From the NCBI RefSeq assembly GCF_022647505.1, contig NZ_CP071409.1:2852001-2916000 (forward strand): a stretch of 64,000 bases of DNA, in the 5' to 3' direction. Under the pieces are notes generated by a model. It saw only the letters and a program-made list of their open reading frames with translations, did not search any database and was not told where the DNA came from. Position numbers and translations under genes: made by a program. Every line of letters starts with the position of its first letter. Position 1 is the stretch's first letter. This document shows, piece by piece, positions 1 to 64,000 of the stretch. This DNA comes from [Pantoea] beijingensis. GTDB taxonomy: Bacteria > Pseudomonadota > Gammaproteobacteria > Enterobacterales > Enterobacteriaceae.

Positions 1-400
1 ACAGCCTTCTATCCTCATCCGTATCCGGCACCAACAACTGACGTGAGGCACAATCATCGATGATGGCATTAACGATTGGTCCAACGTTTAGCAGGCAGGC
101 TTTCTCCGGCAGACCGCCGCATAACACAGCAGCGATATTAAAGGTGCGAAAGTTCGCCTGACGGTTATTGTAGCTGGCATGCTCTTTACCCGGCGGGACC
201 CACACGGGAAAATCGGCGGGCGTTAGCAATCTTTCTCCTTCGACATGAATCTGCAACACATTACATTTTACAAAGATCAATTGTCCCCACGCATGGCTAT
301 GTGGCAGATATTCTGTTTTTGCGTTGGCCTGTTCATAGCGGAAGAAAAAGCGAGCATCTTTCGCATGCTGTGGTGCGTAGTAGGTAAGCTTCAGCGACAT
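1..400 (-). CDS. AraC-family transcriptional regulator, N-terminal part (truncated by window edge)
   Basis: Reading the minus strand from an ATG at 400 gives an open frame of 133 codons that runs off the start of the window. The visible part starts MSLKLTYYAP and contains a cupin-like stretch (HSHAWGQL near residues 38-45, then VWVPPGKEH) typical of the effector-binding half of AraC/XylS regulators. The C-terminal helix-turn-helix half would lie outside the window. It is transcribed divergently from the EamA exporter at 499, which is the usual place for a local regulator. The effector cannot be told from the sequence. Family call from motif pattern; function as regulator of the neighbour is inference. 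Confidence 0.75.
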   Translation of the reverse strand, partial: MSLKLTYYAPQHAKDARFFFRYEQANAKTEYLPHSHAWGQLIFVKCNVLQIHVEGERLLTPADFPVWVPPGKEHASYNNRQANFRTFNIAAVLCGGLPEKACLLNVGPIVNAIIDDCASRQLLVPDTDEDRRL

Positions 401-498
401 TCTGTCCGATCCGTAGGCAATATTGTCTGATTATCACTATCTCATGGAAAACAGACAAGCGTACACTGCGCTGACGCTTTTATAATAAGAGAACCACC

Positions 499-1419
499 AT
501 GAATTTTCTGTTTCCACTCTTTGCGGTGTTAATTTGGTCGGTCAATGCCATTGTCAGCAAAGTCTCGGCTGAGGCGATCGATCCTGCCGCGATTTCTTTC
601 TACCGCTGGCTGCTGGCATTGCTGGTATTGACACCGTTTGCGCTTCCTGGCGTCTGGCGGTTGCGGCGACAGATATTACAACTGTGGTGGAAGCTGCTCA
701 TACTCGGCCTGCTTGGTATGGTGCTATATCAAAGCCTGGCCTACTACGCAGCGCATAGCGTTACGGCACTCTTTATTGGAATACTCAACGCCCTGATTCC
801 GCTGCTCACCGTATTGATCAGTCTTTTTTTGCTGCGCCTTGCACCTACGTTGGGTATTGTTATCGGCGGCTTGCTCTCCTTTGGCGGTCTGGTGTGGCTG
901 GTCAGCCAGGGTAATCCGCAACAGCTGCTGTCACACGGGCTGGGTAAAGGAGAACTGATGATGTTTGCCGCATCTACGTCATATGCGCTGTACGGTGTAT
1001 TAACCAGACGTTGGGCGATCCCGCTACCAAACTGGCAAAGCCTGTATGTGCAAATTTTATTTGGCGTGCTGCTGTTAACGCCGAATTTCCTGATGGCAAC
1101 TGACGTATCGCTTAATCTGCACAATATCCCACTGGTGCTTTTTGCCGGTATCCCGGCATCCATAATCGCACCTTTTCTCTGGATTCAGGGCGTACAGCGT
1201 TTGGGCGCCAGCACCACCTCTATTTTTATGAATCTGGCCCCCATTTTTACCGCCATCATTGCCGTACTGTTCCTGCATGAATCCCTGCGTAGCTATCACT
1301 ATATAGGCGGCAGCATAACCCTGTTTGGCGTGATTCTGGCGCAACGACTGCGCACGCCGCTGCTGCGCGGCAAAAAAGCTGTGGAACCGGAAAGTGCGGG
1401 AGTGACAAAAAAGGGATAA
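499..1419 (+). CDS. EamA/DMT-superfamily transporter
   Basis: This 306-residue, strongly hydrophobic protein has about ten predicted membrane segments arranged as two EamA repeats. The first repeat begins at the N-terminus (FPLFAVLIWSVNAIVSKVSA, with the family's W-x-x-N pattern) and the second near residue 150. The basic C-terminal tail (LRGKKAVEPES) is cytosolic in this family. Members of the drug/metabolite transporter superfamily export amino acids, metabolites or drugs; the substrate is unknown here. An AGAGAA ribosome-binding site precedes the ATG. The divergent AraC-type gene suggests that expression is inducible. No close named homolog is recognised. Confidence 0.85.
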   Translation: MNFLFPLFAVLIWSVNAIVSKVSAEAIDPAAISFYRWLLALLVLTPFALPGVWRLRRQILQLWWKLLILGLLGMVLYQSLAYYAAHSVTALFIGILNALIPLLTVLISLFLLRLAPTLGIVIGGLLSFGGLVWLVSQGNPQQLLSHGLGKGELMMFAASTSYALYGVLTRRWAIPLPNWQSLYVQILFGVLLLTPNFLMATDVSLNLHNIPLVLFAGIPASIIAPFLWIQGVQRLGASTTSIFMNLAPIFTAIIAVLFLHESLRSYHYIGGSITLFGVILAQRLRTPLLRGKKAVEPESAGVTKKG

Positions 1420-1593
1420 TGGCATGGGGGAATACGTCGCTTTCATCTTCGATGGAAGGAAGAGAACTATTTAGGGTTATATCAAATTCCCCCGACACAC
1501 GTAATATCGACTCGGCGCTGAGTGCGGTTCTGGCACCCGCTTCCTGGAATTGGTCATATATTCTTCGAAACGTTGCCACATGCGGTAAAATCG

Positions 1594-1621
1594 TTGACTC
1601 AACCTTATCTGACCGTATAAT
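1594..1621 (+). promoter_or_regulatory. Sigma-70 promoter of the tRNA-Arg gene
   Basis: TTGACT (1594-1599) and a perfect TATAAT (1616-1621) are separated by 16 bp. The -10 box ends 17 bp before the mature tRNA 5' end, which fits a short 5' leader removed by RNase P. Confidence 0.75.
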
Positions 1622-1638
1622 TCGAGCGCATCAACAAT

Positions 1639-1715
1639 GCGCCCTTAGCTCAGTTGGATAGAGCACCGGCCTTCTAAGCCGTAGGTCACAGGTTCGAATC
1701 CTGTAGGGCGTACCA
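1639..1715 (+). tRNA. argU: tRNA-Arg (anticodon TCT)
   Basis: The 77-nt sequence folds as a cloverleaf. The acceptor stem GCGCCCT pairs with AGGGCGT, the D arm is TAGCTCAGTTGGATAGAGCA, the anticodon loop CTTCTAA has anticodon TCT, and the T arm carries GGTTCGAATCC. CCA is encoded (1713-1715). It reads the rare AGA/AGG arginine codons. In E. coli argU lies near folD and its 3' end is the attachment site of prophage DLP12. Here the DNA immediately downstream is also accessory (mesXD), but no integrase or duplicated tRNA 3' end was seen. Confidence 0.95.
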
Positions 1716-1728
1716 TTTCGAAGTAAAC

Positions 1729-1752
1729 AGACGTCAACTGACGTCTTTTTTT
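1729..1752 (+). terminator. Rho-independent terminator of argU
   Basis: AGACGTC (1729-1735) and GACGTCT (1740-1746) form a 7-bp stem with a 4-nt loop, followed directly by a T run to 1752. Confidence 0.8.
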
Positions 1753-2067
1753 ATGCCTGAAATTCAGTGATTTGGTTGATTTTAGCGCGTCGAAACTCTC
1801 TCAGCATCTACCCGCATCAAGTAATATCTGTTGGTATATGTGAGGGTACATTCCCGTTCAATGAAATCTTGTACCAACAAGCACCTCAAATGGCGTCTGT
1901 GACGTCCGGTCATAATGCGCCTGTTTTTTTGACTATGAGGCGATATATCACACCTATTAAGGTGGCTAAATTTAGTGTGCCACGAAAAGGGCGTGGAGAC
2001 GTTAGCGATCGTCCAGATCGCTAACCACCGGACTGAATCCACCTCAAATCATGGCTGTCTGGCGAGG
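1753..2067. other. Intergenic stretch between argU and mesD, with a perfect 10-bp inverted repeat
   Basis: No convincing gene is present. The overlapping short frames on both strands lack ribosome-binding sites and family features. The only structure is GTTAGCGATC (2001-2010) and its exact complement GATCGCTAAC (2016-2025) around a 5-nt loop, 43 bp beyond the mesD stop. It lacks a T run on either strand, so it may be a Rho-assisted 3' end structure or a protein-binding palindrome. Confidence 0.5.
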
Positions 2068-3099
2068 TTATTTAGCCAGGAGTTCTTTTCGAACGATTTC
2101 TGCGCCAGCACTTAAAGCATCCAGCTTGCCTCTTGCGACTCCGCGAGGCAAAGGAATCATGCCACAGTTAGTGCAAGGATAGAGCTTGTCGGCGTCAACA
2201 AACTGAAGTGCTTTGCGAAGAGTTGCAGCAACTTCCTCCGGTGTCTCAATGGTATTCGAGGCCACGTCAATGGCACCAACCATCACCTTTTTACCTCGAA
2301 TAAGTTCCATTAGCTCCATGGGAACATGAGAGTTTTGGCATTCCAGTGAGATTATATCAATATTAGATTTCTGCAGTTTTGGAAAAATCTCTTCATACTG
2401 CCGCCACTCTGATCCCAGCGTCTTTTTCCAATCTGTATTAGCCTTAATGCCATAACCGTAGCAAATATGCACAGCAGTTTCACATTTCAGCCCTTCAATT
2501 GCCCTTTCTAACGTGGCAATTCCCCAATCGTTCACCTCATCAAAGAAAACATTAAATGCAGGCTCATCAAATTGGATAATATCGACGCCAACAGCTTCTA
2601 ATTCTTTGGCTTCTTCATTAAGAATTTTAGCAAATTCCCAGGCTAATTTTTCACGGCTTTTATAGTGATTATCATAAAGCGTATCTATCATAGTCATGGG
2701 ACCTGGCAGGGCCCATTTAATGGGGTGATCAGTTTGCTGACGTAAAAACTTAGCATCTTCAACAAAAACAGATTTTTGACGACTGACAGGACCAACGACC
2801 GTCGGTACACTCGCATCATACCGATTACGAATTTTAACGATCTCACGTTTCTCAAAATCAACGCCGTTCAGGTGCTCAATAAATGTAGTAACAAAATGTT
2901 GACGGGTTTGCTCACCATCACTGACAATATCAATACCGGCCTGCTGTTGGTCTTCCAGGCACAAGCGTAGAGCATCTTGTTTGCCGTCTATTAATTCCTG
3001 GTCCTGTAATTTCCAGGGCGACCAGAGTGTCTCAGGCTGTGCCAACCAAGAGGGTTTAGGTAAGCTGCCAGCAGTCGACGTCGGTAATAATTTTTTCAT
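2068..3099 (-). CDS. mesD: Core (folate-independent) methionine synthase, MesD family
   Basis: This 343-residue protein corresponds to the catalytic C-terminal barrel of cobalamin-independent methionine synthase (MetE) and lacks the N-terminal folate-binding half. Zinc/homocysteine ligands expected from MetE are visible: H211 and C213 in HICYGYG, E253 in ISLEC, and C312 in CTNCGM. Established knowledge: MesD proteins of aerobic bacteria make methionine from homocysteine without methyl-folate or cobalamin. They need a DUF1852 partner and oxygen. That partner is the gene 25 nt upstream in the same direction, so the two form an operon. An AGGGG ribosome-binding site precedes the ATG. The methyl donor in this family is not known to me. 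Assignment to MesD rather than a generic MetE-like protein rests on size plus the DUF1852 neighbour. Confidence 0.9.
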   Translation of the reverse strand: MKKLLPTSTAGSLPKPSWLAQPETLWSPWKLQDQELIDGKQDALRLCLEDQQQAGIDIVSDGEQTRQHFVTTFIEHLNGVDFEKREIVKIRNRYDASVPTVVGPVSRQKSVFVEDAKFLRQQTDHPIKWALPGPMTMIDTLYDNHYKSREKLAWEFAKILNEEAKELEAVGVDIIQFDEPAFNVFFDEVNDWGIATLERAIEGLKCETAVHICYGYGIKANTDWKKTLGSEWRQYEEIFPKLQKSNIDIISLECQNSHVPMELMELIRGKKVMVGAIDVASNTIETPEEVAATLRKALQFVDADKLYPCTNCGMIPLPRGVARGKLDALSAGAEIVRKELLAK

Positions 3100-3124
3100 A
3101 ATAGATGCCCCTGTGTTTGGTTAA

Positions 3125-4108
3125 TCAAAGAACGCAATTAGCAGACCATTGTTCAAGAATAGTTTGGTACGGTTTAATAAAATTCTCTTCAGTAAACTTT
3201 CCTTGCTCAATAGCCAACTGGCTACGCTCTTCCCGATCATAAACAATTCGAGTTAAAGAGTAATCCTGCTGATTCAAGCTGGGTTGATAGCATTTTCCTG
3301 CTGCAGAATTAGCATTATAAATCTCAGGTCGGTAAATCTTCTGGAAAGTTTCCATCGTGCTGATGGTGCTAATAAGCTCAAGATTAGTGTAATCACTAAG
3401 TAAGTCACCACTAAAATAAAAAGCCAAAGGCGCAACACTATTTGCAGGCATAAAATAACGGGACTTCAATCCCATTTTGCTAAAATACTCATCGGTCAAT
3501 GAAGATTCATCTTGCTGATATTCAATACCCAGGACAGGATGTTCATTACCCGTTCGATAATAGGTATTTTTACTCGATACGCTTAAACATATAACAGGCA
3601 TTTTATTGAATTTATTTTTGTACGCGTCTGAATGAACAAAATATTTAAATATATTACCGTGTAGACAGCCGAAGTCATCAGGCGTACTAAATCCAGGTTT
3701 GTTTTTATTGTGAGCTGACAGTAATACGCTAAAGTCATAATCTCGCACATAAGAGGAGAAGTTGTTCCCTACAATACCGTCAATGCGCTGATTGGTTTTT
3801 TTATCAATAATATTTGTTTTCAATATTTCAATCACTGGGAAGGTGCCATGATTGTCTTCAATATCAACCTTTAACTCAGCAGAAATGATTTCAAGCTCGA
3901 CAGAATAGCGATCGCTTTTGGGATTATCCCAATGCGCCAGAGCATTAAAGCGATTGTCAATCATCACTAAGGCGTTGCGCAAATTCTCCTGGCGTTTCTC
4001 ACCTCTGGCTAAATTAGCAAAATTGGTAGTAATACGCGTATTTTCAGAGGGGTTATAGTTTTCGTCGAAACAAAGGCTCTTAATCGCAAATGTAAATTTA
4101 TTATTCAT
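3125..4108 (-). CDS. mesX: DUF1852 protein, putative oxygenase partner of MesD (MesX)
   Basis: This 327-residue soluble protein has no signal peptide or membrane segment and matches the DUF1852 family in its N-terminal pattern (FTFAIKSLCFDENYNPSENT) and length. In the published work on folate-independent methionine synthases, DUF1852 proteins are required, together with O2, for MesD activity in vivo. The chemistry is unresolved and an oxygenase role is inferred there. Several His/Asp/Glu residues occur (for example HGNIFKYFVH and HWDNPKSDR) but I cannot assign a metal site. It is the first gene of the mesX-mesD operon. Its base composition is more AT-rich than the housekeeping neighbours, which is compatible with lateral acquisition next to argU. 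Confidence 0.88.
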   Translation of the reverse strand: MNNKFTFAIKSLCFDENYNPSENTRITTNFANLARGEKRQENLRNALVMIDNRFNALAHWDNPKSDRYSVELEIISAELKVDIEDNHGTFPVIEILKTNIIDKKTNQRIDGIVGNNFSSYVRDYDFSVLLSAHNKNKPGFSTPDDFGCLHGNIFKYFVHSDAYKNKFNKMPVICLSVSSKNTYYRTGNEHPVLGIEYQQDESSLTDEYFSKMGLKSRYFMPANSVAPLAFYFSGDLLSDYTNLELISTISTMETFQKIYRPEIYNANSAAGKCYQPSLNQQDYSLTRIVYDREERSQLAIEQGKFTEENFIKPYQTILEQWSANCVL

Positions 4109-4289
4109 CGTAATCTGGTATCCTGACTTCCGGTATAAATTCTGATTTTATTGCTTGCTATTCACGATTTCCCGACTTTCTTTACTCGTTTGCTCATTTA
4201 GCAGGCTTTATATTGTCTATTGTTAATCACAATGCACATTTTATGCCTGAGTCATTGATTGAGTAAAAGTGATTTAATTTCATTAAACA

Positions 4290-4302
4290 TGAGACATATT
4301 CA
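4290..4302. promoter_or_regulatory. Possible MetR-like half-palindrome upstream of mesX
   Basis: TGAGACATATTCA matches the MetR consensus TGAA-N5-TTCA with one mismatch and lies about 180 bp upstream of the mesX start. A single 13-bp match in AT-rich DNA can arise by chance. No MetJ-type AGACGTCT tandem was found in front of mesX. Low confidence. Confidence 0.25.
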
Positions 4303-4472
4303 TGATCATGCGTACCGACAGGGGCGGTGTTGGTACAGACGCCGCCTTCCAGGAGGTTTCATCCCGGAAGTCCATAGGGTTCTGAGGTCCGAACTGTCGT
4401 AATATGCTAAAAATCAGGTGTAAATAGCAGCGTGCCCAGATACTTCTTCTGCGATATGGCTATCGGATAGAG
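4303..4472. other. No gene recognised between mesX and the small membrane ORF
   Basis: Together with the mesX leader (from 4109) this makes a gap of about 360 bp. Nothing beyond the possible MetR-like site and AT-rich mesX promoter DNA could be supported. Confidence 0.4.
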
Positions 4473-4670
4473 TCAGCTAGCTGAATGAGCCAGCCCATTT
4501 CCCAGAGAAAGAATCGGCCCACCAGCATAAGCCATGAAATTAATAGCAAGTGCCGTCAGCGTGATAAGCGCCCGTGCCGCTATGTGGATAAGTGCCTTTA
4601 GGGCATGCCATAGCGGAAGTTGAAAAGCGAAAACGGCGATAAGCATGATTAAAGCTGCGATCTTTTTCAT
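4473..4670 (-). CDS. Hypothetical small membrane protein
   Basis: The 65-residue frame begins MKKIAALIMLIAVFAFQL and is almost entirely hydrophobic, with two likely membrane helices around residues 3-20 and 30-55. A plausible AGGGAT ribosome-binding site lies about 7 nt before the ATG. No family is recognised. It lies between the mesXD operon and folD in the accessory stretch next to argU and shares direction with mesXD, but a gap of about 360 bp argues against one operon. It could be a chance frame. Confidence 0.4.
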   Translation of the reverse strand: MKKIAALIMLIAVFAFQLPLWHALKALIHIAARALITLTALAINFMAYAGGPILSLGNGLAHSAS

Positions 4671-4989
4671 TTATATTTATATCCCTGTCTTATGTTACGT
4701 GATGTTGGAATCCTTGCTAAGCCAGAGTATCAGAATATTCCTATCACACAATCCTGAAGCATGAACAGTGCGTAAACTCATTGCGAGTAATTAATATCAT
4801 CTTCCAGATCGGTATTCGGCAAAATCGGATACTGATAGCACCCGGTAACATTAGTTTGCTTTACACGCCCATCCTCTCCCTCACCTTAATCATTCTGTTG
4901 CCACGAATCAGAGACTGACAGCCACGCACGCTTCTGCCAGAATAGGCGCATTCCCCGAATAAACGTAAAACAGATGGATTATCTCTCTG
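4671..4989. other. Upstream region of folD
   Basis: About 320 bp separate the small membrane ORF from folD. No gene, tRNA or clear promoter was identified; the only frame covering part of it is short, lacks features and runs antisense into folD. Confidence 0.4.
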
Positions 4990-5856
4990 ATGGCAGCAAA
5001 AATTATTGATGGTAAAACGATTGCGCAGCAGGTACGCCTTGAAGTTGCGGATAAAGTTCAACAGCGTCTGGCTGCCGGAAAACGTGCGCCGGGCCTGGCG
5101 GTGGTTTTAGTCGGCGAAAACCCGGCTTCGCAAATTTACGTTGGCAGCAAACGTAAAGCCTGCGAAGAAGTCGGTTTTATTTCACGCTCTTACGATTTAC
5201 CCGCCACCACTTCTGAAGCAGAGCTGCTGGATCTGATCGACACACTGAATAACGATGCCGAGATCGATGGCATCCTGGTACAGCTGCCTCTGCCAGCTGG
5301 CATTGATAACGTTAAGGTGCTGGAGAATATCTCTCCGGATAAAGATGTCGATGGCTTCCATCCATACAATGTGGGCCGCTTATGTCAACGCGCACCTAAG
5401 TTACGTCCCTGCACGCCGCGCGGCATCGTCACGCTGCTTGAACGTTACAATATCGATACCTATGGCCTGAACGCCGTGGTCGTCGGCGCGTCTAACATTG
5501 TGGGACGTCCTATGAGTATGGAGCTTCTGCTGGCGGGTTGCACAACGACCGTCACTCATCGCTTTACCAAAGATTTACGTCATCATGTGGAACATGCCGA
5601 TCTGCTGGTCGTTGCGGTGGGTAAGCCGGGCTTTATTCCGGGTGACTGGATCAAGCCGGGCGCGATCGTTATTGATGTCGGCATTAACCGACTTGAGAGT
5701 GGAAAAGTGGTGGGCGATGTCGAGTTTGATACCGCGTCCGAACGCGCGGCCTGGATTACTCCCGTGCCGGGCGGCGTAGGACCCATGACAGTCGCAACGC
5801 TGATTCAAAACACCTTACAGGCATGCGAAGCGCATCATGATGGAGCAGTAAACTAA
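4990..5856 (+). CDS. folD: Bifunctional methylenetetrahydrofolate dehydrogenase/cyclohydrolase
   Basis: FolD (288 residues, the usual length) interconverts 5,10-methylene-, 5,10-methenyl- and 10-formyl-tetrahydrofolate in the cytosol, using NADP. It supplies one-carbon units for purines and formyl-methionine. The catalytic Y50 and K54 sit in [16 protein letters not shown]. The C-terminal signature [10 protein letters not shown] is present, as is a Rossmann nucleotide-binding segment ([12 protein letters not shown]). Its stop overlaps the ybcJ start in TAATG, so the two are translationally coupled as in E. coli. Confidence 0.97.
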
Positions 5857-6068
5857 TGGCGACTTTTTCTCTTGGCAAACACCCTCACGTTGACCTGTGC
5901 GATCTGTTAAAGCTGGAAGGATGGGTTGAGAGCGGCGCGATGGCAAAATCGCTGATCGCCGATGGCCTGGTAACCGTTGATGGTGCAGTAGAAACCCGTA
6001 AACGCTGCAAAATCGTTGCCGGGCAAACCGTTGAGTTCAACGGTAACCGCATTACAGTTCAGGCCTGA
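5856..6068 (+). CDS. ybcJ: S4-like RNA-binding protein YbcJ
   Basis: This 70-residue basic protein consists of a single S4-type RNA-binding fold (LLKLEGWVESGAMAKSLIADG, then VTVDGAVETRKRCKI). The E. coli homolog YbcJ has the same size and the same position after folD. Family knowledge suggests binding to structured RNA; the actual target is not established. The start overlaps the folD stop by one base. Confidence 0.93.
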   Translation: MATFSLGKHPHVDLCDLLKLEGWVESGAMAKSLIADGLVTVDGAVETRKRCKIVAGQTVEFNGNRITVQA

Positions 6069-6084
6069 TTTTTCCCGATAATTT

Positions 6085-6102
6085 CAGGGGCTTACGCCCC
6101 TG
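6085..6102. terminator. Hairpin between convergent ybcJ and cysS
   Basis: CAGGGGC (6085-6091), loop TTAC, GCCCCTG (6096-6102). No good T run follows on either strand, so this is a weak terminator candidate serving convergent genes. Confidence 0.4.
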
Positions 6103-6107
6103 ATGTG

Positions 6108-7496
6108 TTACTTACGGCGCCAGCGAGTCCCTTCCGGCCCGTCTTCCAATACAATACCCAGTGCATTCAGCTTATCGCGCGCGATATCGGCCTGTGCCCA
6201 GTCTTTCGTCTGACGAGCATCAAAGCGCATTTTGATTAGCGCTTCAATTTCCGCGACTTCGGCGTCATTGCTCTGTGCCCCGCCCTGCAAAAACAGTTCA
6301 GGATCTTGCTCCAGCAGTCCCAGAACACCGGCCAACTGACGCAATTTTGCCGCCAAACCATTAGCCGCCGCGATATCTTCGACCTTTAAACGGTTCACTT
6401 CGCGCGCCAGATCGAACAATGCAGAATAGGCTTCCGGCGTGTTGAAATCGTCATCCATCGCTTCACGGAAGCGGGTTTCAAACGCTTCACCGCCCTGCGG
6501 TTCCGCATCAGCATCGGTATTACGTAGCGCAATATACAAACGCTCAAGCGCAGCACGCGCCTGCTTGAGGTTATCTTCACCATAATTCAGTTGGCTGCGA
6601 TAATGGCCAGACATCAGAAAATAACGCACGGTTTCGGCATCAAAATAGTTCAGCACATCGCGCACGGTAAAAAAGTTATTCAGCGATTTTGACATCTTCT
6701 CGCGATCGACCATCACCATGCCGGAGTGCATCCAGTAGTTCACATAAGGGCCATCATGCGCGCAGGTTGACTGAGCTATTTCATTCTCGTGATGGGGAAA
6801 CATCAGGTCGGAACCGCCGCCGTGGATATCAAAGTGAGTGCCCAGCTGTTTACAGTTCATGGCAGAACACTCAATATGCCAGCCTGGACGTCCGGCGCCC
6901 CAGGGCGAAGGCCAGCTTGGCTCGCCCTCTTTCGACATTTTCCACAGCACAAAATCCATTGGATTGCGCTTAACATCAGCGGTCACTTCAACGCGTGCGC
7001 CCGCTTGCAACTGCTCCAGATCCTGGCGCGACAGCTTGCCATACTCTGCATCGCTTTCGACGGCAAACATCACATCACCATTGCTGGCAACATAGGCATG
7101 CTCACGCTCAATTAGTTTTCCAACGATCTCAATGATTTCGCTGATATGGCGCGTCGCTCGCGGCTCTAAGTCCGGCGGCAGAATGTTCAGTGCGGCAAAA
7201 TCGGCCTGCATCTCAGCGATCATGCGGTTGGTTAAATCCTCAACCGTTTCACCGTTTTCATGAGCACGCTTGATGATCTTATCGTCGATATCGGTAATGT
7301 TGCGGACATACTTCAGCGCGTAGCCGCAATAACGCAGGTAGCGCGCAACCACGTCAAACGCCACAAACGTACGACCATGGCCAATGTGGCAGAGGTCATA
7401 AACGGTAATTCCGCACACGTACATGCCTATTTCACCGGCATGAATAGGTTTAAATTCCTCTTTTTGACGACTCAGGGTGTTGTAAATCTTTAGCAT
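6108..7496 (-). CDS. cysS: Cysteinyl-tRNA synthetase
   Basis: This class I synthetase of 462 residues charges tRNA-Cys. The HIGH motif lies at residues 37-40 (CHIGHGRTF) after zinc ligand C28. The other zinc ligands are seen in HIECSAMN and FPHHENE. KMSKS follows near residue 267 ([11 protein letters not shown]). Length and N-terminus ([10 protein letters not shown]) agree with the enterobacterial enzyme. It is monocistronic, divergent from ppiB and convergent with ybcJ. Confidence 0.97.
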
Positions 7497-7863
7497 TGAA
7501 ACATTCCGTATTGACGTGTGCGGGTTATGCCCTTCATTCTGCGTAGCTGCAGCGCTATCTGCTACCTTCGCTTACCTGGCTTCCTGCCGGATTGATTCCG
7601 GAAAAAATGGACCACCTGTCTCGCCATCATAAGTCGGAAGCGGTTGAGGATAGCGAAGTTGATCTGAAGGGATATTTTGATCGTATTGTTAACGTTAGCG
7701 CGATGCAATGCAAGATATTGGGTTTCATCTGCATATTCGTTGGCTTGCTGACGCGTCATCACAATTTGTGATATAAGGACGGTCTCTTAAAGCTGGCACG
7801 GCAACATTTAGCGTTCGCTGTGAGACCAGATGTTTAATACTCCCACCTTTACAGGACGAGATT
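7497..7863. other. cysS-ppiB divergent intergenic region
   Basis: This 367-bp region should hold promoters for cysS (minus) and ppiB (plus). A 66-codon minus-strand frame inside it has no recognisable features and was not accepted. ppiB has a good AGGACGAG ribosome-binding site just before 7864. Confidence 0.5.
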
Positions 7864-8358
7864 ATGGTTACTTTCCAGACTAATCACGGCGACATCGTTA
7901 TCAAAACTTTCGATGATAAAGCTCCAGTTACGGTTAAAAACTTCCTGGATTACTGTCGCGAAGGTTTCTACGACAACACCATTTTTCACCGCGTGATCAA
8001 CGGTTTTATGATTCAGGGTGGCGGTTTTGAACCCGGCATGAAGCAGAAAGCGACAAAAGAAGAGATCCGCAACGAAGCGAATAATGGCCTGAAAAACACC
8101 AAAGGCACGCTGGCAATGGCGCGGACGTCTGCTCCACATTCTGCAACGGCACAGTTCTTTATTAACGTTGCAGATAACGACTTCCTGAACTTTAGCGGTG
8201 AAAACCTGCAAGGCTGGGGCTACTGCGTGTTTGCTGAAGTAGTTGAAGGTATGGATGTGGTTGAGAAAATCAAGGGCGTCTCTACCGGCCGTAGCGGTAT
8301 GCATCAGGATGTGCCTAAAGAAGACGTTGTGATCCAGAAAGTGACCATTAGCGAGTAA
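7864..8358 (+). CDS. ppiB: Peptidyl-prolyl cis-trans isomerase B (cytosolic cyclophilin)
   Basis: A 164-residue cyclophilin without signal peptide catalyses proline isomerisation in the cytosol. The active-site block [15 protein letters not shown] (with the catalytic Arg) and the [18 protein letters not shown] block are present. Length equals E. coli PpiB. The last base of its TAA stop is the first base of the lpxH start (TAATG), indicating coupled translation. Confidence 0.97.
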
Positions 8359-9083
8359 TGTCACGTACGCTATTTATCGCAGATCTTCATCTGTGCCATG
8401 AAGAGCCGGCAATCACTGCCGGTTTTCTGCGTTTTTTACAGCGCGAAGCCGTTCACGCGGATGCGCTGTATATTCTTGGCGATCTGTTTGAAGCCTGGAT
8501 TGGTGATGACGATCCAAACCCACTTCATGCAGAAGTCGCCCGCGCCCTGCTGGTATTGAAGCAACAGGGCGTTCCCTGCTACTTCATCCACGGGAATCGG
8601 GACTTTCTGCTCGGTCAGCAATTTGCACATGCCAGTGGTATGCGCTTATTGCCGGAAGAGAAAATACTGACGCTCTATGGCAAACGTATTCTTATCCTGC
8701 ACGGCGATACACTCTGCACCGATGACCAAAGCTACCAACGCTTTCGCCGGAAAGTTCATCAGCGCTGGCTGCAAAAACTCTTTCTGGCACTGCCGCTGTT
8801 TGTGCGCCAACGTATTGCCGCACGCATGCGCGACGGCAGCAAGCAGGCCAACAGCACTAAATCACTCGCCATCATGGATGTGAATCCCGAAGCGGTCATC
8901 AATGCTTTCAAACAGCACCAGGTTAACGGGATGATTCACGGCCACACCCATCGCCCGGCGGTACATACCCTGGAAATTGACGGACAAACCGTTCAACGCG
9001 TGGTACTTGGCGCATGGCATCAGCAAGGTTCAATGATCCAGGTCGATAACGCAGGCGTTACACTGATTTCATTCCCGTTTTAA
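8358..9083 (+). CDS. lpxH: UDP-2,3-diacylglucosamine diphosphatase
   Basis: LpxH (241 residues) is a membrane-associated Mn-dependent calcineurin-type phosphoesterase. It hydrolyses UDP-2,3-diacylglucosamine to lipid X in lipid A synthesis. The metal motifs appear in order: DLHL (D8, H10), [28 protein letters not shown] and HGHTHRP near the C-terminus. It follows ppiB with a one-base overlap and precedes purE after a gap holding the PurR operator. Confidence 0.96.
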
Positions 9084-9121
9084 AACCCGAAAAAAGCTAA
9101 ATTTTGCTTACCCGCGTCGCG

Positions 9122-9159
9122 ACGCAACCGTTTCCCTTGCTGCGCGCTCATGGTATTCT
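9122..9159 (+). promoter_or_regulatory. PurR operator and promoter of purEK
   Basis: ACGCAACCGTTTCCCT (9122-9137) matches the PurR box (consensus ACGCAAACGTTTGCGT) and is nearly identical to the E. coli purE operator. It overlaps a -35 region TTTCCC (9131-9136), which has a 17-bp spacer to a -10 TATTCT (9154-9159). PurR with hypoxanthine or guanine would repress purine synthesis here. Confidence 0.8.
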
Positions 9160-9231
9160 CTGTGCCCTTCTCAACTGGCGCCAACCATGGCGCGCCAGTG
9201 AAGTTTGTACAATCACAGGAGTCAGACTCAC

Positions 9232-9741
9232 ATGTCATCCAACGCCGCCCCGGCCCGTATTGCTATCGTAATGGGTTCCAAAAGCGACTGGGCCACCATG
9301 GAATTTGCTGCGGAAATCCTTACCGCGCTTAATGTGCCTTTTCATACCGAAGTGGTTTCAGCGCACCGCACGCCAGATAAGCTGTTCAGCTTTGCTGAGG
9401 ACGCGGCGGACAAAGGCTTTCAGGTGATTATTGCAGGAGCCGGTGGTGCTGCTCATCTTCCGGGTATGCTGGCGGCAAAAACGTTGGTTCCAGTGCTGGG
9501 CGTTCCGGTACAAAGTGCCGCACTAAGCGGTGTGGACAGTCTTTACTCCATTGTACAAATGCCACGCGGCATTCCGGTTGGTACACTGGCGATTGGTAAA
9601 GCGGGCGCAGCAAACGCAGCACTGCTGGCTGCACAAATTCTGGCCATTTATGATCGCGAGCTGGCTACCCGCCTGGCAACCTGGCGCCAGGCGCAAACCG
9701 ATGACGTGCTGAATAATCCCGATCCGCGGGGGGCTGTATGA
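9232..9741 (+). CDS. purE: N5-carboxyaminoimidazole ribonucleotide mutase
   Basis: PurE (169 residues from the ATG at 9232, which is preceded by AGGAG; upstream in-frame ATG 9205 lacks support) converts N5-CAIR to CAIR in purine synthesis. Class I PurE motifs are visible: [16 protein letters not shown] and [10 protein letters not shown]. The stop overlaps purK in ATGA, giving a coupled purEK operon behind a PurR box. Confidence 0.97.
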
Positions 9742-10805
9742 AGCCAGTCTGTATCTTAGGTAATGGCCAGCTTGGACGTATGTTGCGTCAGGCCGGTGCA
9801 CCGCTTGGCATCGCCGTCTATCCGGTAGGACCAGACGAGGTACCGGAAACGCTCCCCATACAACAAAGTGTGATCACCGCCGAAATTGAGCGATGGCCCG
9901 AAACGGCGCTGACGCGTGAACTTGCCCGCCACCCCGCGTTTGTAAATCGCGATATTTTCCCTTTGCTGGCTGACAGGCTGACGCAAAAACAGTTACTGGA
10001 CAGACTAAAACTCGCTACTGCGCCCTGGCAATTGCTGGAATCAGCCGAACAGTGGCCACAGGTTTTCGCCTCGCTGAGTGAGCTGGCGATCGTTAAGCGC
10101 CGTACCGGCGGCTATGATGGTCGTGGCCAATGGCGTTTACACGCTAATCAGACCGATACATTGTCCGCCGATAATTACGGCGAATGCATTGTGGAGCAAG
10201 GCATTCATTTTTCCGGAGAGGTATCACTGGTTGGCGCACGCAATCAACAGGGGGAAACGGTATTTTACCCGCTGACCCACAATCTCCATCAGGACGGCAT
10301 TCTGCGCACCAGCGTCGCATTCCCCGATCCCGATAGCGCACTGCAACACCAGGCAGAGCAGATGCTCTCCGCCATTCTAAATGAGCTTAACTATGTGGGC
10401 GTCATGGCGATGGAGTGTTTTGTGGTGCCGGAAGGTTTACTGATTAATGAACTGGCACCGCGCGTGCACAACAGTGGCCACTGGACGCAAAACGGCGCAT
10501 CAATCAGCCAGTTCGAGCTGCATCTACGCGCTATCCTAAATTTACCGATGCCAAAACCGGTCGTCAGCGCACCCGCAGTGATGATAAATGTGATCGGTAC
10601 CGACCTCAATTTACAGTGGCTGGAACAACCGCTGGTGCATCTACACTGGTACGAAAAAGAAGTTCGCCCGGGGCGCAAAGTCGGTCACCTCAACCTGAGC
10701 GATACTTGCCAGACACGTCTCTGCGAAGCGCTAAGTGCACTCGTTCCCTTACTGCCACCGGAATATCATAGTGGTATTGAATGGGCGACAGAAAAGTTGC
10801 GCTAA
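9738..10805 (+). CDS. purK: N5-carboxyaminoimidazole ribonucleotide synthase
   Basis: PurK (355 residues) is an ATP-grasp enzyme that makes N5-CAIR from AIR, bicarbonate and ATP, feeding PurE. Visible landmarks are the N-terminal [13 protein letters not shown], the ATP-grasp lysine segment [14 protein letters not shown], and the metal-binding block [15 protein letters not shown]. The 4-bp overlap with purE indicates cotranslation. Confidence 0.97.
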
Positions 10806-10811
10806 CTTCAT

Positions 10812-10838
10812 ACGGGCCGGTATCTGACGGCCCGTTTT
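10812..10838 (+). terminator. Terminator after purEK
   Basis: ACGGGCCG (10812-10819) pairs with CGGCCCGT (10828-10835) around an 8-nt loop, followed by TTT. It lies just after the purK stop and before the end of convergent ybbP. Confidence 0.7.
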
Positions 10839-10884
10839 CCTGTACGTCGTCATCAATCCCTGCCACCCCAACGCAGTGGTGAAA

Positions 10885-13302
10885 TCAGGATGCGCCAAAG
10901 CTCCTGAATAATGCCTTTCCGCGTAATAACCTTACCCCAAGCCACCCACCACAGACGGAAAGCAACAGCGCACCAGTCAAAGGCAGCAGAATCCACAGCA
11001 TAAAATCAGGCTGCCATGGGAAATCGAACACTTTCCGCTGTAATCCCCACAATGCAGCCTCCGCACCGATAGCGGCAGCGATACCGGAAACCGCACCGAG
11101 AGCAGCAAATTCACACCACAGGGTTCCACGTAACAGCTTCTTACTGGCGCCAAGCGTACGATACACCACTAACTCCTGCTGGCGTTGACGCATACCGACC
11201 TGAATTTGTGCCAGTAGCAGCAACATCCCACAGGCGGTTACCAGCACCACCATAATTTCCAGGGCCTGACTCACTTGCGCCAGTACCTGCCCCACCTGTT
11301 TCAGGATACTGCCAATATCCAGCAGGCTGATCGTCGGGAATTCACGGTTAAGCTGTGCCAGCAGCAACGGATTATCATCCATACGAAAACTGGTCAGCCA
11401 GCTCTGCGGTTGACCATCAAGCGCGCCCGGCGGGAAGATAAAGAAGAAATTGGGACGCAAACTTTCCCAGTCGACTTTACGCAGGCTACTAATTTTCGCA
11501 GTAAACTCTTGCGTATCCCCCGTGAAAGTTAAGCTATCACCCAGCTTCACGCCCAGCCGCGACGCCAGCTCCATCTCCATGGAGACTTCATCCTTTTTCG
11601 GTGGCCAACTTCCTGCCACCAATGGATTGTGCTCGGGACGCTGCTGCTGCCAGGTCAGATTCAATTCACGATTCAGCGCGTCATCACGTCTGGGGTCCGC
11701 AGGCTGATGATTGATGCTGGTCAATCTTACCCGCGCAACCGGATAAAATGTCTCTGGTTTCACATTATGCTGCTGCAAGAAACGGGTAACCTGCGGCACC
11801 TGCTGCTGCGTTACATTCAGCAGGAAATAGTTAGGGCTTTCCGGCGGCAGCTGTTGCTGCCACCGTTCAAGCAAGTCGCCACGCATCACCAACAGTAGCG
11901 CGAGTAACATAAAAGAGAAAGAGAACGCTGCAAGTTGGCTGAGTGTGGTCCAGGGCTGGCGTAACAGACGATTGACCGCCAGACGAAATGCAAGATTGCG
12001 CACAGAAAGCCGCCGTAACACTAACAGCGCTCCCCAGCCAATGGCTCCCAACAGTATTGCCAGCAACACCATGCCCGCGACTAACGCCCAGAGTAGTTGA
12101 CTCCCCCCTACCAGTAACGCCAGCAAGCCAATAACCACCAACGCCATCACCGGCAAGTAGACCTTGAGCGGCCAGACGTTAGCAATCACATCACGGCGCA
12201 GTACGCGCAGTGGCTGCGTAGCCAGCAACAGTCGGTAAGGCCGCAGCCCAACGATCAGTGAGATGACAAACAGCGACCCAATAGCCCATAACCAGGGCCA
12301 GAAGCTGGACGGAGGCAACGCCCCCGGCAGTACCGGACTGAGCATTTTCAGCAGTATGGCCTCAAATCCCAGCCCTGCTATGCTGCCGCAGACGGCCGCC
12401 AGCAGCAGCACCGACAGCCACTGGCCGATAATCAGCTTACGTAGAGCCGCACGGTTAGCACCCAGAGTTTTTAATACCGCCACCAGATCATACCGGCTGC
12501 GGCAATAATGGCTCATCGCGACCGCAACCGCTGCAATCGCCAGCATCAACGTCAGCAGCGCGGATAGCAGTAAAAACTGTTGGGCACGCTGCATGGATTT
12601 ACCTAGCGCATCCTCTGAGTTTTCAATGCTTATCCATTTTTGATCGGGCTTCAGCAACGGTTCGATATAGCTATCGTAGCGGCTCAGTTGCTCCGGCGTC
12701 CCGGAAAATTTATAACGCCAGGTCAGGCGACTGCCGGGTTGTACTGCTCCGGTTTTTTCCACATCGGCCAGGTTCATTAATAACCGGGGAGCCGTTTGAA
12801 ACGGATTGAATCCGCTGTCCGGCTCCTGAACCACTTCCCCGGCAATGCGTAGCGTAGTATCCCCAACGTCCAGCATATCGCCGATTTTCAAATTCAGCAG
12901 CGCCAGTAAACGCGGTGCGGCAAGAACCGTACCGGCGGTGGGCTTCAATCCTGTCGGTTCGGTACTGAGTTCGCCATACATCGGATACACGTCATCGACG
13001 GCCTTTACCGATGCCAACTGCGGTGTATCCCGGGCAAACGTCATGGTCATAAACGTCAGTTGGCGCCCAACCCGCATTCCTTCCTGCTGTGCCTGTTCCA
13101 GCCAGGCGGGCGGCACTTCACGCGCGCTGCGTAACGTGCGATCGCCCGCCATAAAGTCACGGCCCTGCTGGGTCAACCCTTTTTCCATGCGATCGCTCAG
13201 CGAACCAAGCGCCAATACGCAGGCTACCGCCAACGTCAGCGCCAGCCAGACAATGAGCAATGAAGGCGAACGCCATTCACGCCAGAACCAGCGCCAAATC
13301 AT
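10885..13302 (-). CDS. ybbP: ABC transporter permease of the FtsX/MacB type (YbbP)
   Basis: The 805-residue integral membrane protein starts at 13302 (MIWRWFWREW). This start overlaps the ybbA stop by 4 bp (ATGA) behind a GGGAGGAGG ribosome-binding site. It has an N-terminal helix, a large periplasmic domain (about residues 45-250), a cluster of helices, a second periplasmic domain (about 500-670) and C-terminal helices. This duplicated FtsX layout is typical of YbbP-like permeases. With YbbA it forms a mechanotransmission-type ABC complex whose substrate is unproven; the neighbouring tesA suggests a role with lipids or exported enzymes (inference). Confidence 0.93.
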   Translation of the reverse strand: MIWRWFWREWRSPSLLIVWLALTLAVACVLALGSLSDRMEKGLTQQGRDFMAGDRTLRSAREVPPAWLEQAQQEGMRVGRQLTFMTMTFARDTPQLASVKAVDDVYPMYGELSTEPTGLKPTAGTVLAAPRLLALLNLKIGDMLDVGDTTLRIAGEVVQEPDSGFNPFQTAPRLLMNLADVEKTGAVQPGSRLTWRYKFSGTPEQLSRYDSYIEPLLKPDQKWISIENSEDALGKSMQRAQQFLLLSALLTLMLAIAAVAVAMSHYCRSRYDLVAVLKTLGANRAALRKLIIGQWLSVLLLAAVCGSIAGLGFEAILLKMLSPVLPGALPPSSFWPWLWAIGSLFVISLIVGLRPYRLLLATQPLRVLRRDVIANVWPLKVYLPVMALVVIGLLALLVGGSQLLWALVAGMVLLAILLGAIGWGALLVLRRLSVRNLAFRLAVNRLLRQPWTTLSQLAAFSFSFMLLALLLVMRGDLLERWQQQLPPESPNYFLLNVTQQQVPQVTRFLQQHNVKPETFYPVARVRLTSINHQPADPRRDDALNRELNLTWQQQRPEHNPLVAGSWPPKKDEVSMEMELASRLGVKLGDSLTFTGDTQEFTAKISSLRKVDWESLRPNFFFIFPPGALDGQPQSWLTSFRMDDNPLLLAQLNREFPTISLLDIGSILKQVGQVLAQVSQALEIMVVLVTACGMLLLLAQIQVGMRQRQQELVVYRTLGASKKLLRGTLWCEFAALGAVSGIAAAIGAEAALWGLQRKVFDFPWQPDFMLWILLPLTGALLLSVCGGWLGVRLLRGKALFRSFGAS

Positions 13303-13985
13303 GCCTCCTCCCACAATTTTCCGTCACGAAGACGCAACCGACGATCGCAGCGGGCCGCCAATTGCTCATCATGGGTGACCAGGATCAGCGTGGTAGAGAA
13401 ATCTCGATTGAGAGAAAACAGCAGATCGGCAATGCGATCACCGGTTTTACGGTCAAGATTGCCGGTGGGCTCATCGGCAAATAGCAGCCCAGGACGGCCA
13501 TTAAACGCGCGTGCCAGCGCAACACGTTGTTGCTCACCGCCGGAAAGCTGTGCCGGAAGATGCGTCAAGCGCTCACCTAATCCAAGCTGATTAAGCAACG
13601 TACGCGACATTTCACGGCTTTCTTTATCGCTGTTGCCCCTTAGCAGTGAGGGGAGCTGCACATTTTCCAGCGCATTGAGCGTAGGTACCAGCATAAAGGA
13701 CTGAAAAACAAAGCCAACGTGTGTAGCTCGTAACTCAGCGCGCTGTTCTTCATCCATCCGGTGCAGCGGCTGACCAAACATAAACACTTCGCCGTCACTG
13801 CCATCATCCAATCCGGCAAGAATCCCTAATAACGTTGACTTCCCCGAGCCGGACTCACCGATCAACGCGATAGTTTCAGCCGGTTTGACAACCAGCTCAA
13901 CTCCGGTGAGGATATTCAACTGGTGATCACCCTGACCGACGGACTTACTAAGATAATGAACTTCAAGAATGTTTTCCGCTGGCAT
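13299..13985 (-). CDS. ybbA: ABC transporter ATP-binding protein YbbA
   Basis: This 228-residue ATPase of the LolD/MacB group has Walker A GESGSGKST (about 40-48), signature LSGGEQQRVALARAF and Walker B LLFADEPTGNLD. It partners YbbP, which it overlaps by 4 bp. Its 5' end overlaps the divergent tesA gene by 30 bp on the opposite strand, an arrangement also present in E. coli. Confidence 0.95.
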   Translation of the reverse strand: MPAENILEVHYLSKSVGQGDHQLNILTGVELVVKPAETIALIGESGSGKSTLLGILAGLDDGSDGEVFMFGQPLHRMDEEQRAELRATHVGFVFQSFMLVPTLNALENVQLPSLLRGNSDKESREMSRTLLNQLGLGERLTHLPAQLSGGEQQRVALARAFNGRPGLLFADEPTGNLDRKTGDRIADLLFSLNRDFSTTLILVTHDEQLAARCDRRLRLRDGKLWEEA

Positions 13986-14573
13986 TACCCTTTCCTGTTA
14001 TTATTGCTACTTATTTCACGCGTGGCATCAGCCGATACCTTACTGGTGCTCGGCGACAGCTTAAGCGCCGGCTACCGTATGTCGGCTGGCGCGGTCTGGC
14101 CTGCGCTACTGAATAAAAAATGGCAAAACACACCCAATGTCGTGAATGCCAGCATTAGTGGTGATACTACTGCACAAGCGCTGGCAAGACTGCCGGGCCT
14201 GTTAAAACAGCATCAGCCTCGCTGGGTGCTGATTGAGCTGGGCGGCAACGATGGTTTACGTGGGTTCCCGCCGAAAAACATTGAGCAGGACCTGCGTAAA
14301 ATCATTGCCGATGTGAAGGCCGCTGACGCCGAACCCTTCCTGATGCAAATTCGCTTGCCAGCAAACTATGGTCGCCGCTATACGCAATCCTTCAGTGGGA
14401 TCTATCCCCAGTTGGCGCAAGAGTTGAGTATCCCTCTGGTGCCCTTTTTTATGGAGCAGGTCTATCTGAAGCCCGAGTGGATGCAACAGGATGGCATTCA
14501 TCCCACACCGGATGCTCAGCCTTTTATCACCGATTTTATGGCTAACGCACTGGCACCGCTGGTTAGCCAGTAG
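13956..14573 (+). CDS. tesA: Multifunctional acyl-CoA thioesterase I / protease I / lysophospholipase L1
   Basis: TesA is a periplasmic SGNH (GDSL) hydrolase acting on acyl-CoA, lysophospholipids and small esters. From the ATG at 13956 it is 205 residues with a signal peptide (hydrophobic run FLLLLLLISR, cleavage after VASA). The blocks are LGDSLSAGYRM (catalytic Ser), ELGGNDGLRG (Gly/Asn oxyanion residues) and DGIHPTPDAQ (Asp, His). The start was chosen to match the enterobacterial N-terminus MNF-NVFRWH rather than the ATG at 13923. Confidence 0.95.
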   Translation: MNFKNVFRWHYPFLLLLLLISRVASADTLLVLGDSLSAGYRMSAGAVWPALLNKKWQNTPNVVNASISGDTTAQALARLPGLLKQHQPRWVLIELGGNDGLRGFPPKNIEQDLRKIIADVKAADAEPFLMQIRLPANYGRRYTQSFSGIYPQLAQELSIPLVPFFMEQVYLKPEWMQQDGIHPTPDAQPFITDFMANALAPLVSQ

Positions 14574-14633
14574 CCTGCACGTATTCAGTTAAACATGAGT
14601 CGCGGAAAATCAGCACGATCAACAGGTAAAGTT

Positions 14634-14693
14634 ATGAAAATAATCACAACGATAGCCGCTAAACAGAATCAGCGCCTGCGCGGTAAAGCATGA
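14634..14693 (+). CDS. Possible 19-residue leader ORF upstream of ybbO
   Basis: An ATG at 14634 preceded by AGGTAA encodes MKIITTIAAKQNQRLRGKA and stops with TGA at 14691-14693. That stop overlaps the two ATG codons (ATGATG) that open ybbO. The overlap would couple ybbO translation to this peptide, or the frame is fortuitous. No homolog is recognised. Confidence 0.35.
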   Translation: MKIITTIAAKQNQRLRGKA

Positions 14694-15490
14694 TGCAAAA
14701 AAATATCGTGATCACCGGCTGTTCCAGCGGGATCGGGCTGACGGCGGCAAACGATTTACTGCTGCGCGGTTATCGTATTTTTGCCGTCTGCCGCAAGGCA
14801 GAAGACGTACAACGCATGGATACACTGGGATTTACCGGCATTAAAATGGACCTTGATAGCGCGACGAGTGTAAGCGCTGCCGCTCAACAGATCCTTAAAT
14901 TGGCTGATAATCAACTTTATGCACTGTTTAATAATGGCGGCTATGGCGTATATGGCGAGATAGCCAGCCTGTCACGCGCGCAGTTGGAGCAACAATTTGC
15001 AACGAATCTATTTGGCACTCACCAGCTCACCGCGCTGCTGCTGCCGGCTTTGAAGGCCAATGGCGGCGGCAGAATCATTAATACCAGTTCCGTACTGGGA
15101 TTGGTTTCCACTCCGGGGCGCGGCGCTTATGCTGCCAGCAAATACGCGCTGGAGGCATGGTCTGATGCCTTACGTATCGAATTATATGATAGCGGCGTAC
15201 GTGTCAGCCTGATTGAACCCGGGCCGATTACAACGCGCTTCACCGATAACGTCAATCAATCCCGGGAGGATAAGCCAGTAGTGAATCCGTCTATCGTCGC
15301 CCGGTTTTCCCTGCCACCGGAAGCAATATTACCTAAATTGCGCCATGCTCTGGAGAGCGCTCATCCCCGGTTACGCTATCCGGTGACGCTGGTTGCGCAT
15401 ACCATGGCGATACTGCGCCGCGTACTGCCGGGCTGGATGATGGATCGCATTTTGCGCGGACAATCACGCCACAACGACGATTTTGCTTGA
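14690..15490 (+). CDS. ybbO: Short-chain dehydrogenase/reductase YbbO
   Basis: This 266-residue classical SDR has TGCSSGIG near residue 9, NNGGYG (the NAG-type motif) near 85, catalytic Ser in NTSSVLG and YAASK near 153. The long C-terminal part (YPVTLVAHTMAILRRVLPGWM) is hydrophobic. E. coli YbbO has been reported as an NADP-dependent aldehyde reductase. ATG codons at 14690 and 14693 both fit. It sits between tesA and ybbN as in E. coli. Confidence 0.92.
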   Translation: MMQKNIVITGCSSGIGLTAANDLLLRGYRIFAVCRKAEDVQRMDTLGFTGIKMDLDSATSVSAAAQQILKLADNQLYALFNNGGYGVYGEIASLSRAQLEQQFATNLFGTHQLTALLLPALKANGGGRIINTSSVLGLVSTPGRGAYAASKYALEAWSDALRIELYDSGVRVSLIEPGPITTRFTDNVNQSREDKPVVNPSIVARFSLPPEAILPKLRHALESAHPRLRYPVTLVAHTMAILRRVLPGWMMDRILRGQSRHNDDFA

Positions 15491-15546
15491 AGGCAGCCTA
15501 TAAACCCCAATATCGTTATCAGGCCATCAGATAAAGAGACGAATTT

Positions 15547-16404
15547 ATGTCACCACAAGCTTCAATTATTGATATTAATGAAACCAACCTGCATCAGACG
15601 CTTGAACAGTCGATGACTGTTCCGGTGCTGTTCTATTTTTGGTCAGAGCGCAGCCAGCACTGCCAGCAGCTCACGCCGCTGCTCGAGCGTCTGGCGCAGG
15701 ACTATGCCGGACAGTTTATTCTGGCTAAGCTTGACTGTGATGCAGAACAGGCCGTCGCGGCACAGTTTGGTCTGCGTTCCATTCCCACTGTTTATCTGTT
15801 TCAGAACGGTCAACCCGTTGATGGCTTTCAGGGCCCTCAGCCGGAAGAAGCGGTACGCGCCCTGCTGGAAAAAGTATTGCCACGCGAAGAAGAGTTAAAG
15901 GCGCAGGCTGCGATAGCATTCATGCAAGAAGGCAAAATGATCGATGCGTTGCCGCTGCTGAAAGATGCATGGCAGTTAAGCAATCAGTCCAGCGAGATCG
16001 GTTTTCTGCTTGCTGAAGTGCTGATTGCCCTTACCCGCAGCGATGAAGCCGAAGCCGTGCTCAATGTCGTTCCGCTACAGGATCAAGACACCCGCTATCA
16101 TGGGCTGCTGGCGCAAATTGATTTACTGAAACAGGCAGCCAATACGCCTGAAATTCAGCAATTGCAGCAGCAACTGGAAAATGATCCAGCGAACAGTGAA
16201 CTGGCCGCTAAACTCGCATTACAATTACATCAGGTTGGTCGCAATGAAGAAGCGTTGGAATTACTGATGAGCCACCTGAAGAAAGATTTAAATGCCGCTG
16301 ATGGCCAGGTAAGAAAAATGCTGCAGGAAATTTTAGCAGCATTAGGGACTGGCGATGCGCTCGCTGCCAAATATCGCCGCCAGCTCTATTCATTGCTCTA
16401 CTGA
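15547..16404 (+). CDS. cnoX: Co-chaperone/thioredoxin-fold protein CnoX (YbbN)
   Basis: The 285-residue protein has an N-terminal thioredoxin fold in which the usual CxxC is replaced by S-Q-H-C ([11 protein letters not shown]). The cis-Pro segment is [14 protein letters not shown], and tetratricopeptide-like repeats follow from about residue 115. In E. coli CnoX it works with GroEL as a holdase activated by chlorine stress. ybbL/ybbM, which lie between ybbN and qmcA in E. coli, are absent here. Confidence 0.94.
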
Positions 16405-16418
16405 TTTTACTCATTTAA

Positions 16419-16440
16419 CGGGCCGAAGCGACTCGGCCCG
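16419..16440 (+). terminator. Hairpin between ybbN and qmcA
   Basis: CGGGCCGA (16419-16426) pairs with TCGGCCCG (16433-16440) around a 6-nt loop. No T run follows, so it may only attenuate read-through into qmcA. Confidence 0.45.
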
Positions 16441-16466
16441 CCATCTAACAATCCGGAGGTTTACAT

Positions 16467-17384
16467 ATGCTTGCCGCTATTCCTGTACTGATCGTACTGG
16501 CATTAATTATCGTTTGGTCCGGTATTAAAATTGTGCCTCAGGGCTATCAGTGGACCGTTGAACGTTTCGGACGTTATACCCGCCCCCTTCAGCCTGGCCT
16601 CAGCCTGGTGGTGCCATTTATGGATCGTATTGGCCGTAAGATCAATATGATGGAGCAGGTACTGGATATCCCTTCACAGGAAATCATCTCCAAAGATAAC
16701 GCCAGCGTCACTATTGATGCCGTCTGTTTTATCCAGGTAGTAGATCCGGCTCGCGCAGCATATGAAGTCAGTAATCTGGAGCTGGCAATTATCAACCTGA
16801 CGATGACAAATATGCGCACCGTATTGGGTTCGATGGAGCTTGATGAAATGTTGTCACAGCGTGACAGCATTAATACGCGCCTGTTGCATATCGTTGATGA
16901 AGCCACCAATCCGTGGGGAGTCAAAGTGACGCGTATTGAGATCCGCGATGTGCGCCCACCGGCAGAATTGATTGCTTCTATGAACGCCCAGATGAAAGCC
17001 GAACGTACCAAACGTGCCGATATCCTTGAAGCAGAAGGTGTACGTCAGGCAGCAATCCTACGTGCTGAAGGGGATAAGCAATCACAGATTTTGAAAGCGG
17101 AAGGCGAGCGCCAGTCTGCATTTTTACAGGCGGAAGCACGGGAACGTAGTGCCGAGGCGGAGGCGCGTGCAACGCAGATGGTATCGGAGGCCATTGCTGC
17201 TGGCGATCTTCAGGCTATTAACTATTTTGTGGCACAAAAATATACAGACGCACTGCAAAAAATTGGTTCAGCGAATAACAGCAAAGTGGTGCTGATGCCG
17301 CTAGAGGCCAGTAGTCTGCTGGGATCCATTGCCGGAATCGGCGAACTCTTGAAAGAGACACGGCAGGAGCGGAGTAACCCCTGA
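16467..17384 (+). CDS. qmcA: SPFH/stomatin-type membrane protein QmcA
   Basis: The 305-residue protein begins with one membrane helix (about 3-20). This leads into a band-7/SPFH domain ([19 protein letters not shown] onward), then a charged Ala/Glu/Arg-rich coiled coil at about 175-245 (repeated [18 protein letters not shown]). Stomatin-like proteins form large membrane-bound oligomers. GGAGG precedes the ATG. The stop overlaps the ybbJ start (TGATG); paired SPFH and NfeD proteins are a standard functional unit. Confidence 0.95.
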
Positions 17385-17836
17385 TGTTGGCGGAATTTGT
17401 TACGCATCCTCATTGGTTTTGGCTCACGCTTGGCGGTTTATTGCTGGCGGCTGAAATGCTGGGGAGTAGCGGCTATCTGCTGTGGAGTGGAATCGCGGCG
17501 ATACTGGTTGGCCTGCTGGTGTGGCTGTTTCCCCTATCCTGGGAGTGGCAGGGGGGGCTTTTTGCCATTGCCACGATGATCGCCGCCTGGTTTTGGTATC
17601 ACTGGATGAAGCGACGCGATCGCAAGGTAGCCCCTAATATGCTGAACCAGCGCGGTAACCGTATGATTGGCCAGCACTTAATTTTGCATCAGCCATTGGT
17701 TAATGGTTTGGGACACGTGCAGGTCGGTGACAGTAGCTGGCGCGTGCAGGCCGATAGTGATTTACCCGCGGGCAGTACAGTCATCGTTGTCGCTATTGAG
17801 GGAATTACTCTGCGTGTCGTGCCGGAAGCAAGTTAG
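17384..17836 (+). CDS. ybbJ: NfeD-family inner membrane protein YbbJ
   Basis: The 150-residue protein has about three membrane helices in the first 75 residues ([17 protein letters not shown], then two more). A soluble OB-fold NfeD domain follows ([21 protein letters not shown]). It is coupled to qmcA by a one-base overlap. Its stop codon overlaps the stop of convergent cueR. Confidence 0.93.
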
Positions 17837-18243
17837 GCAGGGCCAGTATGCTGGCAACATCCGGCAAGAGTGTTGATGATTGGACAATCGGCGCTGTCAT
17901 CCCCCGGACAGTCTGCTGCAAGCGCCAGTAGCCGCTCTCTCATCTGGCTCAGTTCTTTAATATGTGCCTCAATTTCAGCCACTTTCTCCAGCGTACGCGC
18001 TTTAACATCTGCGCTATGGCGTGCAGGATTATTGAACAGAACCACCATCTCACGACATTCATCCAGATTAAACCCCACCTGCCGGGCCTGACGCAGAAGC
18101 GTCAGCTCTTCAAGATGTTTCGCGGTATAACTGCGATACCCGTTTTCGCCCCGAAGCGGCGGTGTTACCAGGCCTTTCTCTTCATAAAATCGAATGGTTT
18201 TATGGGTTAATCCGGTTTTTTTTGCCACGTCACTGATGTTCAT
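17833..18243 (-). CDS. cueR: Copper-responsive MerR-type activator CueR
   Basis: CueR (136 residues from the ATG at 18243; longer upstream in-frame ATGs are not homologous) senses Cu(I) and activates copA and related genes. It has an N-terminal MerR winged helix ([20 protein letters not shown]) and a dimerisation helix. The C-terminal metal loop has two cysteines ([13 protein letters not shown]). Its target operator is visible before copA (21399-21429), although cueR and copA are separated here by about 3 kb of inserted genes. Confidence 0.95.
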
Positions 18244-18329
18244 CCCGGCCCCCTTTTCCTCGCTTTTCGCGAGGTCGTGGAACGTTATCAACACGGGGGA
18301 AGATAATTTATGTCCTTCCCCCGCAGCGA

Positions 18330-18575
18330 TTATTTTGCGTCCTGACTCTCAGCAATACGACGCAGATATTCATTGTTCTTAAACGCTATCATAATAAGCT
18401 CAAAGCCGACACGGACAGCGACACAGCCAACAATCAGCCCCAATATATTAAAGAGTGAGAAATTAACGGCCATGCTAAACAGACTGGTAGCAATAACCAT
18501 AATCAGGCTCAGCCAGTAAAACAACACCAAAATTTTAGGTGTGATCAAATTATCGAAAAAAAAGATATTTTTCAT
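18330..18575 (-). CDS. DUF4282-like small membrane protein
   Basis: This 81-residue protein has two long hydrophobic helices (about 15-35 and 42-64), followed by [17 protein letters not shown], the basic/aromatic tail seen in DUF4282 proteins. Function is unknown. It lies upstream of cueR in the same direction, 87 bp from its start. Confidence 0.7.
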
Positions 18576-18770
18576 AACATTCCATTGATTGAATAGATTT
18601 TATTGTGGAAATGCTTTCCGTTATAACGAAAAGATTTATCGCCTGAATAATACCACTTACCTGCCCTAATCTAACCAAACTTTCGATGGAAAAGCGCATA
18701 AATACATGGATTATGGGAGTCAAGATAAGAGGGCGCCGCGGCGACAGGCGCCGATTACCAGGCCATTAAA

Positions 18771-19517
18771 TTACTTGCCCGTGCGGGAAAATTCGTCTTT
18801 TGCTTTCTGCAACTGTTGCAGGAACGCAGGGTTGGTGTGCAATGTTGCAACCACCGCAGAACCGACGATACGCGCCGCATCAACATCGCTCTGCCAGTGA
18901 TAACCGCAAATTACGCGGCTCTGCCCTAGCGCATATCCACGTTTGAGGATCTGATCCTGTCGCTGTGGGTTGATCTCCGCCAGCACCAGCGCCGTTGCCC
19001 AGCCAATCGAGGTGTGACCGGAAGGATAAGACCCATTTTTCGCCAGCTTATCTTGTTCTTTGGTGTTACAGGTTGCCGCACCATAGAATGCAAACGGACG
19101 AATACGCATATACTTCTCTTTCGCAGAACGTGTTGCCAGATCACCCGCATCCTCAATCATATTGGTCAGCAGCTTATGCAACTCGGGCGCATCCTGCGGG
19201 GTGATGGGCGAGCCAAAGGCGGCGGAAAAGGCATTCGCCACCCCACCACCACTCAAATTGGCATCTTCTGCCGCCTGACGACCGCGTTCACTTGAACGCA
19301 ACAGCCGCCCTTTTTCATACATAGCCTGATCGTTAAGAAACGCCACACTGCCCACTTCTGGCGGTGGCGGCAATAGCGCCAGGCTATCAATCGCCTGATT
19401 ATTATTTAAATAATAGAGATCCGGTTTAGTTGTTGCATCATTACCGCCCGGAACAAGTGCCAATGTGCTGACAGAAAAAAGGCTGGTAAAACAGAAGGCA
19501 ATCACACTCTTTTTCAT
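18771..19517 (-). CDS. Class A non-specific acid phosphatase (PhoN/PhoC type)
   Basis: The 248-residue periplasmic enzyme belongs to the PAP2 superfamily. From the ATG at 19517 there is a signal peptide ([20 protein letters not shown]). All three class A signature blocks are intact: K-x6-RP in [15 protein letters not shown], and SR-x5-H-x3-D in [12 protein letters not shown]. Class A enzymes hydrolyse many phosphomonoesters at acidic pH, scavenging phosphate. No PhoB box was found upstream. It is part of the insertion between cueR and copA. Confidence 0.92.
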
Positions 19518-19951
19518 TAAAATTTCCTTATTCAATGGCTGCGGCTATCATTTTTAATCCGCTAGCGGGCTAACTATACTCCTGATTTTTTAGGAAAAAA
19601 CAAATCGGCCTCTAAAAAAACCACCCCCTATCACAAAACCTCAGCGTTTCCCAGAAACCTCACCGCAGGGCTCAATGCGCCCCCCCCCATGCCAATTCAT
19701 TCTGAAGGCGGGGGATTTCCCCCCACTCTACGACTCTATGACCGAACATCTCCCCCCTATACTGCCCCTCTCATCCGGCCAGGCTGGTGATACACCTGCG
19801 ATCCTTGCCGATCCGGGATCTTGAGATAAAGAAGAGAAACTGACGCGATACCGGGGGGATTTATTCAATAGATAAATTTGCCCAATGGGGCCATCTCCGC
19901 CTGAAAGCCTCAATTCGCACGTTCTATGCCTGCTAACAAAGGGACACTGTC
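19518..19951. other. Divergent intergenic region with homopolymer runs
   Basis: This 434-bp region between the divergent phosphatase and serine hydrolase genes has several C runs (nine to ten C at about 19680-19689), A runs and otherwise no coding frame with support. It should contain both promoters; none stands out. Confidence 0.5.
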
Positions 19952-21268
19952 ATGGGAAAATTAAAAACGGGTTTTTGTGTACTCACTATTTTACTGGGAA
20001 CCGCGCTTCAGGCTGGCGCAGCAACCTCCGGGGCAAATTGTCACGTTCCTGAGCTAAGTGCATGTCCTGAGCCGCTGGATCAGCATCTGCCGGATGTGAA
20101 AGAGATGCTCACCTGGAACCAGAACAATCGGGTTATCGGCTTTCGCAATGACTACCGCTCTTATGCTGGCGACGTTTTTAAGGCCGGTACACCTGTACCT
20201 TTGCAGCATGCGGCACGGGACTTATCCGGCGCGGTTTATCAGTATCACGGCCATGATTACCATCTGAATGACTATATAAAACGCAATAATGTTACCGGCA
20301 TGCTGGTCATCAAAGACGGCAAGGTTGCCTGGGATTATTACGGCGGCGGCAATAACAAGCAGACGCTCTGGACGTCTCGTTCTGTTGGGAAGTCAGTGGT
20401 TTCTACGCTAGTCGGCGTAGCGTTAAAAGAGGGTAAAATCGCCTCGCTTGATGACAAAATTGTCAAATATAATCCTGACGTACATGGCACCGTCTGGGAA
20501 AACGTAACCATTCGCCAGCTACTCCAGCATACCTCCGGTGTTCAGTGGGATGAGAATTATAAAGATCCCAAATCCGATTTCGCGCAGCTTACCACCTGCG
20601 AAGCGGGCAATGATGTTTATAATTGTGTGAAAAAGCTCATCATTAATCCACAACGCAAAACCTACGCCGCTCCGGGCGAAGTCTGGTCCTACTCTTCAGG
20701 CGGAGCCTGGATGCTGGGCGATACCCTGGAAAAAGCCACGGGTATGCCACTTGCTCGTTATCTGCAGGAAAAAATTTGGCAGCCGTTTGGCATGACACAC
20801 GACGGCGTATGGCACAGCTATGAGAAAGGTAAGCATGATGTTGGTGCTCATGGCTTTAATGCCACACTGGAAGACTGGGGGAAATTTGGCCTGTTTATTC
20901 TGCACAATGGCCGCTTGCCTGATGGTACAAAACAGTTGCCAGATAACTGGGTTCAGGATGCCAGAGCCTGGAACCAGGCGAAAAACTCGGTTTCTCCCGC
21001 CCATCCGGAAGGTTCATACGGCTATCAGTGGTGGAATAACAGTACACCAGCAAATGCCGGGGATGTTGCACCCAAAACCGGCCTGAGCGAAAAAGACACG
21101 TTGTGGGCGCTGGGTATTTTCGGACAGATGATTGTGGTGAATCAGAAAGAAAACCTTGTGATTGTCCAGTGGTCCACCTGGCCGCAGGCTGAACCCGCTT
21201 TCAACGCTCAGCCTTTAGAAGCCTCACTGATGTTTAATGCGATTGCGACTACGCTTCAAAGTCACTAA
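19952..21268 (+). CDS. Exported serine hydrolase, beta-lactamase/6-aminohexanoate-dimer hydrolase type
   Basis: The 438-residue protein has an N-terminal signal peptide (CVLTILLGTALQAGA). Its class C beta-lactamase-like fold has the nucleophile tetrad S144-V-G-K147 in TSRSVGKS and a tyrosine motif YSS at 247-249. These match the S-x-x-K plus Y-x-S pattern of family VIII esterases and 6-aminohexanoate hydrolases. Natural substrate and any beta-lactam activity are unknown. It is followed by its own terminator. Confidence 0.85.
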   Translation: MGKLKTGFCVLTILLGTALQAGAATSGANCHVPELSACPEPLDQHLPDVKEMLTWNQNNRVIGFRNDYRSYAGDVFKAGTPVPLQHAARDLSGAVYQYHGHDYHLNDYIKRNNVTGMLVIKDGKVAWDYYGGGNNKQTLWTSRSVGKSVVSTLVGVALKEGKIASLDDKIVKYNPDVHGTVWENVTIRQLLQHTSGVQWDENYKDPKSDFAQLTTCEAGNDVYNCVKKLIINPQRKTYAAPGEVWSYSSGGAWMLGDTLEKATGMPLARYLQEKIWQPFGMTHDGVWHSYEKGKHDVGAHGFNATLEDWGKFGLFILHNGRLPDGTKQLPDNWVQDARAWNQAKNSVSPAHPEGSYGYQWWNNSTPANAGDVAPKTGLSEKDTLWALGIFGQMIVVNQKENLVIVQWSTWPQAEPAFNAQPLEASLMFNAIATTLQSH

Positions 21269-21286
21269 TCACGGCATCATGTTCAT

Positions 21287-21312
21287 AAGCCTCTGCGGAG
21301 GCTTTATTTTTA
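21287..21312 (+). terminator. Terminator after the serine hydrolase
   Basis: AAGCCTC (21287-21293), loop TGCG, GAGGCTT (21298-21304), then a T-rich tail TATTTTTAT. Confidence 0.75.
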
Positions 21313-21398
21313 TTCGACACGTCCTGAATATACGATGTTTCGCTGCGGCGTATTGCTGTCGCGGGATATCAACGCCACCCGACGATATAAAATCTTGC

Positions 21399-21429
21399 TT
21401 GACCTTCCCCTTGATGGAAGGTTTAACCT
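21399..21429 (+). promoter_or_regulatory. CueR-controlled promoter of copA
   Basis: -35 TTGACC (21399-21404) and -10 TAACCT (21424-21429) are separated by a long 19-bp spacer. The spacer contains the MerR-type dyad ACCTTCC...GGAAGGT (21402-21422). This matches the E. coli copA promoter almost base for base, so CueR regulation is strongly expected. Confidence 0.9.
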
Positions 21430-21490
21430 CCTATACACGTTATTATTTAAGAGCATTCTGCTTTCTATCCGGTACTGAGGAGTATCTGTC

Positions 21491-21714
21491 ATGTCACAAA
21501 CAATATTGTTGACGCTTGAAGGTCTCACGTGTGGCCATTGCGTAAAACGTGTGAAAGAAGCGCTTGAGCAACGTGATGACGTTGAGCAGGCGGAAGTCTC
21601 TCTGGATGAAGCTCGCATCACCGGCCCGGCATCGTCGGCAGCATTAATTACCACAGTTGAACAGGCGGGCTATCACGCCAGCATCAAACAAGGTGTTACC
21701 TCCCCAAAGCCTAA
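21491..21714 (+). CDS. copA(Z): Predicted CopA(Z) copper chaperone from -1 frameshifting in copA
   Basis: In E. coli, -1 frameshifting on C CCA AAG in copA yields a soluble chaperone made of the first metal-binding domain. The same heptamer is present in the same frame here (21703-21709; codons 71-73 read S-P-K). After the slip the ribosome reads GCC then TAA (21712-21714), giving a 74-residue product ending SPKA with its GLTCGHC copper site. A downstream stimulatory pseudoknot is known in E. coli; I could not fold it here. Confidence 0.75.
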
Positions 21715-24004
21715 TCCGCTGACAGAAACAGAAATCCAGCCGGAAGCGCTGACAGCGGAATCCCTTCAGCTTCCGGCAGATTCAGCAACTGAAAGCTATC
21801 AGCTGCTGATTGACGGTATGAGCTGCGCAAGCTGCGTAAGCCGAGTCGAGAATGCGTTGAAACAGGTCGATGGCGTACAGCAGGCCCGTGTCAATCTCGC
21901 CGAACGCAGTGCATTGGTCATGGGTACGTCTTCATTAGCAACCGCCCTGGTGCAGGCAGTTGAAAAAGCCGGCTACGACGCCGAAATAATTGAAGATGAA
22001 ACCGTACGTCGCGAAAAACAGCAGTATACGGCACGACGAGCGATGCAGCGTTTCAGCTGGCAATCTGCACTGGCCCTCACGCTGGGACTCCCCCTGATGA
22101 TATGGGGCATGTTCGGCGACAATATGATGTTAACCAACAGCAATCGTCACGGCTGGCTGGGGATTGGGGTTGTCACGCTGCTGGTGATGATTATTGCTGG
22201 TGGACACTTCTACCGTAGCGCATGGCGCAGTCTGCGAAATGGTGCCGCCACCATGGATACTCTGGTGGCTTTAGGCACGGCTGCGGCATGGTTTTACTCC
22301 ATCACAGTGAATATCTGGCCTACCGCCTTCCCGGCGGAAGCACGCCACCTCTACTATGAAGCCAGTGCCATGATCATCGGATTGATCAATCTCGGACATG
22401 CGCTGGAGCAGCGTGCACGTCAGCGCTCATCGCAAGCGCTGGAGCGCTTGCTGGATCTGACTCCTCCGACCGCGCGCGTGGTGACGGAACAAGGCGAAAA
22501 AAACCTCCCCGTCAGCGATATTCAACTTGGTATGACTCTGCGCCTCACGACCGGCGATAGAGTCCCCGTTGATGGCGACATTACCCACGGAGAAGCCTGG
22601 CTGGATGAAGCCATGCTAACCGGCGAACCGCTACCTCAACAAAAATCCGCTGGCGACAGACTCCATGCAGGAACGCTGTTACAAGACGGTAGCGTGTTAT
22701 TTACCGCCAGCGCTATCGGAAAAAACACCACGCTTTCACGTATTATTCAAATGGTGCGTCAGGCGCAAAGCAGTAAACCAGCCATAGGACAACTAGCCGA
22801 TCGTATTTCTGCCGTTTTTGTGCCTACGGTTATCGCTATTGCACTGCTAAGTGCGGCTATCTGGTACGTTATCGGCCCTCAACCACAACTGGTTTATACT
22901 CTGGTAATTGCGACTACGGTGCTGATTATCGCCTGCCCCTGCGCTTTAGGGCTAGCCACACCGATGTCGATCATTTCCGGTGTAGGGCGTGCCGCAGAGT
23001 TTGGTGTATTGGTACGCGATGCCGATGCGTTACAGCGGGCCAGTACGCTGGATACGTTGGTATTTGACAAAACAGGTACGCTGACCGAAGGCCGTCCACG
23101 CGTGACGGCGGTGATCGCCTTCAACCAGGCCGAAGTCGACCAGGCAATATTGTGGGCGGCGGCGCTTGAACAATACTCCAACCATCCACTGGCACAGGCA
23201 ATTGTCGAGCACGCAGCTCCCCGCAACCTCCCGGCCGCAGAACGATTCCGTACGCTAGGTGGATTAGGCGTTTCCGCCCTCGTTGGCGGCACGGAGATAA
23301 TACTGGGCAATCCTGCACTAATGCAGCAACACCAAATCGACACCCGCGCTGCAGAACACAGTATACGACAGCAGGCAGAAGCGGGCGCGACTCCGGTCTT
23401 GCTTGCCGCCGGTGGCCAGCTGATAGCGTTAATCGCCATCCGCGATCCGATTCGTCCCGAAAGCCGTGCAGCGCTAAAAAAACTGCGTAAGTCAGGCTAC
23501 CGACTTATTATGTTGACCGGTGATAACCCGATCACCGCCAATGCTATCGCCCGGGAAGCAGGATTGGATGACGTGATTGCAGGCGTACTGCCGGCAGGCA
23601 AAGCTCAGGCAATTATGCAGCTACAGCAGCAGGGCCACCAGGTTGCGATGATTGGGGATGGTATAAATGATGCACCCGCGCTGGCACAGGCTGATGTCGG
23701 TATGGCAATGGGCACGGGTAGCGACGTTGCTATTGAAACCGCAGCGATTACGCTAATGCGCCACGATCTCAGTAGCATCAGTGATGCGCTGGCTATCGCG
23801 AAAGCGACATTACGAAATATGAAACAGAACCTGCTGGGTGCCTTTATCTATAACTCGCTGGGGATCCCCATCGCGGCCGGTGTGCTTTATCCACTAACGG
23901 GAACTCTGCTCAATCCGGTGGTTGCAGGTGCGGCTATGGCCCTTTCCTCCATTACTGTTGTAAGTAACGCCAATCGCCTGCTGCGCTATCATCCGCCAGG
24001 ATGA
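21491..24004 (+). CDS. copA: Cu(I)-exporting P1B-type ATPase
   Basis: CopA (837 residues) pumps Cu(I) from cytosol to periplasm. It has two heavy-metal-binding domains: GLTCGHC at about 11-17 and GMSCASC at about 109-115. Eight membrane helices carry the ion path CPCALG. The phosphorylation site DKTGTLTEG and hinge [20 protein letters not shown] are present. In-frame slippery sequence C CCA AAG (21703-21709) lies after the first domain (see the separate CopA(Z) entry). It is transcribed from the CueR promoter at 21399-21429. Confidence 0.97.
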
Positions 24005-24107
24005 TTGATACATAGCGGCTAAACACAGCATGAACGATAAGCATTCCTCTGTTCAGCCGCGACGTAAACCGCTAGCATGGATCGTTTGATATGATAAGGC
24101 GGGAAAA

Positions 24108-24914
24108 ATGGATGCATTGCTGCGTAAAGTGACCGCGTGGTTCAGAGGGTTCTCTGCGGTGAATTATGCCTATCCCGCACTGGATATTACGCTACCCGGT
24201 GAACGCAAACTTCATCTTGTTGGCAGCATTCATATGGGCACACGCGATATGATGCCGCTGCCCGCCACACTGCAGCAGCGCATTATCAGTGCAGATGCGT
24301 TGATCGTTGAAGCGGACATTACCGCCAGTGGCATCTCTCCCTTTACGCAAAGCGAACCTCAATTGCCCCTGAGCGATCGTTTATCCGCGGACAATCGGCA
24401 AACGCTTCAGCGCCTGTGTGATGAGCTGACAATCAGCAGTGAACTGATTGATACCCTGCCCGGCTGGCAAATTGCCCTAATGTTACAGGCACAACAGGCA
24501 CAGCAGTTAGGTCTGCGTCCCGATTACGGTATCGATTATCAACTGCTGCAAATGGCAAAACAGCGGAACTTAAACGTTATTGAGCTGGAAGGTCCAGCCC
24601 AGCAGCTTGAATTACTGAAAACATTGCCGGCCAACGGCATAACGCTGCTGGAAGATACCTTGTTGCACTGGCATACCAATGCACGGCTGTTGCAAACGAT
24701 GATAAGTTGGTGGCTGGAAAAACCGCCGGGACAGACTCAAATGGCACTTCCAACAACCTTTAGTCGTGACCTGAACGATATTATGATGAACCAGCGTAAT
24801 CAGCTCTGGTGCAAAGCGCTACACGGCCTGGCCGCCGGACGCTATGTCGTTGCGGTCGGTGCATTACATCTCTATGGCGAGGGGAATTTGCCCGATTTAC
24901 TGAACCGCAGATAA
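24108..24914 (+). CDS. ybaP: TraB/GumN-family protein YbaP
   Basis: The 268-residue protein has the TraB/GumN core. The early motif is HLVGSIHMG (about 36-44), an E-rich turn VEADI follows, and the C-terminal motif is VVAVGALHLYGEGNL. The fold resembles Tiki-type metalloproteases; enzymatic function in enterobacteria is unproven. It keeps its E. coli position next to copA. Confidence 0.88.
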   Translation: MDALLRKVTAWFRGFSAVNYAYPALDITLPGERKLHLVGSIHMGTRDMMPLPATLQQRIISADALIVEADITASGISPFTQSEPQLPLSDRLSADNRQTLQRLCDELTISSELIDTLPGWQIALMLQAQQAQQLGLRPDYGIDYQLLQMAKQRNLNVIELEGPAQQLELLKTLPANGITLLEDTLLHWHTNARLLQTMISWWLEKPPGQTQMALPTTFSRDLNDIMMNQRNQLWCKALHGLAAGRYVVAVGALHLYGEGNLPDLLNRR

Positions 24915-24960
24915 AAAAAAGGCCAATATTTAAATTGGCCCGTCAAAGAGGAATTTTTTT
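24913..24960. terminator. Hairpin after ybaP with flanking A and T runs
   Basis: GGCCAAT (24921-24927) pairs with ATTGGCC (24934-24940). Eight A precede it and seven T follow 13 nt later. On the minus strand the stem is followed at once by eight T, a strong terminator for leftward transcription. On the plus strand the A and T runs could extend the stem. Confidence 0.55.
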
Positions 24961-25090
24961 ATGATTTTGGTTATCCACCGCAAGATACTTGCGTGTGGGA
25001 TGGCGATTGTCGCTCAAAGCCTGGATTTTCGCCACTATTTTTCATCGTTACGTTGATTATGTCCTGATCAGACACAAGGAATACGCGCAA

Positions 25091-25570
25091 ATGACCCCCG
25101 CGGTAAAACTTCTGGAAAAACAAAAAATCGCGTTTACGCTACACGCCTATGAACATGACAGCAATGAAACCCACTTCGGTGAGGAAGTCGTGCGTAAACT
25201 GAATCTTAATGCTGAACAGGTTTATAAAACGTTGCTGGTGGCAATCAACGGCGATGACAAGAATCTTGCGGTAGCAGTTACTCCGGTGGCGAGTCAGCTC
25301 GATCTAAAAAAAGTCGCCCGGGCGCTCGGCGCCAGACGGGCAGATATGGCCAATCCGTTACTGGCGCAGCGTGTTACCGGTTACCTGGTCGGTGGTATTA
25401 GTCCACTTGGTCAGAAAAAACGCCTGCCAACGGTTATCGACAATCTGGCGAAGCAGTTTGCCACCATTTACGTTTCTGGTGGCAAGCGTGGGCTTGATAT
25501 CGAACTGGCCGTTAGCGATCTCGCCTCATTGCTGGATGCCAAACTGGCCGATATCGCGCGCCGCGATTAA
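25091..25570 (+). CDS. ybaK: Cys-tRNA(Pro)/Cys-tRNA(Cys) deacylase YbaK
   Basis: From the ATG at 25091 (behind AAGGAAT) the protein has 159 residues, matching the family; upstream in-frame ATGs are not conserved. YbaK acts in trans to hydrolyse Cys mischarged on tRNA-Pro. Expected features are the start [10 protein letters not shown], the conserved lysine in VYKTLLV and the glycine-rich loop [11 protein letters not shown]. Confidence 0.95.
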
Positions 25571-26439
25571 TCCTGACGCTGCGCGCAAAGCTGGTCAAGC
25601 ATCCATCTTCCCGCAGGTCCAGGCGGGGTTCTTCTTGACCAGACAGCATCAACATCAATACGTTGTGGCCAACCCTCGACCGGTAATTCGTACAATACCT
25701 GATGACCAAATTGCTCCACCAGCCAGCGCGGTAAGATACTCCAGCCAAACCCCTGTTCTGCCATCTCAAGCAACAGTAAATAAGATGGCGCAAACCATAT
25801 TCCGCCAGGCGACGGGCGGCTTTCGTTTTGCGCCAGGGTACTGAGTCGAAGTTGCCTGACGCCGTTCAGCTGGGTTTGCGTTACCTCCGACGTCTGCACC
25901 AACGGGTGATCGCGGTGGATAAATATGGCCATTTGCGCCTGTACCTGCAGACGCGAAGTCGTAATATCCTGTGGCAGATGAGGTTGTACCCGTACCACAC
26001 CAATATGTACTCGCCCCGTTTGAAGCAGATCAATAACATCCGCATCCTCCGCAAGCATACATTCAAACTCAATATCAGGATAACGTACCGAAAAGCGTTT
26101 AAGCAGGGACTCCTGGTGATCGGCCTGCCAGAAATCCGAAATAGCCATGCTCAAGCGCGGCTCAACACCCGATACAAGCCTTACCGCCAGTTCGTCTAAC
26201 CGGGAACTGGCGGCCAGTATCTCCTGCACCTGCGCCAGCGCACGCCTGCCCGCCTCGGTCAGAACGGGCAGGCGTGCGTCACGATTAAATAGCGCAAAAC
26301 CAAGATCGTCTTCAAGGTTGGCCACGGCGGTGCTGATAGTCGACTGACTTTTTTGCAACGTGCGCGCCGCCGCGGAAAAAGAGCCACTTTCCACTGTCTG
26401 AACAAAAGCATGGAGGGATTCCGGTGAGTAACGCATCAT
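25567..26439 (-). CDS. LysR-family transcriptional regulator, neighbour of PACE efflux gene
   Basis: The 290-residue protein has an N-terminal winged helix ([20 protein letters not shown], then [17 protein letters not shown]) and a LysR substrate-binding domain. It is divergent from the PACE exporter at 26588. This regulator-exporter layout is the one known from aceR/aceI in Acinetobacter, so it probably controls that gene. Its 3' end overlaps the 3' end of ybaK by 4 bp on the opposite strand. Confidence 0.88.
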
Positions 26440-26587
26440 TATCTATCGCTTTTATAGATGGGTTCTAATTTTATACTAGCAACAAAAACGATGAGAATAC
26501 GAAACTGTCTCCGATATTTTTCATTGCACTACGGCAGCCTACCCGCGCCAGAAGTATTCACGGAGAGAAATGCATTAAGGAGCTATT

Positions 26588-27022
26588 ATGCAAGCCAAAT
26601 CGTTGAAAGAGCGTTTTTTACATGCCGCCGGTTTTGAAGTTCTGGGAATTTTACTTGTTGCCCCACTGGCCGCCTGGATTATGCATAAACCGCTATTTCA
26701 GATGGGAGCCTTGGCGATCATGCTTTCTACTGTCGCCATGCTCTGGAACATCGTTTATAACGCCGGCTTTGACTGGGTGTGCCCCCCAGGCAAAATAAAA
26801 CGTGGACTGGCACTGCGCATTGTCCATGCACTTGGTTTCGAAGGCGGTTTTATCGGGATCGGTTTACCCATTGCCGCCTGGATGCTGGGGATTACCTTAG
26901 TCCAGGCATTTTTAGTTGAGGTCGCGTTCTTCCTGTTTTTCCTGCCTTACACCGTTGCGTATAACTGGTGCTGGGATATCCTTCGCCAAAAATGGATGGC
27001 AAATCGCACTTGCGGCGCATAA
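26588..27022 (+). CDS. PACE-family (AceI-like) biocide efflux protein
   Basis: This 144-residue inner-membrane protein has four helices in two bacterial transmembrane pair repeats. The PACE motifs are visible: HAAGFE in helix 1, WNIVYNAGFDW at the end of helix 2, RIVHALGFEG in helix 3 and YNWCWD in helix 4. Acinetobacter AceI exports chlorhexidine and short-chain diamines such as cadaverine. AAGGAG precedes the ATG. The physiological substrate here is unknown. Confidence 0.93.
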   Translation: MQAKSLKERFLHAAGFEVLGILLVAPLAAWIMHKPLFQMGALAIMLSTVAMLWNIVYNAGFDWVCPPGKIKRGLALRIVHALGFEGGFIGIGLPIAAWMLGITLVQAFLVEVAFFLFFLPYTVAYNWCWDILRQKWMANRTCGA

Positions 27023-27024
27023 GT

Positions 27025-27047
27025 CAGGGCCGGTTTAACCGGCCCTG
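27025..27047. terminator. Long hairpin between convergent PACE gene and ushA
   Basis: CAGGGCCGGT (27025-27034) pairs perfectly with ACCGGCCCTG (27038-27047) around a 3-nt loop. There is no T run on the plus strand; it probably serves as a 3' end structure for both genes. Confidence 0.55.
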
Positions 27048-27085
27048 TACCCTTGCGGTTCAGGCCAGGGAGAGCCTGATGATTT

Positions 27086-28777
27086 TCAATTCGGGCCGAT
27101 GACAACGGACTCCTGGCGGACGTCCGTTGGTGCGACAATGTCCCCCTGAGGTGCAAACTTTGTCGCATCCAGCGGTGAGTGCTGCTGGATATATTGCTTT
27201 AATACCTCGGCGTCCACAAATCCAGTGTCAACGTAGCTGGCCAACTGGTTTACCGGCGGATAGCCATCCCCACCCGTGGCATTAAAATTCAACGTTGCCA
27301 TTCGATAAGTTTTTTCAGGCTCAAGTGGTTTTCCATTAATTTTCACCTCACTTACACCCTGACCGTCTGCCACCAGACTTACATTGGCAAATTGTGCATA
27401 AGCCCCCGAATCAACCTGTTTGTTAGCAACAACCGCCAGGTATTTTTCGACGTCACGTCCCTTCATATCGACATAAATCACTGTATTGCCAAAAGGTTGC
27501 ACCTTAAGCACATCCTTATAGGTAATATCGCCTTCTGCGATGGAATCGCGCACCCCACCGCCGCTCATCACGGCAAAATCGGCCTGTGTACGCTCAATTT
27601 GCGCAGCAAGAATCAGCCGTGCCATGTTGGTTTGTACAAAGCGGACCTTGCTACGATCGCCCTCCAGTCGTTGATTGACGCTGCCAATTTTCACGCTCAG
27701 TTGTGCTTCACCTTTGTTCTGAAAGGGCATTAACAGCTTTAGCATCGCCGGATTAGCCGCGATTTCCGATGTATAATTGATCAAGCTTTCTGTACCGTCG
27801 CTGTTGCGTACTTTATGCTTCAGGTTAATCGGGATCAGTTGGTAGTGCTCAAGCTTCAGCTCGCCATTGCGGAAAGTGAAGTCTGCCCGACCAACATACT
27901 TACCCCACTCATGCGCCTGAACAATCCAGGTGCCGTTTTGCCGATCGGGTACGCAGGGCGAACCCGGAACGTAATCCACCTGTTTAACATTCTCTTTCGC
28001 CATACAGACCGGATCCTGAGAATGCCCACCGACAATCATGTCCAGATAGCCTTTCGGTAGCTCGCGCGCCATCTCTACATCACCGGGTGCGTTTGAACCA
28101 TGCTTGCCATCGTCATAATGCCCCATGTGCGTCGCTGCGATGATCACATCAGGTTTTTCTTGAGCGCGTAGAGCCTCAACCACCGCTTTCGCTTCAGTCG
28201 CTGGCTTTCGGAATTCAATATCGGTGAAATATTCAGGATTACCGATTTTCGCAGTATCATCCGTTGTCAGGCCGATAACCGCAATTTTTAAGCCCATTCG
28301 ATTGAAGAGTGCATAAGGCTGGAAAAGACGCTTTCCGCTACTTTTTTGATAAATATTTGCCGAAAGGAGCGGGAATTTCGCCCATTTCTGCTGCTGACGT
28401 AAAACGGAAATCGGGTTATCAAATTCGTGATTGCCAAGTGCCATTGCATCATAACCAATCAGATTCATACCACGGAAATCGGGCTCGGCATCTTGCAAAT
28501 CAGATTCTGGCACACCGGTATTGATATCACCGCCGGACAGAATAAGTACTTGTCCTCCGTGCGCTTGCACATCCAGGCGTACGCTATCCACCAACGTTTT
28601 CTGCGCGGCAAGACCATACTCCCCACGTTCGTTACTCCAGAAACGCCCATGATGATCGTTGGTATGCAGTACGGTGAACTTGTAAAGACGATCTTTTTCC
28701 CATGCCTGAGCCCCCATGGGTATTCCTGTTAACGTCAATAACAACCCACCCAGCAGAGCTTTTTGTGTAAAGCGCAA
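27086..28777 (-). CDS. ushA: Periplasmic 5'-nucleotidase/UDP-sugar hydrolase
   Basis: UshA (563 residues) degrades extracellular nucleotides and UDP-sugars. The signal peptide ends at PMGAQA. The N-terminal metallophosphoesterase domain carries HTNDHHG, GGDINTG, GNHEFDNP, THMGHYDDG and GGHSQDP. The C-terminal nucleotide-binding domain carries NFNATGGDGYPP. Two cysteines (VCMAK, SPCVP) in the middle match the known disulfide region. Monocistronic, divergent from fsr. Confidence 0.96.
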   Translation of the reverse strand: MRFTQKALLGGLLLTLTGIPMGAQAWEKDRLYKFTVLHTNDHHGRFWSNERGEYGLAAQKTLVDSVRLDVQAHGGQVLILSGGDINTGVPESDLQDAEPDFRGMNLIGYDAMALGNHEFDNPISVLRQQQKWAKFPLLSANIYQKSSGKRLFQPYALFNRMGLKIAVIGLTTDDTAKIGNPEYFTDIEFRKPATEAKAVVEALRAQEKPDVIIAATHMGHYDDGKHGSNAPGDVEMARELPKGYLDMIVGGHSQDPVCMAKENVKQVDYVPGSPCVPDRQNGTWIVQAHEWGKYVGRADFTFRNGELKLEHYQLIPINLKHKVRNSDGTESLINYTSEIAANPAMLKLLMPFQNKGEAQLSVKIGSVNQRLEGDRSKVRFVQTNMARLILAAQIERTQADFAVMSGGGVRDSIAEGDITYKDVLKVQPFGNTVIYVDMKGRDVEKYLAVVANKQVDSGAYAQFANVSLVADGQGVSEVKINGKPLEPEKTYRMATLNFNATGGDGYPPVNQLASYVDTGFVDAEVLKQYIQQHSPLDATKFAPQGDIVAPTDVRQESVVIGPN

Positions 28778-28981
28778 AATCGATCTCCTTATTAGCAGTA
28801 ACCAAATGTCACCCCCGGCGTAGCATTCGTCACGGGATTGACGACTGTTGCGTTATTTTCTGTACTTGTCTGTGAATTATGCCCCAGGTCAGATGATTAG
28901 GATAATTGCATTGCCCGGTTAAATCATTGAGACTGAATCAGACATGATTAAAATAACACCCTCACCACGACAGGTTCTTTC

Positions 28982-30184
28982 ATGGCAAGCGATCAGACAA
29001 TTCCTTCAGCAAAAGTAGCACCGCCGCGCACCGCCTTCCGGATACTCGGCGCCATCAGCCTCGCACATTTATTAAATGATATGATTCAATCGCTTATCCT
29101 GGCGATTTATCCGCTATTGCGTGCAGAGTTTTCACTCAGCTTTGTACAAATAGGCCTGATCACACTGACTTTTCAAATCACTGCCTCTCTACTACAACCG
29201 GTGATTGGGTCTTATACCGATAAGCACCCTCAGCCCTGGTCCTTGCCCATTGGGATGGGATTTACGCTAACTGGCTTGGTGCTACTCGCCCTGGCGAACA
29301 ATTTCCCTCTTATTTTACTGGCTGCAGCACTGGTTGGTACCGGCTCCTCCGTTTTTCATCCGGAATCATCGCGCGTTGCCCGGATGGCATCGGGTGGGCG
29401 CCATGGGCTGGCACAATCACTGTTCCAGGTTGGCGGTAATCTCGGTAGTTCACTGGGGCCGCTCCTGGCGGCGTTAATTATTGCTCCGTATGGAAAAGGT
29501 AATGTTGCCTGGTTTACGCTGGCTGCGCTGCTTGCCATTGTTGTTCTGTTACAGATCAGCCGCTGGTATCAGAACCAGCATCGCGTAGCAAAAAGTAGCG
29601 TCCCCCTTCCCCTGACAAGCCCACTGCCCCGCCGCCGGGTCGTGCTGGCGATCGCCATTCTGCTGATGCTGATTTTTTCCAAATACTTTTATCTCGCCAG
29701 TCTCAGCAGCTATTACACTTTCTATCTGATTCATAAATTTGGCCTGTCGGTACAAAATGCCCAGTTTCATCTGTTTGCATTTTTGTTTGCCGTCGCTGCG
29801 GGGACCATCATCGGCGGCCCACTTGGCGATAAAATTGGCCGTAAGTATGTGATTTGGGGCTCGATACTTGGTGTGGCGCCTTTTACCCTTTTGCTGCCAC
29901 ACGCTTCGCTGGCCTGGACCGGCGTACTAAGCGTTATCATTGGTCTGATTCTGGCCTCCGCTTTTTCCGCCATTCTTGTTTATGCGCAAGAGCTGTTACC
30001 TGGCCGCATTGGCATGGTTTCCGGATTATTTTTTGGCTTTGCCTTTGGCATGGGAGGATTGGGCGCCGCAGTGTTGGGATGGGTAGCCGATCGCACCAGT
30101 ATTGATTTGGTTTATCAAATCTGCGCTTATCTGCCACTTCTGGGCATATTAACTGCTTTCTTACCGGATAACCGGTCAAAATAG
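28982..30184 (+). CDS. fsr: Fosmidomycin resistance protein, MFS exporter
   Basis: The 400-residue protein has twelve predicted membrane helices in two halves with a basic central loop (about 195-215, QNQHRVAKSS). MFS motif A appears as GDKIGRKYV in the second half. N-terminal SLAHLLNDMIQSLI is characteristic of Fsr. Overproduced Fsr exports fosmidomycin and other compounds in E. coli. It holds the E. coli position after ushA. Confidence 0.93.
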   Translation: MASDQTIPSAKVAPPRTAFRILGAISLAHLLNDMIQSLILAIYPLLRAEFSLSFVQIGLITLTFQITASLLQPVIGSYTDKHPQPWSLPIGMGFTLTGLVLLALANNFPLILLAAALVGTGSSVFHPESSRVARMASGGRHGLAQSLFQVGGNLGSSLGPLLAALIIAPYGKGNVAWFTLAALLAIVVLLQISRWYQNQHRVAKSSVPLPLTSPLPRRRVVLAIAILLMLIFSKYFYLASLSSYYTFYLIHKFGLSVQNAQFHLFAFLFAVAAGTIIGGPLGDKIGRKYVIWGSILGVAPFTLLLPHASLAWTGVLSVIIGLILASAFSAILVYAQELLPGRIGMVSGLFFGFAFGMGGLGAAVLGWVADRTSIDLVYQICAYLPLLGILTAFLPDNRSK

Positions 30185-30402
30185 AGTGGTTCTGCGGTGA
30201 ATAGTTGTTAGTTTCCCCGTATGCTATACGGATATATTCAAGCCAGAAACACGATGAGTGGGTAAAATCCTGCTCATCAGCCATTTTTAGTGCCTTTTCA
30301 TCTTTTTTTAGAGTTAACTCAATTATTGACAAGCGTTGAACTGAAATATGCCATAAACTTAAAAATTACAACCAGACACATTTGCATACACAAGGAGAAG
30401 GC

Positions 30403-32094
30403 ATGCACCACACAACACCGCTTATCACGACCATCGTCGGAGGCCTCGTGCTCGCCTTCCTCCTTGGTATGCTGGCTAATCGCCTGCGCATCTCCCCTTT
30501 AGTCGGCTATCTGCTGGCTGGTGTACTCGCCGGACCTTTTACGCCCGGGTTTGTTGCAGATACTAATCTGGCGCCGGAGCTTGCTGAGCTCGGAGTCATT
30601 CTGCTGATGTTTGGTGTTGGCTTACATTTTTCTCTGAAAGATCTGATGTCGGTAAAGTCCATTGCCATTCCCGGCGCTATCGCTCAAATCGCCGTTGCGA
30701 CATTGTTGGGTATGGCACTCTCCTGGGGCATGGGCTGGTCAATGATGACCGGCTTTGTATTTGGCCTCTGCCTTTCAACCGCCAGTACCGTGGTGCTACT
30801 GCGTGCGTTGGAAGAGCGGCAGCTGATTGATAGCCAGCGTGGGCAAATCGCGATCGGCTGGCTGATTGTTGAAGATTTAGTGATGGTGCTGACGCTGGTG
30901 CTGCTGCCCGCGATTGCAGGTATGTTTGAACAAGGGAATGCCAGCTTCTCATTAATCGCGTGGGATTTGCTGCTGACCATCGGTAAAGTCGTTGCCTTTA
31001 TGGTGCTGATGATGGTGGTAGGCCGCCGCGTCGTTCCCTGGATTTTAGCCAAAAGCGCAGCGACGGGTTCACGTGAGTTATTTACACTGGCCGTACTGGC
31101 CCTGGCGCTGGGGATCGCACTGGGCGCCGTTGAGTTCTTCGATGTCTCTTTTGCGCTCGGCGCCTTCTTCGCCGGCATGGTGCTAAACGAATCAGAGCTA
31201 AGTCATCGAGCCGCTCATGATACCTTGCCACTCCGCGACGCTTTCGCCGTGCTGTTCTTTGTTTCCGTTGGTATGCTGTTTGATCCTAAAATTCTGGTAC
31301 AGGAACCGCTGGCGGTGCTGGGCGCGTTAGCGATTATCGTGCTGGGCAAATCGATCGCCGCTTACCTGCTGGTTACCCTGTTCGGCCATTCACGACGCAC
31401 CGCCCTGACTATTTCGGCCAGCCTGGCGCAGATCGGTGAGTTCGCCTTCATTCTGGCAGGACTCGGTATCTCACTGGGGGTGCTGTCAGAAGAGGGGCGC
31501 AATCTGGTGCTTGCTTCCGCCATCCTTTCAATCATGCTCAATCCAATTCTATTTACCGTGCTTGAGCGCTATCTGGAAAAAACGGAAACTATCGAAGAAC
31601 AGACAATGGAAGAGGCGATCGAGGAAGAAAAACAGATCCCGGTCGATATCTGCAATCATGCAGTCCTGGTAGGATATGGCCGCGTTGGTAGCCTGCTGGG
31701 GGCACAGTTGATCGAGGCTGGCGTACCCATCGTGGTGGTGGAAAATTCGCGACCACGCGTCGAGGCCCTGCGTGAACAGGGGATTAAAGCGGTTCTGGGT
31801 AACGCCGCCCGTGCGGATACGATGGATTTGGCACGTCTGGACTGTGCCCGCTGGCTGCTGCTGACCATCCCCAACGGATATGAAGCGGGTGAGATCGTCA
31901 CCGCAGCGCGGGAAAAGCGCCCAAATATCGAAATTATTGCGCGAGCGCATTACGATGATGAAGTCGATTACATTATGGAGCGTGGTGCCAACCGTGTTGT
32001 GATGGGCGAACGTGAAATCGCTACCAGCATGCTAAACATGTTGAAGCTGGAGCTGGAGAACGAGTTACAACAACCAGCCCAGTGCCCTATTTGA
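30403..32094 (+). CDS. ybaL: Monovalent cation:proton antiporter with TrkA-N domain (YbaL/KefB type)
   Basis: From the ATG at 30403 (MHHTTPLITT, behind GGAGAAGG) the protein has 563 residues. An N-terminal CPA2 antiporter domain with about 12 helices is followed by a glutamate-rich linker (EKTETIEEQTMEEAIEEEK). A cytosolic NAD-binding RCK/TrkA-N domain begins at VLVGYGRVGSLLG. Kef-type proteins couple K+ efflux to H+ entry; the exact role of YbaL is not settled. No regulatory subunit gene is adjacent. Confidence 0.93.
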   Translation: MHHTTPLITTIVGGLVLAFLLGMLANRLRISPLVGYLLAGVLAGPFTPGFVADTNLAPELAELGVILLMFGVGLHFSLKDLMSVKSIAIPGAIAQIAVATLLGMALSWGMGWSMMTGFVFGLCLSTASTVVLLRALEERQLIDSQRGQIAIGWLIVEDLVMVLTLVLLPAIAGMFEQGNASFSLIAWDLLLTIGKVVAFMVLMMVVGRRVVPWILAKSAATGSRELFTLAVLALALGIALGAVEFFDVSFALGAFFAGMVLNESELSHRAAHDTLPLRDAFAVLFFVSVGMLFDPKILVQEPLAVLGALAIIVLGKSIAAYLLVTLFGHSRRTALTISASLAQIGEFAFILAGLGISLGVLSEEGRNLVLASAILSIMLNPILFTVLERYLEKTETIEEQTMEEAIEEEKQIPVDICNHAVLVGYGRVGSLLGAQLIEAGVPIVVVENSRPRVEALREQGIKAVLGNAARADTMDLARLDCARWLLLTIPNGYEAGEIVTAAREKRPNIEIIARAHYDDEVDYIMERGANRVVMGEREIATSMLNMLKLELENELQQPAQCPI

Positions 32095-32167
32095 CCCTCG
32101 TAGCGGATGACAAAGGTAAGCGTAATTACCCTGTCATCTGATTCATTGTGCTGAAGGCATAACATAT

Positions 32168-32200
32168 GCCAGCCCGTTTCATCCCGGAACGCGCTGGCTA
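32168..32200. terminator. Imperfect hairpin between convergent ybaL and gsk
   Basis: GCCAGC with CCG extension near 32170 pairs with CGCGCTGGC near 32199, followed on the plus strand by TATATTTTCTT. It lies between two gene ends and probably terminates ybaL transcripts. Confidence 0.5.
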
Positions 32201-32207
32201 TATTTTC

Positions 32208-33512
32208 TTAGCGTTCCCAGTAAGCCTCTTCAAGGCTGTCTTCTCGCTCAGGCAGACCACGCGTTAAGCGAGGTGAATGCTGATTTAATACCTGGTAACT
32301 CACACGATTTGCATACTTACATACCTGCGCCAGTGAAGAGTAGGTCAGGTAGCTGCGCCCGTGTTTACTGGAGTTAGGAACATTCACGCGATGGTAATTA
32401 TTCGCCGTGATATCGTGTAGCAGCGCCGCCAGAGCAACGTCCCCCGCCCCATTGGTGTTCATAATTTTCTCCGGCCCGCCCATATACGGCGCAATATGAG
32501 AGAAAATGCGCAGCGCTTGCAGGCAGTCCTGATGGCGCATGGCACGACTAAACTCGAACTGATTAAACTCAGGAATGGCACCCGGTAACAGAGGATGGTT
32601 GGTTGTTCGTTTGCCCGCTTCCTCAGTGAAGCCCGCCATGTAGAGGCCATTAGGGCCGGCGGTGCACAGTACCAGGTCAACCCAGTCCAATGCTTTATTC
32701 GCAGCCTGTAACGGATCGCTATACCCCGTGAGCTCTAACGCTTCATCTTCATTCATCGCAACAATTGAAACGTGATCGCGCAGGAAATCGCGCCAGAACT
32801 CGGGATTATCGGCAATAACATATTTCGTACCCAACGTCAGCACTACCGGTACATCATGCTTTTTCGCATATTCGATAGCCTTCATGGTCGCTTGCGGCAT
32901 GGGCTCACCGGGCTTACAACGCACCAGATAAGAGGTTAGAACCAACGCTGAGGCGCCAGCAATAACCTCTTCGGGAATACTTTCTGCATGAAGCTGATTC
33001 ATCATCCCCGGGCTAATTGCAAAGGTGCGCTCGCCATTATCACCGATTAGCGTGAAACAGCGACCAATTGCGCCGTCGACGCCCTGCAGGTAGTTCAAAT
33101 CGGTGCGGCTTGAGGTGTTACAAAGATAGCGATAGGCATAACCACCAATCTGTACGTTATTGCACATGACCCCCAGTAACACCGAGCGATCGTCCGCCAG
33201 TACGGAGTAATTGTGCATGGTGTTACCAATCGTGCCACCCGCAAATTGGTGGCTGATCAAACCTTCACGCATTAACTCATCGTAAAGCGCTTCAGCAACA
33301 TCATCTTCGATAACCAGCGAATGCCCGACGCTCAATCCGTAGCGCGTCACAAAATCTTCATCAACTCTGGCCTCAATATCCACCAGCGTCTGATCGATGC
33401 CGACCACCCAACTGGTGCCGGTTTCATTTTCGGGTTGGGTCTGTTGGAGCAGAGGATCGCGTGCGCTAACGGGGAAGTAATGTTTGGATTTGCGTTTGCC
33501 AGGGAATTTCAT
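32208..33512 (-). CDS. gsk: Inosine-guanosine kinase
   Basis: Gsk (434 residues from the ATG at 33512, MKFPGKRKSKHYF as in E. coli) phosphorylates guanosine and inosine for purine salvage. It is a PfkB-family kinase. Visible blocks are the substrate-binding AGGTIGNTMHNYSVLADD and the catalytic loop NTNGAGD near residue 347, in which Asp is the base. The next residue is Val where E. coli has Gly, a position that tolerates change in the family. It lies 59 bp downstream of hemH. Confidence 0.95.
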   Translation of the reverse strand: MKFPGKRKSKHYFPVSARDPLLQQTQPENETGTSWVVGIDQTLVDIEARVDEDFVTRYGLSVGHSLVIEDDVAEALYDELMREGLISHQFAGGTIGNTMHNYSVLADDRSVLLGVMCNNVQIGGYAYRYLCNTSSRTDLNYLQGVDGAIGRCFTLIGDNGERTFAISPGMMNQLHAESIPEEVIAGASALVLTSYLVRCKPGEPMPQATMKAIEYAKKHDVPVVLTLGTKYVIADNPEFWRDFLRDHVSIVAMNEDEALELTGYSDPLQAANKALDWVDLVLCTAGPNGLYMAGFTEEAGKRTTNHPLLPGAIPEFNQFEFSRAMRHQDCLQALRIFSHIAPYMGGPEKIMNTNGAGDVALAALLHDITANNYHRVNVPNSSKHGRSYLTYSSLAQVCKYANRVSYQVLNQHSPRLTRGLPEREDSLEEAYWER

Positions 33513-33571
33513 GATCGATGACTTCAGATGGGTTGTGACCGTGAATAATACCATATTCACGGTCAATGCGA

Positions 33572-34531
33572 TTAGCGATAGCGATTCACCAGCTCGACCA
33601 TCATCTCGATATGTTCCACGTCCGCATTCAGGGCAGGAATATACTCAAATTTGCTACCGCCCGCATGCATAAAAAACTCGCGGTTCTGTTCACTAATCTC
33701 CTCGAGCGTCTCCAGGCAATCTGCGGAAAATCCCGGACTCATAATGTGAATATGCTTCACGCCTGTGCCCGGTAAACTGCGCATCGTTTCATCAGTATAT
33801 GGCGTCAACCAGGGCTCGCGTCCAAAACGCGACTGAAACGTTAGCATTACTTCATTTTCGCTCAAACCAAGCGCTTCTGTGAGCGCTTTTGTCGTATCCC
33901 GACAGCGCTGGGGATAATCGTCCCCTTCATCGGCAAAACGTTGTGGGATACCGTGGTAAGACATCACCAGCAAATCGGGTTTGCCGTGTTGGGCAAAAGA
34001 ACGCTCAACGGAGGCCTTTAACGCCGCAATATACGCCGGGTGCTCTGCATAATCACGAATGAAATTTACATCAGGCAACGAGCGATAACCGGAAAAAACC
34101 TCGGTCAAACCATTCCATACTGCCGCCACGGTTGAACAGGAAAACTGCGGATACAGCGGCAATACAATTAACCGTGTCACGCCCTGCTCCAGCAGGCTAT
34201 CTACGGCACTTTTCAGACTGGGATTGCCATAGCTCATTCCCAGGGCAACAGGGATATCCAGCCTCGCCGCAAGCGCCTGATGCTGACGTTTACTGTAAAC
34301 AAGCAGCGGCGATCCCTCTTCCATCCATACCGAAGCATAGAGCTTAGCAACGCGCGGCGAACGAATCGGCAGGATCGCACCATTGAGGATTGGCCACCAC
34401 AGCCAGCGCGGTGTATCAACCACCCGTGGATCGCTAAGAAACTGCTTTAAGTAACGTTTTACCGCCGACGATGTCGGCGCGTCGGGCGTACCTAAATTGA
34501 CCAGCAAAACGCCGGGTTTATCTTGCCTCAT
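33572..34531 (-). CDS. hemH: Ferrochelatase
   Basis: HemH (319 residues) inserts Fe(II) into protoporphyrin IX, the last step of haem synthesis, at the inner face of the membrane. The N-terminus [14 protein letters not shown] and the active-site block [18 protein letters not shown] are conserved, as is the C-terminal [13 protein letters not shown]. It follows adk in the same direction with an intervening terminator. Confidence 0.96.
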
Positions 34532-34718
34532 TGTTATTCCTTTTACTGGTCGTTACGTGGCTGACATTATTATCGCCGTAGTGTTTCTGCTTAGCCGCTG
34601 GTGAGTATATTTCGCTGCCTGTTACGCAGCGTGAAACCTGCCAGATTATTGGCTTCCATGTGTGATAATTCAGGTTTGTAGTGTAGCGGAAATGATAAGA
34701 GCAGAAACCGATTGCTGC

Positions 34719-34742
34719 AAAAGGACCAGCAAATGCTGGTCC
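34719..34742 (-). terminator. Terminator after adk
   Basis: On the minus strand GGACCAGC (34742-34735), loop ATTT, GCTGGTCC (34730-34723), then TTTT. It lies immediately after the adk stop. Confidence 0.8.
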
Positions 34743-34751
34743 CTTCGATCA

Positions 34752-35772
<1,021 letters not shown>

Positions 35773-36161
35773 GGTGTAAGGGTCACGCAGCCGGTCATTC
35801 ACTGCTCTGCGGACTGGCGCAACCCAAAAGCTGTGGCCGCGTTTATTTAACCAACGCAAATCCTCTCGACGTTGCTCGCGTTGATACCAATTTCCTTTCT
35901 CATCCTGACGATATGAAAGCGGCACTTGAAAATTATCTCCGCAATTCTGCCGGCACGTTCAAACACCAAACCTGTACTGCCAAAATGGAGCGTGATGAGA
36001 TGTCCGTCGTCGACAATACGCTCAGTGTTTAGGGTATCGAAAATTTGCGCATCGCCGACGGTTCCATTATGCCGCGCGTGACCACCGCAAATACGATGGA
36101 TCCCTCCGTCATCATTGGCGAACGCGCTTCACAAATTTTGAGGGCGAAACACGCATTTTAG
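35773..36161 (+). pseudogene. Decayed C-terminal fragment of a GMC-family oxidoreductase
   Basis: The plus frame reads GLAQPKSCGRVYLTNANPLD, then ARVDTNFLSHPDDMKAAL, then NSAGTFKHQTCTAKM. After an in-frame TAG at 36030-36032 it continues GIENLRIADGSIMPRVTT and VIIGERASQIL, up to a second TAG at 36159-36161. This is the flavin/active-site end of choline dehydrogenase-like GMC enzymes, including the HQTCTAKM histidine motif. About 50 residues normally found between SHPDD-KA and NSAGT are missing and the N-terminal FAD domain is gone. Deletion plus nonsense mutation mark it as a relic; the start is approximate. Confidence 0.8.
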
Positions 36162-36178
36162 GTGTGCATCCCCTAAAG

Positions 36179-36212
36179 CAAAACGGGTGGCAATAAGCCA
36201 CCCGTTTTTTTA
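36179..36212. terminator. Bidirectional terminator downstream of htpG
   Basis: AACGGGTGGC pairs with GCCACCCGTT around a short A-rich loop. Seven T follow on the plus strand and TTTT on the minus strand. It ends htpG transcription. Confidence 0.8.
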
Positions 36213-36221
36213 CTGGGAAGG

Positions 36222-38096
36222 TTATCCCAGCAATAATTGGTTCATACGACGGATAAACTGGTTTGGATCTTCGAGCGTGCCGCGTTCAGCGAACAGCGCC
36301 TGCTCCAGTAACAGCTCGATCCACTCGGCAAAGCGCGTATCGTCCTGAGTATCCGCCGCACGCTTCACTAACGCGTGGTCGGGATTGATCTCGAACAGAT
36401 ATTTCACCTCCGGCACATCCTGTCCTGCCGCAGCAAACAGTTTCGCCATTTGCGTACTCATTTCATTCGCTTCAGTGGTCACGATGGCCGGCGTGTCGGT
36501 TAAGCGATGCGTCAGGCGAACCTCTTTGACTCGCTCACCCAGCAGGGTTTTCACACGATCAACAAAAGGCTCCAGCGCTTTTTCCGCTTCTTTCTGCTCT
36601 TCGCTCTCTTCATCAGCCAGTTTGCTGAGCGACTCATCGGCTTTGCTGACGGACTGGAATGGTTTACCGTCAAATTCAGTGAGGTAGCTCATCATCCATT
36701 CATCAATACGGTCAGAAAGCAGCAGTACCTCGATGCCTTTCTTGCGGAACAGTTCCAGGTGCGGACTGCTTTTCGCGGCGGCATAGCTGTCGGCGGTGAT
36801 GTAATAGATCTTCTCCTGCCCTTCAACCATGCGGCTAACGTAATCTTCCAGCGAAACCGTCTGTGCAGATCCTTCGCTGCTGGTGGACGCAAAACGCAAC
36901 AACTTAGCAATGGTTTCAACGTTGCCGCTGTCTTCAGCTGGCCCCTCTTTCAACACCAGACCGAACTGCTGCCAGAACTGCTGGTAGTTCGCTTCATCAT
37001 CCTTCGCGACTTTCTCCAGCATTTGCAGTACGCGCTTCGTCAACGCGCTACGCAGATTTTGCGTAATACGGCTGTCCTGCAGGATTTCACGCGAGACGTT
37101 GAGCGGCAGATCGTTAGAATCAATCAAACCACGCACAAAGCGCATATAATTCGGCATAAACTGCTCGGCGTCATCCATGATGAACACGCGCTGAACATAG
37201 AGTTTCAGGCCATGCTTGTGGTCACGGTTCCACATATCCCACGGTGCCTGCGTCGGGATATACAGCAAGCTGGTGTATTCCTGCTTACCTTCTACACGAT
37301 TGTGGCTCCACGACAGCGGATCGGTAAAATCATGGGCAATATGCTTATAGAACTCTTTATACTCGTCGTCGCTAATATCAGACTTATTACGCGTCCACAG
37401 CGCCTGCGCCTTATTAATTTTTTCCCAGCTGGTGGTGTCGTCCTCTTCATTATGGGACTCAATCTCTACCGGCAGCGCAATATGGTCAGAGTATTTGCTG
37501 ATAATGCCGCGCACGCGCCAGGCATCCAGAAACTCATCTTCACCTTCCCGCAGATGCAAGGTGATTTCAGTCCCTCGGTCAGCTTTGCTGATATCAGCAA
37601 TGGTATATTCACCTTCACCTGCTGACTCCCAGAACACCCCTTCATCGGCCGTTGCGCCTGCCGCACGGGTACGCACTGAGACTTTATCGGCCACGATAAA
37701 TGCGGAATAGAAACCTACGCCAAACTGACCGATCAGTTGGCTATCTTTTGCCTGATCTGAGCCCAGCGATTCAAGAAATGATTTAGTACCCGATTTAGCG
37801 ATGGTCCCTAAGTTTTCAATGACCTCTTCACGGCGCATACCGATGCCGTTATCGCTTAACGTCAGAGTACGTTGTTCCTTATCCACGGAGACACGCACGC
37901 GTAACTCGCCATCACCTTCATATAATTCAGGTGAAGAGAGTGCACGGAAACGCAGTTTATCAGCCGCATCAGAAGCATTGGAGATCAATTCACGCAGGAA
38001 GATCTCTTTGTTTGAATAGAGGGAATGGATCATCAGGTGCAGAAGTTGTTTCACTTCAGACTGGAAGCCACGCGTCTCTTGTCCTTTCATGGTCAT
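36222..38096 (-). CDS. htpG: Hsp90-family chaperone HtpG
   Basis: HtpG (624 residues from ATG 38096, with GAGG 5 nt upstream; the ATG at 38090 gives MKGQETRGF as in E. coli and is an alternative) is the cytosolic ATP-dependent Hsp90. N-terminal GHKL ATPase motifs are [16 protein letters not shown], and [11 protein letters not shown] with [11 protein letters not shown]. The middle domain carries NVSREILQ, and the C-terminal dimerisation region ends [10 protein letters not shown] consensus heat-shock promoter lies just upstream. Confidence 0.96.
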
Positions 38097-38137
38097 TGAT
38101 ACCTCAACTAAAGCAGGTTTATCGAACGTTGAGGAGG

Positions 38138-38165
38138 AGATGGGGATAGAATTGTCGTTTTCAAG
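38138..38165 (-). promoter_or_regulatory. Sigma-32 heat-shock promoter of htpG
   Basis: On the minus strand CTTGAAA (38165-38159) and CCCCATCT (38145-38138) are separated by 13 bp, a full match to the RpoH consensus. Heat-shock control of htpG is therefore expected. Confidence 0.9.
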
Positions 38166-38167
38166 CT

Positions 38168-38185
38168 GGCACGGCGAACCGTGCC
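38168..38185 (-). terminator. UUCG-capped hairpin after recR
   Basis: On the minus strand GGCACGG, loop TTCG, CCGTGCC. The UUCG tetraloop makes a very stable stem, but only a short A/T tail follows. It sits directly between the recR stop and the htpG -35 box. Confidence 0.55.
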
Positions 38186-38194
38186 ATCAAATGG

Positions 38195-38800
38195 TCAGAA
38201 TTTAATCTTTTGCCGACCGGCAAGCGAGTGAGATAACGTAGTGCCATCGACCATTTCCAGTTCACCGCCCATCGGAACACCATGAGCGATACGACTGGCA
38301 TCCACGCCGTATTGTCCACACAGCTCGGCAATATAATTGGCGGTCGCCTCACCTTCTACCGTAGGGTTGGTTGCCAGGATCACTTCCTGAATAGTTTCAG
38401 TTTCCAGCCGCTGTTCAAGGCGATCAAGACCAATGTCCTGCGGGCCGATACCATCAAGTGGCGAAAGATGGCCCATTAGCACAAAGTAGCGACCAGCAAA
38501 CTGCCCGGTCTGTTCAATCGCATGAATATCAGCTGGACTTTCCACTACGCAAATCTGCCCATTTTGCTGACGCCGCGGATTGGCGCAGATGGTACACATT
38601 TCCTGCTCAGTGAAGGTACGGCAATGCGTACAGTGCCCAATCTCTGACATCGCGCGTGTTAGTGCCTGCGCCAGGCGCATTCCACCACTGCGATCGCGTT
38701 GTAATAACTGAAATGCCATGCGTTGCGCTGATTTAGGCCCAACGCCAGGTAAACAACGCAGCGACTCCATCAACGCTTCCAGAAGCGGGCTGGTTTGCAT
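38195..38800 (-). CDS. recR: Recombination mediator RecR
   Basis: RecR (201 residues) works with RecF and RecO to load RecA on gapped DNA. It has an N-terminal helix-hairpin-helix ([17 protein letters not shown]), a four-cysteine zinc finger ([16 protein letters not shown]) and a TOPRIM domain starting [14 protein letters not shown]. Its ATG overlaps the ybaB stop (TGATG). The dnaX-ybaB-recR order is standard. Confidence 0.97.
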
Positions 38801-39129
38801 CAGAATGGCATCTTGAAGCCCGGTGGTAATTGCATACCACTGGAAACTGCTGCCATTTTTTCTTTCTGTGCTTCGCCGATACGGCGTGCAGCATCGTTAA
38901 AGGCTGCAGCGACCAGATCTTCAAGCATATCTTTATCATCTTCCAACAGACTGGGATCAACCTCAACGCGACGGCAGTTATGCGCGCCATTGATGGTAAC
39001 TTTAACCAGACCAGCGCCAGATTCACCGGTCACTTCCATGGCGGCAATCTCTTCCTGCACCTGTGCCATTTTGTCCTGCATTTGCTGGGCCTGTTTCATC
39101 AGGTTGCCAATACCGCCTTTACCAAACAT
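38800..39129 (-). CDS. ybaB: Nucleoid-associated protein YbaB/EbfC
   Basis: The 109-residue protein (start at 39129, [15 protein letters not shown]) is a DNA-binding dimer. N-terminal amphipathic helix [21 protein letters not shown], then a beta region with [16 protein letters not shown]. It lies 53 nt after dnaX and overlaps recR by one base. Confidence 0.96.
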
Positions 39130-39182
39130 AGTTTTCTCTCTCTGCTCTGGCCGCGTAACCGTAAGTATGGCTATGCGGCGAT

Positions 39183-41114
39183 TCAAACGGGGCGAATACT
39201 CTCTTCATCCAGATCGGCATCAAAGAACTGACACAGCGTCTGAATGTGAGTATCCGCAATAATCGACTGACGCGCCTGCGCCAGCTTCTCTTCATAAATC
39301 GCCTGCCGCCATTCCAGCGGCGTTAGAACTGATGGATTATCATCTTCAATGATAGTCAATTCAACCGTCTCACCCGCAGCCGCACTTAAGGCCTCTGCCA
39401 GCACTTTTTGTGCCGATTCTGAGTTAAGATGCCGCTGTCCCGGGCGCAGATGCAGGCAAATCTGCTGTCCGTTCTGCTCTTTCCAGGCGTTTAACGCCAG
39501 TTGCTGAACCAGTTTCGGAATTGAGATCCGTGCGATTTCTGCCGCCCAGGCATCTCGCTGTAACGACTCTTCCGTTAGCCTGGCCGCCAGTTCCGGTGTC
39601 TTTTCATGCTCTAATGCCGAGCGCAACGCTTTAGGTGTCGCAACGGGTGCAGTCTTCACTTCTGCAACCTTCTGCGCTTTCCAGCGATACGCCTCTTTTT
39701 TTACCGCAGCAACAGGTTCATCTGCTGCAGCCGATGGTTTCTGTCTCCGCTCGGTAACTGAAGCCAATCGCTCCAGCGCCGAGCTTGCCGGCCGCGCACC
39801 AGGCGCCGCCGGCTCACTCTTTTTTGCTTTGGTTGCTCCCTGCTGGCGCATGAGTTGCGTTCTCGCCTGCAGAAGCTGACTGGTGCTGTCGGGTAAAGGC
39901 GCCGATGATGAATTTTCCGCGATCGTATGCGTCACAACGGCGGATGGCGGCGGTGTAGCCGCGTCTTGCCGCTCAGGTACCGCTTTCGCCGTCATGACCG
40001 GCCTTGCAACCGGCTCAGCAATGCTTTGGCGTGGGTGAAACGCCAACGCCCGCAACAACGTCATCTCCACCCCCATTCGTCGATCCGGTGCCAGCGGCAG
40101 CTCTTTACGGCCGACCAATAAGGTTTGATAGTAAAGCTGAACATCGGCGGGTGGGAGCACTCGCGCCAACTCCCGCAGGCGTTGTTCAATCGCCGCCTGA
40201 TCGTCATCAATGGCAGAAGGTAGCAATTGGATCATAGCGATACGATGCAGCAAACGCAGCATTTCAACCAACAGCGCTTCCCACTCCACACCCCGTGAAG
40301 CGGCCTGATTAAGCAAAGACATCGTGCGTTGACCATCGGCATCCACCAGCGCTTCAATCAGTGCTAGCGGCTGTTCGTCATCCAGCGTGCCCAGCATCGC
40401 ATTGACGGTATCCGTAGCAATTTGCCCCTGTCCCAGCGCAATAGCCTGGTCAGTCAGGCTCAACGCATCACGCATACTACCATCGGCGGCACGCGCCAAA
40501 AGTTGCAAAGCGCGGGGTTCGGCGTTGATATCCTCCGCCGAGAGTACGCGTTCCAACTGACCACGAATTTGCTCTACATCCATCGCTTTGAGATGGAACT
40601 GCAGACAGCGGGAAAGAATGGTGACCGGGAGCTTTTGTGGATCGGTGGTTGCCAGCAGGAATTTGACATGCGCTGGAGGCTCTTCCAACGTTTTTAAGAG
40701 CGCGTTGAAGCTGTGACGTGACAGCATATGCACTTCATCGATCAAATACACTTTGAAGCGCCCGCGTGCCGGCGCGTACTGTACATTATCCAGTAGATCA
40801 CGCGTGTCTTCGACTTTAGTACGCGAGGCCGCGTCGATCTCAATCAGATCGACAAAGCGTCCCTGTTCAATTTCCCGGCAGTTATCGCACTGCCCACAAG
40901 GGGTGGCCGTAATGCCGGTTTCACAATTCAGTCCTTTCGCCAGCAAGCGCGCAATAGTGGTTTTTCCCACACCTCGGGTGCCGGAAAAAAGATAAGCGTG
41001 ATGGATGCGGCCCAGCGACAGGCCATTGGCCAGCGCCTTCAGGACATGTTCCTGGCCGACAACATCAGCAAACGCTTGTGGACGCCACTTGCGGGCAAGT
41101 ACCTGATAGCTCAT
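39183..41114 (-). CDS. dnaX: DNA polymerase III subunits tau/gamma
   Basis: DnaX tau (643 residues) is the clamp-loader ATPase that also links polymerase cores and DnaB. Walker [12 protein letters not shown] (about 45-55), zinc cysteines [16 protein letters not shown], Walker B IDEVHML and sensor SRC are present. A Pro/Ala-rich linker and the C-terminal polymerase-binding domain follow. Within it the slippery heptamer A AAA AAG (39825-39819) allows a -1 shift to a TGA at 39816-39814, giving gamma. Confidence 0.97.
39785..39845 (-). promoter_or_regulatory. Programmed -1 frameshift signal in dnaX (gamma subunit)
   Basis: Minus-strand order: SD-like AGGGAG, 10 nt, slippery AAAAAAG (39825-39819), AGTGA containing the -1 frame stop (39816-39814), then a GC-rich hairpin built on GCCGGC repeats. 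All three elements of the E. coli dnaX frameshift site are conserved. The predicted gamma protein is 433 residues ending K-K-E. Confidence 0.9.
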
Positions 41115-41196
41115 TGATTCGCGGGATTTGTGAGTGAACCGGAGGGTAATGCTAACACAGCCCCACCTTTACGGCGAGGCTGAAGGTTCGGCACCG

Positions 41197-41748
41197 TTAG
41201 TGCCCTGGAAATGCCACCAGGCTGTAGCTCTCAACGCCCATCGCTTTCAAACGGGTTTCACCGGTAAGATCGTACAGATTAATCACGAATGCCGCATGTT
41301 TAACTTCACCACCAGCCCGGCGGATCAGCTTGACCGTAGCTTCAATGGTGCCACCTGTCGCCAACAGATCATCCACCACCAGGACAACATCCCCCGGTTG
41401 AATCGCATCACAATGCAGTTCAAGGCTATCGCTACCATACTCCAGTTCGTATGATTCGCTGAAGGTTTTACGCGGCAGCTTGCCGGGTTTACGCACCGGG
41501 ACGAAACCGACACCGAGCCCCAGCGCCACAGGTGCACCGAACAGAAAACCTCGCGCTTCTGTTCCCACAACTTTGGTTATACCAGCGTGACGATAACGTT
41601 CAACCAGCAGTTCAATCGTGGTTGCGAACGCTTTCGGGTCTTCCAGCAGGCTGGTAACGTCACGAAAAAGGATGCCCGGCTTTGGGTAATCCGGAATGCT
41701 TTTGATACTCTCTTTCAGAAATTCAAGCTGCTGCGCAGTGGCGGTCAT
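41197..41748 (-). CDS. apt: Adenine phosphoribosyltransferase
   Basis: Apt (183 residues) salvages adenine to AMP with PRPP. The PRPP-binding motif [13 protein letters not shown] and the flexible loop [13 protein letters not shown] are intact. N-terminus [12 protein letters not shown] agrees with E. coli. It lies 82 bp upstream of dnaX in the same direction. Confidence 0.97.
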
Positions 41749-41906
41749 AGTGTTATGCCTGGTAAATACGGATCTGACTCACGCAACCTCTTCCCGCTCT
41801 GACAGTAGTTAACCGCCGACGGAATCGCCATAAAACAGAGAAGCTACGTACGAAAACGACCAAATCTAAGCAAAGCGTCTGGCAATTGCAACTGCGAAAA
41901 GTGAAA

Positions 41907-42284
41907 TCACAAATTTTGTTGCTCTTTCTCAACAACAGGTAGCCGCAGCATAAAAATCAGCAGTACACAAAGCATGCACCCAAGGAGTATACGCAGCCAA
42001 AGCAGTTTGACCCACCACAGGGAAAACGCAAATGTGATAAGGATCAGAATGATGGCTCTTCCCTTCGCTTTCGGCGGTAGCGCGCGGTGCTGCTGCCAGT
42101 GGCGCAGGTAGGGGCCAAACCAGGAACGGTTGAGTAGCCAGGCATGAAAACGAGGAGAGGAGCGGGCGAAACACCATGCCGCGAGCAGAATAAACGGGGT
42201 CGTGGGTAATAAAGGCAATACAATACCCAACGTGCCAAGCACGATGGCTAACCAACCAATGATCAGTAGTAATATTCGTTGCAT
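41907..42284 (-). CDS. ybaN: DUF454 inner membrane protein YbaN
   Basis: From the ATG at 42284 (MQRILLLIIGW) the protein has 125 residues, as in E. coli. Helices cover about 3-40 (with the family block LPLLPTTPFILLAAWCFARSS, from residue 24) and about 80-115. Function unknown. It is divergent from priC, with 64 bp between starts. Confidence 0.92.
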   Translation of the reverse strand: MQRILLLIIGWLAIVLGTLGIVLPLLPTTPFILLAAWCFARSSPRFHAWLLNRSWFGPYLRHWQQHRALPPKAKGRAIILILITFAFSLWWVKLLWLRILLGCMLCVLLIFMLRLPVVEKEQQNL

Positions 42285-42348
42285 AATAAAGCCCGTCTCT
42301 GGCATGCCAGGAGCACTTTACCACAGCAGTAAACAGCGGAGAGAGAAA

Positions 42349-42879
42349 ATGAAAAGCGCCCTGCTCCTTCAGCAACTTGAAGCCAGACTGGAACAGCTTG
42401 CCGCTACGCTGTCGCCCCGAGCGGAACAGCAGACATCACGTGCGCGCTTTGATCGACAGTTATTTCGCTGCCACGGTACGCGCCTGGGTGATTATCTCCA
42501 GGAGGCCCGTCAAACGCTGTCGCAGTTAAAACAAAGCGCGCTGGAAAAAAATCCCGACCGGCTCACCTGGCTGGCCGAGCATATGGTATTGCAGATGGGG
42601 GCTCTGCAACGGGAAATTGCTACCCAGCCCCTGCGACAGCGCGAGCCACAGGCTAGCCGTGCTATTGATACGCTTGATCAAAAACTGGCTGAGCATCAGG
42701 GCTTTGAGCAACGTCTGATAATGATGCTTAGTGACCATGAAAAACAGCTTGGTCAACAAGAAACGTTACGGCAACAACAGCAGATCCAACGGGAACTGAC
42801 CGCGCTCGAAGCACGCTTACTTCGCTGTCGGGAAGCAATCACGCTTATTGAGCAGGCAATCCAGCAGCGCGATGGATAA
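42349..42879 (+). CDS. priC: Primosomal replication protein N''
   Basis: PriC (176 residues from ATG 42349 behind GGAGAGAG; the longer upstream frame crosses ybaN and is not homologous) helps reload DnaB at stalled forks. It is helical and rich in Gln/Arg/Leu, with the conserved segments ARFDRQLFRC and WLAEHMVLQM, and a C-terminal basic coiled region. Confidence 0.92.
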   Translation: MKSALLLQQLEARLEQLAATLSPRAEQQTSRARFDRQLFRCHGTRLGDYLQEARQTLSQLKQSALEKNPDRLTWLAEHMVLQMGALQREIATQPLRQREPQASRAIDTLDQKLAEHQGFEQRLIMMLSDHEKQLGQQETLRQQQQIQRELTALEARLLRCREAITLIEQAIQQRDG

Positions 42880-43006
42880 CATTAGGTAGGAAATCTGCGG
42901 TAAAGTATTAATACGGCGTCGCGAAACACTATACATGTCAAACGCGCAACCAGCCGCAGGACGGATATACTTACGGTCACGAGCGACGTTCACTTGGGGC
43001 CATGTC

Positions 43007-43249
43007 ATGGGACTTTTCTCCTGGATTATTATTGGCGTTTTTACCGGTTTACTGGGGCGTAGATTTTCCCTGACCCAACCCGGTAGCTTGCTTGTCACGT
43101 TGGTTTTATCTGTGGTTGGCGCATTGGTTGGCGGGTTTATTAGCGTGTACTTTAACTGGGGTACGCTAGCGACCTTGAATCTACGTGCTTTATTGCTGGC
43201 GATCTCCGGTTCATTACTGATGCTGTTAGTGGCAAAGTTCCGGATTTAA
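43007..43249 (+). CDS. GlsB/YeaQ/YmgE-family membrane protein
   Basis: From ATG 43007 the protein has 80 residues and three membrane helices with glycine-rich starts (MGLFSWIIIGVFTGLLGRR, VVGALVGGFIS, LLLAISGSLLMLL). This matches small stress-associated YeaQ/YmgE proteins (the old name transglycosylase-associated is uninformative). The ribosome-binding site is weak. It does not occur at this place in E. coli as far as I recall. Confidence 0.7.
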   Translation: MGLFSWIIIGVFTGLLGRRFSLTQPGSLLVTLVLSVVGALVGGFISVYFNWGTLATLNLRALLLAISGSLLMLLVAKFRI

Positions 43250-43264
43250 CGACAGGAGAAGAGG

Positions 43265-43414
43265 ATGCCTTTAGAAAAAGCGGCAGATGAAATCAAACTT
43301 GCTGTTGATCTGATTATGCTTCTTGAGGAGCATAAAATTGCACCAGAGACGGTACTGGCCGCTCTGGAAATCGTAAAGCGCGACTTTGAACGTAAATTAC
43401 CTGCGCAATCTTAA
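43265..43414 (+). CDS. ybaM: DUF2496 protein YbaM
   Basis: The 49-residue protein begins [20 protein letters not shown] and ends in ERKLPAQS. It closely follows E. coli YbaM (53 residues; same core of KLAVDLI, LLEE and IVKRD). Ribosome-binding site AGGAGAAGAGG. Its stop overlaps the stop of convergent acrR. Function unknown. Confidence 0.9.
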
Positions 43415-44058
43415 GCATTGGGCGATGGCTGGCATAACGTCGGACTGTTGCCCAGCGTGTCCAGCAGCGTATCCACCAGAGCTGGCGCTTCGGCCACCAG
43501 ATCGAAATTTTCCGGCATAAACAGCCAGTTTTCGATAATACCGCTCATATAACCCCGAATGATAAATGCCGCTCGACGCGTGTTCAGTTCAGGTGGAAGC
43601 TGCCGTAAATCAATGCACTGGCGCAACATTAGCTCTATCTTCTCATAGCAAGTTAGATAAAGCTTTTGTTGTATCATTTGCAGTGTTGTCATTTCACCGA
43701 CAAACTCGCATTTATGGAAGATGATTTCCAACAGCGATCTTCTGCGCTGATCGCGTGCCGTTGCTTCGACGACATAGATCAGCATTGACCGCATAATAGA
43801 AAGTGGATCACCCGGGTATTTTATTTGATACTCATGCTCTAAGTCCTCTAAACCGGACTCAGACTGCACCCAAATCTCATTTAATAAGTCAGTTTTGTTT
43901 TTGAAATGCCAATAAATCGCACCACGCGTTACCCCTGCTGCCGATGCGATATCGGCGAGCGAGGTTGCTGAGACGCCATGCTCAGAAAACTGGGCGATAG
44001 CCGCATCAATAATGTGGTTTCGCGTTTCAAGGGCTTGTTGTTTGGTTTTTCGTGCCAT
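43411..44058 (-). CDS. acrR: TetR-family repressor AcrR
   Basis: AcrR (215 residues) represses acrAB and is released by drugs and dyes. N-terminal helix-turn-helix [29 protein letters not shown] is characteristic; the start MARKTKQQA equals E. coli. The palindromic operator lies in the divergent acrR-acrA gap at 44087-44110. Confidence 0.96.
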
Positions 44059-44086
44059 AAATGCTTTTTTTACAAGAGAGTAGACT

Positions 44087-44110
44087 TACATACATTTCCG
44101 AATGTATGTA
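44087..44110. promoter_or_regulatory. AcrR operator
   Basis: TACATACATT and its exact inverted copy AATGTATGTA flank TCCG, making a 24-bp palindrome. It is the same as the E. coli AcrR site apart from the centre. It lies in the divergent acrR-acrA promoter region. Confidence 0.92.
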
Positions 44111-44199
44111 ACATAGCATGACCATAATTTAAACGCAGCAATGGGCTTAACGGTTTGTGATCCATTGAATAATCGATATCGGATACTCGAGGTTTATTT

Positions 44200-45402
44200 A
44201 TGAAAAAAAACAGAGGGTTCACGCCTCTGGCGGTCGCACTGATGCTATCAGGCAGCTTCGTGCTAACAGGATGTGATGATAAAAGTGCTCAACAAGCCGG
44301 CCAACAACAAGCGCCAGAAGTGGGCATTATTACGTTGAAAAGCGAACCGTTGAAAATTACAACTGAGCTGCCGGGAAGAACGTCGTCATTCCGCATCGCG
44401 GAAGTTCGTCCGCAGGTTTCAGGCATTATCCTGAAACGTAATTTTGTTGAAGGAAGTGATATCAAGGCTGGTGAATCGCTCTATCAAATCGATCCCGCAA
44501 CTTATCAAGCAGCCTACGATAGTGCCAAAGGCGATTTAGCTCAGGCTCAGGCGAACGCGCAAATCGCGGCACAAACTGTCAAACGCTTCAAACCACTGCT
44601 GGGCACCAAATATATCAGCCAGCAAGATTATGACCAGGCTATCGCTACACAAAGCCAGACTGCAGCAGCAGTACAGGCGGCTCAGGCAAACGTCGAAAGC
44701 GCCCGTATAAATCTCGCCTACACTAAAGTCACTTCACCAATTAGTGGCCGTATTGGCAAATCATCGGTAACGGAAGGCGCCTTGGTACAAAGCGGACAGG
44801 CGACAGCGTTGGCGACCGTGCAGCAACTTGATCCAATTTATGTTGATGTCACTCAGTCCAGTGACGATTTTCTGCGTCTGCGTCAGGAGCTTGAGTCCGG
44901 CAAACTGCAGCAGGTAGATGGTAAAGCTAAAGTACAGCTTTCATTTTCGAATGGTAACGAGTATCAGCAGCAGGGCACATTAGAATTTTCTGATGTCACC
45001 GTGGACGAAACAACCGGTTCTATCACGCTGCGTGCGGTGTTCCCGAATCCGGATAATCGTTTACTGCCGGGTATGTTTGTGCGTGCCCGACTGGAAGAAG
45101 GTACCAATCCTAACGCATTGATGGTTCCACAGCAGGGTGTGACGCGTACGCCAACCGGACAGGCCACGGCGATGGTCGTGGGTGCTGACAACAAGGTCGA
45201 ACTACGTAACCTCACCACCGGACAAGCAATTGGCGATAAATGGGTGGTAACTGACGGCCTTAAGGATGGAGACCGCGTGATTATCACCGGTATTCAACGC
45301 GCGAAACCTGGTGCACAGGTGACGCCACAGGAAGTATCAGAAAACGCTGAAGGCAGTGCGAAATCGCAGTCTCAGGCGCCATCTGACCAAAAACAGTCTT
45401 AA
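44200..45402 (+). CDS. acrA: Periplasmic adaptor of the AcrAB-TolC multidrug pump
   Basis: AcrA (400 residues) is a membrane-fusion lipoprotein. The signal peptide ends at lipobox LTGC (Cys about residue 25). Then come the beta-barrel, lipoyl (AEVRPQVSGIILKRNFVEG) and helical hairpin (about 100-170, Gln/Ala-rich) parts. It bridges AcrB and TolC. It is 16 bp upstream of acrB in one operon under AcrR. Confidence 0.97.
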   Translation: MKKNRGFTPLAVALMLSGSFVLTGCDDKSAQQAGQQQAPEVGIITLKSEPLKITTELPGRTSSFRIAEVRPQVSGIILKRNFVEGSDIKAGESLYQIDPATYQAAYDSAKGDLAQAQANAQIAAQTVKRFKPLLGTKYISQQDYDQAIATQSQTAAAVQAAQANVESARINLAYTKVTSPISGRIGKSSVTEGALVQSGQATALATVQQLDPIYVDVTQSSDDFLRLRQELESGKLQQVDGKAKVQLSFSNGNEYQQQGTLEFSDVTVDETTGSITLRAVFPNPDNRLLPGMFVRARLEEGTNPNALMVPQQGVTRTPTGQATAMVVGADNKVELRNLTTGQAIGDKWVVTDGLKDGDRVIITGIQRAKPGAQVTPQEVSENAEGSAKSQSQAPSDQKQS

Positions 45403-45418
45403 CAGGAGCCACTGATAC

Positions 45419-48400
45419 ATGGCTAAGTTCTTTATCGATCGCCCCATTTTTGCGTGGGTTATCGCCATCATTATCATGTTGGCTGGTGTGCTATCGATTC
45501 TTAAATTACCGATTGAGCAATATCCTAATGTTGCGCCGCCGGCAATTGAGATTCAGGCAGCCTATCCTGGTGCAGATGCGAAAACGCTACAAGATTCGGT
45601 AACCCAGGTTATCGAACAAAATATGAATGGTATCGACGGGTTTATGTACATGAGTTCCAGCAGTGACTCTTCCGGTACATTAACGCTTACCTTGTCTTTC
45701 CAGTCGGGTACAGATGCCGATATTGCGCAGGTGCAGGTACAGAATAAACTGCAACTGGCCATGCCACTGTTGCCACAAGAGGTACAACAGCAAGGTATCA
45801 AAGTACAAAAATCTTCCAGTAGCTTCCTGATGGTGGCGGGTTTTGTGAATGAAGATGGCACCATGACGCAAAACGATATTGCGGATTATGTCGCCTCTAA
45901 CATCAAAGATCCTATCAGCCGCGTTACTGGCGTGGGTGATACCCAATTGTTCGGTGCCCAGTACGCAATGCGTATCTGGATGGATCCACATAAGCTGAAT
46001 AACTATCATCTGACGCCGGTTGATGTCGTTACCGCAATTAATAGCCAGAACGCGCAGGTCGCCGCCGGGCAATTAGGAGGAACGCCCCCCGCGAAAGGAC
46101 AGCAGCTTAATGCATCAATCATTGCGCAAACGCGTCTGACTTCCACCGATGAATTCGGCAAAATTCTGCTGAAAGTGAATCCGGATGGTTCACAGGTGCG
46201 CCTGCGTGACATTGCCCGTATTGAGCTCGGTGGTGAAAACTACGAGATTATCGCCCGTTTTAACGGTCAACCCGCGTCAGGACTTGGGATCAAATTGGCC
46301 ACTGGCGCTAACGCGCTGGATACCGCCGCCGCAGTTAAGGATGCCCTCGCTAAACTGCAACCCACGTTCCCTGCCGGACTAAAAACGGTTTATCCGTATG
46401 ATACAACGCCCTTCGTACAAATCTCGATCAACGAAGTTGTCAAAACGCTGTTAGAAGCGATCGTATTGGTATTCCTGGTGATGTATCTGTTCCTGCAAAA
46501 CTTCCGTGCCACGCTGATCCCTACCATTGCGGTTCCGGTGGTGTTGCTCGGTACGTTTGCCATCATCAATATCTTCGGCTATTCGATTAACACGTTAACC
46601 ATGTTCGGGATGGTGTTGGCGATAGGTCTGTTGGTCGATGATGCTATCGTTGTGGTTGAAAACGTCGAACGTGTCATGGCGGAAGAAGGTTTACCGCCTA
46701 AAGAAGCAACACGAAAATCGATGGGGCAGATTCAGGGCGCGCTGGTAGGTATTGCCCTCGTGCTGTCAGCGGTATTTATTCCTATGGCCTTCTTCGGCGG
46801 CTCAACTGGGGTTATCTATCGCCAGTTCTCCATCACCATCGTTTCCGCAATGGTGCTGTCAGTCATTGTGGCATTGATTCTGACGCCAGCACTCTGCGCC
46901 ACAATGCTAAAACCGGTGAAAAAAGGCGACCATGGTAAAACTACTGGTTTCTTCGGCTGGTTTAACCGACTGTTTGAGAAAAGCACCAACCACTACACCG
47001 ATAGTGTTGGTCATATCATACGCAGCACCGGGCGCTATCTGCTTCTCTATCTGTTGATTGTGATCGGTATGGCTTATCTGTTCCTGAAGCTACCGACATC
47101 ATTTTTACCGGAAGAAGATCAGGGCTTACTGCTGGCTCAGGCTCAATTGCCTGCGGGTGCAACGCAAGAGCGAACCCAGAAAGTGCTGGATCAAGTTTCT
47201 GATTACTTCCTGACGAAAGAGAAAGCGAATGTAAACTCCGTATTTACCGTTAATGGCTTTGGTTTCGCCGGCCGTGGTCAAAATACGGGTATTGCGTTCG
47301 TCAGCCTCAAGCCTTGGGATGAGCGCAGCAGCAGCGATAATAAAGTGCCGGCCATTGCCGGGCGCGCAATGAAGGCGCTGGGGACCATCAAAGATGCGAT
47401 GGTGATCCCCTTCAACCTGCCAGCGATTATTGAGCTGGGTAACGCCACGGGCTTTGACTTCGAACTGATCGACCAGGCTAACCTTGGGCATGATAAATTG
47501 ACTCAAGCACGTAATCAGCTGTTAGGCCTGGTCGCACAGCATTCGGATACACTGGTTGGCGTGCGTCCAAACGGACTGGAAGATACACCTCAATACAAAC
47601 TGACCATCGATCAGGAAAAAGCAGAAGCATTGGGCGTTTCCATTGCCGACATCAACACCACGTTGGGCGCGGCATGGGGTGGTTCCTACGTGAATGACTT
47701 TATCGATCGTGGACGTGTGAAGAAAGTGTACGTGATGGGTGAAGCTAGTGCGCGTATGCTGCCCGACGATGTCAATAAATGGTACGTACGTGCCAGTAAT
47801 GGCGAGATGGTGCCCTTCTCCTCCTTTGCTTCAGCACACTGGCAATATGGCTCTCCTCGTCTGGAGCGCTATAACGGTCTGCCTTCGATGGAAATGCTGG
47901 GGCAACCAGCGCCAGGTAAGAGCTCGGGCGAGGCGATGGACCTGATGGAGGAACTGGCGGCACAGTTGCCAGAAGGTATCGGTTATGACTGGACGGGCAT
48001 GTCTTATCAGGAACGTCTGTCAGGAAACCAGGCTCCTGCACTTTATGCCATCTCACTTATCGTGGTGTTCTTATGTCTGGCCGCGTTATATGAGAGCTGG
48101 TCGATTCCTTTTGCAGTAATGTTGGTCGTTCCACTGGGGGTTATCGGTGCACTGCTGTTTACTACCTTGCGTGGTCTCAGCAACGATGTTTACTTTGTGG
48201 TAGGTCTGCTGACAACCATTGGCCTGTCGGCGAAGAATGCGATATTGATTGTTGAATTCGCCAAAGACCTGATGGAAAAAGAGGGCAAGGGATTGGTTGA
48301 AGCGACGCTGGAAGCTGTACGTATGCGTCTACGCCCAATACTGATGACCTCCCTGGCCTTTATCCTCGGGGTTTTACCGCTGGCGATCAGTACCGGCGCG

Positions 48401-48571
48401 GGCTCCGGGGCGCAAAATGCGGTCGGTACTGGCGTCATGGGCGGTATGGTGACCGCAACCATTCTGGCAATCTTCTTCGTGCCGGTGTTCTTTGTGGTGG
48501 TACGCCGCCGCTTCAGCAAGCATAAGGAAGAGCTTGAACCGTCGCATACGGTTGAGCACAACACCCACTGA
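45419..48571 (+). CDS. acrB: RND multidrug efflux transporter AcrB
   Basis: AcrB (1050 residues) is the proton-driven inner membrane pump. It has twelve helices and two large periplasmic loops. The proton-relay pair D407/D408 is in [17 protein letters not shown], and the relay lysine lies in [16 protein letters not shown]-terminus [15 protein letters not shown] is standard. A strong terminator follows. Confidence 0.97.
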
Positions 48572-48589
48572 CATCAGTGATAACGATCG

Positions 48590-48617
48590 GAGGCCGCTTA
48601 TGCGGCCTCTTTTTTTT
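48590..48617 (+). terminator. Terminator after acrAB
   Basis: GAGGCCGC (48590-48597), loop TTAT, GCGGCCTC (48602-48609), then eight T. Confidence 0.92.
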
Positions 48618-48660
48618 GGCTGATGTGAGGGTTGCAATCCGCTATTTAGCAGCGCATACT

Positions 48661-48683
48661 TAATGTTATAACATAACAATTGA
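48661..48683. promoter_or_regulatory. Predicted Zur operator before rpmE2
   Basis: The AT-rich dyad centred on TGTTATAACATAACA matches the enterobacterial Zur box (core TGTTATAATATAACA). It ends 8 bp before the rpmE2 start. The 20 bases 48663-48682 recur exactly at 51718-51737. Confidence 0.8.
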
Positions 48684-48690
48684 GGTATTT

Positions 48691-48945
48691 ATGAAAGCGG
48701 ATATCCATCCTCATTACCGCCCGGTGATCTTTCACGACACCAGCGCCAACCACTATTTTAAAGTGGGATCCACAATTAAAACCGACCGTACCATTGAGTA
48801 TGAAGGGCTGATTTATCCTTGTGTACTGCTTGATGTCTCTTCCGCCTCGCACGCTTACTACACCGGGAAACAAAAAGAGTTTGCCAAAGAAGGCAGCGCA
48901 GCGCGCTTTAATCAACGTTTTGGCCGCTTTCTCGGTAAATCATAA
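48691..48945 (+). CDS. rpmE2: 50S ribosomal protein L31 type B (zinc-independent paralog)
   Basis: The 84-residue protein ([19 protein letters not shown]) is the YkgM-type L31. It lacks the CxxC zinc motif of the housekeeping L31 (one Cys only). In zinc-starved cells such paralogs replace zinc-containing L31, freeing zinc; they are repressed by Zur. GAGG precedes the ATG. It is followed 12 bp later by rpmJ2. Confidence 0.95.
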
Positions 48946-48957
48946 GGATGAATTGCT

Positions 48958-49098
48958 ATGCAGGTATTGAGTTCTTTACGTTCAGCCAAAACACGGCATA
49001 AAGATTGTAAAATAGTACGCCGTAACGGGCGAGTTTATGTCATCTGTAAAAGTAACCCACGCTTTAAAGCGGTACAGGGCGGGAAGAAAAAACGCTAG
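48958..49098 (+). CDS. rpmJ2: 50S ribosomal protein L36 paralog (YkgO type)
   Basis: The 46-residue basic protein starts [20 protein letters not shown] and ends [14 protein letters not shown]. It is the longer YkgO-type L36, which keeps only two cysteines and lacks the complete zinc site. It forms an operon with rpmE2 (AAGGATG ribosome-binding site) behind the Zur box, as ykgM-ykgO do in E. coli. Confidence 0.93.
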
Positions 49099-49117
49099 TA
49101 TCATGTTATTTCTCTCG

Positions 49118-49146
49118 GGGCCGAATAAAAATTCGGCCCTTTTTTT
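49118..49146. terminator. Bidirectional terminator between rpmJ2 and the metal ABC operon
   Basis: GGGCCGAAT (49118-49126), loop AAAA, ATTCGGCCC (49131-49139), then seven T. It lies between convergent operon ends and overlaps the last bases of the minus-strand binding-protein gene. Confidence 0.88.
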
Positions 49147-50023
49147 ACTTCATACTGGCCGAGATTGTCTCAACGTTGTGCTTAAACGCGGCCGTATAAG
49201 TCGCTGCCGGGCCATCCTCTGTCGATAATGCTTCCGGATAGAGTTCGCCTCCGGGTTGTGCACCCGTTGCCAATGCAATTTGTTTCACCAGGCGGGGATC
49301 GGTTTGATTTTCAATAAAGTAACGACTGATATGCTCTTCCTTTAGTTGTTTTATCAGCCCGGCGACATCACTGGCGCTGGCCTCCGATTCCGTAGAGAAA
49401 CCAACCGGAGCAAGAAAGGTTAATCCATAACGTTGGCCAAAATAGCCGAAGGCATCATGACTGGTCAGCACCTTACGCTTCTGTTGAGCAATCGCATTAA
49501 AGGTCTGCATTGCCCAGCTATCCAACTGATTCAGTTGGCGGATATAAGCCATGCCGTGCTGGCGAAAATAATCCGCATCGTCGGGATCGGTTGCAATAAG
49601 GGCATCCATCACATTTGTCGCATAGGTCACGCCATTATGTACGCTATTCCATGCATGGGGATCGGTGATGGTTTGTCCATCCTCTTCCATTTTACGCGTT
49701 TCAATCCCGTCAGAAGCAATGACAACTTTGCCTTTATATCCTGAGGCTGTGACAAGACGATCCATCCACCCTTCCAGACCCAACCCACTTACGAAAACCA
49801 CATCGGCTCGGGATAACGCCAGGCTATCCTGCGGCGTTGGCTCAAAGCTATGGGGATCGCCATTCGCTTCTACCAGACTTTTTACTTTGACATGCTCGCC
49901 ACCAACCTGTTTCACGATATCCGCCAACACGGTAAAACTGGCGACGGTTTCAACTGTTTTGGCTAACGCGAGAGGACTGGCGATCGACGCGACGAGAGCC
50001 AACGTAACCGACAACTTTTTCAT
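49145..50023 (-). CDS. Metal (probably zinc) ABC transporter substrate-binding protein
   Basis: The 292-residue periplasmic protein has a signal peptide (LALVASIASPLALA) and a cluster A-I metal-binding fold. Candidate ligands lie in GDPHSFEPTPQD, ITDPHAW and TSHDAFGYFGQRYGL, and an acidic residue in RYFIENQTDPR. It lacks the His/Asp-rich loop of classical ZnuA, so it is a distinct lineage. The Zur box at the operon head points to zinc. It overlaps the permease gene by 4 bp. Confidence 0.92.
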   Translation of the reverse strand: MKKLSVTLALVASIASPLALAKTVETVASFTVLADIVKQVGGEHVKVKSLVEANGDPHSFEPTPQDSLALSRADVVFVSGLGLEGWMDRLVTASGYKGKVVIASDGIETRKMEEDGQTITDPHAWNSVHNGVTYATNVMDALIATDPDDADYFRQHGMAYIRQLNQLDSWAMQTFNAIAQQKRKVLTSHDAFGYFGQRYGLTFLAPVGFSTESEASASDVAGLIKQLKEEHISRYFIENQTDPRLVKQIALATGAQPGGELYPEALSTEDGPAATYTAAFKHNVETISASMK

Positions 50024-50895
50024 ATTTTCTCCTTACCTGCAGATAAAAATATACGGCGCCTTAATAAGCCACCGCAGGGCCCCACTAAAATTGAAATAAA
50101 AAATAAAATAGCCGCGCTAAGCACCACCGCAGGTCCTGCCGGCAGCGCGAGATAGAAAGAAGCAAAAAGTCCACAGCAGCTGGCGACGACCGCCAGTGTT
50201 ACTGCAGCGGCCAACATGCCAGGTAAGCGGATACTCCAGAAACGTGCGCTGGTTGCCGGTAACATCATCAGCCCAACGGACATGAGTGTGCCAAGTACCT
50301 GAAACCCGGCAACAAGGTTGACCACTACCAACATCAAAAAAATCGCATGCACCAGGGGAGAACTCCAGCGACTCTGCGTCAACAGAAACGAGGGATCAAA
50401 AGCGTCAATAACGAGTGGTCGATAGATCGCGGCCAGCATCACTACAGTCAATATGCTAATGCTACCGACAAGCAATATGGCGCTGTTATCCACCGCCAGT
50501 AACGATCCAAACAGCACATGAAGTAGATCGATACTGGAGCCGCGTAGTGAAACCAGCGTCACACCTAGCGCCAGTGAACCGAGATAAAAACCAGCAAAGC
50601 TGGCATCTTCACGCAACGGTGTAAATCGGCTCACGGCTCCGGAAAGTAATGCAACGGATAAACCCGCAATAAAGCCCCCTACGCCCATGGCTACAAGCGA
50701 TAACCCCGAAATCAAATAACCAATAGCTGCCCCTGGAAGAACCGCATGTGACAGCGCATCACCGACCAGACTCATCCTACGCAATAATAAAAAGACGCCG
50801 AGCGGAGTCGCGCTGATCGATAGCGCGATGCAGGCCATCAGGGCACGCCGCATGAAGCCAAACTCGATGAAGGGATGTAAGGCATCCAGTATCAT
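50020..50895 (-). CDS. Metal (probably zinc) ABC transporter permease
   Basis: This 291-residue ABC-3 family permease has about eight membrane helices, with family blocks GVFLLLRRMSLVGDALSHAV and MSVGLMMLPATSARFW. ATGA overlaps join it to both the ATPase gene (upstream) and the binding-protein gene (downstream), giving one tightly coupled operon. Confidence 0.93.
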   Translation of the reverse strand: MILDALHPFIEFGFMRRALMACIALSISATPLGVFLLLRRMSLVGDALSHAVLPGAAIGYLISGLSLVAMGVGGFIAGLSVALLSGAVSRFTPLREDASFAGFYLGSLALGVTLVSLRGSSIDLLHVLFGSLLAVDNSAILLVGSISILTVVMLAAIYRPLVIDAFDPSFLLTQSRWSSPLVHAIFLMLVVVNLVAGFQVLGTLMSVGLMMLPATSARFWSIRLPGMLAAAVTLAVVASCCGLFASFYLALPAGPAVVLSAAILFFISILVGPCGGLLRRRIFLSAGKEKI

Positions 50896-51578
50896 GGGGC
50901 CACCCGCTTCATGTGTACCCGTTGCAGCGTTTCAGACGCAAAGGAGTTAGACCAATACGCTTGATTTCCTTGTAAATATAACCTATCCGGAAACCAGTTA
51001 TCGGCCAGTGCGCTGTCATGCAGAACAACAATCAATGTACAACCTTGCCGGTGCCGTTCAGACAGCAGTTGCAACAATAACGCGGTAGTCTGGCTATCAA
51101 CCCCGGTAAAGGGTTCATCAAGGAGGAGTAAAGAGGCTCGCTGCATAAGCAGACGAGCAAAAAGCACACGCTGCAACTGACCACCGGATAACGTACCCGG
51201 CTGTGCACCAGCAAAATCAACCATGTTTACTTTCTGCAAATTTTGCATAATTTCGGCGCGTAACTGGTGACCTATACCACCAAACCAGCGGCAGCGCTGC
51301 CAGCATCCCATTGCGACCAGATCAAATACCGTTGCCGGAAATTGCCGTTCTATTTCCGTTTGCTGCGGTAACCAGGCCACCTCCGCGCGCGGAACAGATA
51401 TGCGAACAGAGCCTGCTACGGGCGGTAACAATCCGGCAAAGGTTTTCAGTAACGTCGATTTACCTGAGCCATTAGCTCCCATCAATGCAGTCATTGACCC
51501 ACGCGTGAAATGGCCGTTAACCGCAGGAGTAACCGCGGCATGCCTGTAACCCGCCAGCAAATTTTCCATTACGATCAT
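50892..51578 (-). CDS. Metal (probably zinc) ABC transporter ATP-binding protein
   Basis: The 228-residue ATPase carries Walker A GANGSGKST, the Q-loop WLPQQTE, signature LSGGQLQRV and Walker B LLLDEPFTGVD. The start at 51578 was chosen because this ATG overlaps the TGA of the microprotein gene (ATGA). ATG codons at 51593 and 51569 are alternatives. Confidence 0.92.
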   Translation of the reverse strand: MIVMENLLAGYRHAAVTPAVNGHFTRGSMTALMGANGSGKSTLLKTFAGLLPPVAGSVRISVPRAEVAWLPQQTEIERQFPATVFDLVAMGCWQRCRWFGGIGHQLRAEIMQNLQKVNMVDFAGAQPGTLSGGQLQRVLFARLLMQRASLLLLDEPFTGVDSQTTALLLQLLSERHRQGCTLIVVLHDSALADNWFPDRLYLQGNQAYWSNSFASETLQRVHMKRVAP

Positions 51579-51706
51579 AACGAAATAGCCCACCAGACCC
51601 CGATAGCAAGCAGCAGTATGAGTACAGCGCTCAACGCTATTCTCTGTCCGGCCGAGAGTGTAAAAAGCGTATGTCCGGATGTTAAAAAAGGAAGCATAAT
51701 CACCAT
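51575..51706 (-). CDS. 43-residue membrane microprotein heading the zinc ABC operon
   Basis: The minus frame MVIMLPFLTSGHTLFTLSAG continues into one hydrophobic helix (IALSAVLILLLAIGVWWAISL). Its TGA overlaps the ATPase ATG in ATGA, the same spacing as between the other operon genes. This supports it as a real first cistron. No clear ribosome-binding site precedes ATG 51706 or ATG 51697. No family recognised; an accessory role at the permease is inference. Confidence 0.6.
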   Translation of the reverse strand: MVIMLPFLTSGHTLFTLSAGQRIALSAVLILLLAIGVWWAISL

Positions 51707-51709
51707 CAG

Positions 51710-51740
51710 ATTATAATATGTTATAACATAACAATTGTTA
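51710..51740 (-). promoter_or_regulatory. Predicted Zur operator and -10 box of the metal ABC operon
   Basis: The dyad at 51718-51737 is identical over 20 bp to the one before rpmE2 and contains TGTTATAACATAACA. On the minus strand a perfect TATAAT (51715-51710) adjoins it, only 3 nt before ATG 51706. Zinc-loaded Zur would block this promoter. Confidence 0.78.
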
Positions 51741-52121
51741 TACGCTTTCCTGTACGCCATTGCGAGGATTAATGTTGCTAACTTTGGTAAAATGCCCGGA
51801 AGCTTGGTTTGTTATCTCGTCTAAACATGATTCGTAATGCGGCTACAACGTGATAGTGCTACCGCTATCATACTGCGCGCATAATGAACGATGTGATCCA
51901 TAGCGCGAATAGCGTCAGCCGAACGGTAAACTTGCGCTTAATCAGGTTGGTATATAAGAAAAATTGTTCTGCAAGCTATAGACTATCGCAGCAACTCAAA
52001 AAGCAGACTAGAATAAAATCAGGTAAATCATTAAGCTGGTTAAACGCACTTTTATAGCACTTGCTTTAGCATTAAGTAGCAACAAAATGTCTATAAGCAA
52101 TGTTAAACTTTTGAGGATAAA
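51741..52121. other. Intergenic region between the zinc island and an unrecognised gene
   Basis: AT-rich sequence without a supported gene. It separates two divergent transcription units and probably marks the boundary of the inserted zinc island relative to the E. coli acrB-tomB order. Confidence 0.4.
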
Positions 52122-52475
52122 ATGCGCATTTCAATTGAATGTGACTATTTGACTGTTGAAATAAATCAGCCACAATTACAAGAAATAATCCAACAGAATA
52201 TTCCCAAAATAGAGGATGCATTAACCGGAGATTTGAGCTGGTATTCTCAAAATGCACGATTAGTTCCTGACTCGATAAAAATACTTTTAATAGAACCTTT
52301 AGGAAAATTGCGTTATAAAATGCATTACAACTTTCGTTGGAACATATTCAATGCTTGTTTAGATATTGACGCCACGGATACGGCCACAGAAAGTGTGGAA
52401 TTCGAGGTGGTTCCCGGTGCCCTGGTCTTTGACTTCACGGACAATGCGCACCCCGATACCGCGGATGAATTGTAA
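52122..52475 (+). CDS. Unrecognised AT-rich hypothetical protein
   Basis: The 117-residue frame starts MRISIECDYLTVEINQPQ behind a good GAGGAT ribosome-binding site. It alternates charged and aromatic residues, has no signal peptide or membrane helix, and ends in an acidic tail (TDNAHPDTADEL). A central aromatic stretch LRYKMHYNFRWNIF stands out. Base composition is clearly more AT-rich than its neighbours, suggesting lateral transfer. I do not recognise a family. It lies alone between the zinc island and tomB-hha. Confidence 0.6.
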   Translation: MRISIECDYLTVEINQPQLQEIIQQNIPKIEDALTGDLSWYSQNARLVPDSIKILLIEPLGKLRYKMHYNFRWNIFNACLDIDATDTATESVEFEVVPGALVFDFTDNAHPDTADEL

Positions 52476-52876
52476 TTTTTGGTAATTGCCTCACGCATTA
52501 TTAATTAAATTACGTTATATTCATAAAGTCCGTTAAATAAATTATTTATTTATATACCCGAAATAAATCGAGTTGAACCAAAGCGTCAAAGAGGCAAATC
52601 CCGATGAACTTACAGAGTGATTCGGATATGTGAGTGAAGCCAACGCATATGTAGCCTGGAGTACGGCAACGATACGCTCTACATATTTGCGTTACAAGGC
52701 AGGAGCACGTTCAGGCATCTCCGCTAACTGACTCAAGTTGGTTGTCAGAGCGACCGAGCAAAGCCAACAAACCTGCAGCTTGAAATATGACGAGTATAAT
52801 CGCTTCCAGGTTGCATTATCTTTCTGCTTAGCCCATTAACTACTGGCTTGTATCGCTCGCTATGGAGGGGAAACAG
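52476..52876. other. Upstream region of tomB
   Basis: About 400 bp with no gene seen; it should contain the tomB-hha promoter. The first 90 bp are very AT-rich. Confidence 0.4.
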
Positions 52877-53257
52877 ATGGACGAATATTCACCGAAAAGG
52901 CATGATATTGCCCAATTGAAATTCCTGTGTGAAAATCTGTATGACGAAAGCATGACGACCCTCGGGGATAGTCATCACGGATGGGTGAACGATCCGACTT
53001 CTGCAATCAACCTGCAACTGAACGAACTGATTGAACATATCGCCTCATTCACCATGAATTACAAAATCAAACACGTTGAAGATAGTGACCTGATTGGCCA
53101 AATCGATGAGTACCTTGACGATACTTTTATGTTGTTTAGCAATTACGGTATTAATGCTCAAGATCTCAATCGTTGGCAAAAATCAGCAAAACGTCTTTTT
53201 AACATTTTTGCTGAAGAGTGTGCTCTTCTACCGTTGCAACCGAGCCATTCGTTTTAG
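52877..53257 (+). CDS. tomB: Hha toxicity modulator TomB
   Basis: From ATG 52877 (behind GGAGGGG) the protein has 126 residues, starts [20 protein letters not shown] and is acidic, as in E. coli TomB/YbaJ. TomB antagonises Hha and affects biofilm formation. hha follows 29 bp later. Confidence 0.95.
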
Positions 53258-53286
53258 CAACCCTTTATTTTTATTACGGTTTAACA

Positions 53287-53505
53287 ATGACTGACAAGAC
53301 TCTTACTAAAACTGATTATCTAATGCGCTTAAGACGTTGTCGCTCGATTGACACGCTTGAACGAGTGATTGAAAAAAATAAATATGAATTATCTGATGAT
53401 GAATTAGAAGTATTCAATTCCGCAGCGGACCACCGTCTGGCTGAGCTAACAATGAATAAACTCTATGACAAAGTCCCCGTTTCCGTATGGAAATATGTTC
53501 GCTAG
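53287..53505 (+). CDS. hha: Haemolysin expression modulator Hha
   Basis: The 72-residue protein [20 protein letters not shown]...[11 protein letters not shown] is the H-NS-binding co-regulator Hha, at its usual length. It modulates silencing of horizontally acquired genes. The ATG at 53287 was preferred to an upstream in-frame ATG inside tomB. Confidence 0.96.
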
Positions 53506-53961
53506 AACAATCTATAGACAAAATCACTGGAATAACATAAAGGCAGAACGATAAACCGGCTTACCGTTTTGAATAGCGCTCGCGCTGGCCCACAAACTTA
53601 CCATTCCGATCAACCGTTCAGGAAAGTGATGCGGATGATAGGATAGTACCCTGTAGCACCGATGCATCTTCAGGCAGGATGGAATCTGCATCAACTCATT
53701 GAAACTGCATCACGCCAGCCAGTGAATATTTCTGACGCCTAAGTCAGGATGTTCCTATGCCCGGCAATCGCCGGTTCACTATGAAACATGCCTCTTCATT
53801 CATCACGCCATGACCATTGCAACGCCTTCTCAGAGGTACCGATATCCAGATGCATGACTGATACAGGCATATTCACTACAGCCCAATGCCGTTGACGGGA
53901 AATAACGCGCAGAAATAAAGATAATATAAATTGGCGTATTGCAAAGGAGAACTAGCTGAAT
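53506..53961. other. hha-ffs intergenic region, no gene seen
   Basis: About 456 bp without a supported coding frame. A short hairpin (CCGGCAATCGCCGG near 53761) occurs. The DNA is of mixed composition and may be remnant sequence. Confidence 0.4.
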
Positions 53962-54075
53962 TGGTGGGGCCCCTGCCAGCCACATCCCGGCACACGCGTC
54001 ACCTGCTGCGGCTGCTTCCTTCCGGACCTGACCGAGTTCACAAGTTAGCGTTGCGGGAGAACCAACAGGGCCCCC
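53962..54075 (-). ncRNA. ffs: 4.5S RNA of the signal recognition particle
   Basis: The minus strand from 54075 reads GGGGGCCCTGTTGGTTCTCC and ends in GGCAGGGGCCCCACC, so the two ends pair into the long SRP hairpin. The apical Ffh-binding region GGTCAGGTCCGGAAGGAAGC is identical to E. coli. Length about 114 nt. With Ffh it targets membrane proteins. Confidence 0.96.
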
Positions 54076-54106
54076 ATTGAACGGCTCCGACTTACAGAGC
54101 GCAGGC

Positions 54107-54135
54107 ATTATCAATGATGCCCTGGTCAATTGCAA
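54107..54135 (-). promoter_or_regulatory. Candidate promoter of ffs
   Basis: Minus-strand TTGCAA (54135-54130) and GATAAT (54112-54107) are 17 bp apart, about 25-30 nt upstream of the mature RNA end once a precursor leader is allowed for. Confidence 0.55.
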
Positions 54136-54330
54136 GCAAACCCCTGATGACCGTTGTTTTCTTGAACAGGGATCGTAATGAATTGGAATGACTATGCGGC
54201 ATGTCATGCCTGTTGCTTGCCCGTCATTCTGAATAAATTACATAACGGCGAGCCGAATCGGTTCCGATCGCAGCAAGTACGGGCTTACACTTCGGTGGTG
54301 ATAACTGATAAATCGGTCAGGATAAATAGC

Positions 54331-54642
54331 ATGTACCAAAATGACTCTTTCCAGCAGCGCGTTTATCATATCGTAGCTGCAATCCCCTATGGCTGCGTAA
54401 CCACATACGGCGATGTCGCACGCCTTGCTGGCGCACCACGTGCAGCTCGACAGGTTGGTGGCGTTTTAAAACGCTTACCCGCAGGCAGCCACTTACCCTG
54501 GCATCGGGTGATCAATCGAATGGGGGAGATTTCACTTTCCGGCGATGGCTTGAGTCGCCAGCGTAGCGCATTAGAAAAAGAAGGGATTGAGGTCAGCAGC
54601 CAAGGGAAGATTTCCCTGCAGCGTTACCGCTGGCAGCTATAA
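54331..54642 (+). CDS. ybaZ: Alkyltransferase-like protein (Atl)
   Basis: The 103-residue protein resembles the DNA-binding domain of O6-alkylguanine alkyltransferase. The reactive-cysteine motif PCHRV is PWHRV here, so it cannot transfer alkyl groups. Atl proteins bind O6-alkylguanine and direct it to nucleotide excision repair. The helix-turn-helix part reads TTYGDVARLAGAPRAARQVG. Start 54331 follows AGGATAAATAGC. Confidence 0.94.
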   Translation: MYQNDSFQQRVYHIVAAIPYGCVTTYGDVARLAGAPRAARQVGGVLKRLPAGSHLPWHRVINRMGEISLSGDGLSRQRSALEKEGIEVSSQGKISLQRYRWQL

Positions 54643-54681
54643 TATGCCCTTTCAGCGGACCACATATTCGCGTTGAAAAGA

Positions 54682-54704
54682 GGGACGGGGTTTCGCCCCA
54701 TCCC
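54682..54704. terminator. Hairpin between convergent ybaZ and ybaY
   Basis: GGGA-C-GGGG and CCCC-A-TCCC pair around TTTCG. A T-rich tail follows on the minus strand only. Confidence 0.4.
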
Positions 54705-54741
54705 ACGCGGTTATCATAATCAGTGCCTGAACCAACGTTAA

Positions 54742-55299
54742 TTACATATTTTCAGGAGCAGGTACCGACGATGATGGTGTTATCTGCGTCGGTGACGTCG
54801 ATGGAACCGCGGTCGCCGCGCCGTTCTGGGTTGGCATCGCAACGGAAGGGACCGGTACCAGCGTCAGATCGATTTTTGTTCCCCCGCCGTTAATAACGGG
54901 CTGGACGGTATCGGTAATAAACGCCATTTTACCATCAATGGTAATAGCCGCACTCAGCAATATGCGTGCATTTGGCTGGATATCCGCCGGGTTAAATGGC
55001 AGAACAAATCGGAATGGCGACTGTTTACCCTCAGTCCGCGCAACACGCTGCGAAAGAACCTTTGAAGGTGCATCGGCCAGTGAAGCATCGGAAAGGGTCA
55101 CGGTCAGGACCGCATCAGGCGGTAGCGCAATACGCTGAAGAATATAGACAGATCCGCTCACATTTGGCTGAGCAATAACCGCTTGCTGCCCTGCCCCATT
55201 CGCACCCAACGCTGGCGTCTGAATATCATGCCCCTGATCCGCACAACCTGAAATTGCGAGCGCCAGGGCTGCACCGCTCATTACTTGCCAAAGTTTCAT
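54742..55299 (-). CDS. ybaY: YbaY-family outer-membrane lipoprotein
   Basis: From ATG 55299 the protein has 185 residues. A signal peptide with lipobox LAISGC leads into a beta-rich domain (VSGSVYILQRIALPPDAVLT, then LTVTLSDASLADAPSK). A Pro/Ser/Thr/Ala-rich tail follows. E. coli YbaY has the same layout and position between ybaZ and tesB. Function unproven. Confidence 0.93.
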   Translation of the reverse strand: MKLWQVMSGAALALAISGCADQGHDIQTPALGANGAGQQAVIAQPNVSGSVYILQRIALPPDAVLTVTLSDASLADAPSKVLSQRVARTEGKQSPFRFVLPFNPADIQPNARILLSAAITIDGKMAFITDTVQPVINGGGTKIDLTLVPVPSVAMPTQNGAATAVPSTSPTQITPSSSVPAPENM

Positions 55300-55471
55300 T
55301 GATTTATTCTCCTTATGATCAATGTTATTACCGGTCAAAATGCCACCGGAGAGAGCACTTAGAAACAGCTGCATTCGATTAATTCTGGCACAAATTCGAT
55401 ATTTTTTCCTGATAGTGACATTTACTGTTCGTATTTTCGTAAAAAATCGCCGCCGCCCGTTTTTTCCTGCA

Positions 55472-56404
55472 TTAATTGTGTGCAGGAAAATCAGGTGCGT
55501 CGATTTGCAATTCGCTGGCAAGAAATTGCAAAATGGCATCTACTTTAGGCAGTAATTGCCTGCCTACTGGCCATATCAGGTTAAGCGGCAAGCCAACGGT
55601 TGTTAGCATTGGCAAAATCTGCACCAATTCGCCACATCTGATTTCATCGCGTACCAGCCAGGTCGCTAGCTGTGCAATACCGCAGCCCGCCTTGACCGCG
55701 GCAACTTGGGCTTCAGCATGACCAGCGATAATTCGCCCTTCCATTGTCCTCCGTTCGACGATTCCTGCATCATGTGCAATCAGCCACGGGCTTGAAGAAC
55801 CATCGGCTTTACCGTAGAGCACTGCGTCATGTTGCAGCAGTTCCGCCGGAGAAGCAGGGATACCGTGATGTGCCAGGTAGTCCGGCGAAGCGCAGAAAAT
55901 CAGGCGTTCATGGCCTAAGTGGCGATGCCCGATAGCGGCAGGCCAGTGGTCCGGTCCCCCGATACGCACCGCAAGATCAATACCTTCGTCCAATAAGTCA
56001 GCAAAGCGATCGGTGAACGAGACGTGCGGACGAAGATGCGGGTACTGCGGCATCAATTGCAACACCAACGGCCATACTCGTAGGCGACCAAAGGTTGCGG
56101 GTAGGTCCAGTCTCAGACGGCCCACGGGTTCGCTACGCTGTACAGCAAGTACCGCCTCCGCTTCTTCCAGATCGGTGAGAACGCGGACGCAGGTACGATA
56201 AAATGCAGCCCCCGCATCCGTCAGAGCGAGTCGGCGAGTGGTTCGCTCAAACAAACGCGTGCCAAGCCGTTCTTCCAGCCGCGCTACGCTCTTACTAACA
56301 GCAGAACTGGTCAGGTGCAGAAGTTCCGCCGCTGCGGTAAAACTGCCTGCGTCTGCGGTTGCCACAAATGTTTCGATCCCCTTGAGCCGTTCAGTGGAAA
56401 CCAT
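55472..56404 (-). CDS. LysR-family transcriptional regulator, neighbour of MFS exporter
   Basis: The 310-residue protein has the helix-turn-helix GSFTAAAELLHLTSSAVSKS and a LysR effector domain of the DsdC/AaeR-like subgroup. It is divergent from the MFS gene at 56491; the gap holds a pair of direct repeats (56420-56438 and 56461-56479) likely bound by it. Not part of the E. coli ybaY-tesB order. Confidence 0.88.
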   Translation of the reverse strand: MVSTERLKGIETFVATADAGSFTAAAELLHLTSSAVSKSVARLEERLGTRLFERTTRRLALTDAGAAFYRTCVRVLTDLEEAEAVLAVQRSEPVGRLRLDLPATFGRLRVWPLVLQLMPQYPHLRPHVSFTDRFADLLDEGIDLAVRIGGPDHWPAAIGHRHLGHERLIFCASPDYLAHHGIPASPAELLQHDAVLYGKADGSSSPWLIAHDAGIVERRTMEGRIIAGHAEAQVAAVKAGCGIAQLATWLVRDEIRCGELVQILPMLTTVGLPLNLIWPVGRQLLPKVDAILQFLASELQIDAPDFPAHN

Positions 56405-56419
56405 GCCCCCCCTAATTAG

Positions 56420-56479
56420 AGAAATTAAATCATCAATATTGATAAAATATATCCGGGATAAGAAATTAAATCCTCAATA
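56420..56479. promoter_or_regulatory. Direct repeats in the LysR/MFS divergent promoter
   Basis: AGAAATTAAATCATCAATA (56420-56438) recurs with one mismatch as AGAAATTAAATCCTCAATA (56461-56479). The start-to-start distance is 41 bp, close to four helical turns, so both copies face the same side of the DNA. A dyad ATCAATATTGAT overlaps the first copy. Confidence 0.6.
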
Positions 56480-56490
56480 AGATAGAGGAA

Positions 56491-57717
56491 ATGAACTTAT
56501 GCCCGAGATTGTCCATGTCTTATTTTTCTGTATCTGATGGTGTATCCCGTACGTCTGGTCGTCTTGCCATCGTCATTCTCGCCATGGCGGCTTTCGTCAT
56601 CGTTACCACTGAATATCTGATCGTCGGGCTATTGCCCGCACTGGCGCGCGATCTTAAGATTTCTATTTCTGCCGCCGGGCAACTCGTGACCCTATTTGCT
56701 TTCACGGTAATGCTATTTGGCCCGTTTTTAACTGCGCTGTTGTCTCACATTGAGCGTAAGAGGCTGTTCATAGCCATCCTGCTGATTTTTACTGCGTCCA
56801 ATGTCCTTGCGGCACTCGCATCAAACATCTGGGTGCTGGCGATAGCGCGTTTCATTCCGGCGTTGGTTCTGCCGGTATTCTGGGGGACAGCCAGCGAAAC
56901 AGCCGGAGAATTAGTCGGACCACAACGCGCTGGTCAGGCGGTATCACAGGTTTATCTCGGGATTTCTGCCGCCCTGCTATTTGGTATTCCACTGGGAACG
57001 CTGGCTGCGGATGCCATCGGCTGGCGCGGAACTTTCTGGATACTCGCCGGGTTGTCTCTGGCAATGGCTGTAGCGCTGCTGGTCTTTATGCCAACCATCG
57101 CACGACCTCAGCGGTTACGCCTGACCGAGCAGACGCGCATCCTTAAAGATCCACGTTTTGTCGTCAATGTTCTGCTGTCCGTGGTGGTATTTACTGCGAT
57201 GTTCACCGCCTACACTTATCTGGCTGACATATTGGAGCGCATCGCTCATGTAGCGTCGTCACGGGTCGGATGGTGGCTTATGGGATTTGGGGCCATTGGC
57301 TTGGTTGGCAACGGGTTAGGTGGACGCTTCGTCGATCGCAGCCCACTTGGTGCTACCGCCGCGTTTTCACTTGTGTTAAGCGTCGGCATGGCGGCCAGCG
57401 TCCCCCTGTCAGGTTCGCCGGTATTACTGGCCATCGCACTGGCGCTGTGGGGTATCGCCTATACCGCGTTGTTTCCTGTCTGCCAGGTTCGCGTCATGAG
57501 ATCCGCCTCACAGGCGCAAGCACTCGCAGGTACCCTGAATGTGTCGGCGGCTAATGCGGGTACAGGGCTGGGTGCCATTATCGGTGGATGGGCGATCCCG
57601 CACTGGGGGCTGGGGGCCATCGGTCACGTTGCCGCCAGCATTGCGGTTGTGGCAATTCTGCTCGTGATTTGGATAGCACATATGCGTCATTCCCCCTCAG
57701 GGACTATGATTAATTGA
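56491..57717 (+). CDS. MFS exporter of the DHA1 (AraJ/YdhP-like) group
   Basis: The protein (408 residues from ATG 56491, or 400 from ATG 56515) has twelve predicted membrane helices. DHA1 motif C-like sequence occurs in helix 5, and the conserved start is VTTEYLIVGLLPALARDLKIS. AGAGGA lies almost against the first ATG, so the true start is uncertain. Likely substrates are sugars or drugs; none can be named. Confidence 0.85.
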   Translation: MNLCPRLSMSYFSVSDGVSRTSGRLAIVILAMAAFVIVTTEYLIVGLLPALARDLKISISAAGQLVTLFAFTVMLFGPFLTALLSHIERKRLFIAILLIFTASNVLAALASNIWVLAIARFIPALVLPVFWGTASETAGELVGPQRAGQAVSQVYLGISAALLFGIPLGTLAADAIGWRGTFWILAGLSLAMAVALLVFMPTIARPQRLRLTEQTRILKDPRFVVNVLLSVVVFTAMFTAYTYLADILERIAHVASSRVGWWLMGFGAIGLVGNGLGGRFVDRSPLGATAAFSLVLSVGMAASVPLSGSPVLLAIALALWGIAYTALFPVCQVRVMRSASQAQALAGTLNVSAANAGTGLGAIIGGWAIPHWGLGAIGHVAASIAVVAILLVIWIAHMRHSPSGTMIN

Positions 57718-57806
57718 GAAAAGCATCGCAACCTTTGTTGTTAGAGTTGACGTTAACTGGTCGGATCTCGCAAACTAATTGCTGAATCAACTCTGAGGAT
57801 ATTGCT

Positions 57807-58667
57807 ATGAGCCAGGCGTTACAAAACCTGTTGAACTTACTCAATCTGGAAAAAATAGAAGAAGGCCTGTACCGTGGGCAGAGTGAAGATCTCGGGTTCC
57901 GCCAGGTTTTCGGTGGTCAAGTGGTCGGGCAAGCGTTATACGCCGCTAAGCAAACGGTCGCGCAAGAGCGGATTATTCACTCCTTCCATAGCTATTTTTT
58001 ACGTCCCGGGGACAGCCAGAAAGCCATTATCTATGACGTTGAAACACTGCGTGATGGCAACAGCTTTAGCGCGCGTCGTGTCAGCGCGGTGCAGAACGGC
58101 CAACCTATTTTTTACATGACAGCCTCATTTCAGGCACCAGAAAAGGGCTTTGAACATCAAAAAACAATGCCTGATGTGCCGGGCCCTGAAGCGCTTCCAT
58201 CCGAAATGGATATTGCTAAACAATTGGCATCCTATATTCCGGAACAAGCTCGTGAAAAATTTCTTGCGGAAAAACCATTAGAAATCCGTCCAGTTAAATT
58301 CCATAACCCACTAAAAGGTCAAATCGCTGAACCCACACGCCAGGTATGGATCCGTGCTAACGGTAAAATGCCCGCGGATCAAAGTATCCAGCAATTTATC
58401 CTGGGGTACGCGTCTGATTTTAATCTGCTGCCGGTGGCATTACAGCCGCACGGGAAAGGCTTTCTCGAACCGGGTATACAGGTAGCGACCATCGATCACT
58501 CAATGTGGTTTCACCGCCCCTTCGATTTAAATCAATGGCTGTTGTATAGCGTAGAAAGCACATCGGCCTCAAGCGCTCGCGGCTTTGTCCGGGGGGAAAT
58601 GTATAATCAGGATGGCATACTGGTGGCATCTACCGTTCAGGAAGGCGTTATGCGACAACGCGGCTAG
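57807..58667 (+). CDS. tesB: Acyl-CoA thioesterase II
   Basis: TesB (286 residues, as in E. coli) hydrolyses medium and long acyl-CoA. It is a double hot-dog protein: first repeat [17 protein letters not shown], second repeat [13 protein letters not shown] with [16 protein letters not shown]. The catalytic Asp/Gln/Thr triad positions lie in the second half. A terminator follows. Confidence 0.96.
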
Positions 58668-58682
58668 TTATCATCCTGGATA

Positions 58683-58714
58683 AAAAAGGGGATATCTGAT
58701 GATATCCCCTTTTT
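58683..58714. terminator. Bidirectional terminator between tesB and amtB
   Basis: GGGGATATC (58688-58696), loop TGAT, GATATCCCC (58701-58709), flanked by A5 and T5 that extend the stem. Confidence 0.88.
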
Positions 58715-58817
58715 GATTCGTTTTTTATTTTTAGCGCACTGCTCTTCTCAGAGTTCAACCATAACGTTGCATCATACCTGGCGACGCACTGCGGCTGCAC
58801 GCAGGAAGAGGAATCTA

Positions 58818-60104
58818 TTACTGGTTATAAGCATTTTCGCCGTGGCTATTAACGTCCAGACCTTCGCGCTCCTGATCTTCCGGCACACGCAGTCCAACAA
58901 GCATGTCGGCAAGCTTGAAGCCGATAAAGGCAACAATACCGGTCCAGACAATAGTAACGCCCACGCTAAACAGCTGAACCCAAACCTGATGCCCCATAGT
59001 CACACCTTCGGCATAACCCACCCCACCTAATGAAGAAGAGGTAAATACGCCGGTGAGGATGCAGCCAACGATACCGCAAACACCATGAACGCCGAAAACA
59101 TCGCATGGGTCGTCCACACGCAGCCATTTTTTCAGAATCGTTACGCCCCACAGACCAACCAGGCCACCTACAATACCAATAATCAGCGCGCCACCCACAC
59201 CGACAGTACCGCACGCTGGCGTAATGGCGACCAGACCAGCAATCACACCAGAGCTGGCACCCAACAGTGAAGGCTTGCCACGGAAGATCCACTCACCAAA
59301 AGTCCAGGCCAGTACCGCACCCGCCGTTGCCATCACGGTATTCAGAAATGCCAGAGCCGCTATTTCGTTAGCTGCACTGGCCGAACCTGCATTGAAGCCA
59401 AACCAACCTACATACAGAATTGCCGTACCGGTAAACACCATTGGCAGGTTGTGTGGTTTGAACGCTTCTTTACCAAAGCCAGCGCGTTTACCTACCAGAT
59501 AAGCACCAACCAAGCCCGCTACCGCGGCGTTAATATGCACCACTGTGCCGCCAGCAAAGTCCAGAGCACCATCCTGGGCCAGGAAACCGCCCGCCCAAAC
59601 CATATGTGCGATAGGCAAATAGGCCAGCGTTAGCCAGACGATCACAAAAATCAGCACCGCTGAGAAGCGAATACGTTCTGCAATCGAACCAACAATCAAC
59701 CCAACGGTGATACAGGCGAAGGAGCACTGAAATGCCACATGAATATACTGATAGAAGGTTCCCGTTAATGCAGTCAGTTCGATACCTTTTAGCATCGCCA
59801 TGCTAAAGCCACCGAAGAAGGCATTACCTTCACTGAAGGCAAGTGAGTAACCATAAATCATCCACAGTACGCAGACCAGCGAGAAAGTCACGGCGACCTG
59901 AGTCAGCATTGACAACACGTTTTTACCGCGGATCAAGCCGCCATAAAAAAGAGCAATGCCAGGGATACTCATGAAAAGCACCAGTGCGGTGCAAATCATC
60001 ATAAAAGCGTTATCTGCTTTATCAGCAACCGCCGGGGCAGCCATCGCGAGCGAGGGTAGCAGCGCCAGGCCTGCCAGCCCCAACTTAGTCAGTACTTTGT
60101 TCAT
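58818..60104 (-). CDS. amtB: Ammonium transporter AmtB
   Basis: AmtB (428 residues from ATG 60104, equal to E. coli) forms a trimeric NH3/NH4+ channel. A signal peptide (LAGLALLPSLAMA) is cleaved and eleven helices follow. The Phe gate lies in HVAFQCSFACITV (Cys replaces the Gly found in E. coli), the first pore His in DFAGGTVVHINAAVAG and the second in FGVHGVCGIVGC. It is 33 bp after glnK and is blocked by GlnK under nitrogen excess. Confidence 0.97.
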   Translation of the reverse strand: MNKVLTKLGLAGLALLPSLAMAAPAVADKADNAFMMICTALVLFMSIPGIALFYGGLIRGKNVLSMLTQVAVTFSLVCVLWMIYGYSLAFSEGNAFFGGFSMAMLKGIELTALTGTFYQYIHVAFQCSFACITVGLIVGSIAERIRFSAVLIFVIVWLTLAYLPIAHMVWAGGFLAQDGALDFAGGTVVHINAAVAGLVGAYLVGKRAGFGKEAFKPHNLPMVFTGTAILYVGWFGFNAGSASAANEIAALAFLNTVMATAGAVLAWTFGEWIFRGKPSLLGASSGVIAGLVAITPACGTVGVGGALIIGIVGGLVGLWGVTILKKWLRVDDPCDVFGVHGVCGIVGCILTGVFTSSSLGGVGYAEGVTMGHQVWVQLFSVGVTIVWTGIVAFIGFKLADMLVGLRVPEDQEREGLDVNSHGENAYNQ

Positions 60105-60137
60105 TTTATTCCATCCCATCACAATTCTAAGCCCGAA

Positions 60138-60476
60138 TTACAGTGCTGCTTCATCGGTTTCGCCAGTACGAATACGAATAACGCGTTGCAGTTCCGCAAC
60201 GAAAATCTTACCGTCGCCAATTTTGCCGGTGTAGGCAGCTTTACTGATCACGTCAACCACTTCATCCAGTTGGTCATCAGCAATCGCAATATCAATTTTT
60301 ACTTTTGGCAGGAAATTCACGCTGTACTCTGCACCACGGTAAAGCTCTGCGTGACCTTTTTGGCGACCAAAACCCTTCACCTCAGTGACGGTCAGGCCCT
60401 GAATGCCGATTGAAGAAAGTGCTTCACGCACGTCTTCCAGTTTGAACGGTTTGATTACCACGGTAACCAGCTTCAT
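60138..60476 (-). CDS. glnK: PII-type nitrogen regulator GlnK
   Basis: GlnK (112 residues) senses 2-oxoglutarate/ATP/ADP and is uridylylated at Y51 in the T-loop (LYRGAEYSVNF). It plugs AmtB when nitrogen is plentiful. Sequence is almost identical to E. coli GlnK. It leads the glnK-amtB operon behind a sigma-54 promoter. Confidence 0.98.
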   Translation of the reverse strand: MKLVTVVIKPFKLEDVREALSSIGIQGLTVTEVKGFGRQKGHAELYRGAEYSVNFLPKVKIDIAIADDQLDEVVDVISKAAYTGKIGDGKIFVAELQRVIRIRTGETDEAAL

Positions 60477-60531
60477 ACGATCCCCTCTGGCGATTAAAAT
60501 TATTAGTCACAGCCGATACGTTTTGTATAAA

Positions 60532-60546
60532 GCAAAGCTTGTGCCA
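60532..60546 (-). promoter_or_regulatory. Sigma-54 promoter of glnK-amtB
   Basis: Minus-strand TGGCACAAGCTTTGC fits the -24/-12 consensus TGGCAC-N5-TTGC exactly, about 55 bp before the glnK start. Confidence 0.92.
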
Positions 60547-60819
60547 TAAGTATCTGATGAGGGAAATTATGCTGGAGCATGAAGGCGTGGAAGAAAATAA
60601 CTGAAGCCGACTTAATACGTTTCAACGATGTATTTTTAAGCGTTTACGCATATCTCAGTCGATACGGCATCAATCTCCGAGATCGGTAATAGCGGCCACA
60701 GGGAAATAGTCACAGATGACTGTTCATTAATACTGAATTTTTAATGTGTTGACTGACTCATTTATGATGAAAAATTGATTATAGAAAAGGGGGATGATGA
60801 TAGATGCCGTGGAACCTGC

Positions 60820-60898
60820 CGCACCATGAAGGTGCGACATGCGTTAACAAAGTGCATCACGATGGTTCAGCCAGGATACGCTGCGCAAAAAAGGTGCA
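60820..60898. promoter_or_regulatory. Three NtrC-like enhancer sites between mdlB and glnK
   Basis: The NtrC consensus is TGCACC-N5-GGTGCA. Site 1 at 60820-60836 (CGCACC, GGTGCG), site 2 at 60853-60869 (TGCATC, GGTTCA) and site 3 at 60882-60898 (TGCGCA, GGTGCA) all keep 17-bp spacing of the dyad. Centres are 33 and 29 bp apart, near three helical turns. They lie about 300 bp upstream of the sigma-54 promoter. Confidence 0.65.
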
Positions 60899-60905
60899 TT
60901 CGCCT

Positions 60906-62675
60906 TCAGGCCTCTACTGCTAAGCCTGATGCCAGCTCTTCGCCCACCTGCTGCAGCTGATACATCTGCCAGTATCGTCCCTGTTCAGCTAACAATTCAC
61001 GGTGGGTTCCCCTTTCCACTGCCTGGCCACGATGCAGCACTAAAATTGTATCCGCCTCAGTAATAGTAGAAAGTCGGTGTGCGATAACCACCAACGTGGT
61101 GTGCTTACGCACGGCGATCAGCGCTTTTTGAATCGATTGCTCCGTGCCGGAATCAATATTGGCAGTCGCCTCATCGAGGATCAAAATCTGGGGAGATGCT
61201 ACCAGCACGCGTGCCATTGCCAGCAATTGCTTTTGCCCTACAGAAAGCTTATTGCCCTGTTCACCTAACCGGGTATAAATACCCTTTTCCAATTTTCGCG
61301 CCAGTTCAGCAAGCTGTACGGTTTCCAACGCTTGCCATACTTGCGCTTCCGAGATATCCCGCCCCAGCGTTACGTTAGCAAAAAAGGTATCCGCAAGGAT
61401 GACCGGGTCCTGCTGCACCATCGCCACCCCCTGACGTAAAGTCTGATGACTTAAGCTATGCAGCGGACGCCCATCCAATCGGATATTCCCTTGTTTGAGC
61501 GGATAATACCCCATCAGCAAATTCGCCAGCGTACTTTTACCACTCCCCGTATGTCCAACGAGTGCAATAAAATTGCGTGAAGGCACGTTAAGCGTGATGT
61601 CACTAATCACATAGCGATTGTCGCGATAGGCGAAACTCAGATTATCGATATCAATACGTCCGCTTTGTAACGGGCGATCGTCGTCGCCGTACAACTGGCG
61701 AGGGGCATCCATCAATTCAAATATACGCTCACCCGCAACCACCGCCTGCTGCAATATTGATTGTTGGGTAGTCAATTCGATCAGCGGTTCATTGAGACGA
61801 CCAAGATAGTTGATAAACGCATACAGTACGCCAACTTCAATACTGCCTATAGAAGAGAAGCCAAAAAGCAGCATCAGACCGCAAAGAATCAATGCAGAAA
61901 AAAGACTCAGTAGAGGTCTGAGTAAAAAACCATCCAACCGCAGCGTCTGCATCCGCGCCAGATAATGGGAGCGGCTGGCCTCTCCCATTCGCTCGCCAAA
62001 GCGTGCCTGCTGGCGAAACTGCTGGATAACGCCCATACCGTTGATCACTTCGTTGAAACCGTTATTGATATCGGCAAGATAGCTACGTACGCGGCGAACA
62101 ATGGGTGTACTAAAACGCTGATAAATCAGCATCACCAGCAGTACAGCAGGAAAGATCGTAATGGCGATAAACGCCATGCGCCAATCTAAACTAAACATCG
62201 CCACCAGCATTGCGCCTATGAGCGCAGCACTACGCAGTACGGTTGCGACTACGGTAACGTACAAATCGCGGACGACCTCGGTATCATTGGTTACGCGAGA
62301 AATAATCTGACCTACTGGCTGAGTATCAAAAGCGCTCAATGGCTGACGCAAAGCCGCATCCATCACATCACTACGTAAATTTTGGACTACACCAACCGCC
62401 GCCTGGTTAAATAACAATGCCTGAAAATAATGCAGTGTCGCGGCCAATATTTGTAGCAGGATATAACTCACGACCAGACCGACCACTATCCCGGGCGGCA
62501 TATGATGTTTTGCTACCATATTATCGATAAAATAGCTTACGAGTATTGGGCCAAGCACTTCAGCCACCGCAGCAACCCAGAGCAGGACAACGGCAATACC
62601 TAAAGATTTTCGCCATGGCTTACCATAGGCCAACAGGCGTTTAACCGTTGGCCACAGCTTGATCAGTTTAGCCAC
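60906..62675 (-). CDS. mdlB: Heterodimeric ABC exporter subunit MdlB
   Basis: The 589-residue protein starts at a GTG (62675) behind GGGAG; this aligns with E. coli MdlB (start then six residues to [12 protein letters not shown]), while longer ATG frames run antisense to homology. It has a six-helix ABC exporter domain (about 15-310) and an ATPase with Walker [10 protein letters not shown], signature LSVGQKQLL and Walker [13 protein letters not shown]. It overlaps the mdlA stop by 8 bp. Substrate is unproven. Confidence 0.94.
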
Positions 62676-64000
62676 GTGGCGCTCCCGTTTCGCTTTCTTC
62701 TTCATCCAGCGCCGCCTCAAGCTGCTGATAGCGATACATATCACTGTACCAGCCATGCTCATCAGCCAACCGATCGTGCGCACCGCGCTGAGCAATAACC
62801 CCATTTTGCATGACCAGAATTTCATTGGCCTCGGTCAATGCAGACAACCGGTGTGCGCTGATAATCACCGTACGCCCTTCTCCCCAGCTCTTGAGGTTGT
62901 GTAAAATTTGGTATTCTGTCCGGCCATCAACCGCCGACAACGCATCGTCAAGAATCAAAATTTCCGCATCCAGCAATAACGCTCTGGCGATGGAAATTCG
63001 CTGTTTTTGTCCACCGGAGAGCATCACTCCACGCTCACCAACTTCAGTCTCATAGCCCTGGGGCAGACGCAGGATATCATCGTGAACGCTGGCCAAACGC
63101 GCAGCCTGCACAATCTCATCCTCAGTCGCGTTGGGCCGGCCTAGCGCAATATTATTTGCCACCGTATCGGAAAAAAGGAACGGCGTCTGATTGACTACCG
63201 CCAGTCGTCCCCGCCAGTTATCAATACGCACCTGCGTCAACGGTATCCCGTGGTAGCAGATCTCCCCTTGCGTCATATCGAAGTGGCGCTGCAGCAGACT
63301 CAGCAATGTACTTTTACCCGAGCCGGTTGGTCCGCACAGACCTAACATCTGCCCGGGCTTGAGTACAAAATTGACATGATGTAGCGAAGGTTGTTGGTTA
63401 CCCGGATAGCAAAATTCGCGGATCGCTACCTGCAGTTGACCGCGGCCCAGGGGTAAGTTTTTTTCACCATCCGCTACCGCGGGGGCCTCAGATAGCAGCG
63501 AACGGATTCGACTCCACGCAGCGCTGCCGCGCTCAACAATATTAAACATCCACGCCAACGCCAGCATTGGCCAAATCATCAGGCCAAGGTACATGACAAA
63601 ACTGGTCAGTTGCCCCAGCGTCATTTCCCCCTGCCACACCAGCCAACTGCCGCCACCGATAGCCAGCAGGTTTGACATGCCAATCGCAATATAAATAGTG
63701 GGATCAAAACGCGCATCAACACGGGCTACACGCATATTTTTTTGCCCGGTATCACGAGCGATAGCAGAGAATTGAGCAGACTGATGATTTTCCAGGCCAA
63801 AGGCCTTAATCATACGAATGCTGGTCAGGCTTTCCTGCGTTTGATCGTTCAGAGCAGAAAATGCCGCCTGCGCCAACTTGAAACGCTGATGCAGTTGATC
63901 CCCATAGCGTTTAATGATAATTGCCATGACCGGCATTGGCAGCAACGCCAACAACGTGAGCTGCCAGCTAATTTGTGTACTCATCACGACTAAAACAACC
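62668..64000 (-). CDS. mdlA: Heterodimeric ABC exporter subunit MdlA (5' end outside the window)
   Basis: The minus frame is open to the window edge; the N-terminal third (first membrane helices) is missing from view. Visible are the end of the exporter domain and an ATPase with Walker [10 protein letters not shown], signature [16 protein letters not shown] and Walker [13 protein letters not shown]. An Asp follows LLD where the catalytic Glu is usual, a common asymmetry in heterodimeric exporters. It pairs with MdlB downstream. Confidence 0.95.

Follow-up and report, generated by a model that had tools for sequence, protein, structure and literature searches.

The window, by which we mean the whole stretch of 64,000 nucleotides analysed here, belongs to a single contig of 4.107 Mb. 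Between a tRNA-Arg gene and folD it carries, on the minus strand, mesX followed after a gap of 25 bp by mesD, and both reading frames are open and of full length. The genes that define the locus are the following:

499-1419: gene of an EamA-family transporter (PF00892), just upstream of argU
1639..1715, plus strand: tRNA-Arg(TCT), read as argU
2068-3099, minus strand: mesD, encoding a core methionine synthase that lacks the folate-binding half, 343 amino acids
3125-4108, minus strand: mesX (DUF1852, PF08908), putative O2-dependent partner providing the methyl group, 327 amino acids
4990..5856, plus strand: folD, with an upstream region conserved from about 4904

The sequence-only reading had taken the upstream gene for a DUF1852 member, and the Pfam profile search bears this out, as MesX matches PF08908 (titled 'Putative oxygenase MesX' and formerly DUF1852) with 617.5 bits over model positions 1-323 of 323 at a cut-off of 25. 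The same reading had described the second product as a core MetE-like enzyme devoid of the folate-binding half, which likewise holds: the catalytic MetE domain PF01717 is present with 129.3 bits, and the folate-side domain PF08267 reaches 20.2 bits, below its cut-off of 27. The assignment of the synthase to the MesD type instead of another MetE-like model is borne out by its match of 707.3 bits to the core methionine synthase model NF006589 (PRK09121, cut-off 392), with the runner-up model PRK04326 at 229.4 bits and under its cut-off of 406. The solved protein 3rpd, named as MesD in PMC7857596, matches residues 3-342 of the window protein with 699 bits, and from this full match we infer that NF006589 is a model of the MesD type. 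The zinc and homocysteine residues of the MesD family named in section 11 of PMC7857596, which are H211, C213, E253 and C312 for zinc and S12, E63 and D178 for homocysteine, do not vary in any of the 152 MesD sequences aligned.

Nei-Gojobori dN/dS against the nearest relative, L022, amounts to 0.068 in mesX and 0.015 in mesD, well beyond what chance would produce; these values average both lineages, and a very recent loss of use might not show in them. Because the frames are open, the residues invariant and the dN/dS ratios low, the pair is intact and kept by selection. mesX and mesD lie on the same strand in all 141 loci in which both genes were found, a set that includes two pieces of the window's own genome (L001 and L112), and the gap between them measures 11-106 bp in 140 of these loci and 688 bp in L134, where mesD is short. 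Judged by its sequence, the pair is a complete MesX-MesD cassette and a member of the published system.

The closest characterized counterparts are the pairs ACIAD3523/ACIAD3524 of Acinetobacter baylyi and Ga0059261_2929/_2928 of Sphingomonas koreensis, for which Price et al. 2021 (PMC7857596) describe adjacent genes of the same families, the same lack of a folate domain and the same zinc and homocysteine residues. The window differs from both in that no flavin reductase gene adjoins the pair and the host also has MetE; the pairs whose activity has been shown are those of A. baylyi and S. koreensis. MesD of the window agrees with 3rpd, a MesD solved with selenomethionine, in all seven functional residues, and the two differ in sequence only. 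MetE has the catalytic domain PF01717 and the zinc site in common with MesD, but possesses a folate-binding N-terminal half that MesD lacks, and a separate MetE is encoded in the genome.

Control sites upstream of mesX

Upstream of mesX lie two MetR-like boxes and a candidate promoter, which together with the two genes form a stretch common to many genomes:

2060..4307, minus strand: common stretch of about 2.25 kb with boxes, promoter, mesX and mesD, as delimited by blastn ends
4240..4268, minus strand: candidate promoter with a weak -35 element TTTTAC (4263-4268) and a -10 element CATAAA (4240-4245) at a spacing of 17 bp
4270..4282, minus strand: proximal MetR-like box TGAAATTAAATCA, starting 174 bp 5' of the mesX start codon (ATG), with one mismatch to TGAA-N5-TTCA
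4290..4302, minus strand: distal MetR-like box TGAATATGTCTCA, starting 194 bp 5' of the mesX start codon (ATG), with one mismatch to TGAA-N5-TTCA

A blastn comparison of the argU-folD interval gave 189 loci with matches, some of which match the argU or folD flanks only; the left end of homology falls in 2050-2099 in 145 of them and the right end in 4300-4349 in 119. As the ends cluster at these two places, we place the length of the shared stretch at about 2.25 kb. The likely promoter, read from the upstream sequences, sits just 3' of the proximal box. A pattern built from both window boxes has its sole match in the window at this position and matched in none of 100 shuffles. Among 154 distinct mesX upstream regions, TGA-N7-TCA occurs in 146 (shuffled mean 15.0), the strict form TGAA-N5-TTCA in 46 (shuffled 1.3) and pairs of TGA-N7-TCA at a spacing of 20 or 21 bp in 91 (shuffled mean 0.04), where the regions are related by descent and the counts represent non-independent trials.

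TGAA-N5-TTCA is the MetR consensus according to PMC13393422 and PMC4239095, and in the latter (Leyn et al. 2014) PF08908-metE2 is listed in the MetR regulon. The genome of the window contains metR (NF011950, 641 bits at a cut-off of 382) and the two boxes within 4270-4302 each deviate from the consensus by one base. The window thus resembles PF08908-metE2 in having MetR-like boxes 5' of mesX in a genome with MetR; the accessible part of PMC4239095 gives one 15-bp motif, ATGAA-N5-TTCAT, whereas here the boxes form a pair, spaced by 20-21 bp and close to one edge of the common stretch. The paired layout, as read from these upstream regions, is an addition beyond the published MetR link. We infer from the boxes that MetR probably activates the mesX promoter.

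Other modes of control were also considered for the window. MetJ boxes have the consensus AGACGTCT in tandem, and its best match in the window's 300 bp upstream of mesX is 9 of 16 positions. Over 175 upstream regions MetJ boxes show no excess over shuffles, except for three loci with 13-14 of 16 positions, where about 0.3 would be expected. MetJ control of the window's mesXD was rejected, as there is no good box upstream.

A cobalamin riboswitch is located within 1 kb upstream of mesX in seven of nine alphaproteobacterial loci scanned and in none of 11 other loci scanned, which include Acinetobacter L071 and L074. On two alphaproteobacterial plasmids, L140 (4647-4868, plus strand) and L145 (4685-4897, plus strand), it lies on the mesX strand directly ahead of the gene, a position that suggests B12 control of mesXD in these two loci. 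It occupies the strand opposite mesX in L073, L082, L094, L096 and L141, and L140 has one on each strand. For the window, riboswitch control was rejected, none being present near mesX. Among open-licence PMC papers we found none that pairs a cobalamin riboswitch with a core methionine synthase.

Some loci carry further regulatory features. Acinetobacter L071 has kept two MetR-like boxes upstream of mesX, and the accessible part of PMC4239095 reports no MetR in Moraxellaceae. For the LysR genes close to mesXD in L138, L139 and L141, MetR is the top-scoring model with 254, 209 and 202 bits, below its cut-off of 382, and for the LysR gene 5' of mesX in L143 the top-scoring model is GcvA, again with a score under the cut-off. 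In L138, a plasmid of Acinetobacter variabilis, mesX, mesD, a flavin reductase gene, a TauE/SafE transporter gene and the MetR-like LysR gene stand in a row.

MesX and the source of the methyl group

In relatives of the window pair, MesD requires MesX and O2 but neither MetF nor B12, according to PMC7857596, and section 13 of that paper predicts MesX to be the supplier of the methyl group, possibly with the help of a flavin. A flavin reductase gene is present in the fetched flanks of at least 19 of 174 mesX loci (from Acinetobacter, Rhizobiales, Paracoccus, Nitrosomonas, a Bacillus-labelled contig and one other), a number that is a lower bound given the short flanks of many loci. Near mesX in the 64 Enterobacterales-named loci, 62 of which comprise at least 1.5 kb downstream, no such gene was found, and hence gene order gives no support to flavin use in this lineage. 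Gene order supports the flavin link only outside the Enterobacterales. The genome of the window encodes two PF01613 flavin reductases, both located away from mesXD. MesX of the window may use a flavin. No methyl donor of MesX is named in the accessible portions of the open-licence PMC literature on the family, PMC7857596, PMC12892962 and PMC13059711 included, and no biochemical paper of later date on the family came to light in that literature.

No solved chain matches MesX by sequence at E values up to 1. AF2 models were obtained for MesX of the window (54 rows, pLDDT 86.0, pTM 0.88) and for the MesX protein P0165 (74 rows, pLDDT 89.3, pTM 0.89). Foldseek searches of both models against the PDB gave no match of significance, the best E values being 0.26 and 0.38, and neither did the search of the window model against viral models (best E 0.045). 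In the comparison with structures every Z value stays below the level for a common arrangement and a faint GNAT-like sheet is seen, a result which falls short of 'no known fold', as MesX was modelled whole. Known flavin-dependent oxygenase folds are not prominent among the structure matches listed for the models, although MesX may still have such a fold. Profile comparison of MesX with ten GNAT proteins of the same genome gave a probability of 0.0 and thus lent the GNAT hint no support. Even with the E limit of a Pfam search raised to 10, at most two of 54 MesX members matched any one family besides MesX.

The argU-folD junction and movement of the pair

A survey of the argU-folD locus in related genomes, which the sequence-only reading had proposed, covered 20 regions from the 36 other genomes of the genus, and none of the 20 has mesXD between argU and folD. 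In all 20 regions argU points away from folD at a distance of 180-895 bp; in the window it points towards folD, with 3,274 bp in between. The EamA gene, which adjoins argU in the window, lies 1.4-2.8 Mb from folD by contig coordinates in eight of nine relatives, the ninth giving no match. Because argU is reversed relative to folD and the EamA gene is distant in eight of the nine relatives, the pair is placed at a rearrangement junction, beside a tRNA gene targeted by phages in relatives. The distance of 1.4-2.8 Mb between the EamA gene and folD in relatives leads us to reject a small local inversion as the sole event, and from the gene order at least two rearrangements seem to be needed at the argU junction. 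Relatives still share recognisable DNA downstream of argU, and the clearest case is L193, in which it can be followed to window base 1879.

Matches to phage integrases (two integrases, PF00589) are found near argU in 11 of 21 regions. The integrase is of full length in L191 (1247-2410), L205 (1280-2443) and L194 (96% identical) and fragmentary in the other eight. The window is among the ten regions of the 21 without an integrase match near argU, and a search of it for an exact copy of the tRNA end, 11 bases or longer, had no hit. The earlier description of the site as an argU-linked accessory spot is therefore borne out by relatives, in which argU is a phage target, but not by the window, which has neither an integrase nor an att repeat there. 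Between mesX and folD there is also an open frame of 65 amino acids (4473-4670, minus strand), which has no Pfam or NCBIfam match and is unmatched in the loci of other genomes.

In base composition the pair differs from its surroundings: G+C is 0.36-0.43 in 500-base segments within 2251-4000 as compared with 0.50-0.55 in segments of the flanking genes, and third-position G+C is 0.36-0.39 in the pair as compared with 0.53-0.58 in folD, cysS and the EamA gene. A mesXD tree was built from 152 rows, after removal of pieces of the window's own genome, of identical pairs and of copies that were short or scored low. In this tree the closest partner of the window is L022, with 93% identity across 670 columns, and both stand near Pantoea copies, some of them on plasmids, with a local support of 90 and no star. 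A single clade of the genus is rejected when its 30 rows are set against all other 122 (p-AU 9.5e-6), as well as in a hand-picked set of 30 versus 35 rows (p-AU 1.2e-46), and 14 changes of the genus label are needed on the tree with 30 versus 122 rows. Counted within the genus are L038, L042, L047 and L052, as their MesX is identical to that of genomes of the genus. Such identity of MesX also holds for loci named Erwinia or Winslowiella, which points to an enterobacterial origin of the window. The flanks of 62 Enterobacterales copies (61 of the 64 Enterobacterales-named loci and the window) fall into 27, 31, 35 or 37 groups depending on the cut-off, with the window alone every time, and into 17 groups under looser linkage. 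The low G+C relative to the flanks, the absence of mesXD from argU-folD in 20 relatives and the rejected genus clade support the lateral acquisition proposed earlier, and mesXD has the look of a cassette that moved laterally, is still intact and brings along control sites of its own.

Proposed working and significance of the pair

We consider it probable, at about 0.87, that the locus harbors a complete and functional MesX-MesD methionine synthase cassette with a MetR switch, an O2-using MesX and a zinc-dependent MesD. When homocysteine builds up, MetR would bind the two boxes 5' of mesX and switch on mesX and mesD. MesX would then use O2, probably together with reduced flavin from a reductase encoded elsewhere, to obtain a methyl group from an ordinary metabolite, and MesD would hold homocysteine as a zinc thiolate and move the methyl group onto it, yielding methionine without 5-methyl-THF or B12. 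The proposal of a third route to methionine fits the gene content of the host, as profile searches find a full-length MetE as well as MetH and MetF in the genome, in addition to its one MesX. The MetE N-terminal domain is matched in all 37 genomes of the genus examined, and this genus-wide MetE counts against an evident benefit of the cassette.

The presence of MetE and MetH, which might suffice, and a G+C content still unlike that of the flanks are what one would expect if the pair were a silent relic, acquired but unexpressed or unused; we regard this as highly improbable in view of the open full-length frames, the dN/dS of 0.015-0.068 relative to L022 and the retention of catalytic residues and boxes. 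It is also improbable, if less so, that the pair arrived on a phage or island integrated at argU. The tRNA gene is a target of phages in relatives, with PF00589 integrases in 11 of 21 regions and three of full length, but in the window neither an integrase match nor an exact repeat of 11 or more bases of the tRNA end turned up, argU is reversed and a distant gene now adjoins it.

Regarding MesX, an enzyme that depends on a metal or binds acyl-CoA and forms the methyl donor through a different O2-dependent reaction, and is not a flavin oxygenase, would be a different solution. This we hold to be unlikely, since all Z values are low, the best Foldseek E values are 0.26 and 0.38, the GNAT profile probability is 0.0 and no other Pfam family is matched in more than two of the 54 members. 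Slightly less doubtful, though still speculative and resting on models, is the thought that MesX may represent a structurally new class of O2-using enzyme with no clear counterpart fold, which would cut a methyl group from a central metabolite, possibly a CoA ester as the faint GNAT-like sheet might hint, and pass it on to a zinc methyltransferase. In that case the two genes would constitute a complete folate-free and B12-free methyl line, moving between bacteria on a 2.25-kb cassette that includes a homocysteine switch.

For the functional MesX-MesD cassette that we favor, the MetR-like boxes in gammaproteobacteria and the B12 riboswitch on two alphaproteobacterial plasmids fit a role as a backup when B12-dependent synthesis fails. 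Published expression data agree with such a role, as PMC12892962 reports that the MesX gene of Acinetobacter baumannii drops by about 8 log2 units in response to B12. Two strains appear to escape N2O toxicity via MesD homologues, as reported in PMC13059711. If solved, the MesX reaction would disclose a methyl source outside folate one-carbon metabolism, and the compactness of the cassette lends itself to simple tests in other hosts. The enzymes (Price 2021) and the MetR link (Leyn 2014) are already published, and the window contributes little beyond one more copy that is compact and intact.

The pair is common, not rare, in the genus and the family. Of the 37 genomes of the genus, 33 have MesX, and it is present in 78 of 295 sampled genomes of the family (36 of 154 genera), in 25 of 299 genomes of a phylum-wide sample and in 209 of 72,556 plasmid records. 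Homologue searches scored the best 8000 candidates, with at least 120 matches listed. A few copies deviate from the intact form: in genome G162 the MesX gene is broken, its match lying in two pieces (C1:1477238-1478201), and G375 (loci L135 and L136) has extra partial MesX matches, one of them with an internal TGA. The mesXD copy on a contig labelled Bacillus subtilis SK6B4 (L086) is almost identical to that of Pseudochrobactrum (L095), and the Bacillus label probably reflects contamination or a wrong label.
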